Below, in pieces: positions 1 through 64,000 of a stretch of 64,000 nt of DNA. The position numbers and the translations under genes are program-made. The notes beneath the pieces were generated by a model, which saw only the letters and a program-made list of their open reading frames with translations, made no database searches and was not told where the DNA came from. The DNA is from Leucobacter massiliensis (GTDB lineage: Bacteria > Actinomycetota > Actinomycetes > Actinomycetales > Microbacteriaceae), in assembly GCF_002982315.1 (NCBI RefSeq), contig NZ_MWZD01000012.1:124001-188000 (forward strand), read 5' to 3'. Within the stretch, counting starts at the first letter, position 1. Each line of letters begins with the position of its first letter.

Positions 1-1
1 G

Positions 2-319
2 AAGAAGGGCCGCTTCACGCTGCCTAGTGGCGAGCAGTTCGGGATCGCGGCCGTCACCTCGACCGTCGAACTGGACGACGGCACGGAGTTCGTCACCTAC
101 TCGATGGTCACCCGCGACGCACCAGAGGGCAGTGAAGCCGCCGAGTACTGGCCCCGCATGCCTCTCGTACTCCCGCGCGATCAGCACGACGAATGGCTCG
201 ACCCTGGACGCGCCGGCGACGAGACGCTGGTCGCTGAGGTGCAGCATGCGAGCGACGAGATCTCACGAGCATTGACCACAGAGGTTCCCTCGACGTCTGT
301 CGACTCCACACCGTCCTGA
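2..319 (+). CDS. SRAP (YedK/HMCES-like) protein, 3' part only
   Basis: Only the last 105 residues are in the window; the reading frame is open from base 2 to a stop at 317-319. The tail matches the end of SOS-response-associated peptidases, which cap abasic sites in single-stranded DNA by a thiazolidine link through Cys2. Visible hallmarks are the beta strand near VTSTVELDDG and the block PRMPLVLPRD followed by WLDP. In active family members a His normally precedes the RMP block (as in IHDR of YedK); here the aligned residues read EYWPRMP, so that His seems to be replaced by Trp. Cys2 lies outside the window. Phage-borne copies are common, which fits the neighbours. Confidence 0.75.
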   Translation, partial: KKGRFTLPSGEQFGIAAVTSTVELDDGTEFVTYSMVTRDAPEGSEAAEYWPRMPLVLPRDQHDEWLDPGRAGDETLVAEVQHASDEISRALTTEVPSTSVDSTPS

Positions 320-330
320 AGCGACGAAAA

Positions 331-366
331 GCCCCCTGCAGCATCCCGAAGGACACCACAGGGGGC
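331..366 (+). terminator. Hairpin terminator after the SRAP gene
   Basis: An 8-bp perfect stem, GCCCCCTG with CAGGGGGC, encloses a 20-nt loop 11 bases after the SRAP stop. It is not followed by a T run, as is usual for GC-rich actinobacteria. Confidence 0.6.
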
Positions 367-439
367 AAGTGCGTAACTAATTGGACACGGTTTCTAAATC
401 GTGAGTGATCTCGGAATGCCCCTCTGGCAGGATCGCGTC

Positions 440-1849
440 ATGACTGAGACCCCTGCGGGCTGGTACCCAAACCCTGACGCGAATAAGCCCGGCATGGTTC
501 GATGGTGGGACGGCAGCGAGTGGACCGAGCACGAGCACACCGACTTCTCGAGCATCGATCCCACGCGGATCTCCAAGCGAGACGCTCGCGCCATGATCGG
601 GCAGATGCAGCAGAGCATCCACACCCTGGAGAGCATCATCAATCGGCACGGCCTGCGAAAGTTCGAGGACTTCACGCAGTGGCGGCAAGAACGCCTTGAA
701 GGCCTCACTAAGCGCCATGCCGAGATTGACCAGGAAGTTGCTCGTCTGAAGCAGGAGCGCGACAGCGTGCAAACAGAGGTCGAGGCCCTTAGGGAAGAGG
801 TGGTGTCGCTTACCACTTCGCGCGGCTTCCAGGAAGTGGGACTGTTCGACTACGAGCATCCGGCCGAGTCGTCCACGCAGCTCGCCACCGAGCTTGAGGC
901 GGTGCGCATGAAGATCAAGAGCGCGATCCGCAACAAGTACGCGACCACCTCAGTGGAGGGTTTCACGTTCAACAACTCAGTAGCACAGGGCACCCGGTTC
1001 TCGAACGCGCTCGCGAAGCTCATGCTGCGCGCCTACAATGCGGAAGCGGAGAATGCGATCAAGACCACCAAAGCCGGCAACCTCGCAACCGCTCAAGCCC
1101 GCCTCAGTCGTGCGGCCGAGCAGATCGCGAAGAACGGTGCGATGATCCAGCTGCAGATCACCGATCACTTCCATCACCTTCGCCTGCAGGAGATCGAACT
1201 CGCGCATCGTCACCTGAAGGCTGTGCAGCGTGAGAAGGAACTCGAACGCGAGCATCGAGCCGAACTGCGCGAACAACGCAAGGCAGAGCTCGAGCTGAAG
1301 AAGGAGCAGGAGCGCCTCGAGAAGGAGAAAGCGCACTACCAAGCTACGCTCGCCACGCTGCGCGCCAAGGGCGACGAGGAAGGTGTCGAGCGGCTACTCG
1401 CGAAGATCGAGGACGTCGACCGCGCTATCCATGACGTCGATTACCGGGCCGCGAATATCCGGGCCGGCTACGTGTACGTCATCTCGAACATCGGCTCGTT
1501 CGGCCCCGATGTCGTCAAGATCGGTATGACGCGTCGACTCGACCCAATGGACCGTGTCCGAGAGCTCGGGGACGCGTCCGTTCCGTTCCGATTCGACGTG
1601 CACGCGCTCTTCTTCGCCGACGACGCAGTATCGGTCGAGAACATGCTCCACAAGGAGTTCTCACACCACCGCATCAACCAGGTCAACTACCGACGCGAAT
1701 ACTTCCAGATCACTCCGGAAGAAGTGCTCGAAGTTCTCAAACAGCACCAAGTAGAAGTGCTCGAGTTCACCGTCGACCCTGACGCTGAAGAGTTCAGGGA
1801 GAGCCAGAGCATCCGCGCCGCTCTTACCGCTGAAGCAATCGCCGTCTAG
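440..1849 (+). CDS. DUF2510 - coiled coil/DUF4041 - T5orf172 GIY-YIG protein
   Basis: A 469-residue protein. Residues about 5-30 form a DUF2510 module (GWYPNPD, VRWWDGSEWTEH). Residues about 55-135 are coiled coil and residues 140-330 a DUF4041-like helical region very rich in Glu/Arg/Lys heptads. Residues about 345-450 are a T5orf172/Mug113 GIY-YIG-type domain with GYVYVISN, KIGMTRR and the distal Glu region around VENMLHKEF. Such proteins occur in phages and mobile islands; the GIY-YIG fold suggests a nucleic-acid endonuclease, but no target is known. The start at ATG 440 is preferred over upstream GTG/ATG codons because the DUF2510 motif begins right after it. The DUF2510 fusion is unusual for this family. 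Confidence 0.75.
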   Translation: MTETPAGWYPNPDANKPGMVRWWDGSEWTEHEHTDFSSIDPTRISKRDARAMIGQMQQSIHTLESIINRHGLRKFEDFTQWRQERLEGLTKRHAEIDQEVARLKQERDSVQTEVEALREEVVSLTTSRGFQEVGLFDYEHPAESSTQLATELEAVRMKIKSAIRNKYATTSVEGFTFNNSVAQGTRFSNALAKLMLRAYNAEAENAIKTTKAGNLATAQARLSRAAEQIAKNGAMIQLQITDHFHHLRLQEIELAHRHLKAVQREKELEREHRAELREQRKAELELKKEQERLEKEKAHYQATLATLRAKGDEEGVERLLAKIEDVDRAIHDVDYRAANIRAGYVYVISNIGSFGPDVVKIGMTRRLDPMDRVRELGDASVPFRFDVHALFFADDAVSVENMLHKEFSHHRINQVNYRREYFQITPEEVLEVLKQHQVEVLEFTVDPDAEEFRESQSIRAALTAEAIAV

Positions 1850-1859
1850 AAACGCGAAG

Positions 1860-1896
1860 AGTGCCCCTCCCGCAGCCTTAGCTGGGGAGGGGCACT
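1860..1896. terminator. Strong bidirectional hairpin between convergent genes
   Basis: A perfect 12-bp stem, AGTGCCCCTCCC with GGGAGGGGCACT, has a 13-nt loop. It starts 11 bases after the DUF4041 gene and lies 20 bases before the end of the tape-measure fragment on the other strand, so it can serve both. Confidence 0.8.
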
Positions 1897-1916
1897 GGGG
1901 TGTGACACTTCGTTGT

Positions 1917-2667
1917 TTAGAGTCCTGCGCGTCGGTTCGCTCGTGCCTGCTGCTGGAGTGAGACGTCGATACGACCGTCAGCGACGACCGCCATCGTCCC
2001 GATCAGGGCGTTGTTGGCGTCCTTCACGGTGATGCTCGCCGGCACGTGTTCCACCACAGTCCGTTCGACCACAATGGTTTGCGGTGCGGACGGTGCGAAG
2101 TTACTCGCCTGCAGGCCCGGCGAGTACATGCCCGCGTTGATCTGCTTCAGTAGCCCCCGGTGCTTTCTGGCTTCAGAGGCACGGATCACTTCTTCACCGC
2201 GTGAGAGGCGCACGAGCACCGAGTCGGACGTTCCCGTGCCGCGTCCGAACACCGTCCCAGAGGCGATACCGCCTCCGATACCGGGCACGAGACCGCCGGC
2301 CGCCAGACCGATCGTCCCGCCACTGGCGTAGCCAATCGTGCCCCCGTTCGCGCGCATGTGCACGCCCTTTTCGCCTTCGTACCGGATCCCGATAGTGGTC
2401 TCCCGGTATCGGGCGAGGTTGTTGAGCGCGTTTTCCGCGTCCTGCGCGCCTCGAAGGAGCACGTCAATGTCCTTCTGATCCGGCATCGCAAGGATCTTGT
2501 CCGTGAGTTTCTGCGCTTCGTCAGCGCTCCCGGTAAGAGCCAGCGCAGTGTCGTAGATCTGCTGACGCCCAGCAGATAGCCGCGCCTCGAAGTTAGCGGC
2601 AGCCGTAGTCGTTCCCAGAGTCTTCGACTCCAATTCAAACTGCGCCTTAGTCCCCGTATGTAGTTTT
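1917..2667 (-). pseudogene. Phage tail tape-measure protein, C-terminal fragment
   Basis: About 250 in-frame codons end at 1917. Features typical of tape-measure C-termini are a Gly-rich hydrophobic stretch with repeats of the type ANGGTIGYASGGTIGLAAGG, then the block SDSVLVRLSRGEEVIRAS, then a short soluble tail (DGRIDVSLQQQARANRRAGL). Full-length proteins have roughly 700-1500 residues, so only the tail remains. The frame has no start of its own at the nucS junction; a TTG at 2631-2633 is the first candidate codon, but expression is doubtful. The break falls one base after the nucS stop. This shows deletion of most of a prophage or a rearranged insertion end. Confidence 0.75.
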
Positions 2668-3360
2668 TCAGAACAGGGTGTTCTGGTCCTCCATGCCGCG
2701 CATCGCGTCGTAGTCGAGGAGGAGGCACCGGATCCCCCGGTCCTCGGCGAGGGTGCGCGCCTGTGGCTTGATCTCCTGCGCCGCGAACACGCCGCTCACC
2801 GGCGCGAGCTTCGGATCCCGGTTCATCAGCTCGAGATAGCGCGTGAGCTGCTCCACGCCGTCGATCCCGCCGCGTCGCTTGATCTCGATGGCGACCGAGG
2901 CGCCCGAGGCGTCCCTCGCGAGGATGTCCACCGGGCCGATCGCCGTCATGTACTCACGGCGCACCAGGGTGTGCCCCTCGCCGACCAGCTCGATCTGATC
3001 GGCGAGCAGCTCCTGCAGGTGCGCCTCGACGCCGTCCTTGATGAGCCCCGGATCGACGCCGAGCTCATGGGAGGAGTCGTGCAGGATCTCGTACAGCGAC
3101 ACGACGAGCTTGTCCGCCGTCTTCTGATGGGTGACCTGCCACGCCTCGACGATGCCCGCCGCCGTCTGCTCCTCGTCGAGCTCCACCGCCGTGAGCGTGC
3201 ACGGCGGGCTCATCCAGTTCAGCGGCTTGTAGGAGCCGCCGTCCGAGTGCACGAGGACGCTGCCGTCGCTCTTGAGCATGAGCACCCGGCGGGCCCGTGG
3301 CAGGTGCGCCGAGAGGCGACCCGCATAGTCGACGGAGCAGTCAGCAACAACGATTCGCAC
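2668..3360 (-). CDS. nucS: Endonuclease NucS (EndoMS), mismatch-specific
   Basis: A 230-residue dimeric endonuclease that cuts both strands at mismatches and provides the non-canonical mismatch repair of actinobacteria. The N-terminal half carries the DNA-binding region ([25 protein letters not shown]). The C-terminal RecB-like nuclease core shows Asp145 (GPVDIL) and Glu159/Lys161 (EIKRR), the metal-binding set of the family. The last residues, QNTLF, match the beta-clamp binding motif expected at the NucS C-terminus, so the phage junction directly after the stop has left the protein complete. The start is GTG at 3358-3360, where homology begins with VRIVVA. It lies 10 bp from the end of the upstream MFS gene on the same strand. 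Confidence 0.93.
2669..2685. repeat. Inverted repeat at the nucS 3' end, possible attachment-site core
   Basis: CAGAACA-GGG-TGTTCTG is a perfect 7-bp inverted repeat with a 3-bp centre that spans the last codons and stop of nucS, exactly at the junction with phage-derived DNA. Arms of this kind are typical of tyrosine-recombinase core sites, but no integrase or second copy is visible in the window, so the role is inferred. Confidence 0.4.
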
Positions 3361-3370
3361 TCGCCGTAGT

Positions 3371-4705
3371 CTAGTGTCCCGCGCCCGCGCTTCGCTGCCG
3401 GGCGGAGGCCGCCGCGAAGACCACGTAGACACCGAAGGGCAGCAGCGCCCAGAACGCGGTGAGCAGGCCCACGTGCTCGCCGAGAAAGCCGAACGCCATC
3501 GGCCCGAGCAGCATGCTGCCGTAGCCCAGAGCCGAGACCGCCGCCACATCGCGGGCGGCCGTCTCCACGCGGTCCGCCGCCGCCGAGATGCCCGTCGGCC
3601 AGCCCAGGCTCGTGCCCACGCCCCACAGCACCACGCCCACGATCACCAGCGGCGTGCCCGGCGCCAGGATCGTCACCACGACCCCGGCCATCGCGAGCGC
3701 CGCCGAAGCCCGCAGCACCCCGCTGCGGCCGAAGCGCAAGATGAGCGGCGAGCCGATAAGCCGCACCAGCATCACCGCGGCGAAGAACACGCTGAGCATC
3801 GCCGCTCCGAGCTGGTTGCTCACGCCGTGCCCGTCGACGAGTGCGAGCGGCAGCCAGTCGCTCGCCGTACCCTCGAACAGGCCGAAGGAGAGCGTCATCA
3901 CGCCGATGACGACGATACGGGGATCCCGCCACGGGGTAGAGGCTCGGGCCGGGCCGGCACCCGCAGCCGCCGCGGACGCCGGAACCTCGCCCTCCGGTGC
4001 CTCCGGTGCCCCCGGGCCTCCGGCCGCACCTGCGCTCGCCCCCTCGTCCGTCCCGGATGCACCGCAGCCGCTTGCCGGAGCACCCCGCCGTCGCTCGGCC
4101 GCGATCCGCGCCGCTCGCTCGTCGCGCGGGAGGGCCGGTAGCAGGGCGAGGAGCACGACCGCCCCGCCCACCATGACGGCGAGGAAGTGCAGCGGCACGG
4201 GCACCCCCGCCGCCTCCGCGGCAGCGCCGATCCCCGTCGCGGCGACCGCGCCGAGACTGTAGCCGCCGTGCATCAGCGGCATCCGGGGGCGGCCCAGCGC
4301 CCGCTCCGCGTTCGCGCCGCTCACATTCATCGCGACATCGCAGACGCTGAATGCGAAGCCGTAGCCGAAGAGCACCGCGAGACCCGCAGGCAGCGCCCCG
4401 GCCAGGATGATCGCCGCCGCCGCCGGGAGAGCCAGCGCCGCCAGGACGGCGAAGACGGCGAGCGTGCGCCGCGGCCCGAAGCGCTCGATGAGCCGGCCCG
4501 AGATCGCGAGGCCGGCGACGCTGCCGACCGCGAGGCAGAGACCGTAGACGCTCATCTCGCTGGGCGTGGCGCCCAGCTCATCGCGGATCGCGGGGATGCG
4601 GCTCAGCCAGGTGCCGAAGCCCAGGCCCACCACCACGAAGATGACGGTGACGGCACCCACCCAGCGCCCGGCCTGGACGCGCTCCGCCGAGGACACTCGT
4701 TGCAC
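3371..4705 (-). CDS. MFS transporter, YbjJ-like
   Basis: A 444-residue membrane protein with about 12 hydrophobic segments. Segment one is followed by [17 protein letters not shown], and a later block reads [20 protein letters not shown]; both are typical of the YbjJ branch of the major facilitator superfamily. The central cytoplasmic loop, about residues 195-260, is unusually long and rich in Ala, Gly and Pro. The substrate cannot be told from sequence. It is transcribed towards nucS with a 10-bp gap, so co-transcription is likely. Confidence 0.8.
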
Positions 4706-4782
4706 GGATCGAGTCTAGAGGCCACGCCGGGCTGCCCGGAGCGCAGTGGCGCCAGCCGGAAGCGCTCCTTCGCTCGGCGCCC

Positions 4783-6111
4783 TCACGCCCCCAGCACCAT
4801 CCAGCGCTCGCCGCGGGCGCGCAGCCCCAGGGTGACCGCGCGCGCCAGCATGAACACGATGGTGAACCCCGCCGTGAGCGCGACGAGTGCCGCGGTGCCG
4901 CTCGGCACGAGCACCGTGAGCGCCCACAGCGCCGGCACGTAGACGGCGAGGTTCACCAGGCTCGTCCAGGCCAGGTACCGCGCGTCCCCACCACCCATGA
5001 GCACCCCGTCGAGCACGAACACGAGGCCACCGAGCGGCAGCGAGATCCCGAGCACCAGGAGCGCAGGCGGCAGGATCGCGAGCACCCCGGCATCGCTCGT
5101 GAACACCCGGCCGATCACGGGGCTCCCGGCCGCCAGCAGCAGGCCGAACACCGCCCCGCAGCTCACGCCCCAGAACACGGTGCGCCGCACGATCAGCCGG
5201 ACCCCCTCGGGATCGCGGCGACCCAGTGCCTCGCCCACCAGCGCCTGGGCGGCGATGGCGAGCGCGTCGAGCGCGAACGCCGCCGTCGAGAAGACCGTGA
5301 ACACCACCTGGTATCCCGCCGTGGCCACCGTGCCGTGGCTCGTCGCGGCGAACACGGTCGCCAGCAGCGCCGCACGCAGCCCGACCGTGCGCACGAACAG
5401 CCAGCCGCCGCTGCGGCTCGCGTACAGCACGCCGTCGCGCCGGGGAAGCAGGCTCGAACCGGCCCGGCGCACGTGCCGCGCGATCACCGCCGCGTACACG
5501 AGGACCATGCCCCACTGCGCCACCACCGTGCCCCAGGCGCTGCCCGCGATGCCCCAGCCGAGCCCGTAGATGAACCACCAGTTGAGCAGCGCATTCGCGG
5601 TGAAGCCGAGCACGGCGACCGCGAGCGGGGTGCGCGTGTCGAGCAGTCCGCGCAGCAGGCCGCTCGCGGCGAACACCAGCAGCATGGCCGGGATCCCGAG
5701 GCAGGAGACGCTCAGGTAGGCGAGCGCCTGCCCCGCCGTCGCGGCGTCGACGCCGAACGACGCCACGAGCGGCCCGCTCACCGCCCACAGCAGCGCGCCC
5801 ACTGCGATCCCGATCCCGAGCGCCAGCCACAGGCCGTCGACCCCGGCCTGCACCGCTCCGCGCAGATCGCCCGCCCCGCGGCGGCGCGCCACGAGCGGCG
5901 TGGTCGAGTAGGCGAGGAAGATCATCAGCCCCACCGCGGTCTGCAGGATCGCCGCCGCGACCGCGAGGCCCGCGAGCGGCGCCGCGCCGAGGTGCCCCAC
6001 GAGGGCCGAGTCGACCACGAGGAACAGCGGCTCCGCGATGAGCGCGCCGAGCGCCGGCACCGCGAGGTGCGCAATGCTGCGGTCGACTCTCCTGCGTTCC
6101 TGCATGCGCAT
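4783..6111 (-). CDS. MATE family efflux transporter, DinF-like
   Basis: About 442 residues with 12 predicted membrane helices in two homologous halves (first half begins near SIAHLAVPALGALIAEPLF, second near SGGWLFVRTVGLRAALLA). The pattern PLFLVVDSALVGHLG and the [19 protein letters not shown] block place it in the DinF branch of the multidrug and toxic compound extrusion family, which exports drugs or damaged metabolites in exchange for cations. ATG 6111 is chosen, with ATG 6105 as an alternative; ATG 6162 would leave almost no room for the divergent pepO promoter. Confidence 0.85.
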   Translation of the reverse strand: MRMQERRRVDRSIAHLAVPALGALIAEPLFLVVDSALVGHLGAAPLAGLAVAAAILQTAVGLMIFLAYSTTPLVARRRGAGDLRGAVQAGVDGLWLALGIGIAVGALLWAVSGPLVASFGVDAATAGQALAYLSVSCLGIPAMLLVFAASGLLRGLLDTRTPLAVAVLGFTANALLNWWFIYGLGWGIAGSAWGTVVAQWGMVLVYAAVIARHVRRAGSSLLPRRDGVLYASRSGGWLFVRTVGLRAALLATVFAATSHGTVATAGYQVVFTVFSTAAFALDALAIAAQALVGEALGRRDPEGVRLIVRRTVFWGVSCGAVFGLLLAAGSPVIGRVFTSDAGVLAILPPALLVLGISLPLGGLVFVLDGVLMGGGDARYLAWTSLVNLAVYVPALWALTVLVPSGTAALVALTAGFTIVFMLARAVTLGLRARGERWMVLGA

Positions 6112-6174
6112 CACGCTACCGGTGACCCGGGACATTCGCGGCGGGAAGCCGGGACGGGACACTAGGGTGGGGGC

Positions 6175-8166
6175 ATGACCAGCGCAGTGCTCAGCTCAGG
6201 CATCGACCTCGCAGAACTCGACCCCGCGATCCGGCCGCAGGACGACCTCTTCCGCCACGTCAACGGCAAGTGGATCGCGCGCACGGAGATCCCGGCCGAC
6301 AAGGCCCGATACGGCTCCTTCGCGGTGCTCGCCGAGAACGCCGAGGAGGCCGTGCGCGACATCATCACCGGCACCAGCGCGCCCGCTCCCGGGCTCATCG
6401 AGGGGGGCGCGGATCGTGAGGCCGACAAGGTCGCCGCGCTCTACGCGAGTTTCATGGACGTGGAGCGGGCCGACGCGCTCGGCGCGAGCCCCATCGCGGG
6501 CGATCTCGACCGGGCGCTCCGTGTCGCCTCGGTTCCCGAATTGATCGCGCTGGTCGGCGAACTCGAACGCCAGGGCCTCGGAGGCTTCTTCGGCATGTTC
6601 GTCGACAACGACCCCGGCGATCCCTCGCGCTACATCGTCTTCGTCATGCAGGGCGGGATCGGGCTGCCCGACGAGTCCTACTACCGTGAGGAGCAGTTCG
6701 CGGGGATCCGCGAGCAGTACCGCGCCCACATCGCCCGCATGCTGCGGCTCGCCGGCATCGCCGAGGGCGAGGCCGAGCACCTCTCGGCGCTCGCCTACGA
6801 TCTCGAGCGCCGCATCGCCGCCGCGCACTGGGACAAGGTCGCCAGCCGCGACATCCAGAAGCTCTACAATCTGCGCACCTTCGAGGGCCTGCGCGAGATC
6901 ACCCCCGGGCTCGACTGGCCCGCCTACCTCGCCGCCATGGGCGCCCCGCAGGAGGCCTTCGCCGAGGTCGTCGCCGCCCAGCCCGAAGCGCTCGCCGGCC
7001 TCTCGGAGCTGCTCGTCGAGGACGAGCTGGAGAGCTGGCGGGCGTGGCTCGCCTGGTCGATCGTGCGCGGATCCGCGGCGCTGCTCTCGCAGGAGATCTC
7101 GCGCGCCAACTTCGACTTCTACGGCACCGCGCTCACCGGCGCTCCCGAGCAGCGCGAGCGCTGGCGCCGCGGCGTCTCCTTCGTGGAGGGGGCGATGGGC
7201 GAGGCCGTGGGCCGGCTCTACGTCGAGCGGCACTTCGACGAGCGCTCCAAGAGCGCCATGGACGAGCTCGTCGGGCACCTCATCGAGGCCTACCGCGACT
7301 CCATCCGCCAGCTCGACTGGATGGGCCCCGAGACCCGCGCCCGCGCGCTCGACAAGCTCGACCGCTTCACGCCCAAGATCGGCTACCCGGTGAAGTGGCG
7401 CGACTACTCGGCGCTCGCCGCCGACGCCGGCGATCTGCTGGGGAACTCGCGCCGCGTCGCCGAGTTCGAATTCGCACGCGAACTGGGCAAGGTGGGCAAG
7501 CCCATCGACCGCGACGAGTGGTTCATGACGCCGCAGACCGTCAACGCCTACTACAACCCCGGCTTCAACGAGATCGTCTTCCCTGCGGCGATTCTGCAGC
7601 CGCCCTTCTTCGACGCCTCGTGGGACGCCGCCGCGAACTTCGGCGCGATCGGAGCGGTCATCGGTCACGAGATCGGCCACGGCTTCGACGATCAGGGCTC
7701 CCGCTACGACGGCGACGGCAAGCTCACCGACTGGTGGACCGAGGCCGACCGGGAGGCCTTCGAAGCGCGCACGAAGGCGCTCATCGGCCAGTACAACGCG
7801 CTCTCGCCGGAGGGCGCCGAGGGCCAGACCGTCAACGGCGAGCTCACCATCGGCGAGAACATCGGCGACCTCAGCGGGCTGGAGATCGCCTGGAAGGCCT
7901 ACCTGCGCTCCCTCCACGGCGCCGAACCGCCCGTCATCGACGGGCTGACGGGCGCCGAGCGCTTCTTCCTCGCCTGGGCGCAGGCCTGGCAGCAGAAGTC
8001 GCGTCCCGAGGAGACCGTGCGGCTGCTCACCATCGACCCCCACTCGCCCAACGAGTTCCGCTGCAACCAGATCGTGCGCAACCTCGCCCCCTTCCACGAG
8101 GCCTACGCCACGAAGCCCGGCGACGGCCTCTGGCTCGCCCCCGAGGAGCGCGTGAGCATCTGGTAG
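6175..8166 (+). CDS. pepO: M13 family zinc metallopeptidase (PepO)
   Basis: A 663-residue neprilysin-like oligopeptidase. The N-terminal M13 domain starts near DDLFRHVNGKW. The catalytic part has HEIGH at about 498-502, with the third zinc ligand in GENIGDLSGL near residue 561. The substrate-binding NAYYNP and the NEIVFPAAILQPPFF block are conserved. The final EFRCNQIVRNLAPFHEAY is the usual M13 C-terminus. No signal peptide is evident, so a cytoplasmic role in oligopeptide breakdown is likely. It has its own short divergent promoter region with the MATE gene and a strong terminator 40 bases downstream. Confidence 0.93.
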   Translation: MTSAVLSSGIDLAELDPAIRPQDDLFRHVNGKWIARTEIPADKARYGSFAVLAENAEEAVRDIITGTSAPAPGLIEGGADREADKVAALYASFMDVERADALGASPIAGDLDRALRVASVPELIALVGELERQGLGGFFGMFVDNDPGDPSRYIVFVMQGGIGLPDESYYREEQFAGIREQYRAHIARMLRLAGIAEGEAEHLSALAYDLERRIAAAHWDKVASRDIQKLYNLRTFEGLREITPGLDWPAYLAAMGAPQEAFAEVVAAQPEALAGLSELLVEDELESWRAWLAWSIVRGSAALLSQEISRANFDFYGTALTGAPEQRERWRRGVSFVEGAMGEAVGRLYVERHFDERSKSAMDELVGHLIEAYRDSIRQLDWMGPETRARALDKLDRFTPKIGYPVKWRDYSALAADAGDLLGNSRRVAEFEFARELGKVGKPIDRDEWFMTPQTVNAYYNPGFNEIVFPAAILQPPFFDASWDAAANFGAIGAVIGHEIGHGFDDQGSRYDGDGKLTDWWTEADREAFEARTKALIGQYNALSPEGAEGQTVNGELTIGENIGDLSGLEIAWKAYLRSLHGAEPPVIDGLTGAERFFLAWAQAWQQKSRPEETVRLLTIDPHSPNEFRCNQIVRNLAPFHEAYATKPGDGLWLAPEERVSIW

Positions 8167-8206
8167 ACCCGCCAGCCGCTCCGCCGGCGCGATCCAGCCT
8201 CGCGCA

Positions 8207-8238
8207 CTGCCCCCGCACCCCTCCGGATGCGGGGGCAG
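8207..8238 (+). terminator. Terminator after pepO
   Basis: A perfect 11-bp stem, CTGCCCCCGCA with TGCGGGGGCAG, has a 10-nt loop 40 bases after the pepO stop and separates it from the thiamine operon. Confidence 0.75.
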
Positions 8239-8355
8239 CGCGTATTCCGGTGCTCGTCGATGCCGTGACGCGGCGGGCGTGCGCTGGCCGGCCGGTGCCG
8301 GTCGGTGCCGGGCGCGTGCCGGGCGTGCGGAGCCTGGGCTAGACTCGCGGGCAGT

Positions 8356-8425
8356 GACACGGGGTGCCGCCCAGCGGCTGAGATCACACCCGTCGAACCT
8401 GATCTAGTTCGTACTAGCGAAGGGA
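8356..8425 (+). promoter_or_regulatory. TPP riboswitch (THI element)
   Basis: The conserved blocks of the thiamine-pyrophosphate aptamer are present in order: ACGGGGTGCC, then GCTGAGA with ACACCC, then GAACCTGATC, then the GTACTAGCGAAGGGA closing arm. The 3' arm AAGGGA is also the Shine-Dalgarno sequence of thiM, so ligand binding should hide the ribosome site and repress translation. No separate terminator hairpin is seen. Confidence 0.95.
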
Positions 8426-8433
8426 TGTTGCTC

Positions 8434-9351
8434 GTGAGCGACCCTGATTTCCGCACGCCCGAGGAAGCCGGCCGGGTCTCCGGCACCGCTGAGCCACCGT
8501 CAGGCCCGCCCGCAGCGGCCCTCGCCGCAGCGGCGGCCGCACGGCTCGCGGAGCTGCGGCTGCGCGAGCCGCTGACGCACAGCATCACGAACAGCGTGGT
8601 GACGGGTTTCACCGCGAACGCGCTGCTCGCGCTCGGTGCCTCCCCGGCGATGGTGGACATCGCGGGTGAGGCCGGCGTGTTCGCGGGTATTGCCGACGGC
8701 GTGCTGCTCAACCTCGGCACCCCGGCGCCCGAGCAGCGCCGCGCCATGCGGGAGGCCGTCGCCGGAGCCGCCCGGGCCGGAACGCCGTGGGTGCTCGACC
8801 CGGTCGCCGTCGGCGCGCTGCCGGTGCGCACCGCCCTCGCGGCTGAGCTCCTGGCGGCTGGCCCCGCGGCCGTCCGCGGCAACGCCTCCGAGATCCTCGC
8901 ACTCGCCGGCCGCGGCGGAGGGGGCCGCGGCGTGGACTCCGCGGACGGGCCCGATGCGGCGCGCGAGGCCGCGCTGACGCTCGCGCTCGCGCATGACGCC
9001 GTCGTCGCCGTCTCCGGGCCCGCGGACCTCATCACGGACGGTGCGTCGATCGTGCGTGTGGAGAACGGTCACCCGCTGCTGACCCGGGTCACCGGCGGGG
9101 GTTGCGCGCTCGGGGCGGTGTGCGCGGCGTTCCTCGGCGTGCGCGGCGACCGCCCGGCGCTCGAAGCGGTGGTCGCCGCGCACCTCGTCTACGGCCTCGC
9201 CGCCGAGCGGGCGGCCGAGGGAGCCGCGGGGCCCGGGAGCTTCGCCGTTCGCTTCATCGACGCGCTGGGCGCGCTCTCACCGGACGAGGTGAGCGCCGGG
9301 GCGCGGCTGCGCGTCGCCGCGGCGCGGACCGCGGGGGAGGGGCGGGCGTGA
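8434..9351 (+). CDS. thiM: Hydroxyethylthiazole kinase
   Basis: A roughly 305-residue kinase that phosphorylates 4-methyl-5-(2-hydroxyethyl)thiazole in thiamine salvage. Hallmarks are the N-terminal block [21 protein letters not shown], the [12 protein letters not shown] segment, [15 protein letters not shown], and the nucleotide/catalytic loop [11 protein letters not shown] with the active-site Cys. GTG 8434 is chosen because GAAGGGA lies 8 bases upstream; ATG 8425 is in frame but overlaps the Shine-Dalgarno. About 30 extra N-terminal residues precede the family core. The stop overlaps the thiE start by 4 bp. Confidence 0.93.
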
Positions 9352-10019
9352 GGCTCGAAGTCATGCTGGTGACCGACCGCGCACTGTGCGGCATCCGCGG
9401 GGTCGGCGAGACCGTGCGGCGCGCCGTCGACGGGGGCGCCGGAACCGTGCAGCTGCGCGACAAGCGGGCCGGTGCCGGCGAGCTGCTGCGGCAGGCCGAG
9501 CAGATCGCCGGCGCCATCGACGGCCGGGCCGCGTTCGTCATCAACGACCGCCTCGACGTCGTGCTCGCGGCGCGCGAGCGCGGCATCCCCGTCGACGGCG
9601 TGCACCTGGGGCAGGGCGACGTCGACGTGGTGCGCGCCCGGGACGCACTCGGCCCTGCCGCCGTGGTCGGGCTCACTGCTCACACGCCGGCCCACCTGGC
9701 GGCGCTCGCCGCACTGCCGCGAGGCACCGTCGACTACCTGGGTGTCGGCGTGATCCGGCCCACCAGCACCAAGCGCGATCATCCGCCGGCCATCGGCGTC
9801 GCCGGCTTCGCGCGCTTCGCAGCCGCCGCGCCCGTGCCGTGCGTGGCGATCGGCGGAGTCCGTGCGGCGGACGCCGGAGCCCTCCGCAGAGCGGGGGCGG
9901 CGGGCCTCGCGGTGGTCTCGGCGGTGTGCGCGGCGCAGGATCCCGAGCGTGCGGCCCGCGAACTGCTCGCGGCCTGGCGGAACGCGGGTGCCGGCCACGC
10001 GAACGGAGCCGGCCGATGA
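9348..10019 (+). CDS. thiE: Thiamine-phosphate synthase
   Basis: A 223-residue TIM-barrel enzyme that joins HMP-PP and thiazole phosphate to thiamine phosphate. Seen in order are VQLRDKRA for pyrophosphate binding, [35 protein letters not shown] and VAIGGVR. It begins with a GTG that overlaps the thiM stop (GTGA) and ends in a 4-bp overlap with thiD, so the three genes are translationally coupled below the TPP riboswitch. Confidence 0.94.
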
Positions 10020-11005
10020 GCCGGCAGCAGCGCATCGTCAACGTCCTGTCCGTCGCCGGCACCGACCCGACCGGGGGAGCCGGCATCCAGGCCGATCTGA
10101 AGGCGATCGCCGCGGGCGGCGGTTATGGCATGGCCGTGGTGACCGCGCTCGTCGCGCAGAACACCCGGGGCGTGCGCGCGGTGCACGTGCCGCCGATCCC
10201 GTTCCTCACCGCCCAGCTCGACGCCGTCTCCGATGATGTGCGCATCGACGCCGTGAAGATCGGGATGCTCGCGAACGCCGAGGTGATCGGGGCCGTCGCC
10301 GCGTGGCTGCGCCGGGTGCGTCCCCCGCTCGTGGTGCTCGACCCGGTGATGATCGCGGCGAGCGGTGACGCGCTGCTCGACCCCGAGGCGGTCACGGCGC
10401 TGCGCGGGCTGATCCCGCAGGCCGGGCTGATCACGCCGAACCTCCCCGAGCTCGCCGTCCTCGCGGGCGCGGCGGGCGCCGGCGCCGCCGGGCCCGCGGA
10501 CACCTGGGAGGCCGCGCTGGAGCAGGCTCGCCTGGTGGCTTCCGCCCACGGCGTCCGGGTGCTCGCGAAGGCGGGCCACCTGCCGGGGGAGCGCACGCCG
10601 GATGCACTCGTCACCCCCGAGGGCGACACGATCGAGTTCCCCGGGGTGCGGATCGCGACACGGAACACGCACGGCACCGGTTGCTCCCTCTCTGCGGGCA
10701 TCGCAACCCGGGTGGCGCGTCACGGCGGGGACTGGGTGCGCGCGGCGCGTGAGACGAAGGCGTGGCTGCGTGAGAGCCTCGCCGCCGCGGACACCCTCGA
10801 CGTCGGCGGCGGCAGCGGACCGGTGCACCACTTCGCGGGGCTCTGGGCGCGCGGCGGACTTCACACGGCGCCCGAAGCGCAGCAGAACCGCGCGGTGCGC
10901 GGGGACGGCGGTGCCGGGCGGCGGGACGATCAGCCGGCGGGCGCGGCCGCGGAGGTCACGGTCGGCAGGCTCGATGCGGGCCCCAGGCGGTCGCCGTCGC
11001 AGTAG
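10016..11005 (+). CDS. thiD: HMP / HMP-phosphate kinase
   Basis: A 329-residue ribokinase-fold enzyme that phosphorylates hydroxymethylpyrimidine twice, the last salvage step needed to feed ThiE. The family signature AGTDPTGGAGIQADLKA is near the N-terminus; KIGML, VLDPVMIA, TPNLPEL and the anion-hole loop NTHGTGCSLSAGIA follow. The final 25 or so residues after GLWARGG are low-complexity, and their codons overlap the 3' end of the opposing sigma-factor gene by 76 bp, so the tail may be a late extension. The operon has no thiC or thiG, which fits salvage rather than full synthesis. Confidence 0.92.
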   Translation: MSRQQRIVNVLSVAGTDPTGGAGIQADLKAIAAGGGYGMAVVTALVAQNTRGVRAVHVPPIPFLTAQLDAVSDDVRIDAVKIGMLANAEVIGAVAAWLRRVRPPLVVLDPVMIAASGDALLDPEAVTALRGLIPQAGLITPNLPELAVLAGAAGAGAAGPADTWEAALEQARLVASAHGVRVLAKAGHLPGERTPDALVTPEGDTIEFPGVRIATRNTHGTGCSLSAGIATRVARHGGDWVRAARETKAWLRESLAAADTLDVGGGSGPVHHFAGLWARGGLHTAPEAQQNRAVRGDGGAGRRDDQPAGAAAEVTVGRLDAGPRRSPSQ

Positions 11006-12786
11006 CCGAAGCCGAAGCTCCGGAAGGGCCAAGCGTAGAACAGGGGGGTGCTCGCCCGTCCCTCGGCGTCGAGTTCGATGGGCGTCCACAGCCGGGTGGA
11101 CGGCCGTGCGCAGACGGAGGCGCCGGGAATGCCGCTGAAGCCGACCACGAAGGGCGGAAACACCCCCGGCGCACCGGGGTCTTCGGGCCAGGCGCTCAGC
11201 TCCGCCTCGGGCGCCGAGAGCGAGAAGGAGACCCGCTGCGGAGGCTCCCCCGGGAGCGCCGCCTGGCTCACCACGGCCGTGTGCGCGCCGACGGGGAGGG
11301 GGAGGCTCGCGAGGTCCGCCTGCCACGCGCCTCCGGTGTCGGCGTGGACGTCGAGACGGTGTTCCCCGAGGGTCACGGCGACGGCCGAGCCGGGTTCGGC
11401 GGTGCCGACGAGCCGTGGCGCCACCGAGCCGCCGCGCGTGTCCCGGGCCTGCACCGTGAGCGTGGCGGGGGGCGATCCGGGATCGGGGTCCGGCTCGGGA
11501 TCGGGACCCGGCTCGGGACCGGGATCGGGATCCGGCTCCTCCGTCGCGGGGGTGCCGTCATTGCCCGGCTGGGCGTCCGAGCCCGGTGCCCCGCTGTCCT
11601 GCGAGGGCCCCGCGCCGTGCGGAAGGGCCGAGGGAGACCCGTCGCCGTCGGCGGGAGCGTCCGTCGCGGGGCTTGGCTCCGCCGCCCGGGCTGATCCGGG
11701 GCCTGCGCCGCCGGGTGCGGGACGGGCCGGCTCCGAGACGGAGGACGGGCCCGGGGCGGAGCCCGGCAGGGGGTCGGGGAAGGCGAGTGACACGATCAGT
11801 GCGGCGATGCCGACGCTCGCCGCGGCGGCACCGCCGAGCAGGGCTGTGGCGCGCAGCGGGCGCAAGCCGACGGCGGCGTGGGCGGCCGTGGCGCCGCCGG
11901 GGATCGGCAGCAGGCCGGGGCTGAGCGGCAGCGCCGCGGCGAGCAGTACGAGCAGGCCGCGCCGTCCGCCGAGCCTGCGGTCCTCGCGTCGCAGTTCGTC
12001 GCGCAGGGCCGTGCACTCCGGGCAGTCCCGCAGGTGCGCGTCGAGGGTGCGCGCCCGCGGCCGGGGCAGGGATCCGCGCACGTAGCGCGGAAGGGCCTCG
12101 GCCACCTCCGGATGGCTCGCGACGTCTGCGGGCGGCAGTTTGTGGCGCAGCCATGAGAGCCGGAGCCCCTCACGCGCTCGGCGCAGTGTCACCGAGACGG
12201 CGTTGGGGCTGAGCTCGAGCTGCTCGGCCACGCGTGCCCGTGGCGCGTCGTCGACCTCGCTGAGCCACAGCACCCGCTGCCAGCGCTCGGGAAGCGCGCG
12301 GAACGCGGCGACGATCTCGGAGTGTTCTTCGGCTCTGAGCACGGGCTCGTCGCTCGCGGCGGTGGGCTCCCCGTCGAGCTCGACGTTGGTGAGCTGCCAC
12401 TGCTGTTCACGGTAGCGCCGTGCCGCGATGTTGCGGGCGACGCGCAGCAGATAGGGGCGGAACGCCTGCTGCGGGCCGACGCCCCGCTGCAGCTGTTCCC
12501 AGAGGGATTCGAAGGCTTCGGAGACGACGTCCTCGGCGTCGGAGCGTGCGAAGGGGCGCACCACCCGCTCGGCCACGGCGGCGTGGCGTCGCCAGAGTTC
12601 AGCGAATGCGGCACGGTCCCCGGATCGGGCGGCCAGCAGCAGTTCGGCTTCGTCGTCGGCGTCGGGTGCCGGGGGCGTGCCGTCCGGCGCTGTTCGCCCG
12701 TGATCGTGCGATGCGTGCGCGGGCGCGTCGAACGGTGCCGGGGTGCTCCGCCCACCGTCCGCCGTTTCCCGATCCCCAGAGCTCAT
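10930..12786 (-). CDS. ECF sigma factor fused to zinc-finger anti-sigma, membrane and exterior region
   Basis: A 618-residue single chain. Residues about 47-115 are sigma region 2 (FAELWRRH, DAEDVVSEAFESLW) and about 155-212 region 4 (LPERWQRVLWL, LELSPNAVSVTLRRAREGL). A zf-HC2 anti-sigma motif follows: His251, Cys255, Cys258 in HLRDCPEC. Two hydrophobic segments (about 277-297 and 315-336) come next, then about 110 residues rich in Pro, Asp, Gly and Glu, and an exterior Ig-like tail from about 455. The layout suggests a sigma factor held at the membrane by its own anti-sigma part and freed by proteolysis when the outer tail senses something. ATG 12786 has GGGAGG just upstream. It lies divergent from the pilus operon. 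The domain calls are firm; the sensing role is inferred. Confidence 0.85.
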   Translation of the reverse strand: MSSGDRETADGGRSTPAPFDAPAHASHDHGRTAPDGTPPAPDADDEAELLLAARSGDRAAFAELWRRHAAVAERVVRPFARSDAEDVVSEAFESLWEQLQRGVGPQQAFRPYLLRVARNIAARRYREQQWQLTNVELDGEPTAASDEPVLRAEEHSEIVAAFRALPERWQRVLWLSEVDDAPRARVAEQLELSPNAVSVTLRRAREGLRLSWLRHKLPPADVASHPEVAEALPRYVRGSLPRPRARTLDAHLRDCPECTALRDELRREDRRLGGRRGLLVLLAAALPLSPGLLPIPGGATAAHAAVGLRPLRATALLGGAAAASVGIAALIVSLAFPDPLPGSAPGPSSVSEPARPAPGGAGPGSARAAEPSPATDAPADGDGSPSALPHGAGPSQDSGAPGSDAQPGNDGTPATEEPDPDPGPEPGPDPEPDPDPGSPPATLTVQARDTRGGSVAPRLVGTAEPGSAVAVTLGEHRLDVHADTGGAWQADLASLPLPVGAHTAVVSQAALPGEPPQRVSFSLSAPEAELSAWPEDPGAPGVFPPFVVGFSGIPGASVCARPSTRLWTPIELDAEGRASTPLFYAWPFRSFGFGYCDGDRLGPASSLPTVTSAAAPAG

Positions 12787-12852
12787 GCCGCTCCCTGCCT
12801 CCCTGCGCTGTGTGCGACGCTGCGGGCGCTCACCGCGGGCGCCGCCCGAGAA

Positions 12853-12880
12853 CATGTGCGCAGGGGGAGGAAAATGTGAC
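12853..12880 (-). promoter_or_regulatory. Candidate ECF promoter A, facing the sigma gene
   Basis: On the minus strand the site reads GTCACATTTT, and CACATG begins exactly 17 bases after GTCAC. Two more sites with the same spacing lie at 12950 and 13249 facing the pilus operon. The start of transcription would fall about 55 bases before the sigma-gene ATG, which suggests autoregulation. Confidence 0.6.
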
Positions 12881-12949
12881 GGGCCGGAGCGCGCAGCGCG
12901 GGCAATTCCCAGGGATTCTTCAGCTTCACGGAAAAAACGAGGATCTCGC

Positions 12950-12977
12950 GTCACTTTTCTCCCGTCCCCCGCACATA
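12950..12977 (+). promoter_or_regulatory. Candidate ECF promoter B, facing the pilus operon
   Basis: GTCACTTTTC is followed by CACATA exactly 17 bases after GTCAC, the same geometry as sites A and C. It would give a leader of about 370 nt before the pilin start. It lies back to back with site A. Confidence 0.55.
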
Positions 12978-13248
12978 TGAGGCGGGAAGGCACTCCCCGC
13001 CACCGCCGCGAGGCGCGTGGCCGCCTTCTCACCCCTGGCGGTCGCCGCTCCCCGGCGCCCGCGCCGGGCGGGCGCACTCCCCGTGCCCGCCCGGCACCCA
13101 CTCGGGCGTGCGGCGCTGCTGCCGGGCGTCCACGTCGCGACCGATATCCGGTGACGCGGTCCAGGGGTGCGAGTCAGGGTGCCGCGCGAGCGAGTCAAGC
13201 CGGCGCGCGGCAGATGTATCACAGTTCGATAACGGAAGCCGGCCGGGT

Positions 13249-13276
13249 GTCACTTTTCCCGCAGCGCCGGCACGTG
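13249..13276 (+). promoter_or_regulatory. Candidate ECF promoter C, proximal to the pilin gene
   Basis: GTCACTTTTC is followed by CACGTG exactly 17 bases after GTCAC. A transcript from here would start about 70 bases before the pilin GTG. The TTTTC run directly after GTCAC is shared with site B. Confidence 0.6.
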
Positions 13277-13358
13277 TCAAGCGGAGGCCGATCCCGGACC
13301 TCCGTATGCCAGGAGTGAATCCCGCGAGCTGCGGTGGTTCGGGAAAGGAGACGTTCAC

Positions 13359-14876
13359 GTGGCTGAACGTAATAAGCAGCGCCGCTTCGCGGCCGCGATC
13401 GGGGTGGCTGCCGCAGGCCTGCTCGCCCTCACCGGGGTGGGGACCGCCGCGCATGCGGCGCCCAACGACTACGGCAACATCGACGCCGACCGCCAGGGCT
13501 CGCTCACGGTGCACAAGTACCTGCACCAGGACGGCGGCACCGAGGGCGACGTCAGTGAGACCCCGGCCGACGGCGACTTCTCGGACCCGGTCGCCGACGT
13601 GGTCTTCACCGTCTACCCGCTGCTGCAGAACGGCGAGCCCATCGACCTCACCGTCCCCGGCAACTGGGACCAGCTGAAGGACCTCACCCCGGGAGACGCG
13701 TGCACCGCCCCCGCGGGCTTCACCCTCGGCACCCCCCAGGCGCTTCCCGCGACCGACGCGGCGGGCACCGCGACCGCCGCCCTCCCCGTCGGCGTCTACC
13801 AGGTCTGCGAGACCTCGGCCCCGCCGAAGATCGTCGACCGTGCGATCCCCTTCATCCTGGCCATCCCCATGCCGCACGAGAACGGCTGGGTGTACGACGT
13901 GCACGCCTACCCCAAGAACGGCGAGGGCGAGATCGTCAAGTCCGTCGAGCCCCAGCAGAACACCGGGCTCGGCTCCACCGTGCGCTTCCCCGTGACCGTG
14001 CCCGTGCCGACGATGGCACAGAAGTGGACCGCCTTCGCGATCCGTGACACGCTCGACACCCGTCTCACGCCGGTCGCTGCGGCCGACATCGCCGTGACGG
14101 TCGACGGCGCCGCACTCGACCCCTCCTTCTACGAGGTCACCATCGAGGGTCAGCAGATCACGATGAACTTCACCGCCGCGGGCGTCGCATGGCTCAACGA
14201 GGGCCCGGGCGCACAGATCGGCAAGAAGATCCAGGTCGTGTTCGCCGGTGTGGTGAACGCCCCCGGTGACGGGACGATCCCCAACCGGGCCGAGCTGTGG
14301 ACCAACAACCCCGGCTTCGATCCCGACGTCACGCCGCCGCTCCCCTCGAACGAGGTGCGCACGCACTGGGGCGCCCTCGAGGTGCAGAAGCGGGCCGACG
14401 GCACGAGCGGCACCGAGGGCCGCCTGAACGGTGCGGTCTTCGAGGTCTACAACGCCGCCGACCCCTACGCCGCCGACTGCTCGCAGGCCGAGGCCGCCGG
14501 CGATCCGATCTCCGTGCAGGGCGAGACCCGCTTCACCTCGGCCGGCACCGGCGTGATCTCGGTCTCGGGCCTCTTCGTCAGTGACAGCGTGCAGGCCCCC
14601 GTGGATGCGGAGCAGCGCTGCTACGTGCTGAAGGAGGTCGCGGCCCCCGCGGGCTACGTACTCCCGGCGGAGCCCTTCACGGGCGTCGCGGTGCAGGCGG
14701 GCCAGACCGCCGTCTCCGACAACGTCGAGATCATCAACACGCAGCAGGAGGTGCCCGAGCTGCCCCTGACCGGTGCGGCCGGCCAGGTGCTCCTGATCGC
14801 GGGCGGGGTGGCGGCGATCGCCATCGCACTCGGCCTCGTCCTGATGAACCGCCGACGCGGCTCGGTCGAGCGCTGA
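13359..14876 (+). CDS. SpaH/EbpB-type LPXTG major pilin
   Basis: A 505-residue sortase-assembled shaft pilin. The signal peptide ends near AAHAA at about residue 33. The first Ig-like domain begins with GSLTVHKYLHQ. The pilin motif is GWVYDVHAYPKNGEGEIVK, with the Lys that sortase links to the next subunit. A second domain (VRFPVTVPVP and on) is followed by a CnaB-like domain from about residue 340 (ALEVQKRADG) that carries the E-box YVLKEVAAPAGY. The cell-wall sorting signal is LPLTG at 468-472, then a hydrophobic helix and RRRGSVER. The start is GTG 13359 behind GGAAAGGAG. It overlaps the sortase ATG by one base. Confidence 0.93.
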   Translation: MAERNKQRRFAAAIGVAAAGLLALTGVGTAAHAAPNDYGNIDADRQGSLTVHKYLHQDGGTEGDVSETPADGDFSDPVADVVFTVYPLLQNGEPIDLTVPGNWDQLKDLTPGDACTAPAGFTLGTPQALPATDAAGTATAALPVGVYQVCETSAPPKIVDRAIPFILAIPMPHENGWVYDVHAYPKNGEGEIVKSVEPQQNTGLGSTVRFPVTVPVPTMAQKWTAFAIRDTLDTRLTPVAAADIAVTVDGAALDPSFYEVTIEGQQITMNFTAAGVAWLNEGPGAQIGKKIQVVFAGVVNAPGDGTIPNRAELWTNNPGFDPDVTPPLPSNEVRTHWGALEVQKRADGTSGTEGRLNGAVFEVYNAADPYAADCSQAEAAGDPISVQGETRFTSAGTGVISVSGLFVSDSVQAPVDAEQRCYVLKEVAAPAGYVLPAEPFTGVAVQAGQTAVSDNVEIINTQQEVPELPLTGAAGQVLLIAGGVAAIAIALGLVLMNRRRGSVER

Positions 14877-15787
14877 TGCTCCTCGCGAGCAGCGCGGTGC
14901 GGCGCACGCGCCGACGGTGGAGGCCCAGCGCCCTCACCGTGTGCATCGCGCTGCTCGCGATCGGCGGGCTCGTGGCCGGGCTCTACCCCATGAGCGCGGC
15001 CTGGCTGTCGGCCTACAACCAGTCGCAGGTGGTGCGCGGCTACACCTCCGATCTGGCAACGGTGCGGCCCTCGGCCGAGCAGCAGCTCGCCGAGGCCCGC
15101 CGCTACAACGAGGCGCTGAGCGCGGGGGTCGTCCTCGGCCGCAACGCCTCGGTGCCCGTCGGGGACGGCTCCCTCGCGGACGCGTCGCCCGACTACCAGC
15201 GCATGCTGCGCGCGAACGCCGAGGGCACCATGGCCAGGGTCAAGATCCCGAGCATCGACGTCGACCTGCCGATCTACCACGGCACGAGCGACGCGGTGCT
15301 CGACCTCGGCGCCGGTCACCTGGAGGGGTCGCACCTCCCGGTCGGCGGTCCCGGCACCCGCTCGGTCATCACCGCGCACCGGGGCCTCGCGAACGCGACG
15401 ATGTTCAGCAACCTCGACCGGGTGCAGCTGGGAGACACCTTCACCGTCGAGGTCTTCGGCGAGGTGCTCACCTACCGCGTCCGCGAGACGCGGGTGATCG
15501 CGCCGGAGCAGACGGACACCCTTCGTGCGGAGCCGGGGGAGGACCTCGTGACCCTGATCACCTGCACCCCGCTGGGCATCAACACCCACCGGATCATCGT
15601 GACGGGCGAGCGGATCACCCCCACGCCCGAACGGGACCTCCTCTCGGCGGGCGCTGCGCCCACCGTGCCGGGCTTCCCGTGGTGGCTGGTGTACGGCTCG
15701 GCCGGGCTGGCACTGGTCGCCGGCTACGTGGTGTGGCAGGGCGCCGCCGACGCGCGGGCGGGACATCGGAGGGGAAGCGGCACATGA
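14876..15787 (+). CDS. srtC: Class C (pilus) sortase
   Basis: A 303-residue membrane transpeptidase that polymerises pilins. An N-terminal transmembrane helix (about 17-37) and a C-terminal one (about 268-288) frame the sortase barrel, as usual for class C. Catalytic residues are His168 in VITAHRG, Cys230 in TLITCTPLGINTHR and Arg239. The block IPSIDVDLPIYHGT is typical of the class. The usual DPF/DPW lid motif is not obvious in the segment before residue 110. The gene sits between two LPLTG proteins and overlaps both (TGATG before, ATGA after), so expression is coupled. Confidence 0.93.
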   Translation: MLLASSAVRRTRRRWRPSALTVCIALLAIGGLVAGLYPMSAAWLSAYNQSQVVRGYTSDLATVRPSAEQQLAEARRYNEALSAGVVLGRNASVPVGDGSLADASPDYQRMLRANAEGTMARVKIPSIDVDLPIYHGTSDAVLDLGAGHLEGSHLPVGGPGTRSVITAHRGLANATMFSNLDRVQLGDTFTVEVFGEVLTYRVRETRVIAPEQTDTLRAEPGEDLVTLITCTPLGINTHRIIVTGERITPTPERDLLSAGAAPTVPGFPWWLVYGSAGLALVAGYVVWQGAADARAGHRRGSGT

Positions 15788-18700
15788 GCCGAGAGATCGA
15801 AGAGCAGGGACGCCAGGAACGTGGGAACGGAGCGGAGAGACGGATGAGGATGTTGTTCAGCAGGACGAGCGGCGGGAGACGAGCGCGCGGCGCCGCACCC
15901 GCACGCAAGGGATGGCGCCGGATCGGGGCCGGAGCCGTCGCACTCGCCCTGGCCGGGGGGCTGGGCTGGGCGCAGACCGCCCCGGCCACGGCGGCCACGG
16001 TCTACGAGATCGAGGGCGAGTGGCAGGCGGGCACCCCGAACCCGGTGAAGACCGGCGACAACATCGTCTCGGTGTGGCGCTACAACATCAATGACGACGC
16101 ACCCGCACCCGGCAACGCGCCCGTCGACAATGTGACCGTGAACTTCACGGTGCAGCACGGCGTGTTCACCGTGCTGCCGGAGGCCTGCCTCGTCGAGGGC
16201 GTCGACCCCGCCTCCCAGATCTCGGCCGACGGCAGCTCCCTGCGCTGCAATCTCGGCACGCGCGATCAGGGGAGTGCCGAGCTGCTCCTCGCGGGGATCC
16301 GCGCGGTCGGCAACAGCGGTGATCGGGTGAGCGTGGGCGCCGAGATCGGCGGCGTCACGGCGCAGCTGCCTGAGATCCCCATCAAGAACGTGTTCGCCAT
16401 GGATATGAAGTGGGACGGCGGCACGGGAACCCTGAACGAGGGAACCCAGCAGAAGGCGAACTTCCCGTGGTCGCTGCGGCACGCACCCGGCGGCGAGCCG
16501 GGACCCCAGACGATCACCTACGACCTCACGTTCACCGCCTCCGGCGGGGAGGTCCTGCTCCCGCACGCGGACGGCTGTGACGTGATACCCGGCTACTTCG
16601 CCGGGCATCCGCGGTCCGATGCTGATTCGAGCCCCCCGCGACGCGCGCCGTTCGTCACCCAGTGCAAGCTGGAGCCGACCGGCACGAACACCATGCGGCT
16701 CACCCTCACGGGCATCGACTACTCGAAGACGCTCCTGCCGACGGAGGACTCCGGCGGAGCGCCGTTGCCCACCGACTGGGACGTGGTCGCCGCCGGTGAA
16801 GTGAACGTCCAGTGGACGTGGAAGGGCACCACCACCCTCACCATCGACGCGAAGCCGACCGGCCCCTATGTCTCGGTCGACGGCGCGACTTCGAACGACC
16901 TGACGAACAACAACTCGACGAGCCGCGCCGTCACGCGCGGTATCTTCACGGGCGGCTGGCGCTTCAGCGGCCTGCGGCCGCAGCTGCCGGGAACGCAGTG
17001 GACGGATACCTCCCGGGCGATGGCCGGCGACACGATTCTCGCGAATGCCGGCGTCCTGCCTCCGGCGCCTGGGGAGCCCTCCGCCGGACTCTGCGTCATC
17101 ATGGACTCCAAGTACGTCGACTTCGTGGATGCGGTCGTGGGAAGTCTCGAAGAAGGGGTCGTCACGCCCTACCCGGGCATCACCTACTGGTACTACACCG
17201 GCACGGGCGTGAACAACAACCTCAACCCCAACAGCACCAGCTACAACCCGAACACCTTCACCTGCGACGGGAGCGGCTGGACCACCACCAAGCCGAGCAA
17301 TCCCGCCTCGATCCGTGCCGTCCGCGCAGAGATCACCGCCGCCGCAGGAGCGAACGTCACCGAGAGCCTGGCCATGCTGTACGTGCACAGCCGGATCAAG
17401 AGCAATGTGCCCGTGGGCCAGGACATCTGGACCTGGATGTCCTACAACCGGAACGGCGGCACGAGCTGGCAGAACCCGACCCGGTCCACCAATCCGAGCG
17501 ACGTGCCGGCGACGGGCACATTGACCCCGGGCACCCGGTACCCCTTCACCTCGTCCGGGCGTGACATCATGCGCGTGATCGCGGCGAACCCGCGGGTCAC
17601 CAAGGTCGCGGACCAGGACTACTCGGTTCCGGGAGCCACCGTGCAGTACACCGTGACCTATCGTGCCGAGGCGGGCTCGAACGTGACGGTTCCGAACTAC
17701 ACCCTCACGGACACCCTGCCCGCGGGCACCAGTTATGTGCCGGGCAGCGCCTCGACGGCGCCGTCCAGCCAGAGCGGGCAGAAGCTCACCTGGAATCTCG
17801 CGAACGTTCAGACGAACACCGACTACGTCATGACGTACAGCGTGCGCCTGCCCGCGGACGCCGAACCGGGGTCGGCCTTCACGAACGAGGTGACGGCGAA
17901 CATCAGCGGCTCGACCGCGACGGCGACGGACACGGTGCGCATCCGCGACGGCGGCCTCGTGCTGCTCACCAAGACCGCGGCGGCCAGCAAGGTGCCGCAC
18001 AACGGCGGAGCCGCCGAGGACTCGTGGACCGTGCGACTCACCTCGACGGACACCCGCAGCTCGGCCTTCACGGACACCATCGACGTCCTGCCCTACAACG
18101 GTGACGGCCGAGGCACCTCCTTCACCGGCGGCTACCGGCTGAGCGGCCCGGTGCAGGCGGCTGCGAACGCGACCGTCTACTACACGACGGCCGATCCGGC
18201 GACGCTCGTCGACGATCCCGCCCACGCCTCGAACGGCTCGGCCGGCAACGTCAGCGGCAACACCGTCGGCTGGTCGACCGACTTCACCGCCGAGGCCACG
18301 GCCGTGCGCGTGATCGGTCCGGCGCTCGCCGGTGGCTCCACCCAGGAGTTCGTCGTCGCCGTCGTCACCGAGGGCGCCACCCACGGCGACCGCTACGTCA
18401 ACCGCGCCGAGTCGCGCGCCTCCCGCCAGGAGCTGCGCATGCGCACCTCCGGAGCCTTCGAGATCGGCGCCGTGAACTCGGTGACGATCAAGAAGTACGT
18501 CGCTGACGCTGAGCAGGAGTGGCACGACGCCAACGACATCGACGACGCACCGAGCGTCCACACCGGCGACACCCTGCCCTATCGTCTCGTCATCACGAAC
18601 ACCGGCGACCAGCCGCTGCAGAACGTCGTCGTCACCGACGACCGGGTGGATCTCGCGAAGCTCGACCCGCTGCCGGAGGGCCTCACCGTCGTCGACGGCA

Positions 18701-19368
18701 AGGCCGTGATCCCGGAGCTGCAACCCGGCGAGGAGAACCAGCTCGTGGTCGAGTACCAGGTGCCGGTCGCTGCGGGAACGCCCGCCGGCAACCTGGTCAA
18801 CACCGCCTGCGTGGTGCCGCAGCCCGTCGACCCCGATGACGAGACCGCCCCCTCGGTTCCCGCCGAGGAGGACTGCGATCCGGCGGTCGTGATCGTGCAG
18901 CCCTCCTCGCTGTCCTGGGAGAAGGTCGCGGCGGGTACGCCCGACACCGAGCGTCTCGCCGGCTCCGAGTGGGAGCTCACCCCCGTCGACGAGAACGACG
19001 AGCCCGTCGGCGACCCGGTCCCGGTGACCGATTGCGTGGCCGACTCCGCCGCAGCGTGCGACGGACCCGATGTCGATCCCGCCGCGGGCGCATTCCGCAT
19101 CGACCCGCTCGACGACGGCCGCTACCGTCTCGTCGAGACGCGGGCGCCCGCCGGCTACCAGCTCGACGCGACGCCCCGCTTCGTCGAGGTGCTCGGCGAG
19201 ACCGCCCTGGAGCAGCCCATCGAGAACGTCCTGCAGGAGGGACCGGAGCTGCCGCTCACCGGCGGGGTGGGCACCCTCGGCTTCTGGGTCGGGACGGGAC
19301 TGCTGAGCGTGCTCGCGGCCGGCGGTGTGCTGTGGCAGCGCCGGCGACGCCGCGCGGGCGCTCGCTGA
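15784..19368 (+). CDS. Large LPXTG tip/adhesin pilin
   Basis: A 1194-residue surface protein. The signal region is long: a charged N-terminus of about 45 residues, then a hydrophobic core and cleavage near PATAATV. About 550 residues of unique, Thr/Asn-rich N-terminal region have no motif I recognise and may be the adhesive head. Next come DUF11-type stalk repeats (VTKVADQDYSVPGATVQYTV; KYVADAEQEW; LVITNTGDQPLQNVVVTDD) and a CnaB/SpaA-like domain with E-box YRLVETRAPAGYQ. LPLTG stands at about 1156-1160 with an anchor helix and RRRRRAGAR. No clear Lys pilin motif is seen, which fits a terminal subunit. ATG 15784 overlaps the sortase stop. Confidence 0.88.
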   Translation: MSREIEEQGRQERGNGAERRMRMLFSRTSGGRRARGAAPARKGWRRIGAGAVALALAGGLGWAQTAPATAATVYEIEGEWQAGTPNPVKTGDNIVSVWRYNINDDAPAPGNAPVDNVTVNFTVQHGVFTVLPEACLVEGVDPASQISADGSSLRCNLGTRDQGSAELLLAGIRAVGNSGDRVSVGAEIGGVTAQLPEIPIKNVFAMDMKWDGGTGTLNEGTQQKANFPWSLRHAPGGEPGPQTITYDLTFTASGGEVLLPHADGCDVIPGYFAGHPRSDADSSPPRRAPFVTQCKLEPTGTNTMRLTLTGIDYSKTLLPTEDSGGAPLPTDWDVVAAGEVNVQWTWKGTTTLTIDAKPTGPYVSVDGATSNDLTNNNSTSRAVTRGIFTGGWRFSGLRPQLPGTQWTDTSRAMAGDTILANAGVLPPAPGEPSAGLCVIMDSKYVDFVDAVVGSLEEGVVTPYPGITYWYYTGTGVNNNLNPNSTSYNPNTFTCDGSGWTTTKPSNPASIRAVRAEITAAAGANVTESLAMLYVHSRIKSNVPVGQDIWTWMSYNRNGGTSWQNPTRSTNPSDVPATGTLTPGTRYPFTSSGRDIMRVIAANPRVTKVADQDYSVPGATVQYTVTYRAEAGSNVTVPNYTLTDTLPAGTSYVPGSASTAPSSQSGQKLTWNLANVQTNTDYVMTYSVRLPADAEPGSAFTNEVTANISGSTATATDTVRIRDGGLVLLTKTAAASKVPHNGGAAEDSWTVRLTSTDTRSSAFTDTIDVLPYNGDGRGTSFTGGYRLSGPVQAAANATVYYTTADPATLVDDPAHASNGSAGNVSGNTVGWSTDFTAEATAVRVIGPALAGGSTQEFVVAVVTEGATHGDRYVNRAESRASRQELRMRTSGAFEIGAVNSVTIKKYVADAEQEWHDANDIDDAPSVHTGDTLPYRLVITNTGDQPLQNVVVTDDRVDLAKLDPLPEGLTVVDGKAVIPELQPGEENQLVVEYQVPVAAGTPAGNLVNTACVVPQPVDPDDETAPSVPAEEDCDPAVVIVQPSSLSWEKVAAGTPDTERLAGSEWELTPVDENDEPVGDPVPVTDCVADSAAACDGPDVDPAAGAFRIDPLDDGRYRLVETRAPAGYQLDATPRFVEVLGETALEQPIENVLQEGPELPLTGGVGTLGFWVGTGLLSVLAAGGVLWQRRRRRAGAR

Positions 19369-19515
19369 CCCGGGCAGAGCGGCCGGCTGTCGCCGCGCGC
19401 GGCCAGACGCATCGGCAGCGGCAGGGGCAGACCCTGCGGCAGCGGGTGCGCGGCCGCGAATGGCCCTGCCGCGGCCCCTTCGCTACGCTGAGGGTGGCCG
19501 AGCGGAGGGGAGGCT

Positions 19516-20484
19516 GTGATGCCGGGAGCAGAAGTGTCGCGGACGGACCGCTTCGAGCGGCGGAACCGTCTGTTCTCGGAGCGTCCTTTCCACCGTCTCG
19601 ACGTGCAGTTCCACGGTCTGCAGGACATCCCGCACAACCCCCACCTGCAGGAGTACCTCTACACCGCCGGCATCGAGATCTCCCGCATCGAGGCCGCGCA
19701 CGCACTGCGCGCGCGCATCGCGCACTTCCCCGAGTTCACCTTCGTGCACGCCGTGGTGCCGCCGCTCACGATCGTCTGGAGACGGGACCGCCTCTCGATC
19801 GGCCGCGCCCTCGTGCTGCTCGTGCGCGACGGCGGCCTCGAGTTCCCGGACGGAGCGCCCGTGGTGCGCCGCGAACCGGGCGCCTACCTCGTGCTCCCGG
19901 GGGACACCCCCGTGGAGATCACGGCCACCCGTCCGCGGACGGAGGTCGTCTACTTCAGCGTGCCCGCGCGCTTCGTCCGGGGGGTGCTCGACGCCGGGGA
20001 GGCATCCGTCTCGCCGACTCCGCTGCCGAGCGCGCTGCTGGCCCCCATGTATGCCTTCGCGGCGAACCTCTGCGCCCTGTCGCTCACGGACATCGACGAC
20101 TTCTCTCCGCTGGAGTCGGCGGCGGAGGAGATCGCCCGCTCCACCGTGCGACTCATCGTCGGCCTCCCGGAACGCAGATCCCCGTCGCTTTTCAGCACCG
20201 CCGTGGAGCTGATCCTCGACGAATACCCCGATCGTGCCCTCAACAGCGCGCGCCTCGCGGAACGGCTGAAGGTCTCATCCCGTACGGTCCAGCTCGCCTT
20301 CCAGGCCGAGGGGACCACCGTGTCCGGGACGATCCGCCGCGTGCGCGCCGCCGCTGCCGCGCGCATCGCGCGGGAGCAGCCGGAGTTGCGCCGAGCGAGG
20401 ATCGCCGAGCTCACCGGCTTCGGCTCCGTCGACGCGCTCGAACGCGCCCGGAACGCGGTGCGGCGCCGGGATCACGTGTCCTGA
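19516..20484 (+). CDS. AraC-like transcriptional regulator
   Basis: A 322-residue protein. The N-terminal part up to about residue 175 resembles a cupin-like ligand domain (VRREPGAYLVLPGDTPVEITA). The C-terminal part, about 230-318, is an AraC-type double helix-turn-helix (LNSARLAERLKVSSRTVQLAF; RIAELTGFGSVDALERA). GTG 19516 and ATG 19519 both lie behind GGAGGGGAGG; the GTG is given. It is placed directly downstream of the pilus operon on the same strand, so it may add control there, but no target site is visible. Its last 210 bp overlap the opposing sigma gene. Confidence 0.78.
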   Translation: MMPGAEVSRTDRFERRNRLFSERPFHRLDVQFHGLQDIPHNPHLQEYLYTAGIEISRIEAAHALRARIAHFPEFTFVHAVVPPLTIVWRRDRLSIGRALVLLVRDGGLEFPDGAPVVRREPGAYLVLPGDTPVEITATRPRTEVVYFSVPARFVRGVLDAGEASVSPTPLPSALLAPMYAFAANLCALSLTDIDDFSPLESAAEEIARSTVRLIVGLPERRSPSLFSTAVELILDEYPDRALNSARLAERLKVSSRTVQLAFQAEGTTVSGTIRRVRAAAAARIAREQPELRRARIAELTGFGSVDALERARNAVRRRDHVS

Positions 20485-21060
20485 GACGCCCGCCCCCTCG
20501 GCGAGCCACGCGCTGCGCAGGCCCGCCCGCGCCCGCCGGCCGAGCGCCGATACCGCGTTCGGCTCGAGCGAGAGCTGCCGGGCGATCTCTCCGCGCGAGT
20601 GCCCCTCCACGAGCTGCAAGCGCAGCACCGTCCGCCAGCGCTCCGGCATCGCGTCGAACGCGGCGCGCAGCAGCCGCTGCTCCTCGGCCCGCAGCAGCGC
20701 TTCGTCGGCTCCGGCGGCTCGCGCTCCGGTCAGCGCGTCGAGCTGCTCACCGTCGAGGCCGGAGACCTCGTGACGGCGCTGCTGGAAGTGGCGGGCGGTG
20801 AGGTTGCGGGAGACCGCGATCAGGTACGCGCGGAAGTACTGCCGCGGGCCTCCGCCCGCGAGCAGCTGGCTCCACAGCTGTGCGAAGGCCTCCGCCACCA
20901 TGTCTTCCGCGGCGTCGCGAGCGAGCGTGCGCACCGCGGCGATGGCGGCGCCGACGTGACGCCGCCACAGTTCCGCGTACGCGCCGCGCTCGGCCCGCCG
21001 CGCCGCGGCCAGCAGTTCCTCCTCCGTGTGATCGCACCACGAACGTCCCCGTTTCGGCAT
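20275..21060 (-). CDS. ECF sigma factor, short paralogue lacking an anti-sigma part
   Basis: 261 residues. Region 2 (YAELWRRH, AAEDMVAEAFAQLWSQL) and region 4 (MPERWRTVLRLQLVEGHSRGE, LEPNAVSALGRRARAGL) are clearly similar to the fusion sigma factor at 10930-12786, including the shared PNAVS core. Recognisable sigma sequence stops near residue 195. The remaining 65 residues are encoded antisense to the AraC gene and look like read-through, with no zinc finger or membrane segment. It may be a free sigma factor or a copy cut short when the AraC gene arrived. ATG 21060 is the natural start. Confidence 0.75.
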   Translation of the reverse strand: MPKRGRSWCDHTEEELLAAARRAERGAYAELWRRHVGAAIAAVRTLARDAAEDMVAEAFAQLWSQLLAGGGPRQYFRAYLIAVSRNLTARHFQQRRHEVSGLDGEQLDALTGARAAGADEALLRAEEQRLLRAAFDAMPERWRTVLRLQLVEGHSRGEIARQLSLEPNAVSALGRRARAGLRSAWLAEGAGVSGHVIPAPHRVPGAFERVDGAEAGELGDPRSAQLRLLPRDARGSGGAHAADRPGHGGPLGLEGELDRTG

Positions 21061-21264
21061 AACCGTGCTCCCCAGCTGTTCCCCGACCCCTGTGGTCTGA
21101 GAGCACGCTAGAAAAGGACGGTGCGCGGCGGAATCGCGATGCGCCGAATGCCGTCACGGCTGCGCGGAATGCGGCTCCGCGGGGATGCTCCGGCGGTTTC
21201 CGCGCGGAGGCTGCGGAGCGCGGGCGCGGAGCGCGGGAACGGCTCCGGGCGCTGCGCCCGTGGC

Positions 21265-22215
21265 TCAGCGGGGCGTCGCCGCGACCGGCCGGTGGAGGGC
21301 GCAGGCCGCGCCCGCGTGGGCGTCGCAGGCGACGAAGCGGCTCCGGCACGAGGGCTCGGCGCAGTTCGCGAGCCGCTTCGTGGCGGTGCCGCAGACGGCG
21401 CAGCGGCCCAGCACCGCGGCCCCGGGAGCGAAGTCCATCGTCTCGCGCCCGTCGAACACGGCGAGCGACCCCTCCCACAGCCCCTCGTTGCCGAAGGCCT
21501 CGCCGTAGCGCACGATCCCGCCGTCGAGCTGGTACACCTCCGTGAATCCGCGATCCCGCATCGCCGCCGAGAGGATCTCGCAGCGGATCCCGCCCGTGCA
21601 GTAGGTGACGACCGGCCGCTCCTTCAGCTCATCGAAGGCTCCGGCGTCGATCTGCGCGATGAAATCGTGGGTGGTGCGGGTCTCGGGCACCACCGCCCCG
21701 CGGAAGCGGCCGATCTCCGCTTCCCAGGCGTTGCGCCCGTCGAAGAACACGACCTCCTCGCCGCGCTCCTCGACCAGCCGGTGCACCGCCTCCGGCGAGA
21801 GGTGCTCGCCGCCGCCCACGACCCCGTCGGCGTCGACGCGCAGCTCCTCGGGGATCCCGAAGGCGACGAGCTCCTCCCGCACCTTCACGCTGAGCTTCGG
21901 GAAGTCGGCGATGCGCGCCCACGGCGCCGAGCGGTCGACGCCGTGCAGGCGCTCGGGCGCGCTCGCGACGAAACCGCTGCCGTCGCTCCACTTCGCGTCG
22001 AGACGGGCGAAGGGGCCGTACTCGCGCGTGCGCCGTAGATACCGCTTGCACGCGTCGAGCTCGCCCCCCACGGTGCCGTTGATCCCGTGCGGCGAGACGA
22101 TGATCCGGCCCCGCAGCCCCAGCGACTCGCACAGCTCCCGCTGCCACAGCCGCACCGCCTCGGGATCCGGGATCGGCGCGAAGGCGTAGTACAGCAGGAT
22201 CTTGGGCTCGCTCAC
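21265..22215 (-). CDS. trhO: tRNA uridine(34) hydroxylase TrhO (rhodanese fold)
   Basis: A 316-residue enzyme that hydroxylates uridine 34 in tRNA with oxygen. An N-terminal acylphosphatase-like domain ([26 protein letters not shown]) is followed by a rhodanese domain with active Cys in [12 protein letters not shown]. The C-terminus has a cysteine cluster ([21 protein letters not shown]) likely to bind zinc. Family members are usually 280-350 residues, so it is complete. It ends 9 bases before the carboxylesterase gene on the same strand. Confidence 0.92.
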
Positions 22216-22224
22216 CCGACCATG

Positions 22225-23733
22225 CTACGCGGGCTCGTGCTGGGCCGGCGGCGCGGCGAGCAGGGTGCGTGCGTCGTCGTAGGCGCCCGGCTCGTCCCGG
22301 ACCGGCAGGTCGAAGATGCGGCTCGGCCCGCTGCCCGCGGTGTCGGCCGGCCAGCCGGGGTCGCGGTCGCGGGCGAAGGCGACCACCGCCCCGTGGATCG
22401 CGTCGGCGAGCGCCTGCGGGGGCTGCGGTCCCGCCACCCGCTCCACGCCGGCCGCGTCGAGGCGGTCGAAGACGAACGGCACGTCGCCGCAGTGCCCCGC
22501 CCGCGGCGGATCGTCGGGATGCCAGGCGAAACGGTAGCTCCAGGTGGGCCCAGCCACGGCCGAGACCGCACGGGCCTCGGCCGCACGCGGCACCCAGGAG
22601 CGGAACACCGCGTCGCTGAGGTAGCGCCCCAGCAGCTCCGCGCTTCCGGTGCACTCCGCGGCGCGGCGCGTCCGCAGCCAGGCCTCCGCCGCCTCCCGTG
22701 AGGCGCCCAGCGCGCGCAGCAGCACACGCCGGGGAGCCCGGTCGAGCAGCCCGCCCGGGCGGAACAGCCCCGTCAGCTCGTCGTCCGCCGTGCCGAGCAC
22801 GAGCGGCACCCCGGCGCTCGGTCCCTCAGTGAGCGCCGCGAGGGTGTCGACGGGCACCACGTCCCCGTCCGCGACGGGCCCGAGCAGCAGGCCCGCACGC
22901 ACGATGGCGTGCACATCGTGCAGCAGGTGCGGGGCGGCGGGTGAGGTGATGCGGGGCTGCAGGGCGAGCAGCTTCGACTCGGGGACCGAGGCGAAGCCAG
23001 CGGCGTCGGCGGTCACCCCGGCCAGGCGGGCCAGTCGCAGCGCCCTCCGCCTGGCGGCCGCGGCAGAGGGGTCCGCCACCGCGGGCGAGATCGCATATCC
23101 GCCGGAGAACAGCCCGGCCGCGTCCGGCACCCCGAGCAGGGTGAGCACGGCCCCGCCGCCCGCCGACTGGCCGGCGATCGTCACCCGCGAGGGGTCGCCC
23201 CCGAAGGCCGCGATGTGGTCCCGCACCCACCGCAGCGCGCATACCCAGTCGAGCACCCCGCGATTCGGCGTCGCGTCCTCCACCCAGCCGAAGCCCGCGA
23301 AGCCGAGCCGGTAGGAGACCGTGACGAGCACCACGCCGTCCCGGGCGAAGGCCCGCCCGTCGTACCAGGGACTCGCCGGAGACCCCGAGATGTAGCCGCC
23401 GCCGTGAATCCACACGAGCACCGGCAACGCGGCCGCGGGATCGGGATCCGGCGTCCACACGTTGACGCTCAGCGTGTCGTCGCCCGGCACGCTGTGCTCC
23501 GGGATCAGCGTCATCCCCGTCTCGCCGCGCTGCGGGGTCGGCCCGAACGCCCGCGCCTCGCGCACGCCCGTCCAGGCCGCCCGGGGCTGTGGCCGGGCGA
23601 AGCGCAGCGACCCCACCGGCGGCTCGGCGTAGGGAATGCCGCGGAACACCGCGATCCTGCCGCGTCCCTCGGTCTCGACGGCGGCCCCGGAGCCGGCAGC
23701 GCCCGGATCAGCGCGCTCCCACGTCCCGCGCAC
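22225..23733 (-). CDS. Type-B carboxylesterase / lipase
   Basis: 502 residues of the alpha/beta-hydrolase carboxylesterase family. The oxyanion hole is WIHGGGYISGSP, the nucleophile elbow IAGQSAGGGAV with the catalytic Ser, and the catalytic His likely the one in GHCGDVPFVF. No signal peptide is seen. GTG 23733 is the first usable start, yet the codons just upstream spell IVETPSGAV in frame, the common family N-terminus, without an ATG, GTG or TTG before them; the true start may be unusual or a base may be wrong. It follows the GntR gene by 53 bp on the same strand. The substrate is unknown. Confidence 0.85.
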   Translation of the reverse strand: MRGTWERADPGAAGSGAAVETEGRGRIAVFRGIPYAEPPVGSLRFARPQPRAAWTGVREARAFGPTPQRGETGMTLIPEHSVPGDDTLSVNVWTPDPDPAAALPVLVWIHGGGYISGSPASPWYDGRAFARDGVVLVTVSYRLGFAGFGWVEDATPNRGVLDWVCALRWVRDHIAAFGGDPSRVTIAGQSAGGGAVLTLLGVPDAAGLFSGGYAISPAVADPSAAAARRRALRLARLAGVTADAAGFASVPESKLLALQPRITSPAAPHLLHDVHAIVRAGLLLGPVADGDVVPVDTLAALTEGPSAGVPLVLGTADDELTGLFRPGGLLDRAPRRVLLRALGASREAAEAWLRTRRAAECTGSAELLGRYLSDAVFRSWVPRAAEARAVSAVAGPTWSYRFAWHPDDPPRAGHCGDVPFVFDRLDAAGVERVAGPQPPQALADAIHGAVVAFARDRDPGWPADTAGSGPSRIFDLPVRDEPGAYDDARTLLAAPPAQHEPA

Positions 23734-23786
23734 CGCGCCGGAGGGGGTCTCGACGATCGGGCCCCCCTCAGCCTCCGCCGCGCGGC

Positions 23787-24620
23787 TCAGGCCCGGGCCC
23801 TTCCCTCGGCCTCCCGCAGCTCGGCCTCCCGCGCCCCGCTCGCCTCGCGCACATCCGCGGCCTCCCGCACCTGATCGATGCGCAGCTGCTGCTCGGGCGT
23901 CCGGGTGAGCGGGGGGATCACCTGATGCTGGTCGGTGACGATGACGACGTCGTGGTCCACGTGCTCGGCCATCGCGTGCACCGCGTCGATGAAGTCGCGG
24001 CGGCGGATCGCGTCGAGCACGCGCGCGTGGTCGCGCTCCATCTCAGAGCCGGTCGCCACGTTCGCGAGGCGTCCGCGATGCTCGGGCGTGCGCAGCTGGT
24101 CGTTGATCCCCGCGTAGAGCGACGCCAGCAGCCGGTTCTTGGCCGAGTCGAAGATGAGGCGGTGGAACTTGCTGTCGAAGGCGCTGTCCTCCCCGCCCGT
24201 GGCAAGGCCCAGCACCGGGCAGCGCGTGCAGCCCACCTCTTCGGCGGCGGCCCGCTCGAGCGCGGCGAGATCCTCCTCCGTGCGATGGATCGTCGCCTGC
24301 TGCGCGGCCTCGATCTCCAGTGCCCGCCGGTAGCTGAGGATCTCCTCGAGGGTGAAGTCGGCGAGGAACTCATTCAGCAGCGTGCTCGTCGGCGCGGCCG
24401 ATCGCACGAAGGTGCCCCGCCCGGGCAGCGTCTCGAGCATGCCCACGCTCGCGAGGGAGCGCACCGCCTCCCGCACCGTGGAGCGGCCCACGCCCGTCTG
24501 CTCCGCGAGCTCCGGCTCGATCGGGATCCGGCTGCCCACGGGCCACTCGCCGGTCGTGATCTTGCGCCGCAGGTAGGCGAGCGTTGCGCGAGCACGCTCG
24601 GATCCCGTGGTCATCGCCAT
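23787..24620 (-). CDS. FadR-type GntR transcriptional regulator
   Basis: A 277-residue regulator. The winged helix-turn-helix is at about 6-72 (RKITTGEWPVGSRIP, TVREAVRSLASVGMLETLPGRGTFV). An all-alpha FCD ligand domain follows, with candidate metal-binding residues in FHRLIFDSAKN and the late HVDHD block. The final 45 residues are charged and repetitive in Arg, Glu and Ala. ATG 24620 has GGAG 8 bases upstream. It lies just ahead of the carboxylesterase on the same strand, so it probably controls that gene and itself. Confidence 0.87.
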   Translation of the reverse strand: MAMTTGSERARATLAYLRRKITTGEWPVGSRIPIEPELAEQTGVGRSTVREAVRSLASVGMLETLPGRGTFVRSAAPTSTLLNEFLADFTLEEILSYRRALEIEAAQQATIHRTEEDLAALERAAAEEVGCTRCPVLGLATGGEDSAFDSKFHRLIFDSAKNRLLASLYAGINDQLRTPEHRGRLANVATGSEMERDHARVLDAIRRRDFIDAVHAMAEHVDHDVVIVTDQHQVIPPLTRTPEQQLRIDQVREAADVREASGAREAELREAEGRARA

Positions 24621-24782
24621 GCTCACTCCGCTCCGATCGAGGCCCCATCGTCTGAGAACACGAGTATATCGAGCGCCGCCGACCGCCCCCTGGAGCGGGG
24701 AGTGCCGGAGGCCTAAGCTGGGGGCACCGACCGCGGGGCCCATCGCGCGGACGCCGTGGACATCGACACACGAGGGAGAGCC

Positions 24783-25334
24783 ATGACGCAGCCGAGCCGA
24801 GGACCGATCAACCCCTACGCGGGCATGCGCGAGGTGCCCGCCTTCGCCCTCCACAGCGACGAGATCCAGGACGGAGAGCCCCTGCCGGCCGAGGTGTACG
24901 CGGCCGACGCGGGGGGATCGAACCGTTCGCCGCAGCTGAGCTGGTCGGGCTTCCCGGCGGAGACGAAGAGCTTCGCGCTCACCTGCTTCGACCCCGATGC
25001 GCCCACCGGCTCCGGCTTCTGGCACTGGGCCGTCGCCAACATCCCGGTGGGCGTCACGGAGCTGCCGGCGGACGCCGGCTCGCTCGGCGGCGGACTGCTG
25101 CCGGAGGGCGCCGTCATGCTCCCCAACGAGATGCGGGAGCCCGCCTTCACCGGCGCCGCACCGCCCGAGGGCACCGGCGTGCACCACTACTGGTTCGTGG
25201 TCCCCGCGCTCGACGTCGAGCACATCGATGTCGACCCGCAGGCCACGCCCGCCGTGCTCGGCTTCATGATGCGGGACGCGGTCATCGCCCGTGCCGTCAT
25301 CGTCGCGACGGGGGAGTTCGGCGGCGCAGCCTAG
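24783..25334 (+). CDS. YbhB/YbcL-type phosphatidylethanolamine-binding protein
   Basis: A 183-residue PEBP-fold protein. Diagnostic stretches are SPQLSWSGFP, the ligand-pocket DPDAPTG, FWHWAVANIP and HHYWFVV. The biochemical role of bacterial members is not settled; they are often called Raf-kinase-inhibitor-like by fold only. ATG 24783 follows GAGGGAGAG. It stands alone with a divergent GntR gene on one side and a PutA-like gene 185 bp downstream. Confidence 0.9.
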   Translation: MTQPSRGPINPYAGMREVPAFALHSDEIQDGEPLPAEVYAADAGGSNRSPQLSWSGFPAETKSFALTCFDPDAPTGSGFWHWAVANIPVGVTELPADAGSLGGGLLPEGAVMLPNEMREPAFTGAAPPEGTGVHHYWFVVPALDVEHIDVDPQATPAVLGFMMRDAVIARAVIVATGEFGGAA

Positions 25335-25519
25335 CCTCCCACCTTCCACCCAATCCCCCTCCCAACCCTCCTGCTCCTCGCTGGCTGCGAGTGGCGGCGG
25401 GGCGGGGGCGGGGGCGTGTCCCTGCGGCCCGCGACGGCCGGGGGCGAGCGTCCTCAGAGCTCCGTCGGACGCGGCGCGGGGGAGCATGATCCGCCTCGCC
25501 TCCGCCTACAGTGGGGAAC

Positions 25520-28500
25520 ATGGCTGCTGAAACTCCGGGCGAGGTGTGGGCCGTCGTCGCCGACCGGGCCGAGAGCCGGACCGCCGCGCTCGTCGCCGCC
25601 CTGCGCGAGCACCCGGGCGCGCTCGACACGCGCGGACGGGACCTGCTCGGCGGCGACCCCGAATCGCTCGAGTTCGCCCGCCGCCTGCTCAAGCTCATCG
25701 GCGAGACCGAGGACGCGATGACCTCCGCCCTCGGCCTCCACGGCGCCGCGCAGGACGTCCCCCGCTCGCTGCCCGCCCGCGACCGGCTGGCGGTGCGCGC
25801 GGGCGGCGCCGCGTCGCTCGGGCTGCCGTGGGCGGTGGTGCCCGTCGCGCGTCGATGGCTGCGCGAGCGGGTCGCGAAGCTGGTGGTCGCCGCCAGGCTG
25901 CCACCAGCTTCCCCGGCGCGGCTGAGCCGGCTCACCGACGCACTGCGTCGTCACTCCGACGCCGGCCTGGTCCCCGTCACCGTGCCGCTCGGCGAGACCG
26001 TCCACGGCCCCGACGCCGCAGCAGCGGAGGCGGAGCGCCTCGCCGCGCTCGCCGCCGTCCCCACCGTCACGCACCTCGTCGTCGACCCCGCCCGCATCGC
26101 CCCCGGCGGGAGCGACTGGTCCGCGGAGGACGACGTGGCCCGTGCCGCGCGAGCCCTGCGGCCCGTGCTCGAGGCGGCGATCGCGCACGACACCACCGTG
26201 CACCTGGAGGCGCGGAGCGTGCGCTGGGCGAGACTCCTGCCCGAGCTGGCCGTGCGCGCCCTCATCGACGCAGAACTCGACCGGGCCCGCGTCGCCGTGC
26301 GGCTCATGGCGGAGCTGCCCGAGTCGCGCGAGCACTACGATCGGCTGAGCCGCTGGGCGCAGCGGCGCGTCGCCGACGGCGGCGCCCCGCCCGAGATCGT
26401 GATCGGGGTCTCCGGCGTCGCCGGGGCGGAGCGCATCGCGTCCCTGCAGAGCGGCCTGCCCGTGCCCGTCATCGAGGGGCGCCGTGACACGGTCGCGCAG
26501 CTGCTGCGCCTCACCGAGCTCGCGCTCCATCCCGGCCGGGCGGCCGTGCTGCGACCCGTGATCGCGACGGAGGATCCGCTCGTGCTGGGCGCCGTGTCCG
26601 CCCTCGCCGAGCACCTCGACGTCGCCGCTCTGTGCTCCGTGCAGTTGCGCGCCGGCGTCGCCCCCGGCCTCGCCGAAAGCCTCGCCGGCTTCGTCTCCGA
26701 GGTGCGGGTGGCCATCCCCGTCGTGGCACCCCGGGAGTTCGCCGGGGCGGTCGAACCCCTCGTCGGTCTTCTCGCGGAAGCCGCCGACCCCGACTCCGCG
26801 CTCGGGCGGCTCACCGCCCTCGTGCGCGACCCGGACCTGGAGGGGCAGCCCGAACTGCGGGCCGACCGCGTCCTCTTCCGTGAAGCCGTCGCGCTCGCCG
26901 CCGAGCCGGCCCCCGCCTCGCATCGCACCCAGCTGCGTGCGCGGGAGTGGGATCCGAGCGAGCGCGACAGCGCGCTCTTCTACCGTGCCCCCGACGAGCC
27001 GTCGCGACACGACACGGGCGGGCTCACCGCGGCGGTCCTCGGCCTCACGCGCGACGCCACCGGCGAACTGGCCATCGAGGAGATCAACCCCGCCATCCCC
27101 ATCCCGGTCGTCTCCCCCTCCGGCTTCGCGAACGAGCCCGAGACCGACGGCAGCCTCTCCGCGAACCGGGACTGGGCGCGGGAGCTGCTCGCGGAGGCCG
27201 CAGCCGCGGTCGCCCAGCGCGACGCGATCAACGAGACCGTGGCCCTGTCGCCGGCGGACCTCGATCCCGGGCACGCCGCCCACGAGGCGCGCGAAGCCGC
27301 CCTCCGCTGGACGGATCTGCCGCACCACGCCCGAGCCGCCCGCCTGCGCCGGGCCGCTCTCGGCGTCGTCGCCGCGCGCGATCGGCTCCTGCCGGCCCTC
27401 GCCGCCGACACGGGCGCCCCGATCGGCGAACTCGACGCCGAGATCAACGACATCGTGGACGCCGCCCGCTACACCGGGCAGCTCGCGGAGGGGCTCGCCG
27501 CCGTGCGCGGCGCCGCCTTCGTCCCCCAGCGCCTCACCCTGGTGGCCGCGGACGCCCGGGCGCCGCTCTCGGAGCAGGCGGAGGCGGTGCTCTCGGCGCT
27601 CGCAGCCGGCAGCGGGGCGCTCTGGGCGGTGCCGGAACGGCTGCGCCGCTCCGCCGAAGCGCTGCTCGAAGAGTGGGAGGCGGCCGGGCTGACGGCCGGA
27701 GCGGTGCGCCTGGAAGCCGTGAGCATCGGCCGCACGCTCGCCGAGCTCGCGGCCCACCCCGAGGTGGACCGCGCGGTGGTGCTCGGCGAACGGGCCGCCG
27801 CCCGCGAGCTTGCGCGGCGCCGGCCCGATCTGCGCGTCGAGGGACGCTTCCACGCGCGCGGGTCCATCCTCGTCACCTCCTCGGCGGAGGTCGACCGCGC
27901 CGTCACCGATGTCGTCGCATCGGCGTTCCGCGGCGCCGGCTCGGATCCGCGCGCCGCCCACGCCCTCGTGCTGCTCGGGGGCGCGGCCCGCTCACGCCGC
28001 CTGCGGGACGCGCTCGCCGACGCGGTGCGAGCGCTGCGCCCCGGCGACACCGCCCGCCCCGGGCCCGCGGATCCGCTGTCCTTCGACGTCGGACCGCTGC
28101 CCGCCCCGCCCGACGAGGCCGGTCGGCGGGCGCTGACCGAACTCGGGCGCGGGGAGGAGTGGCTGGTCGAACCGCGCCGCCTCGACGAGGAGGGGCTGCT
28201 GTGGAGTCCTGGCGTGCGGCTCGGCGTGCCCGCCCGCTCGCGCTTCTGGGACGACGCCCGCGGCGTGCCGGTGCTCGGCGTCGCCCACGTGCACACCCTC
28301 GGCGAGGCGCTCGCCCTGCAGAACGCCCCCGGCAGCGGGGTCGCCGCGGGACTGCAGTCGCACGACCCCGAGGAGATCCTTGCCTGGCTGGGCGGCATCG
28401 AGGCGGCCTCCGTCTCGATCAACCGCCCGACCACGGCGGCCCGCATCGAGCGCCAGCCCGGTGGCGGCTGGAACGACGCCTCGATGGGGATGGCCGCCAT

Positions 28501-29191
28501 GAGCGGCGGCCCGAACCGGCTGCTTCCGCTGGGTTCGTGGCTGCCCCGGCCGGGCACCCGCAGCGAGACCCTCCACCTGCGCGGGCTGGAGCCCGAAGTG
28601 CGGATGCTCGTCGAAGCCGCCCAGCCCCTCCTCGACTACGAGTCCTTCGACGAGGTGCGCCGCGCCGCACTCTCCGACGCGCTCGCGTGGCGCACCGTCT
28701 TCGCCGCAGAACGCGACACCGCGGGGCTCGGGATCGAGCGCAATCTGATCCGCTACCGCCCGGTGCCCACGCAGCTGCGGCTCGCCGAGGGGGCGCGGAT
28801 GGCCTCCCTCGTGCGGGTCCTTGCGGCGGCGCTGCTGGTGCGCGCGCCGGTCACCGTCTCCACCGGGGAAGTGCTGCCCGCCGAGTTGAGCGCGCTGCTC
28901 GACCGGCTCGGGATCGAACGCTCGCTCGAGCGCGACGACGACTGGGTGCAGCGGCTCGCGGTGGCCGGTCCCGTGGGCGCCGACGGCGCGACCGCCTCCC
29001 GCGTACGGCTCATCGGCGGTGACCCCGTGCGCACGGCGGAGTGGCTCGGCGGACTCGACCGCACCGCGCTCTGGGCGGAGCCCGTGACGATGGCGGGGCC
29101 GGTGGAGCTGCTCACCCTGCTGCGCGAGCAGGCCGTGTCGGCGCGTGCGCACCGGCACGGGCTCGTGGACCCCGAACTCGAGCTGGGGTAG
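25520..29191 (+). CDS. PutA-like protein with both active sites degenerate (probable pseudoenzyme)
   Basis: 1223 residues aligned over most of their length with actinobacterial proline dehydrogenase/glutamate-semialdehyde dehydrogenase. The dehydrogenase tail is clear: ALQNAPGSGVAAGLQSHDP, ERQPGGGWND, GGPNRLLPLGSW. But key sites are gone. In the ALDH part the Cys loop (normally AGQxCSA) reads AGSDPRA near residue 800, the Glu motif ETGGKN is FHARGS near 775, and FGPV is RGVPV. In the barrel the Lys of SVKVSA is Asp (near 183), the QAYLPD strand reads RLMAELPES (259), VVKGA has lost its Lys (291), and the AGHN His is missing (345). The frame is intact over 3.7 kb, so selection for a non-catalytic role is likely. 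ATG 25520 is chosen. Confidence 0.75.
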   Translation: MAAETPGEVWAVVADRAESRTAALVAALREHPGALDTRGRDLLGGDPESLEFARRLLKLIGETEDAMTSALGLHGAAQDVPRSLPARDRLAVRAGGAASLGLPWAVVPVARRWLRERVAKLVVAARLPPASPARLSRLTDALRRHSDAGLVPVTVPLGETVHGPDAAAAEAERLAALAAVPTVTHLVVDPARIAPGGSDWSAEDDVARAARALRPVLEAAIAHDTTVHLEARSVRWARLLPELAVRALIDAELDRARVAVRLMAELPESREHYDRLSRWAQRRVADGGAPPEIVIGVSGVAGAERIASLQSGLPVPVIEGRRDTVAQLLRLTELALHPGRAAVLRPVIATEDPLVLGAVSALAEHLDVAALCSVQLRAGVAPGLAESLAGFVSEVRVAIPVVAPREFAGAVEPLVGLLAEAADPDSALGRLTALVRDPDLEGQPELRADRVLFREAVALAAEPAPASHRTQLRAREWDPSERDSALFYRAPDEPSRHDTGGLTAAVLGLTRDATGELAIEEINPAIPIPVVSPSGFANEPETDGSLSANRDWARELLAEAAAAVAQRDAINETVALSPADLDPGHAAHEAREAALRWTDLPHHARAARLRRAALGVVAARDRLLPALAADTGAPIGELDAEINDIVDAARYTGQLAEGLAAVRGAAFVPQRLTLVAADARAPLSEQAEAVLSALAAGSGALWAVPERLRRSAEALLEEWEAAGLTAGAVRLEAVSIGRTLAELAAHPEVDRAVVLGERAAARELARRRPDLRVEGRFHARGSILVTSSAEVDRAVTDVVASAFRGAGSDPRAAHALVLLGGAARSRRLRDALADAVRALRPGDTARPGPADPLSFDVGPLPAPPDEAGRRALTELGRGEEWLVEPRRLDEEGLLWSPGVRLGVPARSRFWDDARGVPVLGVAHVHTLGEALALQNAPGSGVAAGLQSHDPEEILAWLGGIEAASVSINRPTTAARIERQPGGGWNDASMGMAAMSGGPNRLLPLGSWLPRPGTRSETLHLRGLEPEVRMLVEAAQPLLDYESFDEVRRAALSDALAWRTVFAAERDTAGLGIERNLIRYRPVPTQLRLAEGARMASLVRVLAAALLVRAPVTVSTGEVLPAELSALLDRLGIERSLERDDDWVQRLAVAGPVGADGATASRVRLIGGDPVRTAEWLGGLDRTALWAEPVTMAGPVELLTLLREQAVSARAHRHGLVDPELELG

Positions 29192-29212
29192 GCGCCCGCC
29201 CCGGGCGGGTGC
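29192..29212 (+). terminator. Hairpin after the PutA-like gene
   Basis: GCGCCCGCC pairs with GGCGGGTGC with one G-T pair and a 3-nt loop, directly after the stop codon. Confidence 0.45.
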
Positions 29213-29259
29213 GGGGCCGGCGCGGTCCAGGGCCGGGGCCGGGGGCGGCGACGGCGAGA

Positions 29260-29724
29260 CTAGCGGATGCGCATCGGCAGGTGCGGGATCCCGTCCTCCA
29301 GGAACTCCGCGCCGCAGACCACGAAGCCGAAGCGGCCGTACCACTCCGCGAGGTGGGCCTGCGCATGGATCAGGATCGGCCCGTCGCCGCACTCTGCGAT
29401 CGCGGCCTCCAGCAGCGCGGCCGCCACGCCCCGCCCGCGCCAGGCGGTGGCCGTGGCGACGCGGCCGATGCTGTGCATGCCGGGCTCCCGGCCCTGCTCG
29501 TCGAGTACCCGCATCGTTGCGACCACCGCGCCCTCTGCGTCCTCGGCCCACAGCTGCGCGCAGCCCGCTTCGAGATCGCGGCCGTCGAGGTCCAGGTAGG
29601 CGCACTCCTGCTCGACGCCGAACACCTGCTGACGCAGCTGCGCGATGCGGTAGAAGGTGGTCGTGGGGATCTCGCCGATGTCGTGCGCGCGGCACAAGCG
29701 CAGGCCGGCAGGAAGCTGGGTCAT
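29260..29724 (-). CDS. ElaA-like GNAT N-acetyltransferase
   Basis: 154 residues. The N-terminal half has the ElaA hallmark LRQQVFGVEQECAYLDLDGRD. The acetyl-CoA site is VATATAWRGRGVAAALLEAA, followed by AQAHLAEWYGRFGF, where the Tyr is the usual general acid. The substrate is unknown. It is convergent with the PutA-like gene and stands alone. Confidence 0.88.
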   Translation of the reverse strand: MTQLPAGLRLCRAHDIGEIPTTTFYRIAQLRQQVFGVEQECAYLDLDGRDLEAGCAQLWAEDAEGAVVATMRVLDEQGREPGMHSIGRVATATAWRGRGVAAALLEAAIAECGDGPILIHAQAHLAEWYGRFGFVVCGAEFLEDGIPHLPMRIR

Positions 29725-29832
29725 CAGGCGATTCTTTCACGCCCCGCCCCGACCCCGCCGCCCCGATCCCGATTTCCCTTCGGCCGCGCGACACTGGTAA
29801 TGTGATCTCTCGGTCGTGTTCGCGCGACCGAC

Positions 29833-29914
29833 GGCGGGTTACCCGAGCGGCCAAAGGGGGCTGACTGTAAATCAGCTGGCACTGCCTACGGGGGTTCGAA
29901 TCCCTCACCCGCCA
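29833..29914 (+). tRNA. tRNA-Tyr (anticodon GTA)
   Basis: Acceptor stem GGCGGGT pairs with ACCCGCC. The anticodon arm CTGACTGTAAATCAG has GTA in the loop. A long variable arm (TGGCACTGCCTA region) marks a class II tRNA, and the T-loop GGTTCGAAT is canonical. Discriminator A is at 29914; CCA is not encoded. Confidence 0.95.
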
Positions 29915-29919
29915 CTGCA

Positions 29920-29949
29920 GAGGCTCGCTCCTTCGGAGCGGGCCTCTTT
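29920..29949 (+). terminator. Terminator after tRNA-Tyr
   Basis: A GAGGC/GCCTC plus CGCTCC/GGAGCG stem with one mismatch and a TTC loop is followed by TTT. Confidence 0.8.
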
Positions 29950-30064
29950 CGTGCCGGGTGCGAGCTCATCGAGAACCCCTGACTGGCGCCGAGGGCGGCG
30001 CCAGCGGCAGGCGCGCGCACCGCGTTGCACCCCGAGCGAGCGGACGGGCGGGCCGGCCCGCGGC

Positions 30065-31042
30065 TCAGTTCTGGAAGTTGATCTGCTGTCCCGTGACGAG
30101 GGGGTAGGTGACGAGCGCGTCCGAGTCGAGGTCCTCCCGGTGCATGTCGACGGCGCTGAGCTGGCTGTTCTCGTATGTCCGGTAGTAGTAGATCCCGCGA
30201 TCGGTGTTGCAGCAGGAGGAGTAGATGGTGATCTCGTACTTGTCGTCGTCCTCGACGAGCACGCAGCCACGCTGCTGTGCGACGGACCCCAGGATCTGGA
30301 AGAACTGGCTCAGCGACTCCGACTCGGACTCCCCGCACACGGAGTTCATCTTCGTGAAGACCGCCCGGACGAACCGCGACTTCGACGAGAGGTCCCCCGG
30401 CAGGCCGATCGCCCCCATGCCGCGGCTGTACGCGTCGAATGAGAGCGACTCGGCGAAGGAGTTGCGCGGCTGCCGGGGCGACAGGTGCATGTAGTCGTTG
30501 AGCGAGAAGCTCTGGATGTCGAAGGTGGGGTTGTTGGTGAGCACCCCGTACGGGTTCTGGTACACCTTGAGGCCCTCCCGCACGCTCTCCACGGTGAGGC
30601 TCCGCTCCCGGTCGGCGATGATCCAGTGGAGCGGCGACTGCGGGTACTCCTCGCTGAAGGGGATGTCGGCGAGGTTCACGCTCTCCAGCGCCCGCTCGGC
30701 CTCCTCGACCGAAGCGCAGGAGCCCAGGATCCACGGAATGAACTCGAACGGCGCGATGTTCGTCCGCTCCGGGTCGACGGGCTTGTAGTCTGCGTTGTCG
30801 GGGAAGTTGAGCCCCGCCATGCTCAAGCCCGCCTCGTTGCTCGCGTCGTAGTAGAGGGGGTAGCCGTCCGCCACGGTCGCCATGCCGATCATGGCGTAGT
30901 GCTCCTTCGAGCTCGGCTGCATGCGGAAGTCGAAGGGGAAGCGACGCGGCGTCACCGTCACCGTCTCGTGGTACGAGAACTCCAGGTCCAGGTTCCTCCC
31001 GAAGTAGTGGTCGTGCGTGGTGAAGCTCAAGCCTGTGCACAT
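30065..31042 (-). CDS. bsh: Choloylglycine hydrolase family enzyme (bile salt hydrolase / penicillin V acylase)
   Basis: 325 residues, the usual length. It is an N-terminal nucleophile hydrolase: the protein starts MCTG, with Cys2 to be exposed as nucleophile. Active-site partners are present at Arg16, Asp19 (FGRNLDLE), Asn79 (AGLNF), Asn171 (LTNNP) and Arg226 (KSRFVRAVF). The long stretch from VTVTPRRFPF through PLYYDASNEAGLSMAGLNF is the Gram-positive bile-salt-hydrolase type best known from lactobacilli, enterococci and bifidobacteria. It splits amide bonds of conjugated bile acids, or possibly other N-acyl amides. ATG 31042 follows a GGGGGACAGGG site. Its Asn/Tyr-rich composition contrasts with the neighbours and suggests acquisition. 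Fine specificity is not decided by sequence. Confidence 0.87.
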   Translation of the reverse strand: MCTGLSFTTHDHYFGRNLDLEFSYHETVTVTPRRFPFDFRMQPSSKEHYAMIGMATVADGYPLYYDASNEAGLSMAGLNFPDNADYKPVDPERTNIAPFEFIPWILGSCASVEEAERALESVNLADIPFSEEYPQSPLHWIIADRERSLTVESVREGLKVYQNPYGVLTNNPTFDIQSFSLNDYMHLSPRQPRNSFAESLSFDAYSRGMGAIGLPGDLSSKSRFVRAVFTKMNSVCGESESESLSQFFQILGSVAQQRGCVLVEDDDKYEITIYSSCCNTDRGIYYYRTYENSQLSAVDMHREDLDSDALVTYPLVTGQQINFQN

Positions 31043-31186
31043 CGTCCCTGTCCCCCTTGACCCTCTGCGTGGTGTTCCCGCTCCCAATTATTGGTCGAGA
31101 TTCTTAATATGTCCAGGGATGCCGCGTGCGGATCAGGCCGGGCGCGCGGGGTGCCCTCGCTGCGCCCGGAGGCGTAGGGTGAAGTC

Positions 31187-31579
31187 ATGAGGGAACGCGG
31201 AAGACGGGGGCGGCTGGTCGCGAAGGGGCTCCTCGGGGCCGGTCTGGTCTTCGCCGGGACTGCGCACCTCACGTGGGCGCGCACCGAGTTCCGGGCTCAG
31301 GTGCCCGACTTCGTGCCGCTCGACCCCGACACCACCGTCGTCGCCTCGGGTATCGCAGAGGTCGCGCTCGGAACGGCGCTCGCCGTCGCCCAGGGACGTC
31401 GTGCGCGCCGGATCGGCGTCCTCGCCGCCGCGTTCTTCGTCGCCGTGTTTCCCGGCAATCTCGCCCAGTACGTCCATCGCCGGGACGGTTTCGGGCTCGA
31501 CACGGACCGCAAGCGGCTCGTGCGGCTCTTCTTCCAGCCGGTGCTCGTGGCTGCCGCGCTCTGCTCGACCCGTCGCTGA
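31187..31579 (+). CDS. DoxX-like small membrane protein
   Basis: 130 residues with about four hydrophobic segments; GLLGAGLVFAGTAHLTWARTEF and FPGNLAQYVHRRDGFGLDT are typical of the DoxX-related family of uncharacterised membrane proteins. Divergent from the bile-salt-hydrolase gene across an AT-rich 144-bp gap. No substrate or partner is known. Confidence 0.7.
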   Translation: MRERGRRGRLVAKGLLGAGLVFAGTAHLTWARTEFRAQVPDFVPLDPDTTVVASGIAEVALGTALAVAQGRRARRIGVLAAAFFVAVFPGNLAQYVHRRDGFGLDTDRKRLVRLFFQPVLVAAALCSTRR

Positions 31580-31626
31580 GCGACGGAGCTTTCGAGACGC
31601 AGGCCCCGCGCGTCGCGGCTCGCGGC

Positions 31627-33231
31627 TCAGTCCCGCGGGGGCCGGGCGGCAGCGGGTTCCGAGCCGCCCAGCCGGAGGGTCGTGAGCAGGCCGATCAGCA
31701 GCGCGCCGGTCCCCACCCACGCGGCCACCGAGACGCCCTGCGTGAGGGCCTCGCGCGCCGCGGTCGCGATCTCCGCGGTCGCGGGGGAGGCCGCGAGCTG
31801 CGCGATGAGCGCACCGGCGGAGTCGGAAACACCGCTCACGAGCTTCTCGACGCCGGGGTCGGCGGCGATCTGCTCCGAGAGCCGCGCCTCAGTCCCCAGA
31901 CGCAGGGTGGAGAACAGCGCGGTGCCGAGGATCGCGATGCCCAGGGCCGAGCCCACCTGCCGCGCCGTCGACTGCGTCGACGAGGCCTGACCCGACTTCT
32001 CCATCGGAACATCGGCGAGGATCAGCTGCGTCAGCTGCGCCGTCGCGAAGCCGACGCCCGCACCGTAGACGAACAGCGTGACCCCCGTCACCCACAGCGA
32101 GCCGTCCGGTCGGATCAGCAGCGCGAGAGCCACGAGCGCCCCGATCTCCAGGACGAGCCCGAGCCGCACGAGCTGCACCGCCGTGAGGTGCCGGGAGAGC
32201 GGCTGGATCGCGCCGCTCGCCACGAAGGAGCCGACCGCCAGCGGCAGCAGCGCGAGCCCGGCGTGCAGGGCGTCCATGTCGCGCGCGTACTGGAACCAGA
32301 GCGGGAGCGACAGGATCAGCCCGAACTCCCCGAGGGACACGGTGAGCGCCGTTACATTGCCGTTGCGGAAGGAGCGGATGCGGAAGAGCGACACGTCCAG
32401 CAGCACGGAGCGGCCGGCGGCGACGCGGGCCCGTTCGCGCAGCAGCAGCGCGCCGAGCACGAGGACACCCAGGGCGAGCATCACCGGGATCACGCTCAGG
32501 CCGCCCAGGCTCACGGGGGCGGCCTCCGTGGCGGTCCACCACCCATAGCTGCGGCCCTCGATGAGGGCGAACACGAGCAGTCCGAAGCCGAGGACGGAGG
32601 CGAGGGCGCCGACCCAGTCAGTGAAGCGGCCGGCGCCCTCGGTGCGCGACTCCGGAACGCACACCAGCAGCCCGGCGATGACGAGCACGCCGATCGGCAC
32701 GTTGATCCAGAACGCCCAGTGCCAGGAGAACGCCGAGGTGAGCCAGCCCCCGAGCACGGGCCCCACGGCTGCCATCGAGCCGATCGTCGCGCCCCACACC
32801 GCGAACGCGATCCCGCGCTCCTTGCCGCGGAAGTTCGCGTTGACGAGCGCGAGGGTGGTCGGCAGGATCATGGAGCCGCCGAGGCCCTGGACGGCCCGCG
32901 CGCCGATGAGCAGGGGCCCCGTCGGCGAGAACGCGCACAGCACGCTCGCGCCGATGAAGATCACGAGGCCCGTGAGGAGCAGCCGGCGACGCCCGATCCG
33001 GTCGCTCGTCGTGCCCCAGACCAGGAGCAGGGAGGCGAACACGAGCGTGTAGACCTCCTGCACCCACTGCACCTGCGTGGTGCTGAGGCCCAGGGAGGTG
33101 ATGATGTCGGGCGTCGCGACCGACACGATCGTCGCGTCCATGATGATGATCGCGACGGCGAACGATATCGCGGCGAGCCCCCACCAGCGGAGCCGCGTGA
33201 AGCGGTCATCTGCATTGCCCATGTTCCGCAT
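31627..33231 (-). CDS. DHA2-family (EmrB/QacA) MFS drug exporter
   Basis: 534 residues with about 14 membrane segments. Motif D1 is in IIIMDATIVSVATPDI; motif A follows as GTTSDRIGRRRLLLTG; motif C is VGPVLGGWLTSAFSWHWAFW. These define the 14-helix DHA2 drug:proton antiporters. The C-terminal end holds a soluble loop (EQIAADPGVEKLVSGVSDSA) between the last helices. No regulator is adjacent, so the substrate is open. An alternative start is ATG 33222. Confidence 0.9.
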   Translation of the reverse strand: MRNMGNADDRFTRLRWWGLAAISFAVAIIIMDATIVSVATPDIITSLGLSTTQVQWVQEVYTLVFASLLLVWGTTSDRIGRRRLLLTGLVIFIGASVLCAFSPTGPLLIGARAVQGLGGSMILPTTLALVNANFRGKERGIAFAVWGATIGSMAAVGPVLGGWLTSAFSWHWAFWINVPIGVLVIAGLLVCVPESRTEGAGRFTDWVGALASVLGFGLLVFALIEGRSYGWWTATEAAPVSLGGLSVIPVMLALGVLVLGALLLRERARVAAGRSVLLDVSLFRIRSFRNGNVTALTVSLGEFGLILSLPLWFQYARDMDALHAGLALLPLAVGSFVASGAIQPLSRHLTAVQLVRLGLVLEIGALVALALLIRPDGSLWVTGVTLFVYGAGVGFATAQLTQLILADVPMEKSGQASSTQSTARQVGSALGIAILGTALFSTLRLGTEARLSEQIAADPGVEKLVSGVSDSAGALIAQLAASPATAEIATAAREALTQGVSVAAWVGTGALLIGLLTTLRLGGSEPAAARPPRD

Positions 33232-33276
33232 CGTACTCCCCTGCCGCGGGAACGGATGGGGCGCTCCGGAAACGCG

Positions 33277-33314
33277 GCGAGGCCCGGCGGGTTCCGCACC
33301 CAGCCGGGCCTCGC
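33277..33314 (-). terminator. Terminator after the 66-residue protein gene
   Basis: A perfect 12-bp stem, GCGAGGCCCGGC with GCCGGGCCTCGC, has a 14-nt loop 27 bases past the stop of the gene at 33342-33542 and can also shield the MFS gene. Confidence 0.75.
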
Positions 33315-33341
33315 GCGTCGGTCCCCGCTGGGGCGCGGGCC

Positions 33342-33542
33342 CTACTGGTCCTCGCGGAGGCCTTCCTTCGCGTCGTTGCGCGCCTTGACGGCGTCGCGCT
33401 CGGCCTCGGCCTTCTTGACCTCGCCCTCGGCCTTCAGTTCGTCGACCTTGTCCTTGGCCCGGTCGATGCCGTCCTCGACGGCCCGGCCGACCTTCTTCGC
33501 CGCCGCTTCGGCGGTCTCCTTCGCGTCATCCAGGAAACCCAT
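33342..33542 (-). CDS. Small amphipathic helical protein of unknown function
   Basis: 66 residues, highly charged (MGFLDDAKETAEAAAKKVGR and on), predicted to be one long amphipathic helix or coiled coil with an 11-residue-like Ala/Lys/Glu/Asp pattern reminiscent of stress-related LEA or CsbD-like proteins. A good AGGAGGGGGT ribosome site stands before ATG 33542. No conserved catalytic motif. Confidence 0.7.
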   Translation of the reverse strand: MGFLDDAKETAEAAAKKVGRAVEDGIDRAKDKVDELKAEGEVKKAEAERDAVKARNDAKEGLREDQ

Positions 33543-33784
33543 GGCGTACCCCCTCCTGTTCGAATGGAACTGCAGGCTCCCACGCCGGCAGGAGGCCGGT
33601 CAAGTCGCGCGGGCAAGCTCTCGGCCGCTGCTGGGGGAGGCCCCAGGTGGCGGGATGCACGGGGCGGGCAGCGCGCGGCACCATCGGATCGCGTCGAGTC
33701 AAGGCCCTCCCGCCTCGGGGCTCCGGCCTCGCGCGGGCGGCTGCGGCGACGCTATCCTGGGCGCAACGACCTGAGGAGGAAGTC

Positions 33785-34054
33785 ATGTCCGACCGCGAGA
33801 CGAATGAGACGCACGACGCCCACGAGCCCCACCCGGCCTCGCAGACGGAGGCCAGCAACGGCGAGGGCACCGTGTCGACGCCCGCCGAGGGCCACACCCT
33901 CGACCACCCCGTGCTCGACGGTTCCACGGAGGACTACTCGGGGGAGGGCGAGGAGAAGAACCCCCGCTACGGCATGGAGGATCCCGGGCTCATCCGCGAC
34001 ACCGAGTCCGGCGAGAAGAAGGCGCCGATTCCGGGCAGCACCGAAGAGCAGTAG
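33785..34054 (+). CDS. Small acidic hypothetical protein
   Basis: 89 residues, rich in Glu, Asp, Gly, Ser and Thr, without hydrophobic core and likely disordered (TLDHPVLDGSTEDYSGEGEE; GMEDPGLIRDTESGEKKAP). A clear GAGGAGGAAG ribosome site precedes ATG 33785, and a terminator follows. I do not recognise the family. Confidence 0.65.
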   Translation: MSDRETNETHDAHEPHPASQTEASNGEGTVSTPAEGHTLDHPVLDGSTEDYSGEGEEKNPRYGMEDPGLIRDTESGEKKAPIPGSTEEQ

Positions 34055-34080
34055 CCCGCCTTCGGCGCTCGCGCCGGCCG

Positions 34081-34116
34081 GCCCCCGCCGCCCCGAGAGT
34101 TCGGTGTGGCGGGGGC
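34081..34116 (+). terminator. Terminator after the acidic protein gene
   Basis: A 9-bp perfect stem, GCCCCCGCC with GGCGGGGGC, with an 18-nt loop 26 bases after the stop. Confidence 0.65.
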
Positions 34117-34275
34117 TGCTCCGTGTCCGGCGTGCGACGCGGCGCGTTCGTGACGCGGCCGCGAAAGCGGTGTTCGCGGCTCGGGTCGCAGTTTCCCTGC
34201 GCGTGCGCCGTCATCAGGCCTGCGACAGCGTTCCTGCGCCGTCCTCAGAGTTGCGACGGCGTACCTCCTGCGGCC

Positions 34276-34476
34276 TCAGGCCGGGGAGAAGCGGCCCCGC
34301 AGCTCTGCTGCGCGACGGATGTCGCCCTCGAGCGAGGCGGTCTGCTCGGCACCGAGCGAGCCGGCCTTCTTGCTCTCCTCGAGGCGCTCGAGTCCGGCCT
34401 GAACCTCGTTGTCGAGCCCGTCGAGCACGAGCTGCTGCACGGCATGCGGAAGACGCTGAAATCCCGAAGTGTCCAT
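34276..34476 (-). CDS. Small hypothetical protein
   Basis: 66 residues (MDTSGFQRLPHAVQQLVLDG and on), predicted two or three helices, charged, no membrane segment. It lies divergent from the 2-hydroxyacid dehydrogenase gene with an 85-bp gap. No family recognised. ATG 34476 lacks a strong ribosome site, so the call is moderate. Confidence 0.55.
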   Translation of the reverse strand: MDTSGFQRLPHAVQQLVLDGLDNEVQAGLERLEESKKAGSLGAEQTASLEGDIRRAAELRGRFSPA

Positions 34477-34561
34477 GGCGGCAACGCTACACCGGATCCG
34501 CGGCAAGAGGCCAGTCGCCGGGTGCACGCCGCTCGTCCGCACGCACGGATACACTCGGGGC

Positions 34562-35497
34562 ATGAGCGCTCTGACGGTATCCCTGCCCACCGATCCCGGG
34601 CTCCGCGAGGCGATCGGCGACGTCGAGGGCGTCGAGTTCGTGACCTGGGATCTCGACTCGGATGCCCCGCGTGAGCGCCTCGACATCGTCGTTCCGCCGT
34701 ACTGGGGAGGCGCCCGCCGCCTGGCCCGCCTCGCGGAGGTGCGGGTGCGGCTCGTGCAGTGGCAGTCGATCGGATACGACAATGTGCCCCGGCATCTGCC
34801 TGCCGGAGTGCCGCTCGCGAACGCCGCGACCGTGCACGAGACCTCGACGGCGGAGCTCGCACTGGCGCTCGCGCTGGCGGCGCAGCGGGGCATCCCCGGC
34901 TTCGTGCGCGACGGCGACGCGCACCGCTGGGATCTGCGCTCCTATCCGAGCCTCGCGGACCGCCGCGTGCTGCTCGTGGGCTACGGCGGGGTGTCGAAAG
35001 CGATCGAGGCGCGGCTCTCGGGGTTCGAGACGCGGATCACCCGGCTGGCGCGCACGGCGCGCGAGGAACGGAACCTCGCTGGGGAACCGGTGCAGGTGCA
35101 CGGCTTCGAGGAGCTGCACGCCCGGCTCGCCGAGGCCGAGGTCGTGATCCTCGCCGTTCCGCTCACGGAGGAGACGCGCGGCCTCCTCGGCGCCGCGGCG
35201 CTCGCGGCACTGCCCGATGATGCGCTCGTCGTGAACGTCGCGCGCGGCCCCGTCGTGGACACCGCCGCGCTCGTCGCAGAGCTGCGCGCGGGCCGTCTGC
35301 GCGCGGCCCTCGACGTCACCGATCCCGAGCCGCTGCCCGCTGAGCACGAGCTGTGGGACTGCCCGAATCTGCTGGTCACCCCGCACGTCGGCGGCGACTC
35401 CAGCGCGATGCTGCCGCGCATGGCCGCCCTGATCCGCAGGCAGATCGAGCGGATGCGCTCGGGTGAGGGGCCCGAGAACCTCGTGCTGGGCGGCTGA
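34562..35497 (+). CDS. D-isomer-specific 2-hydroxyacid dehydrogenase
   Basis: A 311-residue NAD(P)-dependent oxidoreductase. The dinucleotide-binding segment is VLLVGYGGVSKAIEARL, somewhat off the GxGxxG ideal. Catalytic Arg is in VNVARGPVVDT, Glu in DVTDPEPLP and His in VTPHVGG. The substrate (glyoxylate, hydroxypyruvate, phosphoglycerate-like or other) cannot be assigned; there is no ACT domain, so it is not a full SerA. ATG 34562 is where the family homology starts. Confidence 0.88.
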   Translation: MSALTVSLPTDPGLREAIGDVEGVEFVTWDLDSDAPRERLDIVVPPYWGGARRLARLAEVRVRLVQWQSIGYDNVPRHLPAGVPLANAATVHETSTAELALALALAAQRGIPGFVRDGDAHRWDLRSYPSLADRRVLLVGYGGVSKAIEARLSGFETRITRLARTAREERNLAGEPVQVHGFEELHARLAEAEVVILAVPLTEETRGLLGAAALAALPDDALVVNVARGPVVDTAALVAELRAGRLRAALDVTDPEPLPAEHELWDCPNLLVTPHVGGDSSAMLPRMAALIRRQIERMRSGEGPENLVLGG

Positions 35498-35609
35498 CGG
35501 ACCGGGGGCGGCCCTAGACTGGACGGGTATGCGTGCGGGATCCGGATCCCCGCCTCGGCCCGCGCGCGATCCCAAGATCCCCGCTCGCCCCTTGGAGTGA
35601 AACTCGAAC

Positions 35610-36995
35610 ATGGCTGAACAGTCCCGCCTCGACAAGGTCATCGCCCTCGCCCGCCACCGCGGCTTCGTCTTCCAGGCGGGTGAGATCTACGGCGGATCGC
35701 GCTCGGCCTGGGACTACGGCCCCCTCGGCACCGCGCTGAAGGAGAACATCAAGCGCCAGTGGTGGAAGGCGATGGTGCAGCGGCGCGAGGACGTCGTCGG
35801 CATCGACTCCAGCGTCATCCTGCCGAAGCAGGTCTGGGAGGCCTCGGGGCACGTCGAGGTCTTCAGCGACCCGCTCGTGGAGTGCCTGCAGTGCCACAAG
35901 CGCTTCCGTGAGGATCACCTGATCGAGGCCTTCGAGGAGAAGAAGGGCCGCGCGCCCGAGGGCGGCCTCGCCGAGATCGTCTGCACGAACTGCGGCACCC
36001 GCGGCCAGTGGACCGAGCCGCGCGCCTTCTCGGGCCTGCTGAAGACCTACCTCGGCCCGGTCGACGACGAGGCCGGCATGCACTACCTGCGGCCCGAGAC
36101 CGCGCAGGGCATCTTCGTGAACTTCGCGAACGTGCTGCAGTCGGCGCGCATGAAGCCCCCGTTCGGGATCGGCCAGATCGGCAAGAGCTTCCGCAACGAG
36201 ATCACGCCCGGCAACTTCATCTTCCGCACCCGCGAGTTCGAGCAGATGGAGATGGAGTTCTTCGTCGAGCCCGGAACGGATGAGGAGTGGCAGGAGTACT
36301 GGATGAACGAGCGGATGGCGTGGTACGTCGACCTCGGCATCGACCCCGAGAACCTGCGCTTCTACGAGCACCCGCAGGAGAAGCTCTCGCACTACTCGAA
36401 GCGCACCGCCGACATCGAATACCGCTTCGGATTCGCGGGCGGCGAGTGGGGCGAGCTCGAGGGCATCGCGAACCGCACCGACTTCGACCTCTCCACCCAC
36501 TCGAAGCACTCGGGCAAGGACCTCAGCTTCTTCGACCAGGCGAAGAACGAGCGCTACACGCCATACGTCATCGAGCCCGCGGCGGGGCTGACCCGCTCGC
36601 TGATGGCGTTCCTCGTCGACGCCTACCGCGAGGAGGAGGTGCCGAACGCGAAGGGCGGCACCGACACCCGCACCCTGCTCGCCCTCGACCCGCGTCTCGC
36701 GCCGGTGAAGGCTGCCGTGCTGCCGCTGAGCCGCAACGAGAAGCTCTCGCCGCTCGCCCGCTCCATCGCCCAGGAGCTGCGCGAGGACTGGAACGTCGAC
36801 TTCGACGACTCGGGTGCGATCGGCCGCCGGTACCGCCGGCAGGACGAGATCGGCACGCCGTTCTGCGTCACCGTCGACTTCGATTCGCTCGACGACGACG
36901 CGGTGACGGTGCGCGAGCGCGACACGATGGAGCAGGTGCGCGTGCCGCGCGCCGAGCTGCACGCCTTCCTCGCCGAGCGGCTCAGGGGCGCGTGA
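35610..36995 (+). CDS. glyS: Glycyl-tRNA synthetase (single-chain, dimeric type)
   Basis: A 461-residue class II aminoacyl-tRNA synthetase that charges tRNA-Gly. Motif 1 region is [18 protein letters not shown] CxxC-type insertion follows ([10 protein letters not shown] and [12 protein letters not shown]). The glycine/ATP site is in [16 protein letters not shown], and motif 2 is [20 protein letters not shown]. The C-terminal anticodon domain starts near [11 protein letters not shown]. This is the alpha-2 form of actinobacteria rather than the alpha2beta2 form. A 9-bp stem after the stop ends the unit. Confidence 0.97.
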
Positions 36996-37000
36996 CCGTA

Positions 37001-37021
37001 CGCGGAAGCGTCGCTTCCGCG
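37001..37021 (+). terminator. Terminator after glyS
   Basis: CGCGGAAGC and GCTTCCGCG form a perfect 9-bp stem with a 3-nt loop 6 bases after the stop. Confidence 0.7.
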
Positions 37022-37094
37022 GGCTGCGGGGTGCGCGCTGCGGCCGCTGCGGTGCCCTTCGCCGTCCGGCCCCGTGTCGGAGGGTGATGAGAGG

Positions 37095-38453
37095 ATGGAT
37101 CCCATGACGAGCACCGGATCCGAGCAGCACGAGCCTCCCCAGCCCGCAGCGTCCCCGATGCCCGGCCAGATGCCCGGACCGGCGTCGCCCGGGCAGGGAG
37201 CCGCTGGCGGGCACGGGGTGCCCGGGGCGGGCGCACCCGCGAACTGGGCCTGGGCGCAGCCCGCGATGGCGCTGCAGACTGTGGAGACCGAACCGCTCGA
37301 GTATCACCGGCTGCTCCGCGGCGTCGCGGGCTACCGCTGGTGGAAGCCGCTGCTGCTCCTGCTGCTCTCGGGGGTCTACTTCGGCGTCTTCACGGTGATC
37401 GTGAGCCTCGCATTCATTCCGTTGCTCGCGCTCAGCCCGGACTACCTCGAGGGGGTCATGACGGGCTCGGGCGAGATGCTCGACACCCAGGTCCCGATCT
37501 CGGTGCTGCTGAGCCTCGTGTCCATCATCATCATGATGCCCGCCGTGATCCTCGCGATGCTGTCGCTCGGCATGCGCCCGGTCGGCCGCATCTGGTCGGT
37601 GGCGGCCCGCATCCGCTGGGGTCTGCTGGGCCGGCTCTCCGTGGCGGCGCTGCTCGCGGTCGTGGTGATGAACGTGGTGGGCATCGCGTTCGGGATGGCG
37701 CTGAGCCTTGCCGGGGACCCGGCGTCGCTCTCGGAAACGGCTCCGGCCCCGGATCAGGGCTTCGACTGGGCCGCAGCGTGGACCTCGCTCGTGATCGTCG
37801 TGCTGCTCGTCCCGCTGCAGGCCACCGCCGAGGAGGTGGTGTTCCGCGGGCTCTTCATGCAGGTCATCGGCTCCTGGCTGAGGAGTCCGTGGTTCGGGAT
37901 CCTGATCCCGTCGCTCGGCTTCGCCCTGCTGCACATCTACGACGTCTGGGGACTGCTCTCGGTCGGCCTGCTCGGGGTCGTCGCAGCGTGGCTGACGTGG
38001 CGCACCGGCGGCCTCGAGGCGGCGATCGCGATTCACGTCATCAACAACCTCATCGCATTCGGCTTCATGACCTTCGCCTTCGGGGGCGAGACGGCGCAGG
38101 TGGAGGAGAGCGGCGGGCCCGGCACGCTGCTCGGCGCGCTCGCGGGCTACGCGGTCTTCATCTGGCTGACGCTGCGGACGTTCCGGCGCCACGGCTACGG
38201 CCGAACGCGGATCGACTTGATGCAGGTGCCGGTCCCCGCGGCGGCTCCGACGCAGCCCCCGTCGATGGCGGAGCTTCCGCAGGCGATGCCCGGCTCGCAC
38301 CCGGCACCGGCGCCCCAGCCCGGTGCACCGGCGGCCCAGCCAGGCGCGGAGGTGCCCGCCGAGGCGGGCTCTCCCGATGCTGGGGACTCTCCCGACGTTG
38401 CGGAGCGCCCCTCGGGCACGGGGCGCCCCGAAGAGGAGCAGCGGCATGGTTGA
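37095..38453 (+). CDS. CPBP family intramembrane metalloprotease
   Basis: 452 residues. A Pro/Gly-rich cytoplasmic N-terminus of about 70 residues is followed by about eight membrane helices. The CPBP (Abi/Rce1-like) signature is complete: EEVVFRG at Glu246-Glu247, GFALLHI with the second-site His, and IAIHVINN. The C-terminal 85 residues are Pro/Ala-rich. CPBP proteases act on membrane-bound or prenylated-like peptides; the target is unknown here. ATG 37095 with GGAGGG 10 bases upstream is chosen over GTG 37074. It overlaps the next gene by 8 bp. Confidence 0.85.
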   Translation: MDPMTSTGSEQHEPPQPAASPMPGQMPGPASPGQGAAGGHGVPGAGAPANWAWAQPAMALQTVETEPLEYHRLLRGVAGYRWWKPLLLLLLSGVYFGVFTVIVSLAFIPLLALSPDYLEGVMTGSGEMLDTQVPISVLLSLVSIIIMMPAVILAMLSLGMRPVGRIWSVAARIRWGLLGRLSVAALLAVVVMNVVGIAFGMALSLAGDPASLSETAPAPDQGFDWAAAWTSLVIVVLLVPLQATAEEVVFRGLFMQVIGSWLRSPWFGILIPSLGFALLHIYDVWGLLSVGLLGVVAAWLTWRTGGLEAAIAIHVINNLIAFGFMTFAFGGETAQVEESGGPGTLLGALAGYAVFIWLTLRTFRRHGYGRTRIDLMQVPVPAAAPTQPPSMAELPQAMPGSHPAPAPQPGAPAAQPGAEVPAEAGSPDAGDSPDVAERPSGTGRPEEEQRHG

Positions 38454-39873
38454 CGTCTGCGTGCTCGGCGACGGGCTGCCCGAGCTCGTCGCCGCGCTCG
38501 ATCTCGCCGAGGTGGGCCTCTCGGTGCGGGTGCTGACATCGGCTCCCGAGGCGGCGGAGGCGGCGTGGACCGCGCTCGACCCGCGCGGCGTGCCCGATCC
38601 CGATGGCGCTCTGCGTGAACTGCTCACCCATCTCGCCGCACCCCTCGCGCCCGGCGCCGTCGCTCACGAGACGGTGCGAGCCGTGGAGCGGGTGCCCCGC
38701 CCCGTGCTGCTGCGCGGGCCGCGCGGTGAGTGGGCGCCCCAGTCGGAGCCCTCCGTGCTCGGTATCCCGGCCGTGCCGGTTTCGACGCGCGCCATTGCGC
38801 TCCTGGGGGCCGGGGCGGCGCTGCGCGCCTACCTGGATCGCCTCAAGCCGGTGCTCACGATCGGCAAGACCCACTCCCTCGGCGCGCTCGTGCGCAGCAG
38901 GATGGGGAAGGTCGCCCTCGACCGGCTGGTGGAGCCGCTCGTGCGTGAGCGCTTCGGCGCCGACGCGGACGCGGTGGAGGTGCCGATCGCCGCGCCGGGA
39001 CTGAATGAGGCCCTCACCCGCGTCGGCTCGCTCTCGGGCGCCGTGCTCGCGCTCGCGGATCGTGATGTTGCACGTGAAACCCGGGTTGCGCCCGCCGGGG
39101 GCTGGCTGGAGCTGCGGGAGGCGCTGCTGCAGCGTCTCGCGCTCTACGACGTCGGCTTCGCGCCGTGCACGGCCGGTGTCGCGCACCGTTCGGAGCAGGG
39201 CGAGTGGGAGCTCACCGGGGAGACGCCGTCCGGAGCCGAGTACCCGGCAGGCAGCGCGCCGGAAGCCGTCGCGCATCCGGCGGAGGCGATGCGTGCGCGG
39301 GCGCTCGTGATAGGGGCCTCCGCGGCGTCGATCGCCGTCCCCGGGCTCGCGCAGCTCCCCGCGGTGCTCGCCCAGCGCAGGCTGCGCGTGTCCGGGAGGA
39401 TCCCGATCGAGGCTCCGGCCCTGCCTGCGGAGCCCGGCGACCTCGACGCGGTCGAGACGATCGAGTCCCCGGAGGGAGAGCGCTGGTCGCTGCGCCTCGA
39501 GCGGGACGCAGAAGGATGGTCGGCCCGGCTCGCGGGCCCGGTGCTGCCCGCCGAGGCGACGGCGCCGAGCCCCGCGGCCGCCCGCGAGCGGCTCCAGGCC
39601 GTCCTCGCCGCCGCGGGGCTCCGGGCGCGTGAGCCCCGCGGCGCCGACGCCGCCGGCGAGCGGGCGCCGCAGCAGGGGGTCAGCACCGCCGCGCACGGGT
39701 CGATCGGGCAGCGCGATGCCATGCTTTCCGCCCTGCGGGAGCTGCACGCCGAGGAACCGAGCGTCGTGCTCGTCGGATCCGAGCTGCACGGCGGCGATCT
39801 CGCGCAGGCGCTCGCCGCCGCGCGGTCCGAGACGGTGCAGCTGCGCCGCAGGCTTACCGGAATCTCCGGCTAG
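38446..39873 (+). CDS. HemY/PPOX-like protein with weakened FAD motif
   Basis: 475 residues, similar in length and order to coproporphyrinogen/protoporphyrinogen oxidase. Matching blocks include RAYLDRLKPVLTIGKTHSLG, MGKVALDRLVEPLVR, AAPGLNEALTRVGSLSGAV and a C-terminal VVLVGSELHGG. The N-terminal dinucleotide motif, expected as GGGxxGL...E, reads VCVLGDGLPELVAALDLAE and the ribose-binding acid after VRVL is Thr (VLTSAP). FAD binding is therefore doubtful, and the protein may be a diverged or inactive member. It is translationally coupled to the CPBP protease; hemD lies 1.5 kb downstream. Confidence 0.65.
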   Translation: MVDVCVLGDGLPELVAALDLAEVGLSVRVLTSAPEAAEAAWTALDPRGVPDPDGALRELLTHLAAPLAPGAVAHETVRAVERVPRPVLLRGPRGEWAPQSEPSVLGIPAVPVSTRAIALLGAGAALRAYLDRLKPVLTIGKTHSLGALVRSRMGKVALDRLVEPLVRERFGADADAVEVPIAAPGLNEALTRVGSLSGAVLALADRDVARETRVAPAGGWLELREALLQRLALYDVGFAPCTAGVAHRSEQGEWELTGETPSGAEYPAGSAPEAVAHPAEAMRARALVIGASAASIAVPGLAQLPAVLAQRRLRVSGRIPIEAPALPAEPGDLDAVETIESPEGERWSLRLERDAEGWSARLAGPVLPAEATAPSPAAARERLQAVLAAAGLRAREPRGADAAGERAPQQGVSTAAHGSIGQRDAMLSALRELHAEEPSVVLVGSELHGGDLAQALAAARSETVQLRRRLTGISG

Positions 39874-39972
39874 TCGCAAGCCCCCCTATATGGCTGGAGT
39901 GGAATGCGAGGGTGGAGACCAGCGGAGTAGGCTAGGCGAAGACCACGGAACGCCATCGGCGGGAGGCAAATC

Positions 39973-40494
39973 ATGAAGGGCAAGGTCGCATTCGTTGTCG
40001 GCGCGGCGGTCGGATACGTGCTGGGCACACGCGCGGGTCGCGAGCGCTATGAGCAGATCAAGCAGGGAGCCCAGAAGCTCTGGAGCACGGAACCCGTCCA
40101 GAAGGGCGTCGAACTGGTGCAGGGCGTGGCGCAGACCCGCCTCGACGAGGTCAAGGCGGTGCTGGCCCGGGCCGGGAAGGGTGCGATGAGCGCGCTGTTC
40201 AGCGACTCGAGCGGCTCGGGATCGCGCGGCGCCGCAGGCGCCCGGACGGCGCCGAAGCCCTCCGACTTCGGGGCGCGGGGCACGTCGGCGGCGGCCTCGG
40301 AGGAGGCGTCGTCCGGCTCGGATCAGACGCCGGGAGGCTCGAAGCAGGCGTCCTCCGGCTCGAAGCAGGCGTCCTCCGGCTCGAAGCAGGCGTCCTCCGG
40401 CGCGAAGCAGGCCACTGGGACCGCGAACGGCTCCACCGCCGAGGGCGACCGCGCCGGGTCCGGGAAGCCGTCCGACGCGGACGGTGACTCGTGA
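39973..40494 (+). CDS. YtxH-like membrane protein with Ser/Gly-rich repeat tail
   Basis: 173 residues. One hydrophobic segment near the N-terminus (KVAFVVGAAVGYVLGTRAGR) is typical of YtxH-like proteins, followed by a helical part and, from about residue 75, a low-complexity Ser/Gly/Ala/Lys tail with three copies of a seven-residue unit (SKQASSG-like). GTGA overlap with the next gene. It is the first gene of a three-gene membrane-envelope unit common in actinobacteria. Confidence 0.75.
   Translation: MKGKVAFVVGAAVGYVLGTRAGRERYEQIKQGAQKLWSTEPVQKGVELVQGVAQTRLDEVKAVLARAGKGAMSALFSDSSGSGSRGAAGARTAPKPSDFGARGTSAAASEEASSGSDQTPGGSKQASSGSKQASSGSKQASSGAKQATGTANGSTAEGDRAGSGKPSDADGDS
40336..40410 (+). 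repeat. 21-bp tandem repeat inside the YtxH-like gene
   Basis: Three exact copies of a 21-bp unit (GGCTCGAAGCAG followed by GCGTCCTCC) start at 40336, 40357 and 40378, and a fourth partial copy with one change starts at 40399. Each unit adds seven residues, so copy-number change would keep the frame. Confidence 0.9.
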
Positions 40495-40949
40495 GCCGCC
40501 GGAAGGACCAGGCCGGCACATTCGAGCTGCTGGCGCGTCTGCCGCAGCAGATCGTCTCCCTCGCGAAGATCGAGTACGAGAATGCGAAGCGGGAGGTCAT
40601 CGCGAAGGCGAAGCGGGCCGGCATCGGTGCCGGAGCGATCGTCATCGCCCTCTTCTTCCTGTTCTTCATGCTCGAAGCGCTCGTCATCGCCGCAATCGCG
40701 GCCCTCGCGCTCGTATGGCCCTGGTGGCTTGCCGCCCTGGTCGTCGCCGCCGCTCTGCTGCTGCTCGCGGCGGTGTCGATCCTCGGGGGGATCGCGCTCA
40801 TCAAGCGCGGCAATCCGGTGCCCGAGGAGACCCTGGAACGAGTGGGCGGCGACCTCAGCGCGATGGGCGAGGTGCGGGTGAACGCGGAGCCTCCGGCTCC
40901 GCGTCCCGCCAGGATGCCGCGGGTCGGCGAAGAGGGGAACTGGCGATGA
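40491..40949 (+). CDS. Phage_holin_3_6-type (DUF1469) membrane protein
   Basis: 152 residues with two long hydrophobic helices (IGAGAIVIALFFLFFMLEAL; WWLAALVVAAALLLLAAVSI) after an amphipathic start (LPQQIVSLAKIEYENAKRE). It belongs to the holin-superfamily proteins found as chromosomal genes in actinobacteria beside YtxH and DUF3618; here this is not evidence of a prophage. It overlaps both neighbours by 4 bp. Confidence 0.8.
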   Translation: MSRRKDQAGTFELLARLPQQIVSLAKIEYENAKREVIAKAKRAGIGAGAIVIALFFLFFMLEALVIAAIAALALVWPWWLAALVVAAALLLLAAVSILGGIALIKRGNPVPEETLERVGGDLSAMGEVRVNAEPPAPRPARMPRVGEEGNWR

Positions 40950-41206
40950 GCGCAGAAGAGCGACGGCAGGGTGTGGCGGCCGCTGCATCCGCGAGGGCCG
41001 AACTGTACGACACGCTGGGGCAGCTCAAGGACCGGCTCAACTATGCGCAGCGCGTCGATGACGCGCTCGCCGAGGCGAGGCTCCGCATCGCCGAGGAGAA
41101 GCGCCGGAATCCGCTCGCCTTCGCGGCCGGAGTCACCGGCGTCGCGGCGGCCGCGGGGCTCGCCGTCTGGGGCGTTGCGAGCCTGATCGCGCGGCGGCTT
41201 CGCTGA
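40946..41206 (+). CDS. DUF3618 membrane protein
   Basis: 86 residues. The N-terminal helix carries the DUF3618 pattern (SARAELYDTLGQLKDRLNYA). One membrane segment (AFAAGVTGVAAAAGLAVWGV) ends the protein with basic residues. Last gene of the YtxH/holin-like/DUF3618 unit, coupled by ATGA. Function unknown; probably envelope-associated. Confidence 0.8.
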   Translation: MSAEERRQGVAAAASARAELYDTLGQLKDRLNYAQRVDDALAEARLRIAEEKRRNPLAFAAGVTGVAAAAGLAVWGVASLIARRLR

Positions 41207-41383
41207 GCGCGCATGGCGAGGTCACATTTCGATTGCGTTCGCGGCGGCCGTGGTCCTCGTTTTGCTTCCTGCGTGCCGCGGGGTCAGAATAGGGACCAGC
41301 GGTTTCCCGCTGTCGGCCATGCACCAGGTCCGCGAATGACTGATCGTATGGCCTCTTCTGTTGGTGACGAGTGAGTGGGGTGT

Positions 41384-42175
41384 ATGTCGGCTGAGGCGAA
41401 ACCACTCAGTGGTCTGCGTGTCCTGGTGCCCAGGGGAGGAACCTGGGGCGACCTGGTCTCGAAGGCGCTCCGCCGGCAGGGAGCCCACACGGTCATCGCA
41501 CCGCTCGTCGACTTCGCGCACACCAGCGAGGAAGAGAAGCTGGTCGAAGCGCTGAAGCAACTCGAAGCCGGCCATTTCGACTGGATGACCGCCACCAGCT
41601 CGACCGTCGCCGATGTGCTCACCCACCACAACGCGGTCATCCCGCCCGAGACCCGCGTCGCGGTCGTCGGCGAGGCGACGGCGGTCGCCTTCCGGGACGC
41701 CGGCTACCACGTCACCCGCACCCCCGAGCGGGAGAACAGCACGCACGCGCTCCTCGAGGAGTGGGAGGAGATCGACCGAGGCGAGCGCCTGCGGGTGCTC
41801 ACCCTGCGCTCGGACGTCGCCGTGCCGGTGCTCACTCAGGGCCTCATCGGCCGCGGGCACGACGTGACGCAGGTGCTCGCCTTCCGCACGGTCGGCGTGC
41901 CGGCATCGGTGCACATCCGGGAGGACATCGACTCGGGGCGGATCAACGCGCTCCTCGTGGCCTCAGCGAAGATCGCGGAGCAGGTCGCGGAGCAGTTTCC
42001 CCGGCTTCCCGCCGACACGCTCGTCGCGTGCGTGGGGGACAACGCCGTCGAGGCGGCGGCGGTGCTGGGGCTTCCGGTGGAGGCGGATGAGCCTTCGCAC
42101 CCCCTGCACCCGCAGAAGCGCGCCCTGATCGAGACCGTGGAGTCGGTCATCGATCAGAGCGACATGCTCGACTGA
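41384..42175 (+). CDS. hemD: Uroporphyrinogen-III synthase
   Basis: A 263-residue enzyme that cyclises and inverts ring D of hydroxymethylbilane in tetrapyrrole synthesis. Recognisable parts are LRVLVPRGGTWGDLVSKALR, TATSSTVADVL, RVAVVGEATAVAFRDAGY and, in the second lobe, VLTLRSDVAVPVL and LVASAKIAEQVAE. The family is poorly conserved, so assignment rests on the two-lobe order. No other clear tetrapyrrole gene is adjacent. ATG 41384 is the likely start; the 177-bp gap upstream carries its promoter. Confidence 0.82.
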   Translation: MSAEAKPLSGLRVLVPRGGTWGDLVSKALRRQGAHTVIAPLVDFAHTSEEEKLVEALKQLEAGHFDWMTATSSTVADVLTHHNAVIPPETRVAVVGEATAVAFRDAGYHVTRTPERENSTHALLEEWEEIDRGERLRVLTLRSDVAVPVLTQGLIGRGHDVTQVLAFRTVGVPASVHIREDIDSGRINALLVASAKIAEQVAEQFPRLPADTLVACVGDNAVEAAAVLGLPVEADEPSHPLHPQKRALIETVESVIDQSDMLD

Positions 42176-42256
42176 GCCGCTCCGGAGGGCGTTCCGCGCC
42201 GGGTCCACAACCGGCTGCGGCTCGCCGGGCTGACAGCTGCCGGCTGGCTCGCGGGC

Positions 42257-42832
42257 TCAGTCCCGCGCGAGGATGAGCTCGTCGAGGGCGCGTCGCTCGC
42301 GCGGCGCCGTCTCCCGCTCGCGCAGCGGCTCCGGCAGCTGATCGAGCGCGCCCAGTGCACCGATCGCGGTGACCGACACCGGACGCAGACGCTCCTCGAG
42401 GCCGAAGGCCTCCCTGATCGCCTCGCGATCGAAGCCGCCCATCTGGTGCGTGTGGTAGCCCTCAGCCTGCGCCTGCACGGTCAGATGAGCCACCGCCTGC
42501 CCGAGATCGTACTCGGCCCAGGGGCGCTCCTGGCCCTCGGCGTCGACCACCTCCGCGACGTTCACGATCAGCGCGGCCGCCGCTCCCGCCCACTGGCGGT
42601 TGAAGCCGACGAGCGCCCGCTCGATCCGGGCGAAGTGCTCGCTGCCGCGCCGGCCCACGATGAAGCGCCGGGGCTGCGTGTTGCTGGCGCTGGGCGCCCA
42701 GCGAGCCGCCTCCAGCATGCCGCGCAGCGCCCCCTCGGGGAAGCGATGCTCCGTGTCGAAGGCGCGCGGGCTCCACCGCTCGGCGAGGGCGTCGAGTACG
42801 GGGGCGCTGGTCTGGGCGGTTCGGGTGCTCAC
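42257..42832 (-). CDS. Nitroreductase family flavoprotein
   Basis: 191 residues, FMN-dependent oxidoreductase fold. Conserved parts are RWSPRAFD, ARWAPSASNTQPRRFIV for FMN phosphate binding, YDLGQAVAHLTVQAQAEGYHTHQMGGFD, and VTAIGALG near the end. The substrate is unknown; relatives reduce nitro compounds or quinones with NAD(P)H. GTG 42832 is preferred because GAGGAG lies 5 bases upstream. Confidence 0.88.
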   Translation of the reverse strand: MSTRTAQTSAPVLDALAERWSPRAFDTEHRFPEGALRGMLEAARWAPSASNTQPRRFIVGRRGSEHFARIERALVGFNRQWAGAAAALIVNVAEVVDAEGQERPWAEYDLGQAVAHLTVQAQAEGYHTHQMGGFDREAIREAFGLEERLRPVSVTAIGALGALDQLPEPLRERETAPRERRALDELILARD

Positions 42833-42931
42833 GGTGCTCCTCGGGACGGGGGAAGTGTCTGTCGCCCCGGTGGAACGCACCGTGCCCTCGCGCTATTCCA
42901 GCTCCGCGGAAGATGACGGCGCGCTGCTGCC

Positions 42932-43954
42932 CTAGCCGAGCAGCCAGGCGATCACCGCGATGACGGGGAGGGAGGCGAAGGTGGTGAGGAAGATCGTGTC
43001 CCGCACCATCGTCTCCGAACGGCGGTACGTCGCCGCGTAGTTGTAGATGTTCTGCGCCGTGGGGAGCGCCGCGATCGTCGTCGCCACGAAGGTCTCGTGC
43101 GGGGGCAGCCCCGCCAGCCGCGCGATGCCCCAGGCGAGGAGCGGCATCGCGAGCACCTTGAGGCCGGCGGCCGCGAAGACGGCACGTCGGCCGGTGCCGG
43201 CCCGCAGGGCGCGCTGTCCGCTCAGCGACATGCCGAAGCTCAGCAGCACCATCGGGATCGCCGCCGAGCCGAGCATGTCGATCGGTCCCATCACCAGCTC
43301 GGGCATGGGCAGGCCGGTGAGCGCGACGAGCAGGCCGAGGAGCGAGGCGGCGATGATCGGGTTCGAGGCGGCGCGGCCGAGTGCGATCGACAGTCCCCGC
43401 AGAGCGCTGCGTCCACCGCGCGATCCCGAGCCGTCGGATCCCGAACCGCGCGATCCCGAACCCGCTCCGTCACCCGAGCCCGACCCCGCGTCCCCGGCGC
43501 GGCGCGGCGCGTCCCGCGTCGACTCCAGGATCGTGAGGATCGTCGGTGCGAAGACGAGCAGCTGCACGAGCATCAGGGGCGCCACATAGGCCGCGTCGCC
43601 GAGGATGTAGACGGCGACGGGCAGGCCCAGATTGTTCGCGTTGACGTATCCGGCGGTGGTCGCCCCGAGCGTGGTGCCGGCGAGGTCACGTCTGAACCAC
43701 AGCCGTGAGGCGAGCACGAACACGGCGGCGACGAGCAGCGTGGCCGCCGTGGTCACGAGGATCACCGGGGACAGCATCACCGAGGGGTCGCTCTGCCGCA
43801 GCACCGAGAACAGTAGCGCCGGCGTCGCCACGAAGAAGGCGACGTTGTTGAGCACGCGGCGCTGCTCGCCCTCGACGACGCCGAACCGCGCAGCCAGATA
43901 GCCGGCGCCGATGACGCCGAGGATCAGCGCGAAACCCTGCAGCACCCCCAGCAT
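42932..43954 (-). CDS. AEC family transporter
   Basis: A 340-residue auxin-efflux-carrier-type permease with about ten membrane helices in two halves. GAGYLAARFGVVEGEQRRVLN at the start and GYVNANNLGLPVAVYILGD are family hallmarks. The central loop between helices five and six is a Gly/Ser/Asp run of about 30 residues. Bacterial members carry carboxylates such as malate or malonate. Convergent with nitroreductase. Confidence 0.85.
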   Translation of the reverse strand: MLGVLQGFALILGVIGAGYLAARFGVVEGEQRRVLNNVAFFVATPALLFSVLRQSDPSVMLSPVILVTTAATLLVAAVFVLASRLWFRRDLAGTTLGATTAGYVNANNLGLPVAVYILGDAAYVAPLMLVQLLVFAPTILTILESTRDAPRRAGDAGSGSGDGAGSGSRGSGSDGSGSRGGRSALRGLSIALGRAASNPIIAASLLGLLVALTGLPMPELVMGPIDMLGSAAIPMVLLSFGMSLSGQRALRAGTGRRAVFAAAGLKVLAMPLLAWGIARLAGLPPHETFVATTIAALPTAQNIYNYAATYRRSETMVRDTIFLTTFASLPVIAVIAWLLG

Positions 43955-44033
43955 CAGCGTGGACTCGGCGTGCCGGCGGGCGCGTGCGTCATGGATCCTC
44001 CTCGGGTGGTGCGTCCTCCAGCGTATCGGGGCC

Positions 44034-44918
44034 TCAGCCGAGCGCGGCGGCCGCCTCCTCCGAGACGATCTCCGTCAGCGTGTCGAGCACGGGGGAGTCG
44101 AGCCGCCACCGCTGCCAGTAGAGCGGCAGCTCGATCGCGGTGCCGGGCGCGAGCTCGATGAGCCGGCCCTCGTCGAGGGCGGGGGAGCACTGGAGGGCGG
44201 GGAGCATGCCCCACCCCATCCCGAGCTCCACGGCTCTCGCGAACTCGGCGGAGGAGGGCACGTAGTGCCGGGGCGGGGTGATCGCGGCGCGGCTGATCCG
44301 CCGCAGGAAGCGCTGCTGGAAGACGTCCTGCCGGTCGAACTCGACGATCGGCGCCGTGCGCAGGGCGTCGACGCTGAGCCCGTCGGGGAAGTGGCGGGAG
44401 GCGAAGGCGGGGCTGGCGACCGCCCGGTAGCGGTCGACGCCGAGACGGGTGGCGGTGCAGCCGGGAACGGGCTCGCGAGTGGCCGTCACCGCGGCCATGG
44501 CCGAGCCCCGGCGCAGCTGCTCCGTGGAGAGCGTCTCGTCGGCGCGCACGAGTTCGAAGCGCGCCCCCGTCTCGCGGGCGGCACGGGCGATCGCCGGGAC
44601 GAACCAGGTGGCGAGCGAGTCGGCGTTGACCACGATGGGGATCAGCGAGCCGCCGGGTGCGCCCTGCCCCAGCTCGGCCGCCACGTCCGCCGCGATGCGC
44701 TCCACCTGCCGGGCGGCGCGCAGCACCGCGGCGCCCGCCGCGGTCACCTCGACGGGTCGCGAGCGGCGCAGCAGCACCGCCCCCACGCGCTGTTCCATGG
44801 CGCGCACGCGCTGGCTCACCGCCGAAGGGGTGACGTGCAGGCGCCGCGCCGCGCCCTCCAGGCTTCCCTCCTCGAGGATCGCCGCGAAAGTGGACAGGTG
44901 CTCGACCGGCAGATCCAC
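44034..44918 (-). CDS. lysG: LysG/ArgP-type LysR regulator
   Basis: A 294-residue LysR-family activator. The helix-turn-helix is at about 5-60 (LSTFAAILEEGSLEGAARRL; SAVSQRVRAMEQRVGAVLL). The effector domain follows, with VNADSLATWFVPAI typical of the ArgP/LysG clade that senses lysine or arginine. It is divergent from lysE, the standard arrangement in which LysG switches on export when basic amino acids build up. GTG 44918 is behind GGGAGG. Confidence 0.9.
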   Translation of the reverse strand: MDLPVEHLSTFAAILEEGSLEGAARRLHVTPSAVSQRVRAMEQRVGAVLLRRSRPVEVTAAGAAVLRAARQVERIAADVAAELGQGAPGGSLIPIVVNADSLATWFVPAIARAARETGARFELVRADETLSTEQLRRGSAMAAVTATREPVPGCTATRLGVDRYRAVASPAFASRHFPDGLSVDALRTAPIVEFDRQDVFQQRFLRRISRAAITPPRHYVPSSAEFARAVELGMGWGMLPALQCSPALDEGRLIELAPGTAIELPLYWQRWRLDSPVLDTLTEIVSEEAAAALG

Positions 44919-44932
44919 GCGTGCCTCCCTTA

Positions 44933-44978
44933 TGAAGCAGAACTTCAGCTACATCAGAAACTATAGGCACGCTGAAGT
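44933..44978. promoter_or_regulatory. Candidate LysG operator between lysG and lysE
   Basis: TGAAG-N5-CTTCA (44933-44947) is a perfect LysR-type dyad. A second arm, ACTTCAGC (44942-44949), is repeated inverted as GCTGAAGT at 44971-44978. The region is AT-rich compared with its surroundings and holds both promoters in less than 100 bp. Confidence 0.6.
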
Positions 44979-45014
44979 GGAAAGCCGAGCGGGCCGGCGC
45001 GTAGCGTTCACTGG

Positions 45015-45629
45015 GTGATCCTTCCACTGCTCATCGGCATCGGCACCGGCCTCTCCCTCATCGTCGCCATCGGCGCGCAGAACGCCTTCGTGCTGCGCCA
45101 GGGCATCCGCCGCGAGCACGTGCTGCCGGTGGTGCTCATCTGCGGGCTCACCGACGCGGTGCTCGAACTGCTCGGGGTGGCGGGGATCGGCCTGATCGTC
45201 GAGCGCGCGCCGCTCGTGCTGGAGATCGTGCGCTGGGGCGGCGTCGCCTTCCTGCTGTGGTACGCCTGGACGGCAGCGCGCCGCGCCATGCGGCCCGGCG
45301 CCCTCCTCGCCGCCGAGGGCTCCGGCGGGTCGCTGCGACGCACGGTGCTCGCCTGTCTCGCGATCACCTACCTCAACCCGCACGTCTATCTCGACACCAT
45401 GGTGCTCATGGGCTCGATCGGCAACGCACAGGGCGATCCGGCCCGCTGGTGGTTCGTGCTCGGCGGTGCCCTCGCGAGCATCGCCTGGTTCTTCCTCCTC
45501 GGCTACGGGGCGCGCGCGCTCACCCGCTTCTTCGCCACGCCCCGCTCCTGGCGGATCCTCGACGGCGTCGTCGCGGCGACCATGCTGGTGATCGCCGCGC
45601 GCCTCGCCGTCGGCGGCGTCACGGCCTGA
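45015..45629 (+). CDS. lysE: L-lysine/arginine exporter
   Basis: 204 residues, five to six membrane helices of the LysE/ArgO family. IVAIGAQNAFVLRQGIRREH is the family signature, and ITYLNPHVYLDTMVLMGSIG the conserved second block. It exports excess lysine or arginine. GTG 45015 is the start; the LysG regulator is divergent with a shared operator region. Confidence 0.93.
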   Translation: MILPLLIGIGTGLSLIVAIGAQNAFVLRQGIRREHVLPVVLICGLTDAVLELLGVAGIGLIVERAPLVLEIVRWGGVAFLLWYAWTAARRAMRPGALLAAEGSGGSLRRTVLACLAITYLNPHVYLDTMVLMGSIGNAQGDPARWWFVLGGALASIAWFFLLGYGARALTRFFATPRSWRILDGVVAATMLVIAARLAVGGVTA

Positions 45630-45718
45630 TCCGCACCGCGCATCCACCGACCGGTGGATGCGGAAGATCGCACTCCCGGTCGCTGGTGCGCCTCGCCCGC
45701 GCCCGGCAGGCTGAGAGC

Positions 45719-46621
45719 ATGTCATCATCAGCATCAGCATCAGCATCTCGCGCACCGGCGGCACCGGCCGTGCGCGTGCGCGGCCTCGCGAAGCACTACG
45801 GATCGCGGGAGATCCTCTCCGGCATCGACCTCGACATCGCCCGCGGCGAGACCTACGCGCTGCTCGGCCCGAACGGCGCGGGCAAGAGCACCTGCATCGA
45901 GATCCTGGAGGGGGTGCGGCGCCCCTCGGGAGGCGAGGTCCGCGTGCTCGGCGACGAGCCGCTCGGGGCGGACCGCTCGTGGCGCGCACGGGTCGGCATC
46001 GTCGCGCAGAGCACCGGCGATCTCGGCCCCTTCACCCCGCGCGAGCTGATCGCCCACTTCGGCGCCCTGTACCCGCGGCCGCGCGGCGTCGACGAGGTGC
46101 TGCGGCTCGTCGGGCTCACCGAGCACGCGGACCGGCGGGCGAGCAAGCTCTCCGGCGGGCAGCAGCGCCGTCTCGACGTGGCGCTCGGCATCGTGGGCCG
46201 GCCGGAGATGCTCTTCCTCGACGAGCCGACCACCGGCTTCGATCCGGAGGCGCGCGCCCAGTTCTGGGCCATGCTCGAGGGGCTCACCGGGGAGGGCACC
46301 GCGATCCTGCTCACCACCCACTACCTCGATGAGGCCGCCAGGCTCGCCGACCGGGTGGGCGTGCTCACCGGCGGCCGCATCGTCGCCGAGGCTCCGCCGG
46401 GCGCGCTCGGCGGCGAGGAGGCGCGAGTGCCGGTGGTGCGGTGGCGCGACGGCGCCGGGGAGCTGCGCGAGGAGCGCACGCGCGAGCCGGGCCGCCTCGT
46501 CGGGCAGCTGTGCGCGGCGGCGGCCGCGGCGGGAGCGCCCGGCGGCGAGCCGGCCGAGCTGGAGGTCCGCAGGCCATCGCTCGAAGAGATCTACCTCGAA
46601 CTGATCGGAGCCACAGCATGA
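45719..46621 (+). CDS. ABC exporter ATP-binding protein
   Basis: 300 residues. Walker A is LLGPNGAGKST, signature KLSGGQQRRLDVA, Walker B MLFLDEPTTGFDP, and switch His in LLTTHYLDEA. The type is the DrrA/CcmA-like exporters for drugs or lipids. The first residues, SSSASASAS, come from a run of TCA/GCA triplets. ATGA overlap with the permease gene. A NarL-type two-component system lies just downstream and probably controls it or senses the same signal. Confidence 0.93.
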   Translation: MSSSASASASRAPAAPAVRVRGLAKHYGSREILSGIDLDIARGETYALLGPNGAGKSTCIEILEGVRRPSGGEVRVLGDEPLGADRSWRARVGIVAQSTGDLGPFTPRELIAHFGALYPRPRGVDEVLRLVGLTEHADRRASKLSGGQQRRLDVALGIVGRPEMLFLDEPTTGFDPEARAQFWAMLEGLTGEGTAILLTTHYLDEAARLADRVGVLTGGRIVAEAPPGALGGEEARVPVVRWRDGAGELREERTREPGRLVGQLCAAAAAAGAPGGEPAELEVRRPSLEEIYLELIGATA

Positions 46622-47586
46622 AGACGACAGCAACGGGAGGCACGGAGGAGGCGCCGGCCGCGGTGGCGGCGGGGGCTCCCGGAACCCGGGCGGGGATCCC
46701 GCGGCCGGAGAGCCACGGGGGGCCGGCCGAGCCGGCCGGGACGCGGGGCCCGGTCCGCGACGGCGCGCGCGGCGGCAGCGGGATCCTGCGCTCCGGCCTG
46801 AGCGCGATGCGGCTTGAGCTGCGCGGGTACTTCCGCACGCCCGACACGGTGTTCTTCACCTTCCTCTTCCCCGTCCTGCTGCTGGGCATCTTCGGCGCGG
46901 CCTTCGACTCCAGCGGCGATGTGGGCACCCTGCCCGACGGCACCGGCGGCGTTTCGATGTCCACCTACTACCTGCCGGGACTGGTCGCGGCCGGCATCCT
47001 GCTCTCGGGCGTGCAGAACCTCGCCATCGACATCGCGCGCGAGCGCAGCGAGGGGTGGCTGCGCCGGCTCGGCGGCACGCCCATGTCGCCCGTCGCGTAC
47101 TTCATCGGGAAGGCGGGGATGACGCTGGTCACCGCGCTCGCGCAGACGGCACTGCTCATCGCCTTCGGCGTCTTCGTGATGGGGGTCGAGCTGCCGAGTG
47201 AGCCCGCGCTGTGGCTGCGCTTCGCGTGGCTGTTCGTGCTCGGGATCGCGACGATGACGCTGCTGGGAGTGGCGCTCTCCGCGGTGCCGCGGTCCTCGCG
47301 CAGCGCGACCGCGGTCGTGCTGCCGATCGTCCTGGTGCTGCAGTTCATCTCGGGCGTATACCTGCAGTTCACCATGCTGCCGGAGTGGCTGCAGAACATC
47401 GCCGCAGCGTTCCCGCTGAAGTGGCTGGCGCAGGGCATGCGCTCGGTGTTCCTCCCGGAGCACTTCGCCGCGATGGAGCCGGGCGGCGCCTGGGACCTCG
47501 GCCTCGTGGTCCTCGTGCTCGCCGGCTGGCTCGTGGCGGGCCTCGTGGCGAGCCTGCTGACCTTCCGCTGGCAGCGGCGCAGCTGA
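46618..47586 (+). CDS. ABC-2 type permease
   Basis: 322 residues. A Gly/Ala/Pro-rich cytoplasmic N-terminus of about 60 residues is followed by about six membrane helices (FFTFLFPVLLLGIFGAAFD; YYLPGLVAAGILLSGVQNL; MTLLGVALSAVPRSSRSATA). It is the membrane partner of the ABC protein encoded just upstream, with which it overlaps by 4 bp. A strong terminator follows. Confidence 0.9.
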   Translation: MKTTATGGTEEAPAAVAAGAPGTRAGIPRPESHGGPAEPAGTRGPVRDGARGGSGILRSGLSAMRLELRGYFRTPDTVFFTFLFPVLLLGIFGAAFDSSGDVGTLPDGTGGVSMSTYYLPGLVAAGILLSGVQNLAIDIARERSEGWLRRLGGTPMSPVAYFIGKAGMTLVTALAQTALLIAFGVFVMGVELPSEPALWLRFAWLFVLGIATMTLLGVALSAVPRSSRSATAVVLPIVLVLQFISGVYLQFTMLPEWLQNIAAAFPLKWLAQGMRSVFLPEHFAAMEPGGAWDLGLVVLVLAGWLVAGLVASLLTFRWQRRS

Positions 47587-47597
47587 GGCCCCGGCCC

Positions 47598-47632
47598 GCG
47601 CACCGCGCCCGGCGACGGCCGGCGCGGTGCGC
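47598..47632 (+). terminator. Terminator after the first ABC pair
   Basis: Perfect 12-bp stem GCGCACCGCGCC with GGCGCGGTGCGC, 11 bases after the permease stop. Read-through into the kinase gene, whose start lies 25 bases further on, remains possible. Confidence 0.65.
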
Positions 47633-47657
47633 ACCGGGAGACGGGAGAATGGGTGGC

Positions 47658-48950
47658 ATGACGGAGGAAGAGCGCGAGGGGTCCCCGCAGCCACGGCGGC
47701 TCCTGCTGTGGTGGGATCTCGGCGTGGGGCTCGTCACCGCGGTGCTCGGCGGGGTGGGGCTGCTGCCGTGGTTCGGCGGCGCCGAGCCGGGGGCTGCGGC
47801 CGAGGCCTGGGGGGCTTCTGCCGCGATCGCGCTGCTGCCGGTCTGGTACCTCGGCCTCGGGCGGCGAGCGCTCGCCCGCGCCATGCGCGACGAGCCCGCT
47901 CGCCGCATCGACCTCGTGGCGGTCGCCGCGCTGGTGCTCGTCGTCGGGTACGCGGTGTCGGTGGTGCCGAGCTACGCGACGCTGCAGGTGATCGCCTACC
48001 CGGTGGTCTGGAGCGTGATCGCGCGCTACCGCGACGCGGTGCTGTGGAGCGCGGTGCTCGCCCTCGCCGTGGCCGGCGGCTACGCGGTGGCGGATGCGCG
48101 CGCGGACACGCCGGACGGCCCGCTCGCGATTCTGATCATCGCGCTGCTGTCCTTCGGATTCGCGGTGGCGATGGGCACGTGGATCACGCGCATCTTCGCG
48201 CGCGGGGAGCAGTACCGGGTGCTGGCTGAGCGGCTGCGCGCCTCGCAGGCCGAGGTCGCAGCCCTCTCGGCGCAGAGCGGCGCGGCCGCCGAGCGGGAGC
48301 GACTGTCGCGCGAGCTGCACGACACCCTCACGCAGACCCTCGCCGGCCTGGTGATGCTCAGCGAGCAGGCGGAGCGAGCGCTCGACGCGGGGGACGTGGA
48401 GCGGGCCCGGGATCGGGTCGCCCGGGTGGGCGCCGCCGCCAGGGAGGCCGTGGGCGAGGCGCGTGCGCTGGTCGCGGCGAGTCATCCTATCGGCGACGGC
48501 GGGCTGGAGGCGGCGCTCGAACGGGTGACGGAGCGCTTCGTCGCCGATTCCGGCTTGCGCGTGGAGTGCGAGCTGGCGTCGGTGCCGCTCGGGCGTGAGC
48601 GCCAGGTGGTGCTGCTGCGCGCCGCGCAGGAGGGGCTCGCGAACGCGTGGCGGCACGCCGCCGCGGAACGGGTCGCGGTGCGCCTTGCGGCCGTGGGCGA
48701 AGGGGGAGCGGTGCTGGTGATCGAGGACGACGGTGCGGGACCGGATCCGGACTGGGATCGGCGCGGTGGCTTCGGCCTGAGCGGGCTGGCCGGGCGGGCG
48801 CGGGCCGTGGGCGGCGAGCTCGTCTTCGGCGCCGGATCGGCGGGCGGGGCCCGGCTGGTGGTGCGCCTGCCCGCGCTCCCGAGCCGGACGGGGCCCGCCG
48901 GCGAGCGGGCCGGAGCCGGTGCTGCGGCGGTCGAGGGGGCCGGGACGTGA
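47658..48950 (+). CDS. NarL-type sensor histidine kinase
   Basis: 430 residues. Five or six membrane helices without a large outer loop (about 17-190) suggest membrane-intrinsic sensing. The dimerisation domain has the phosphorylated His in ERERLSRELHDTLTQTLAGL, of the HisKA_3 class. The ATP-binding part includes QEGLANAWRHA, EDDGAGPDPD and GFGLSGLAGRARAVGGEL. The C-terminal 20 residues are Gly/Ala-rich. It starts at ATG 47658 (ATG 47649 is possible) and overlaps the response-regulator gene by 4 bp. Confidence 0.9.
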   Translation: MTEEEREGSPQPRRLLLWWDLGVGLVTAVLGGVGLLPWFGGAEPGAAAEAWGASAAIALLPVWYLGLGRRALARAMRDEPARRIDLVAVAALVLVVGYAVSVVPSYATLQVIAYPVVWSVIARYRDAVLWSAVLALAVAGGYAVADARADTPDGPLAILIIALLSFGFAVAMGTWITRIFARGEQYRVLAERLRASQAEVAALSAQSGAAAERERLSRELHDTLTQTLAGLVMLSEQAERALDAGDVERARDRVARVGAAAREAVGEARALVAASHPIGDGGLEAALERVTERFVADSGLRVECELASVPLGRERQVVLLRAAQEGLANAWRHAAAERVAVRLAAVGEGGAVLVIEDDGAGPDPDWDRRGGFGLSGLAGRARAVGGELVFGAGSAGGARLVVRLPALPSRTGPAGERAGAGAAAVEGAGT

Positions 48951-49615
48951 TCCGGGTCGTGGTGGCCGACGACCACCCCATCGTGCGCACCGGGATCGCG
49001 GGACTGCTCGACACCGAGCCCGACTTCGAGGTGGTCGGAGAGGCCGCTTCCGGCGAGGAGGCGATCGCGCTCGCCGCCGAGACCGCGCCGCACGTGGTGC
49101 TCATGGATCTGCGGATGCCCGGCATGGGCGGAGTGGAGGCGACGCGCCGCATCGTGCGCTCGGGCCACGCGAGCGCGCCACGGGTGCTCGTCTTCACCAC
49201 CTACGAGGACGACGACCAGATCCTCGCGGCCATCGAGGCCGGAGCGAGCGGCTACCTCGTGAAGGCGGCCCCCGCGGAGGAGGTGGCGGCGGGAGTCCGC
49301 GCCGTCGTCGCGGGGCAGACGGTGCTCGCGCCCTCGGTGGCGGTCGCGCTGGCTCAGGCCGCACGGGGCGGCGTGGGCGACCCGGGTGCCGCCGCGGACA
49401 CGGGCGCGGCGCCAGATCCCGTGCCGAATCTGACGCCGCGGGAGCGCGAGATCCTGACGCTCGTGGCGCAGGGCCTGAGCAACCCGCAGATCGCCGCTCG
49501 CCTCTTCATCGGCGAGTCCACCGTGAAGACCCATCTGCTGCACGTCTTCGAGAAGCTCGGCGTGTCCGACCGCACGCGTGCCGCGATCCGCGCCCTCGAA
49601 CTCCGCCTGATCTGA
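48947..49615 (+). CDS. LuxR/NarL-type response regulator
   Basis: 222 residues. Receiver domain: acidic pair Asp8-Asp9, phosphoacceptor Asp54 in VLMDLRMPG, Thr84 in FTTYED, Lys106 in GYLVKAA. A 30-residue Gly/Ala/Asp linker is followed by the helix-turn-helix (LTPREREILTLVAQGLSNPQ; IGESTVKTHLLHVFEKLGV). GTG 48947 overlaps the kinase stop. The kinase, regulator and upstream ABC exporter form a likely stress or drug response unit. Confidence 0.93.
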   Translation: MIRVVVADDHPIVRTGIAGLLDTEPDFEVVGEAASGEEAIALAAETAPHVVLMDLRMPGMGGVEATRRIVRSGHASAPRVLVFTTYEDDDQILAAIEAGASGYLVKAAPAEEVAAGVRAVVAGQTVLAPSVAVALAQAARGGVGDPGAAADTGAAPDPVPNLTPREREILTLVAQGLSNPQIAARLFIGESTVKTHLLHVFEKLGVSDRTRAAIRALELRLI

Positions 49616-49663
49616 GGGCGGGCCCGCGCTCGTGTGCCGTGGCGGGCGCGAGCGGCAGCCGGC

Positions 49664-49827
49664 TGTGGATGAATTACACGGCTGTAGTTCGTCGGTGGCG
49701 CGCGCCGGGATCCGCGTGAGATCAACGAAGCCGGGGGGTTCTGCGGTGTCGGGCACGCCCGCTTCCGGGAACTTATGCACAGGGATCGGCGGGCTGTGGA
49801 GAAAGTGGGGGGCGCGCCTGTGGATAA
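49664..49827. other. Cluster of four DnaA-box-like nonamers
   Basis: In the 322-bp gap 49616-49937, TTATGCACA (49773-49781) and TGTGGATAA (49819-49827, the reverse of TTATCCACA) match the consensus TTATNCACA exactly. TGTGGATGA (49664-49672) and TGTGGAGAA (49795-49803) differ by one base. Such A/T-containing nonamers are rare in this GC-rich DNA. No dnaA or dnaN is nearby, so this is not the chromosome origin on present evidence. The rest of the gap holds the GntR promoter. Confidence 0.5.
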
Positions 49828-49845
49828 CTCTCGCCCCTGCCCGGC

Positions 49846-49892
49846 TTGACAGGGCGTCCAACGGTCCCTAGGTTCATTAGTGAAGTAATGAA
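49846..49892 (+). promoter_or_regulatory. Promoter and GntR operator before the second ABC operon
   Basis: TTGACA (49846-49851) and TAGGTT (49869-49874) are 17 bp apart. The -10 runs into TTCATTA-N6-TAATGAA (49873-49892), a perfect dyad where a YtrA-like GntR dimer would block transcription start. The coding start follows 45 bp later. Confidence 0.75.
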
Positions 49893-49937
49893 CCAGTGAG
49901 GCGAGGGCGATCCCGCCGCGAGGAACGGAGGTGACGG

Positions 49938-50312
49938 GTGTTCGACGAGACGCGCCCCATCTTCATCCAGCTCGCCGATCGCATCGCCGACGAGGTGCTG
50001 CGCGGCGTCTACGCGGAGGGGCAGCAGGTGCCCTCTACCAACGAGCTCGCCGCCTTCCTGCGCATCAACCCCGCGACCGCGGGGAAGGCCCTCAACCGGC
50101 TCGTCGATGCGGGGGTGCTCACGAAGCGCCGCGGGATCGGCATGTTCGTCTCCGACGGCGCGAAGGCGCTGATCGCCCGCGAGCGTCAGCAGGGCTTCGT
50201 CGACCGATACCTCGCCCCGCTGCTCGCCGAGGGACGAGCGCTCGGCCTCTCCACTCCAGAGATCGTGAGCCTCCTCGAGCGGGAGGCGGAGAAAGCGAAG
50301 GACCCATCATGA
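49938..50312 (+). CDS. YtrA-subfamily GntR regulator
   Basis: 124 residues. Winged helix-turn-helix at about 8-75 (PIFIQLADRIADEVLRGVYA; VPSTNELAAFLRINPATAGKAL) and only a short C-terminal dimerisation stretch, as in YtrA. Such repressors sit in front of ABC exporter operons and are relieved by cell-wall drugs. The perfect dyad upstream and the GTGA/ATGA-coupled ABC genes fit this. GTG 49938 is the start behind GGAGGTGACGG. Confidence 0.92.
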   Translation: MFDETRPIFIQLADRIADEVLRGVYAEGQQVPSTNELAAFLRINPATAGKALNRLVDAGVLTKRRGIGMFVSDGAKALIARERQQGFVDRYLAPLLAEGRALGLSTPEIVSLLEREAEKAKDPS

Positions 50313-51286
50313 CCGCAGCCATCGAAACGCGCGGCCTCACCCGCCGCTACCGCGGCGCAGCCGCCCTCGAGGACGTCACCCTCGACATCCAGCCGAACGT
50401 CATCACCGGCCTGCTCGGCCGCAACGGCGCGGGAAAGACCACGCTCATGTCGCTCATCACCGCGCAGGACCGCCCGAGCAGCGGCAGCGTGCGCGTGAAC
50501 GGACGCGACCCCTTCGAGCGCGCCGGGGTCATCGAGCAGATGTGCTTCATCCGCGACAACCAGCGATACCCCGACGACTACCGGCTCCGCCACGCCATGC
50601 GTGCCGCCGCGATCTGCTTCCCGAACTGGTCGAGCGAGACCGCGGAGCGGCTCGCCGAGCTCTTCCGCATCCCGGCGAAGACGGAGGTCAAGAAGTTCTC
50701 GCGCGGACAGCTCTCGGCGCTCGGGATCGTGCTCGGCCTCGCCTCCCGCGCGCCGATCACCTTCTTCGACGAGCCCTACCTGGGTCTCGACGCGACGGCG
50801 CGCACCGTCTTCTACGACGAGCTGCTGCGCGACTACGCCGAGCAGCCCCGCACGGTGATCCTCTCGACCCACCTCATCGACGAGATGGACCGCCTGCTGG
50901 AGCGCGTGGTGATCCTGGAGCGCGGCCGAGTCGTCACGCACGCCGAGGTGGAGGATCTGCGCGGAGCCGCCTTCCAGCTCGCCGGGCGCGCCACCGCCGT
51001 CGAGGACTTCGTGCGCGGCCGCGAGGTGCTCACCCGGCGTTCCATCGGCGGGCTCGCGACGGCCGTCGTCGCGGGTCGTCTCGGCGAGGAGGATCGCGCG
51101 AGCGCCGCCGCGCAAGGCCTGGAGCTCTCCCACGTCTCGCTGCAGGAGCTCGTCGCTGCCTACGGGCTGGGAGAGCCCTCCGGCGCCGGAAAAGCCGCAA
51201 CCCCGAACGGCGAAGGCCCCGCGGCCGCGGCCGAGCCCGAAGCCACCGCGCCCGCGAGCGCGCCGACCGCAAGGAGCGCATCATGA
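50309..51286 (+). CDS. ABC transporter ATP-binding protein (YtrB-like)
   Basis: 325 residues. Walker A LLGRNGAGKTT, a signature KKFSRGQLSALG without the usual second Gly (SRGQ in place of SGGQ), Walker B ITFFDEPYLGLD, and STHLIDEM. The form matches ATPases of YtrA-controlled operons. The last 35 residues are Ala/Pro-rich. Overlaps GntR and permease by 4 bp each. Confidence 0.92.
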   Translation: MTAAIETRGLTRRYRGAAALEDVTLDIQPNVITGLLGRNGAGKTTLMSLITAQDRPSSGSVRVNGRDPFERAGVIEQMCFIRDNQRYPDDYRLRHAMRAAAICFPNWSSETAERLAELFRIPAKTEVKKFSRGQLSALGIVLGLASRAPITFFDEPYLGLDATARTVFYDELLRDYAEQPRTVILSTHLIDEMDRLLERVVILERGRVVTHAEVEDLRGAAFQLAGRATAVEDFVRGREVLTRRSIGGLATAVVAGRLGEEDRASAAAQGLELSHVSLQELVAAYGLGEPSGAGKAATPNGEGPAAAAEPEATAPASAPTARSAS

Positions 51287-51996
51287 CCCGCATCCTCAAG
51301 GTGACGAGACTGCACCTCAACAAGCTCTCGAGCTTCGCGATCGTGCCGGTGTTCATCCTGGCATTCGTCTTCGTCCTGAGCGTCGTGATCCAGTTCGCGG
51401 TCATGCGCGCCACCGGGGTGCCGGCGTCCGCCCCCGAGTACATCGAGGGCGCGCGCTGGAACCAGGCCGCGGTCTGGTCGCTTCCCGGCTTCCTCGTCTA
51501 CTACGGGGTGCAGGCGGTCGCCACCACCTACCCATTCGCCCTCGCCCTCGGCACCACCCGCCGCAATTTCGTGCTCGGCACGATGCTCGCCAATGTGCTG
51601 CAGGCCCTCTACATGGCGGTGCTGATGATGGCGCTGCTCGGGATCGAGCTCGCGAGCGGCCACTGGTTCATGGGGCTCTACGTCTTCGACGTGTACCTGC
51701 TCGGTGCGGGGAATCTCGCCGTGCTCGGCCTCAGCGCCTTCCTCGGCGTCTGGTTCTTCCTCACCGCGGGCGGCCTCTTCGGGGCGATGTGGGTGCGCTT
51801 CGGCAATCGCGGTCCCGCGATCCTCGGGATCGTACTGGGGCTCGCGCTCGCGATCGCCCTGCTGGTGCTGGCACCGCGGCTCGGCGACATCGTCTCCGGG
51901 CTGAGCCGCGGTGCGCTGTCCATCGTGGCGCTCGCCGTGATCGCGGTCTCGCTCGCGGGCACCTGGCTGGCGATGCGCCGCGCCTCCGTCCGATAA
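51283..51996 (+). CDS. ABC transporter permease of the GntR-linked operon
   Basis: 237 residues with six hydrophobic segments (FAIVPVFILAFVFVLSVVIQ; AVWSLPGFLVYYGVQAVATT; LGLALAIALLVLAPRL). A short periplasmic piece follows the first helix. I do not recognise a substrate. Last gene of the operon, followed by a terminator. Confidence 0.85.
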   Translation: MTRILKVTRLHLNKLSSFAIVPVFILAFVFVLSVVIQFAVMRATGVPASAPEYIEGARWNQAAVWSLPGFLVYYGVQAVATTYPFALALGTTRRNFVLGTMLANVLQALYMAVLMMALLGIELASGHWFMGLYVFDVYLLGAGNLAVLGLSAFLGVWFFLTAGGLFGAMWVRFGNRGPAILGIVLGLALAIALLVLAPRLGDIVSGLSRGALSIVALAVIAVSLAGTWLAMRRASVR

Positions 51997-51999
51997 CGC

Positions 52000-52033
52000 A
52001 CGGCGGGGCTCCCCGGTTCGGGGGCCCCGCCGT
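52000..52033. terminator. Terminator between the ABC operon and the symporter gene
   Basis: ACGGCGGGGC pairs with GCCCCGCCGT with inner C/G runs. It lies 3 bases after the permease stop and 28 bases beyond the end of the convergent symporter gene, so it can serve both strands. Confidence 0.75.
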
Positions 52034-52060
52034 CGTCCGCGCCGTCGTCCGCGGGCCGGA

Positions 52061-53506
52061 CTACCGCTCCGCGCCCGCGGGAACCGTCTCGCTCGCGCCC
52101 GTCTCCACGTCCGAGTTGTCGAAGGCCTGGCCCTTCCGCGGGGCGTTGTAGAGATCCGTGTCGAGGATCCCCTCGCGCTTCGCGACGATCGCGGGGACGA
52201 GGGCCTGGCCGGCGACGTTCACCGCGGTGCGGCCCATGTCGATGATCGGGTCGACCGCCAGCAGGAGGCCGACCCCCTCCAGCGGGAGCCCCAGGGTCGA
52301 CAGCGTGAGCGTCAGCATCACGGTGGCGCCGGTCGTGCCGGCGGTGGCCGCGGAGCCCACGACCGAGACGAGGACGATCAGCAGATACTGGACGATCGTC
52401 AGCTCGATCCCGAAGAACTGCGCGATGAAGATCGCGGCGACGGCCGGGTAGACCGCGGCGCAGCCGTCCATCTTCGTCGTCGCGCCCAGCGGCACCGCGA
52501 AGGAGGCGTAGCCGCGCGGCACGCCCAGATTGCGCTCGGTCACGCGCTGCGTGAGCGGGAGCGTGCCGATGGAGGAGCGGCTGACGAAGCCGAGCTGGAC
52601 GGCGGGCCACACGCCCGAGAAGTACTGCTTCACGGAGAGACCGTGCGACTTCACCAGGATCGGGTAGACGACGAAGAGCACGAGCACGAGGCCGAGGTAG
52701 AGCACGCCGACGAAGGCGGTCAGGGAGCCCATCGTGTCCCAGCCGTACTCGGCGACCGCGTTGCCGATGAGCCCGAGGGTGCCGATCGGCGCGATGCGGA
52801 TGATCCACCACAGCACCTTCTGGATGACGGCGAGCGCGGACTCCGTGAGGCGGATGAATGGCTCCGCCTTCTCGCCGATCTTCAGCGCCGCGATGCCGAC
52901 GGCGACCGAGATCACGATGACCTGCAGCACGTTGAAGCCGGGGCTCGCGCTCAGGACGCCCGTCTCCGGATCGGCGGAGCCGCTGACCGAGAGGCCGAGG
53001 AAGTTCGAGGGGATCAGCCCGGTGAGGAAGTTCCACCAGGTGCCGACCGTCGAGGGATCCCCCTCCTGCAGCTCTGCCTGCGAGGCGGCCGCGCCGGGGC
53101 GCAGCGCAACCCCCAGGGCGATGCCGATGGTCACGGCGATCAGCGCGGTGATCGCGAACCACAGCAGCGTCTGACCGGCGAGCCGGGCGGCGTTGGTGAC
53201 CTGGCGGAGGCCGACGATGCTCGACACGATCGCGGTGAAGATGAGCGGCACGACCGCGGCGCGCAGCAGCGAGACGTAACCGCCGCCGATGGTCGAGAGC
53301 GTGGCCTGCAGTCCGTTCGGATTGCCGGCGGCGTCGGGGCCGAGCGACATCGCGACCCCGCCGAGCACGAGGCCGAGGATCAGGGCGGCGAGGATCTGCC
53401 AGCCGAAGGAGGTGAGCCACCGGGGCAGTCGGCGGGCCTGGTGGGCCCGCGGAGCCTGGCGGGTCTGGCCCTGGCCGTGGCCGGGCTCAGCGGAGGGAGC
53501 GGACAC
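52061..53506 (-). CDS. Dicarboxylate/amino acid:cation symporter (DAACS)
   Basis: 481 residues with eight helices and two re-entrant loops. The serine-rich SRSSIGTLP loop, TTKMDGCAAVYPAVAAIFIAQ and DPIIDMGRTAVNVAGQAL are the substrate and cation motifs of GltP/DctA-type carriers. It imports glutamate, aspartate or C4-dicarboxylates with sodium or protons. The segment after helix three has a long outer loop (about 125-155). GTG 53506 follows GAAAGGAAACCAC. Confidence 0.92.
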   Translation of the reverse strand: MSAPSAEPGHGQGQTRQAPRAHQARRLPRWLTSFGWQILAALILGLVLGGVAMSLGPDAAGNPNGLQATLSTIGGGYVSLLRAAVVPLIFTAIVSSIVGLRQVTNAARLAGQTLLWFAITALIAVTIGIALGVALRPGAAASQAELQEGDPSTVGTWWNFLTGLIPSNFLGLSVSGSADPETGVLSASPGFNVLQVIVISVAVGIAALKIGEKAEPFIRLTESALAVIQKVLWWIIRIAPIGTLGLIGNAVAEYGWDTMGSLTAFVGVLYLGLVLVLFVVYPILVKSHGLSVKQYFSGVWPAVQLGFVSRSSIGTLPLTQRVTERNLGVPRGYASFAVPLGATTKMDGCAAVYPAVAAIFIAQFFGIELTIVQYLLIVLVSVVGSAATAGTTGATVMLTLTLSTLGLPLEGVGLLLAVDPIIDMGRTAVNVAGQALVPAIVAKREGILDTDLYNAPRKGQAFDNSDVETGASETVPAGAER

Positions 53507-53709
53507 GTGGTTTCCTTTCGGTGCTGCGTATTCGGGGCGCCGGAACCACGAGCGCGAGTCTCGCGCACGGAGCCTCCGCGCCCGAGCCGTCACACACCCT
53601 AACAAACTATTCGGCTGAGTTATGCCAGGCATTGCAGATTTCGCCCCGGGGCGCGCCGCCGGCTCGGAGGCGCCTGGGCGCGCACGGGCAACGCGGGTAG
53701 GCTTGCGGC

Positions 53710-54198
53710 ATGGCTGATTCTTCGTTTGACGTGGTGAGCAAGATCGACTCGATGGAGGTCGAGAACGCCGTGAACCAGGCGCGCAAGGAGGTCGAGCAGC
53801 GCTACGACTTCAAGGGCGTCGGCGCCGAGGTGACGCTCTCGGGCGAGAGCATCCAGATCAAGGCCAGCACCGAGGAGCGCGCCAACGCCGTGCTCGACGT
53901 GCTGCAGTCGAAGTTCATCAAGCGCGGCCTCTCGCTCAAGGCGCTCGACAGCGGCGAGCCCTACGCGAGCGGCAAGGAGTACCGCATCGACTCGAAGCTC
54001 AAGGAGGGCATCGACCAGGCCACCGCGAAGAAGCTGAACAAGCTCATCCGCGACGAGGCCCCCAAGGGCGTGAAGTCGCAGATCCAGGGGGACGAATTGC
54101 GTGTCAGCTCCAAGAGCCGCGACGAGCTGCAGGCCACCATCGCGCTGCTCAAGGACGCCGACGTGGATGTCGCCCTGCAATTCGTGAACTTCCGCTAG
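53710..54198 (+). CDS. yajQ: YajQ family nucleotide-binding protein
   Basis: 162 residues of the family usually about 163 long. [20 protein letters not shown] at the start, YDFKG, and [21 protein letters not shown] are diagnostic. Two ferredoxin-like domains; some members bind cyclic di-GMP, whereas others bind nucleic acid or ATP/GTP, so the ligand here is open. 6 bp upstream of the DUF3151 gene. Confidence 0.95.
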
Positions 54199-54204
54199 AC
54201 GCCG

Positions 54205-54624
54205 ATGGTCATCGGAGAGAACCTGCTGGAGCCCGAGCCGACGCGGCTCGGCACGGATCCGGCCGCCGCCGCGCTCGCCGCGGGCGCGGCCCCCGAGGCG
54301 GCGGTGCGGGCACATCCCGAGTCGCCGCTCGCGTGGGCGCTGCTCGCGGACGAGGCCGCCGCCGCCGGGCGTGAGATCGAGGCCTACGCCTATGCCCGCG
54401 TCGGCTACCACCGCGGGCTCGACGCGCTGCGCAAGGCCGGGTGGCGGGGCGCGGGCCCCGTGCCGTGGGCGCACGAAGCGAACCGCGGCGTGCTGCGCGC
54501 GCTCTACGCGCTGCGCCGCGCCGCAGCGAGCATCGGCGAGCAGGCGGAGGTCGAACGCCTCACCGACTTCCTCGACGGCGCCGACCCGGCAGCGATTCCC
54601 GCGATCGAGGCCGCCGCGCGCTGA
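54205..54624 (+). CDS. DUF3151 protein
   Basis: 139 residues. The actinobacterial DUF3151 pattern is clear: GENLLEPEPTRL, ESPLAWALLADEA, YAYARVGYHRGLDALRKAGW and VPWAHEANRGVLRALYALRR. Helical repeats of TPR character are probable. Function unknown. Likely co-transcribed with yajQ. Confidence 0.9.
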   Translation: MVIGENLLEPEPTRLGTDPAAAALAAGAAPEAAVRAHPESPLAWALLADEAAAAGREIEAYAYARVGYHRGLDALRKAGWRGAGPVPWAHEANRGVLRALYALRRAAASIGEQAEVERLTDFLDGADPAAIPAIEAAAR

Positions 54625-54657
54625 GCGGTCCGCCCCCGTCTTCGATCCGCCACCGGC

Positions 54658-56097
54658 TCAGCGCAGGCAGACCACCTTCGGCTGCGTCATCTCCTCGTAG
54701 GCGAAGCGCACGCCCTCGCGGCCCATGCTGCCGTGCTTCGCGCCCCCGAACGGCATCGCGTCGATCCGGAAGTCGGAGGAGTCGTTGATCATCACGCCCC
54801 CGGCCTCGATCTCGGCCGAGGCGCGCAGCGCGATGTCGAGGCTGCCGGTGAACAGCGCCGCGTGCAGCGCGTAGTCGAGCGCGTTCGCCGCGGCGATCGC
54901 CTCCTCGTACGCGTCGAAGACGTCGATGATCACGACGGGTGCGAACACCTCCTCGGTGCACAGCTCGTGCCCCTCCGGCACCCCGGTGAGCACCGTCGGG
55001 GGCATGAACGGCCCCTCGGCCTCGCCGCCGCAGTGTACGGTCGCCCCCGCCCGCCGCGCCGAGGCGACGGTCGCGGCGGCGCGCGCGGCGGCCTCGGGGC
55101 TGATCATGGGACCCACGTCGCTCGTCTCGGAGCGCGGATCGCCGGTCACGAGCCGCCGCGTGCGCGCGACGAAGTCCTCCGTGAAGCGCTCCGCGATCGA
55201 GCGGTGCACGAGGATCCGCTGGGTGCCGATGCAGTTCTGGCCGGCCGCCCAGAAGGCGCCGGAGACGCAGGCATCCACGGCCGCGTCCACATCGGCATCC
55301 GCGAACACGAGCACGGGGGCGTTGCCGCCGAGCTCCATCGCCAGCTTCTTGATGCCGGCCGAGCGCGAGATCGCCTCGCCGGTGCGGAAACCTCCCGTGA
55401 AGGACACCATGCGCACCTCGCGCGCCGCCACGAGGGCCTGCGTCAGCTCGCGGTCGCCGTGCACCACCGTGATCGATGCCTCGGGCAGGCCGCACTCGCG
55501 CAGCAGCTCGGTGAGCATGCGAGCCGAATACGGGGTCTGCTGCGCGGGCTTCAGGATCACCGAATTGCCGCCCGCGATCGCCGGGCCGATCTTGTGCGCC
55601 ACCAGGTTGAGGGCGTCGTTGTACGGCGTGATCGCGAGGATGATGCCGAGCGGCTCCCGCGTGAACCAGCCGCGGCGGTCCTCCGCTCCGGCGAAGGCGT
55701 CGAAGGGGATCACCTCGCCGCCGCCGCGACGGGCCTCGGCGGCCGAGAGCGCGATCGTGTTGGCGGCGCGCGCCACCTCCTTGCGCGCCTGGCGGATCGT
55801 CTTGCCCGCCTCGGCGACGATCGTCTCGGCGAAGCGCTCGGCGCGCTCCCGCAGCAGCCGCGCCGTCTCGTCGAGGATCTCGGCGCGGCGGTGGCGGGAG
55901 AGCGCGCGGCTGAGCTCCCGGCCGGCGCCCGCCGTTTCGAGGATCGCGGGCACATCGGCCGGGCCGCACTGCGGCAGCGAGCCGATCACGGCGCCGGTCG
56001 CGGGATCGGTGACGACGAGCTCGGGCAGGGGCGAGCTGGCGGCGTCCTGGGCGCGCCCGGTGCCGGTGCGCTCCGCCGTCATGACGCCGGCGCTCAT
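54658..56097 (-). CDS. NAD(P)-dependent aldehyde dehydrogenase
   Basis: 479 residues. Cofactor and catalytic sites are intact: ITPYNDALNLVAHK with the anchoring Asn, the Glu motif MELGGNAP, the catalytic Cys in AAGQNCIGTQR, and EEVFAPVVII. The form resembles the lactaldehyde, phosphonoacetaldehyde and non-phosphorylating glyceraldehyde-3-phosphate dehydrogenase clade. ATG 56097 overlaps the hom stop by 4 bp, so it is coupled to homoserine dehydrogenase; this points to an aldehyde linked with aspartate or threonine metabolism, but that is inference. Confidence 0.88.
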   Translation of the reverse strand: MSAGVMTAERTGTGRAQDAASSPLPELVVTDPATGAVIGSLPQCGPADVPAILETAGAGRELSRALSRHRRAEILDETARLLRERAERFAETIVAEAGKTIRQARKEVARAANTIALSAAEARRGGGEVIPFDAFAGAEDRRGWFTREPLGIILAITPYNDALNLVAHKIGPAIAGGNSVILKPAQQTPYSARMLTELLRECGLPEASITVVHGDRELTQALVAAREVRMVSFTGGFRTGEAISRSAGIKKLAMELGGNAPVLVFADADVDAAVDACVSGAFWAAGQNCIGTQRILVHRSIAERFTEDFVARTRRLVTGDPRSETSDVGPMISPEAAARAAATVASARRAGATVHCGGEAEGPFMPPTVLTGVPEGHELCTEEVFAPVVIIDVFDAYEEAIAAANALDYALHAALFTGSLDIALRASAEIEAGGVMINDSSDFRIDAMPFGGAKHGSMGREGVRFAYEEMTQPKVVCLR

Positions 56098-57131
56098 CGC
56101 CCGCCCGCCCGGTCGATCGCGATGATGTCGGAGAGCAGCGCGTAGGCGGTCTCGACGCGGCCGGCTCCCGGGCCCGAGACGGTCACCTGCCCCAGCAGAT
56201 CGGTGTCGAAGGTCACCGCATTCGTGGCACCCGAGACGCCCGCCAGGGGGTGCTCCTCGCCGAGCGCGACGGGGGCCACCCGCGCCTCCACGGTGCCGTC
56301 CTCATGGCGCTCGACCGTGCCGAGCAGCTTCCAGCGCTTGCCCTCGGCGGCCGCGGCCGTCACCTCGGCGCCCGTGATCTCGGTGATGCCGGTGGTGGGG
56401 ATCTGCTCGACGGGGATCCGCACCCCCATCACCTGCTCGGCCAGGATCGCGACCTTCAGCCGCACATCGGATCCGCCGATGTCGGCGGTCGGATCCGCCT
56501 CGGCGTAGCCCAGTGCCTGCGCCTCGCCGATGGCCTCCTGCAGGGCGAGCCCGTCGCCGAGGCGGCCGAGGATGTAGTTCGAGGTCCCGTTGAGGATGCC
56601 GGTGACCGAGGCGATCCGGGTGCCCGCGAGCTGCGTCTGCGCGAAGCGGATCACCGGAGTGCCGCTCATCACGGCGCCCTCGAACTCGAAGCGGCGGCCG
56701 TGCACGCCGGCGAGCTCCGCCAGCTCGGCGCCGGCGAGCGCCACGGGCCCCTTGTTGGTGGTCACGACGTGCTTGCCCGACTGCAGCGCCGAGCGCACGT
56801 GCGACAGGGCCGGCTCGCCCGTCGCGGGGTTCGTGAACGTGGCCTCGACGACGATGTCCGCGGCGGACTCGCGGATCACGCGCTCGTTGTCGGCGTCGCG
56901 GTCGCCGCCGGGCATGCCGGAGAAGTTCGCGCCGCGGGGCATGGCGAGCACCTCGGCGAGGTCGATGCCCTCGGGCTGCAGCAGGCTGCCCAGGTTCAGA
57001 TCGGTGATGGCGACGACGCGGAGCGAGAAGCCGAGCGTGGCCTCGAGGCGCGCCGAATCGTCGCGGATGAGCTCGGCGAGCGCGCGGGCGACTCCTCCGA
57101 AGCCGATGAGGGCGAGGTCGTAGCAGCGCAT
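56094..57131 (-). CDS. hom: Homoserine dehydrogenase, short form
   Basis: 345 residues, without the C-terminal ACT domain of the main actinobacterial Hom (about 430 residues). NAD(P) fold LALIGFGGVARALAELI, then VVTTNKGPVAL, the signature VTGILNGTSNYILGRL, and EADPTADIGGSDVRLKVAIL with the catalytic region. It reduces aspartate semialdehyde to homoserine or runs in reverse. Lack of ACT implies no threonine feedback. The start is ATG 57131 with AAAGGAACG upstream. Coupled to an aldehyde dehydrogenase. Confidence 0.9.
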   Translation of the reverse strand: MRCYDLALIGFGGVARALAELIRDDSARLEATLGFSLRVVAITDLNLGSLLQPEGIDLAEVLAMPRGANFSGMPGGDRDADNERVIRESAADIVVEATFTNPATGEPALSHVRSALQSGKHVVTTNKGPVALAGAELAELAGVHGRRFEFEGAVMSGTPVIRFAQTQLAGTRIASVTGILNGTSNYILGRLGDGLALQEAIGEAQALGYAEADPTADIGGSDVRLKVAILAEQVMGVRIPVEQIPTTGITEITGAEVTAAAAEGKRWKLLGTVERHEDGTVEARVAPVALGEEHPLAGVSGATNAVTFDTDLLGQVTVSGPGAGRVETAYALLSDIIAIDRAGGR

Positions 57132-57448
57132 GACGTTCCTTTGCAGTGGGTGCGGGTCGGGAGTGCGGCGCGCGCGGACCCGCGGGATCCCGCGCTGGTT
57201 CCGCGGTCGCTGCCGCCGGATCCAGCCTCGCCGCAAACCCTGTCCACGCGGGGCCTCCGAAACGGCGATCGGGGTGTGCGATGTGTCAGCGCTGCGGACG
57301 AAAAGACCAAGCGTGACGGGAACGCTGCGGCGGGGGCCGCGGTCGTCGTAGCGTTGACGTCGGTCGCACCGAGCGCCGCTCATGCGCGACCCGCAGAACG
57401 ACCCCCCGGGTGCGACCGCTTCCGCACCAGACTCGAAGGTGAGCGCAG
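57132..57448. promoter_or_regulatory. Divergent control region between hom and the amino-acid permease
   Basis: A 317-bp gap with no gene. CGGTCGCACC (57361-57370) and GGTGCGACCG (57409-57418) form a perfect 10-bp inverted repeat 38 bp apart, just after a TTGACG box (57354-57359) and upstream of the permease ATG at 57449. This looks like an operator pair for looping or for two dimers. Nothing else distinct is seen. Confidence 0.5.
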
Positions 57449-58993
57449 ATGACAGCGACACAGACCGACCAGACACTGCCCAACCGGCTGCCGCACACGA
57501 CGGCGACCCAGGTCCCGCTGCGGAGGATGCAGCGCTCCATGGGCGCCAGGCACCTCGTCATGATCGCGCTGGGCGGCGTGATCGGCTCGGGGCTGTTCCT
57601 CAGCTCGGGCTACACCATCTCGCAGGCGGGGCCGCTCGGCGCCGTCATCGCCTACGGCGTGGGGGCGGTGGTGGTGTGGCTCGTGATGGCGTGCCTCGGC
57701 GAGCTGGCCGTCGCCTACCCCGTCTCTGGCGCGTTCCACATCTACGCCTCGCGCTCCATCGGCCCCGCCACCGGATTCACCACGGCCTGGCTCTACTGGC
57801 TGTGCTGGGTGGCAGCGCTCGGATCCGAGTTCGCGGCCGCCGGCATCCTCATGCAGCGCTGGTTCCCCGCCGTGCCGGTGTGGGTGTGGGTGGTGCTCTT
57901 CGCGGGCATGCTCTTCACGATCAACGCGATCTCCGCGCGGGTCTTCGGCGAGACCGAGTTCTGGTTCTCGCTGGTGAAGGTGGCGGCCATCATCGTGCTC
58001 ATCGTGCTCGGCGGCGCCGCGATCTTCGGCTTCACGCCGCTCTCCGAGGAGCCGCGCGCGGCCGTCTTCTTCAGCAACTACACGACCGCCGAGGGGCTCT
58101 TCCCGACCGGCGTCTCGGGCATCGTCATCACCTCGCTCGCCGTCTTCTACGCCTTCAGCGGCACGGAGCTCATCGGCACCGCCGCCGGAGAGACGAAGGA
58201 TCCGGGCAAGAACATCCCGCGCGCCCTGCGCTCGACGGTGCTGCGCCTGGTGCTGTTCTTCATCTGCGCGATCGCCGTGATCGCGGCGATCATCCCCTAC
58301 GAGCAGACCGGCGTGACCGACTCCCCGTTCGTGGCGGTCTACGACTACATCGGCATCCCCTTCGCGGCCGACATCATGAACTTCGTCATCATCACGGCGC
58401 TGCTCTCGGCCGGCAACTCGGGACTGTTCTCCTGCGCCCGCATGCTCTTCTCGCTGGCCGATGAGGGGCACGCGCCCCGGATCTTCACCCGCCTGACGAA
58501 GCGCGGCATCCCGCTCATCGCGCTCTCGGTGAGCATCGTCGGCGGTCTCGCGGCCCTGATCTCCAGCATCATCGCACCGGAGACGGTCTATCTCGTGCTC
58601 GTCTCGGTCGCGGGCTTCGCGGTCGTCGCGGTGTGGATGTCGATCGTCGCCTCGCAGTTCTTCCACCGTCGCCAGTTCGTGCGCGACGGCGGTGACGTGT
58701 CGAAGCTCGCCTACCGCACCCCGCTCTACCCGCTGGTGCCGATCCTTGCCTTCGTGCTGCTCGCGATCTCGATGGTGGCCGTCGCCTTCGACCCGAACCA
58801 GGTCGCCGCGCTCTACTTCGGGGTGCCGTTCGTCGGCCTCTGCTACCTGTTCTTCTGGTGGCGGCACGGACGCAAGGGCCGTGGGGCGCGCTCGGCCGGA
58901 CCGGCGACGGGCGCCGAGGAGGCGGCTGCCGCGGGTGTTGCGGCTGCCGCGGGCGCCGCTCCGGAGAGCCGAGAGGGGAGCGCCGGGGCGTGA
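57449..58993 (+). CDS. AAT-family amino acid permease
   Basis: 514 residues with twelve helices. MIALGGVIGSGLFLSSGYTI is the substrate-binding first helix, and AVAYPVSGAFHIYASRSIGP, FSGTELIGTAAGETKDPGKN and SAGNSGLFSCARMLFSLADE are typical of permeases for lysine, arginine, proline or aromatic amino acids (LysP/RocE type). The C-terminal 45 residues are Gly/Ala/Arg-rich. The gene overlaps the racemase gene by 4 bp, pointing to uptake and racemisation of the same amino acid. Confidence 0.9.
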   Translation: MTATQTDQTLPNRLPHTTATQVPLRRMQRSMGARHLVMIALGGVIGSGLFLSSGYTISQAGPLGAVIAYGVGAVVVWLVMACLGELAVAYPVSGAFHIYASRSIGPATGFTTAWLYWLCWVAALGSEFAAAGILMQRWFPAVPVWVWVVLFAGMLFTINAISARVFGETEFWFSLVKVAAIIVLIVLGGAAIFGFTPLSEEPRAAVFFSNYTTAEGLFPTGVSGIVITSLAVFYAFSGTELIGTAAGETKDPGKNIPRALRSTVLRLVLFFICAIAVIAAIIPYEQTGVTDSPFVAVYDYIGIPFAADIMNFVIITALLSAGNSGLFSCARMLFSLADEGHAPRIFTRLTKRGIPLIALSVSIVGGLAALISSIIAPETVYLVLVSVAGFAVVAVWMSIVASQFFHRRQFVRDGGDVSKLAYRTPLYPLVPILAFVLLAISMVAVAFDPNQVAALYFGVPFVGLCYLFFWWRHGRKGRGARSAGPATGAEEAAAAGVAAAAGAAPESREGSAGA

Positions 58994-60111
58994 CCCGTCC
59001 CGGAGCCGTGATCGAGGTCGATCTCGACGCGATCCGCGCGAATCTGCGGAGGATCCGCGCCGAGATCGGCCCCGGCCCAGAACTCTGCCCGGTGCTGAAG
59101 GCCGACGCCTACGGCCACGGCCTGTCGCTCGTGCTGCCGGTACTCATGAGTGAGGGCGTCGGATCGATCGGGATCGCGAGCAATCGCGAGGCCGCCGAGG
59201 CGCGGGAGCTGGGCTTCGCCGGGCGCCTCCTGCGCGTGCGTGCGGCCGCCCCGCAGGAGGCAGCCGAGGCGTTGCGCTTCGGCGTCGAGGAGTGGGTGGG
59301 CGGCTTCGCCCAGGCACGGGCACTCGCCGAGCTGGCGCTGGCGCACGGCGCGTCCGTCCCGGTCCATCTCGCCACCAACGGCCCGGGCATCTCGCGCGAG
59401 TGCCTCGACCTCGGCGGCGAGGAGGGCGCGCGCGAGCTGGCAGCGATCCTCGCCCTCCGCGGGCTGCAGCTGCGCGGCGTGTGCGCGCACTTCCCCTGCG
59501 AGGAGGTGGCCGACACGGAGGCCGGCGCCGCTGCCTTCGCCGCCGACGCCGAGACGGTGCTCCGGGCGCTCGGCCCGGAGCGCGCGGCCGCGGTGCAGCG
59601 CCACTGCGCCACGTCCTTCGCCGCGCTCTCCGTCCCCGGCTCGCGCTTCGATCTGGTGCGCATCGGCGCCGCCCTCTACGGCGACTCCTCAGCCGATGCG
59701 CCCTGGCAGCGGCGCGCGATGCGGCTGCTCGCCCCGGTCACGGGGGTGAACCGCTACCCCGCCGGGCGCAGCGTCAGCTACGACCGCACGCACGTGCTCG
59801 AGCGCGACACCCTGATCGCCTCCGTCCCGATCGGCTACGGCGACGGCGTTCCGCGCAGCCTCGGCGGCCGCGGTGCCGTGCTCGTCCGCGGGCGACGGGC
59901 CCCGGTCGTCGGCGCGATCGCCATGAACGCCCTGAGCGTCGACGTGACCGCCATCCCGGGTGTGCAGCCGGGCGACGAGGCGGTGCTGCTGGGGCGGCAG
60001 GGCGCGCTGGAGATCACCGGAGCCGAGTTCGAGCGCGCCGCAGGCGATATCGCCGCGGTCGCCTACTCCGCCTGGGGCCGCATCGTTCCCCGGGTCGCGG
60101 TGGGCGCGTGA
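58990..60111 (+). CDS. alr: Alanine-racemase-family PLP enzyme
   Basis: 373 residues. PLP lysine Lys37 in LKADAYGHG, the C-terminal catalytic Tyr in GRSVSYDRTHV, the IGYGDGVPR loop and DVTAIPGVQPGDEAVLLG define the Alr fold. The usual active-site MDQ after VGR reads AIAMNALSVD, and the C-terminal RxxPRxY ends as IVPRVAVGA. Asn at this place is a feature I associate with broad-specificity racemases, so lysine, arginine or other residues could be the substrate. It is coupled to the permease by GTGA and followed by an IclR regulator. The housekeeping alr may be elsewhere. Confidence 0.85.
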   Translation: MTRPGAVIEVDLDAIRANLRRIRAEIGPGPELCPVLKADAYGHGLSLVLPVLMSEGVGSIGIASNREAAEARELGFAGRLLRVRAAAPQEAAEALRFGVEEWVGGFAQARALAELALAHGASVPVHLATNGPGISRECLDLGGEEGARELAAILALRGLQLRGVCAHFPCEEVADTEAGAAAFAADAETVLRALGPERAAAVQRHCATSFAALSVPGSRFDLVRIGAALYGDSSADAPWQRRAMRLLAPVTGVNRYPAGRSVSYDRTHVLERDTLIASVPIGYGDGVPRSLGGRGAVLVRGRRAPVVGAIAMNALSVDVTAIPGVQPGDEAVLLGRQGALEITGAEFERAAGDIAAVAYSAWGRIVPRVAVGA

Positions 60112-60157
60112 GCCGCCGGCTCCGGGTGCTGCGGTCGGGATCCTCTAGTCTGGCTGG

Positions 60158-60925
60158 GTGAGCACAGACGGGTCCGGCGCGGCGCTGCCCTCCGCCCTGC
60201 GTCAGGGCGCGGCGCTGCTCTCCGCCGTCGCGGACCGTGAGCGCAGCGGACGTGCGGGCCTCTCCGCCTCGCGGCTCGCGGAGCAGACGGGGATCGAGCG
60301 CAGCCGCACCTCGCGGCTCACGCAGGAGCTCGTCGAACTCGGCTTCCTGCAGCGGGATGAGGACGCCACCTTCCGGGCGGGTCCCGCGTATTTCGAGCTG
60401 GCCGCCTCGCGCCAGGAGGAGTGGCTGCGCGCGGCGCGCGGGGCGCTGCGTTCGCTGGTGGCGCGCTTCCGCGTGAGCGCGCGGGTGCTCGCTGCGGACG
60501 GACCGAGGGCGGTGCTGCTGCGGCTGGAAACGGCCTCCGGAGCGCCCGAGACGGCGGCGACCCCGGGCATGGTGACGCCGATCTGGTGCACCGGGGGCGG
60601 GCGGGCCCTGCTCTGGCTCGACTCGCGCGCGCGGCTGGAGGAGCGGCTGCGCGGCGTGGAGTTCGTCGGTGTCGGCGGTCCGCGGGCCGCGCACTCGGCG
60701 GCGGGGGTGTGGGAGCTGATGGAGCGGGATCGTGCGCGCGGCTTCGTCTCGGCGGATCAGGAGTTCGAGTACGGCGTGCGCGAGATCGCGGCGCCGGTGC
60801 TGGTCGCAGGACGGCTGCGCGGAGCGGTGAGCGTCGCCTGCCGCTCCGACGACGCGGATCTGGTCCCCGTGCTCGGCGAGGAGGTGCGCGCGGTGGCGAA
60901 GCGGCTGGGGTCGGCCTCCGGCTGA
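60158..60925 (+). CDS. IclR family transcriptional regulator (permease/racemase side)
   Basis: 255 residues. Winged helix-turn-helix at about 10-75 (RQGAALLSAVADRERSGRAG; SASRLAEQTGIERSRTSRL) and IclR effector domain with TPIWCTGGGRALLW and EFEYGVREIAAPVL. GTG 60158. It stands 46 bp behind the racemase on the same strand and probably controls that unit. Its end faces another IclR gene. Confidence 0.9.
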   Translation: MSTDGSGAALPSALRQGAALLSAVADRERSGRAGLSASRLAEQTGIERSRTSRLTQELVELGFLQRDEDATFRAGPAYFELAASRQEEWLRAARGALRSLVARFRVSARVLAADGPRAVLLRLETASGAPETAATPGMVTPIWCTGGGRALLWLDSRARLEERLRGVEFVGVGGPRAAHSAAGVWELMERDRARGFVSADQEFEYGVREIAAPVLVAGRLRGAVSVACRSDDADLVPVLGEEVRAVAKRLGSASG

Positions 60926-60947
60926 TCGCGCGTCGCGCGGAGGCGCG

Positions 60948-61715
60948 TCACCCTGCGGCCGCGCCGCTGCGGAGCCGGCGGCTGAGCTCGGCCGCGGCCG
61001 TGCGGCAGAGATCGCCGAGTTCGGGGATCCGCGGCGCGAGCGCGCGCTTCACTCCGACGATCTGCATGGCGGCGACGACCTCGCCGCGGAAGTCGAGCAC
61101 CGGTGCGGCCACCGACAGGAGCCCGGGCTCCGCCTCCTCGTCGACGATCGAGTAGCCGCGGGCGCGTGCGGCGCGCAGCCGGCCCAGGAACTCCTCGACG
61201 CTGCGCGCCGCGTTCGGGCCGCCGAAGCCGAAGTCGCTCGAGCCGAGCACATCGCGCACCTCGGCGTCGCTCGCGTCCCACAGCACGGCCTGCCCCGCGT
61301 CGCTGCAGAACGCGGGGTAGCTGCGCCCCACCCAGGAGCCGAAGAGCCCCTTCTGCGGCGGGATGGCTTCGACGATCGTGACGGTGCTGTCGCCCGAGAG
61401 CGTGCCGAGGAAGGCCGCTTCGCCGCTGCGCTCGCTGAGCGCTTCGAGTGCGGTGAGGCCGTCGGTGCGCAGCCGGCGCTCGGTGAGGGCGAGCGCCGTG
61501 GCGTAGAGCGCGGGGGAGACGCGGTAGGCGGATCCGAGGCGCTCGGCGTATCCGAGGCGCGCGAGCGCGGCGAGCGTGCGGGAGAGCTGCGAGCGCTCGC
61601 GTTCGAGCCGCTCGGCGAGGCGGGTCGCGGTGGTGCCGCCGGGCTCGTCGCTTGCGGCGGCGCCGAGGCCGCGCAGCGCCTCCATTGCGCGGCCCATGCT
61701 CGACGTCCTGGTCAT
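60948..61715 (-). CDS. IclR family transcriptional regulator (lyase side)
   Basis: 255 residues. DNA-binding part at about 5-68 (ATRLAERLERERSQLSRTL) and effector part with GRSYPAFCSDAGQAVLWDAS and LSVAAPVLDFRGEVVAAMQI. It is divergent from the methionine-gamma-lyase-like gene with 229 bp between them, where a long imperfect dyad lies. This suggests control of that gene. It is convergent with the other IclR gene (22-bp gap). Confidence 0.88.
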   Translation of the reverse strand: MTRTSSMGRAMEALRGLGAAASDEPGGTTATRLAERLERERSQLSRTLAALARLGYAERLGSAYRVSPALYATALALTERRLRTDGLTALEALSERSGEAAFLGTLSGDSTVTIVEAIPPQKGLFGSWVGRSYPAFCSDAGQAVLWDASDAEVRDVLGSSDFGFGGPNAARSVEEFLGRLRAARARGYSIVDEEAEPGLLSVAAPVLDFRGEVVAAMQIVGVKRALAPRIPELGDLCRTAAAELSRRLRSGAAAG

Positions 61716-61862
61716 GCCTCAACCCTAGGGCCCCCGGGCTGCCCCTGCTCCGCAGATCGTGGGGGATCCGGGAGGGGCGGCGGGCGGAGGCCGGGGCGCG
61801 CCGGACCCCGGCAGGGGACCACGGGGCCGGCGAAGGACATGAGGACGACATTTCGGAGATTA

Positions 61863-61898
61863 GTGCAATATAGGCAGCAGAATATGTCTATACTGCAC
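61863..61898 (+). promoter_or_regulatory. Operator-like dyad before the gamma-lyase gene
   Basis: GTGCAATATAG (61863-61873) and CTATACTGCAC (61888-61898) are inverted with one mismatch and 14 bp between them. The right arm contains TATACT, a good -10 element. The stretch is strikingly AT-rich. An IclR dimer or the downstream Lrp-type protein is a plausible binder. Confidence 0.6.
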
Positions 61899-61944
61899 GA
61901 AGCTCGCTGATCGCGAGACCGGCCCACGTCCCGAAGGAGTGCCC

Positions 61945-63201
61945 ATGCCCGCATCACGTCCGGATCGCCGCCACGCGGAGACCCTCTCCTCCCAGAGCCT
62001 CGCGGTGCACGGCGGAAACCGGCTCGACAGCACGCAGGCGCTGCGCACCCCGCTCGTCATGGCGAACTCGTATCAGCTGCCCGAGGACCCGAGCGAGATC
62101 AGCTGGTCGGCGACCGCGCCGGGCCTCTACACGCGCAACAGCGGCGTCAACCAGGTCGCCCTCGAAGAGAAGCTCGTGGCGCTCGAGCACGGCGAGGAAG
62201 CGGTCGCGCTCGCCAGCGGAGTCGCGGCGCTCCACGCCGTCTTCTTCACCCACGTGCGCGTCGGCGACCACGTGCTCGTGAGCGATGTCACCTACGAGGC
62301 GACCTGGCGGCTCTGGACCGAGCTCCTCCCCGGCCGCTACGGCATCGAGGCCACCTTCGTGGACGTCTCCGACCTCGACGCGGTGCGCGCGGCGATGCGC
62401 CCGAACACGCGCCTCGTCTGCATCGAGGCGATCGCCAACCCCACCACGAAGGTCGCCGATGTGCGCGCGATCGCCGGGATCGCCCACGAGAACGACGCGA
62501 TCCTGATGGTCGACTCGACCTTCACGCCGCCGCCCTTCTTCCGGCCCCTCGACCACGGGGCCGACCTGGTGGTGCACTCCCTCACCAAGTACATCAACGG
62601 CCACGGCGACGCCATGGGCGGCGCGGTGATCGGATCCCGCGAGCTGATCCAGCCCATCAAGGCCGACGCCATGGTCGATGTCGGCGGCATCATCTCGCCC
62701 TTCAACGCCTGGCAGATCCAGCGCGGTTCCGTCACCCTGCCGCTGCGCCTCGGCCAGCACTTCGCCTCCGCGCAGGCCATCGCGGAGTTCCTCGCGTCCG
62801 ACCCGCGCATCGAGTACATCACCTACCCCGGGCTGCCCGAGCATCCCGAGCACGAGCTGGCCCGGCGCCAGTTCGGCGGAGCCGGCTTCGGCGGCATGAT
62901 CGCCTTCGCCGTGCGCGGCACGCCCGACACGCAGAACCGCTTCGTCGCCGAGCTGCGGCTCATCACCTCCGGCTTCTCCCTCGGGCACGACGACTCGCTG
63001 ATCGTCCACGTCGGCACCGAGGGCGGGCGCGTCGCCACCTACCCGGAGCCCTTCCGCAGATTCGGGCACCTGCGGCTCTCGGTCGGGCTCGAGGACACGG
63101 CCGACCTGATCGCCGACCTCGCGGCGGCGCTCGATCGCACCTTCGGCGGTCCCGAGGCCGGCGGGACCCGCGACGAGGGGGCCCTCGGTGACGCAGCGTG
63201 A
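61945..63201 (+). CDS. Methionine gamma-lyase / cystathionine gamma-synthase family enzyme
   Basis: 418 residues, PLP fold type I. Conserved parts are LYTRNSGVNQVALEEKLVAL, SGVAALHAVFFTHVRVGDHV, VDSTFTPPPFFRPLDHGADL and the PLP lysine Lys215 in HSLTKYINGHGDAMGG. GFSLGHDDSLIVHV and RLSVGLEDTADLIADL close the domain. The balance of features favours methionine gamma-lyase (methionine to methanethiol, 2-oxobutyrate and ammonia), but cystathionine or homocysteine lyase is possible. ATG 61945 follows GAAGGAG. Its end overlaps an Lrp/AsnC gene by 14 bp. Confidence 0.85.
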   Translation: MPASRPDRRHAETLSSQSLAVHGGNRLDSTQALRTPLVMANSYQLPEDPSEISWSATAPGLYTRNSGVNQVALEEKLVALEHGEEAVALASGVAALHAVFFTHVRVGDHVLVSDVTYEATWRLWTELLPGRYGIEATFVDVSDLDAVRAAMRPNTRLVCIEAIANPTTKVADVRAIAGIAHENDAILMVDSTFTPPPFFRPLDHGADLVVHSLTKYINGHGDAMGGAVIGSRELIQPIKADAMVDVGGIISPFNAWQIQRGSVTLPLRLGQHFASAQAIAEFLASDPRIEYITYPGLPEHPEHELARRQFGGAGFGGMIAFAVRGTPDTQNRFVAELRLITSGFSLGHDDSLIVHVGTEGGRVATYPEPFRRFGHLRLSVGLEDTADLIADLAAALDRTFGGPEAGGTRDEGALGDAA

Positions 63202-63634
63202 CGACATCGACGATCACATCCTCGCGGAGCTGACCGCCAACGCGCGCATCTCGCTGGTGGCGCTCAGCGAGCGGGTGCGCCTCTCGCGCAACGCGGTGCG
63301 GCAGCGCATCGAGCGCATGGAGCGCGACGGCGTGATCCAGGGCTACACGATGGTGCGCGGCCGCAAGACGGTCCGGGACCGGGTGTCGGCCGTGCTCTTC
63401 GTCTACCGCGCCGACCGCATGCGCGGCGCCGAGGTGCTTGCGCAGCTCGCGAAGGTGCCCGAGGTGGTGCGCTGCGACATCCTGACCGGGGAGTTCGACC
63501 TGCTGGTGCGGATCGACGCGCAGACCGTCGACCGGGTGCAGGAGATCTGGGAGACCGTGAGCCGGATCCCCGGCGTCGTCAACACCGTCACCTCCTTCTC
63601 GCTCTCCACCGTCATCGACCGCGGCTCCTCCTGA
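63188..63634 (+). CDS. Lrp/AsnC family regulator
   Basis: 148 residues. Helix-turn-helix (ISLVALSERVRLSRNAVRQR) and RAM ligand domain (VRCDILTGEFDLLVRIDAQT; VVNTVTSFSLSTVI). GTG 63188 lies inside the end of the gamma-lyase gene, so the two are co-expressed. The arrangement parallels mdeR-mdeA of Pseudomonas putida, where an Lrp-type protein activates methionine gamma-lyase; the same role is inferred here. Confidence 0.92.
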   Translation: MTQRDDIDDHILAELTANARISLVALSERVRLSRNAVRQRIERMERDGVIQGYTMVRGRKTVRDRVSAVLFVYRADRMRGAEVLAQLAKVPEVVRCDILTGEFDLLVRIDAQTVDRVQEIWETVSRIPGVVNTVTSFSLSTVIDRGSS

Positions 63635-63687
63635 GGGTCCTCGCTAGACTGGCTCGGTAACTGCCGACGCCGAAGGAAGGGGCTGAA

Positions 63688-64000
63688 ATGCCCGCAGTGC
63701 TCATCACCGGTGCCCAGTGGGGCGACGAGGGGAAGGGGCGAGCGACCGATCTGCTCGGCAGCCGTGTCGACTACGTCGTCAAGTTCAACGGCGGCAACAA
63801 CGCGGGCCACACCGTGGTCATCGGCGAGGAGAAGTACGCCCTGCACCTGCTGCCCTCCGGCATCCTCACCCCCGGAGTCGTGCCGGTGATCGGCAACGGC
63901 GTCGTCGTCGACCTCGGCGTGCTGCGGCAGGAGCTCGACGCGCTGAGCAGCCGCGGCGTCGACGTCTCGCGCCTGCAGGTGAGCGCCAACGCGCACGTCA
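63688..64000 (+). CDS. purA: Adenylosuccinate synthetase, 5' part only
   Basis: The first 104 residues; the gene runs off the window. The GTP-binding loop is [17 protein letters not shown], in which the usual second Lys (GDEGKGK) is Arg. [14 protein letters not shown] and LHLLPSGIL are typical. It joins IMP and aspartate in AMP synthesis. ATG 63688 has GGAAGGGG upstream, with TAGACT near 63647 as a probable -10. Confidence 0.95.

Follow-up and report, generated by a model that had tools for sequence, protein, structure and literature searches.

Shared promoter-like sites at an ECF sigma/zinc-finger fusion gene, a sortase pilus operon and a candidate small RNA in Leucobacter massiliensis

Among the described sigma factors that are built into larger proteins, the closest to the protein considered here is ECF52 (SCO4117 of Streptomyces coelicolor), for which, together with ECF48 and ECF53, autoregulation has been suggested and proteolytic release proposed (PMC5826349, PMC8999054). 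The closest described RNAs are the LhrC RNAs of Listeria, in which CUCCC loops repress translation and for which repression of a cell-wall adhesin is described (PMC4132741). The 64 kb stretch of Leucobacter massiliensis DNA analysed here (“the window”) contains a fusion gene that resembles ECF52 in having a sigma domain fused to a zinc finger, a putative membrane part and a long proline-rich extension (PMC5826349, PMC8999054).

The fusion protein (618 aa; 10930–12786, minus strand) was defined from Pfam, NCBIfam, the translation and hydropathy. It comprises ECF sigma regions 2 and 4, both present by Pfam, a zf-HC2 domain behind the sigma domain (28.8 bits against a Pfam cut-off of 22.2), hydrophobic stretches, a proline-rich linker and a C-terminal region without an assigned fold. 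The hydrophobic stretches, placed by hydropathy alone, lie near residues 277–295 and 314–336, with 19-residue peaks of ≈2.0–2.1 at 277 and 316. The last 190 residues matched no Pfam family at E up to 1; orthologous fusions gave weak matches to Big_13 Ig-like domains, under the cut-off, and a single-sequence structure prediction for the C-terminal region was of low quality (mean pLDDT 50). On the other side of the intergenic region, on the plus strand, lie genes for an LPXTG-anchored major pilin of the SpaH/EbpB family (13359–14876), a class C (pilin) sortase (14876–15787) and a large LPXTG surface protein with isopeptide-forming and SpaA domains (15784–19368), all assigned by Pfam and NCBIfam. 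The last of these is likely the tip or a minor pilin, and one cluster thus encodes all three proteins of the set used to recognise SpaA-type sortase-assembled pili. The cluster is followed by a gene for an AraC-type regulator (19516–20484, plus strand) and one for a second ECF sigma domain (20275–21060, minus strand) without zinc finger or membrane part. The second sigma shares about half of its residues with the sigma domain of the fusion, and the two neighbouring genes overlap at the 3' end of the one for the AraC-type protein.

A pattern scan of the window for GTCAC-N17-CACRTR gave exactly three matches, all of them between the fusion and pilin genes: site A (12853–12880, minus strand), the predicted promoter of the fusion gene itself; site B (12950–12977, plus strand), the predicted promoter of a small RNA running away from the fusion gene; and site C (13249–13276, plus strand), the predicted promoter of the pilus operon. 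The scan confirmed the three sites and their orientations as given in an earlier, sequence-only reading of this DNA. That reading also held that all three share GTCAC, a TTTT run straight after it and CAC 17 nt on. The common GTCAC and the spacing of CAC are indeed found in all three, whereas TTTT directly follows GTCAC in B and C only, an A being inserted between the two in site A. If transcription starts 7 nt past the 28-nt match, the leaders would be ≈60 nt from A and ≈76 nt from C. The end of site B lies ≈380 bp upstream of the pilin start, with a strong hairpin between. A consensus scan of 12700–13420 found no housekeeping sigma-70 promoters. Between A and B, a short stem with a run of T that resembles a terminator lies on the minus strand (12937–12949). 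A GATAACGG/GGTAACG-like word, perhaps an activator site, was seen by eye shortly upstream of the pilin promoter (window ≈13228–13238) and likewise in the pilin leaders of four related loci (L041, L056, L059, L092).

The identical spacing had been called hard to get by chance, and the controls bear this out. In 100 dinucleotide shuffles of the window, GTCAC-N17-CACRTR occurred 0.10 times on average and at most twice, so that three matches were never reached, and the stricter form GTCACNTTT-N13-CAC had three matches in the window against none in the shuffles. Over the whole genome (3,136,406 bases in 24 contigs), the strict form was found at A, B and C only, with no match to the reversed pattern; the motif is therefore not frequent. 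A chance match of spacing in GC-rich DNA could draw on the looser form, which has four matches in the genome, one of them away from A, B and C, against two for its reversed control, and on the four sites elsewhere in the genus that lack a visible fusion link (see below). Against it stand the shuffles, the uniqueness of the strict form in 3.14 Mb and its recurrence before orthologues, and we reject this explanation as exceedingly improbable.

The element was then followed through 54 genomes of the genus. In the form GTCACTTTTC-N11..13-CAC, denoted class I, it has 12 sites in nine genomes, against three for the reversed control. Two of the 12 are B and C of the window, three face fusion genes (G019, G007, G021), and one (G068) faces an open reading frame near a contig end, the first ≈43 residues of which resemble the fusion of L061. 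Two more lie in G030, one on the strand of a fusion gene and beginning 20 bp past its end (C41), the other just behind an LPXTG gene (C35). The remaining four (G035, G028, G032 and G030:C69) have no visible fusion link, that of G028 having an LPXTG gene ≈1.1 kb off on the opposite strand. By locus, the class I element faces the fusion gene in L054, L056, L059, L061 and L064, and in all of these except L056 it is common to the fusion gene and its LPXTG neighbour. It precedes the pilin of L059, and the pilin leader of L056 has a degraded version only (ATCAC). Both objections that the earlier reading had named for the motif itself, frequent occurrence and a lack of conservation in relatives, thus fail: the motif recurs upstream of orthologous fusions and of the pilin or LPXTG genes beside them. 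With a wider regular expression, it was found in the sense direction in 7/70 fusion leaders and 8/61 LPXTG leaders (133 leaders minus 2 duplicates); most examined fusion leaders carry neither this nor the second element described below, which was found in 2/70. Class I sites were also seen before a 982-aa membrane-type protein (L084, 6708, plus strand) and a 396-aa hydrophobic protein (L087, 6245, plus strand), neither with a fusion gene nearby; these are possibly distant regulon members or chance matches.

A second element, GTCAG-N18-GTCT (class II), goes with a sister clade of fusions. As GCGTCAGAT-N16-GTCT it has 17 sites in 8 of the 54 genomes and none for the reversed control; 15 belong to fusion/pilus loci (in G003, G005, G006, G012, G013 and G021), and two lie outside such loci (G016, G000:C8). 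L172 has a GTCGG variant, identified by eye. No sense site corresponding to A was found in the tandem class II loci, and neither class was found upstream of the second ECF sigma gene of the window. The genome of the window has both types: A, B and C belong to class I, and the further pilus loci of this genome, L041 and L042, have class II.

In a tree of 76 sigma domains, with 13 class I rows, 10 class II rows and 53 unlabelled rows that were not counted in the clade test, the two promoter types were separated by a single change. None of 500 shuffles was as low (shuffled mean 7.8), in a test that is inflated by near-copies and in which labels were given by locus, the second sigmas of the window, L064 and L172 being labelled without a site of their own. 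Twelve of the class I rows fall in one clade of 20, together with 8 unlabelled rows, the one class I row outside it being the second sigma of L064. The class II rows form a clade of their own (100/100). This agreement supports a set of predicted promoter sites that vary together with their sigma factor, in a layout that is kept in relatives, and with it the earlier suggestion of an autoregulated ECF promoter family. It also bears on the possibility that the sites are operators of another regulator, such as the AraC-type protein encoded at 19516–20484. An AraC-type gene is found near the fusion in L056, L059 and L172 as well, and no relative of it was found in L054, L061 or L064. The element is not a dyad, keeps a fixed 17-nt spacing and faces its gene, and its type agrees with the sigma clade. 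These features disfavour an AraC operator, which we consider very improbable. That A and C are promoters of the sigma factor in the adjacent fusion is, judging from these comparisons, quite probable.

The assignment of site B is more involved. The predicted small RNA (≈110 nt; 12983–13095, plus strand) would end at a 13-bp terminal hairpin with the loop ACUCCCC (13063–13095). In the predicted fold, CUCCC is unpaired at three places, including the terminal loop, and the folded segment 12983–13100 is more stable than all of 200 shuffles (z = −4.58). A GTG frame within it, seen by eye, has no clear ribosome site. Besides the window, antisense-facing sites were found upstream of fusion genes in L041, L042, L049, L050, L051, L055, L062, L064, L067, L071/L091, L089, L092, L094 and L117, and by eye in L172. 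That of L064 is the surface gene's own site, and L071/L091 is one locus, from another family, with the site beside a coding start. No antisense-facing site was found in six class I loci (L054, L056, L059, L060, L061, L063) whose site faces the fusion gene or lies near it. The stretches behind 13 of the antisense-facing sites were folded (L064, L071/L091 and L117 being left out), and 12 were more stable than their shuffles (z = −2.2 to −12.3), the exception being L062 (−0.62). An apical CCCC loop was present in 11 of the 13, all except L049 and L062, against shuffle means of 0.04–0.41. Taken singly, the loop was equalled by ≤2.5% of shuffles in L067, L089, L092, L094 and L172, and by 31% in the window. 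Since L067/L089 and L092/L094 are near-copies and L041/L042 are paralogues, the 11 stretches represent ≈8 lineages, the window included; the away-facing site with a C-loop RNA thus occurs in ten further loci, of which about seven are independent. Between L041 and L042, all 44 shared pairs are kept, five of them by compensatory changes and none broken, while 35/64 unpaired columns differ, gaps counted; the fold was derived from the same two rows, which leans towards pair conservation. A plain count of hairpins upstream of fusions was mildly raised (antisense 11/70, sense 6/70) relative to other genes (21/288 and 17/288).

Alternatively, site B could serve the pilin as a second, more distant promoter; the mRNA would then begin with a long structured leader, and the hairpin could be an attenuator within it. 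Site B does point to the pilin with no gene intervening, and in L064 the surface gene is served by one site that is followed by a hairpin. Furthermore, there is no U tract behind the hairpin at 13063–13095, so that read-through would be possible, and a terminator scan of the plus strand listed none there. However, site C already stands at a usual promoter distance from the pilin. For the tandem loci (L041, L042, L067, L089, L092, L094), the equivalent of site B and its RNA point at the 3' end of the tip gene, which excludes a leader role there, although the hairpin may in these cases terminate the pilus operon. No gene ends at the RNA in the divergent loci (the window, L051 and L172), and L051 and L172 repeat the order of A, B and C with their own promoter letters. 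We regard the leader or attenuator as rather unlikely, and site B as probably a small-RNA promoter and not a second pilin promoter. That it drives a small RNA is, on its own, a proposition that we hold to be evenly balanced. The earlier proposal that the fusion and the pilus form a regulon is therefore supported by the comparison for A and C, and departed from at site B.

Possible targets were sought by complementarity. Positions −9 to −1 in the leader of the fusion gene can pair with the window RNA over nine contiguous bases, which puts this leader at the 3.8th percentile when compared with 236 control leaders. In L172, a longer stretch gives the 5th percentile, and at the nine other loci compared the fusion leader ranked no better than the 16th. 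Complementarity to the regulon's own mRNAs is inconsistent over loci, and self-targeting as a general rule is unsupported. GGGGA is present within 60 nt upstream of the start in 25/70 fusion genes and 20/196 other genes, a count in which the choice of start favours purine-rich leaders. Because of this bias, and because GGGGA is absent from the six RNA-carrying tandem class II loci (L041, L042, L067, L089, L092, L094), we dropped it as an argument for pairing.

Homologues of the fusion occur in at least 44 of 60 genomes searched, the window's own genome counted, and neighbourhoods were fetched for many, not all, of the matches. Pilin matches numbered 88 in the 54 genus genomes, and for the 63 from genomes G000–G036, a listed fusion lay within 10 kb of 20, compared to 1.6 expected under uniform placement. 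Single genomes can hold many fusion matches (at least 18 in G024 and at least 21 in G034), many of them adjoining LPXTG genes, which is an expansion of surface-protein/sigma pairs. In G026 (L170, L171), there are three equal-scoring pilin/tip copies, with no fusion sigma gene within the fetched stretches. Outside the family, plasmid NZ_CP013746.1 of Arthrobacter alpinus (Micrococcaceae; L190), typed as mobilizable, carries a pilin, a class C sortase, a SpaA-type protein and a fused sigma gene in one row. The presence of the whole pilus cluster with its fused sigma on a mobilizable plasmid in another family suggests horizontal spread. Its pilin leader contains GTCAC-N17-GTCT, by eye, and the class I and II patterns gave no fusion-facing or antisense-facing site on this plasmid. 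Another Arthrobacter plasmid has pilus genes and no listed sigma gene in the stretch shown. A search of plasmid DNA with a stretch of L041 found nothing, and a scan of genome contigs gave three remote matches.

Taken together, we propose that A, B and C are promoters of the sigma factor in the adjacent fusion, serving feedback, the pilus operon and a small RNA, respectively, an explanation that we consider fairly probable as a whole. Read by the sigma domain of the fusion, GTCAC would serve as the −35 element, and the −10 element would begin with the C[AT]C that follows after 17 nt. An outside signal acting on the C-terminal part would free the sigma, either through inactivation of the zinc finger or through proteolysis, by analogy with the proposals for ECF52-type proteins. 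The freed sigma would then act on its own gene via site A, giving positive feedback, on the pilin–sortase–tip operon via site C, and via site B on the ≈110 nt CUCCC-loop RNA ending at the hairpin, which we propose as the third output of the regulon. This RNA would probably pair with G-rich ribosome-binding sites and repress something in trans. The sequence comparisons support the predicted promoters and the structured RNA, and we infer the signal, the release of the sigma and the function of the RNA. More tentatively, the tethered sigma fusion, its private promoter type, the sortase pilus or LPXTG operon and the divergent C-loop RNA may constitute a portable three-output module, the copies of which have diverged within one genome into non-crossing types, such that one cell would run several separate adhesin switches, each with its own RNA.

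If true, a single sigma protein in actinobacteria would act as the switch that directly links sensing at the cell surface to the expression of pili. The analysis also predicts, letter by letter, promoters for two clades of fusion sigma factors on which little work exists, and thereby natural sigma/promoter pairs possibly free of cross-talk, as well as small RNAs, unmatched in the Rfam scans run, with a role amenable to simple reporters. In the open-licence papers searched, which did not include the 2021 ECF re-classification, we found no link of a fused ECF sigma to sortase pili and no small RNA divergent from a fused ECF sigma gene.

Compared with ECF52, the fusion differs in that no carbohydrate-binding domain was found in its last 190 residues, in its partner genes, which encode sortase pili or LPXTG proteins, and in its predicted promoter, which is unlike the published CSGYN-17-SRHA motif. 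We therefore do not assign it to ECF52, and regard it only as a protein that would work like this group. The −35 element of ECF41, TGTCACA, resembles GTCAC, whereas its −10 element is CGTC with a spacer of 16 ± 1, and ECF41 proteins are described without a zinc finger–membrane fusion (PMC3426412). Like LhrC, the window RNA has repeated unpaired CUCCC in its predicted fold, including the terminal loop, and by this analogy it may repress translation through these loops; LhrC, in contrast, is under LisRK control in another phylum, and the window RNA has no Rfam match (no family for 12700–13500 at E up to 5, and only M-box and tRNAs at gathering score in the loci scanned). The 6C RNA (RF01066) is actinobacterial and has two C-rich stem-loops (PMC4046766), whereas its covariance model matched neither the whole genome nor the scanned loci, and RNAs of the window type adjoin sigma fusions. 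Thus, pili, sortases and anchored sigma factors were already known, and what is new is that they occur together with a predicted C-loop RNA and with types of promoter that track the clade of the sigma factor.
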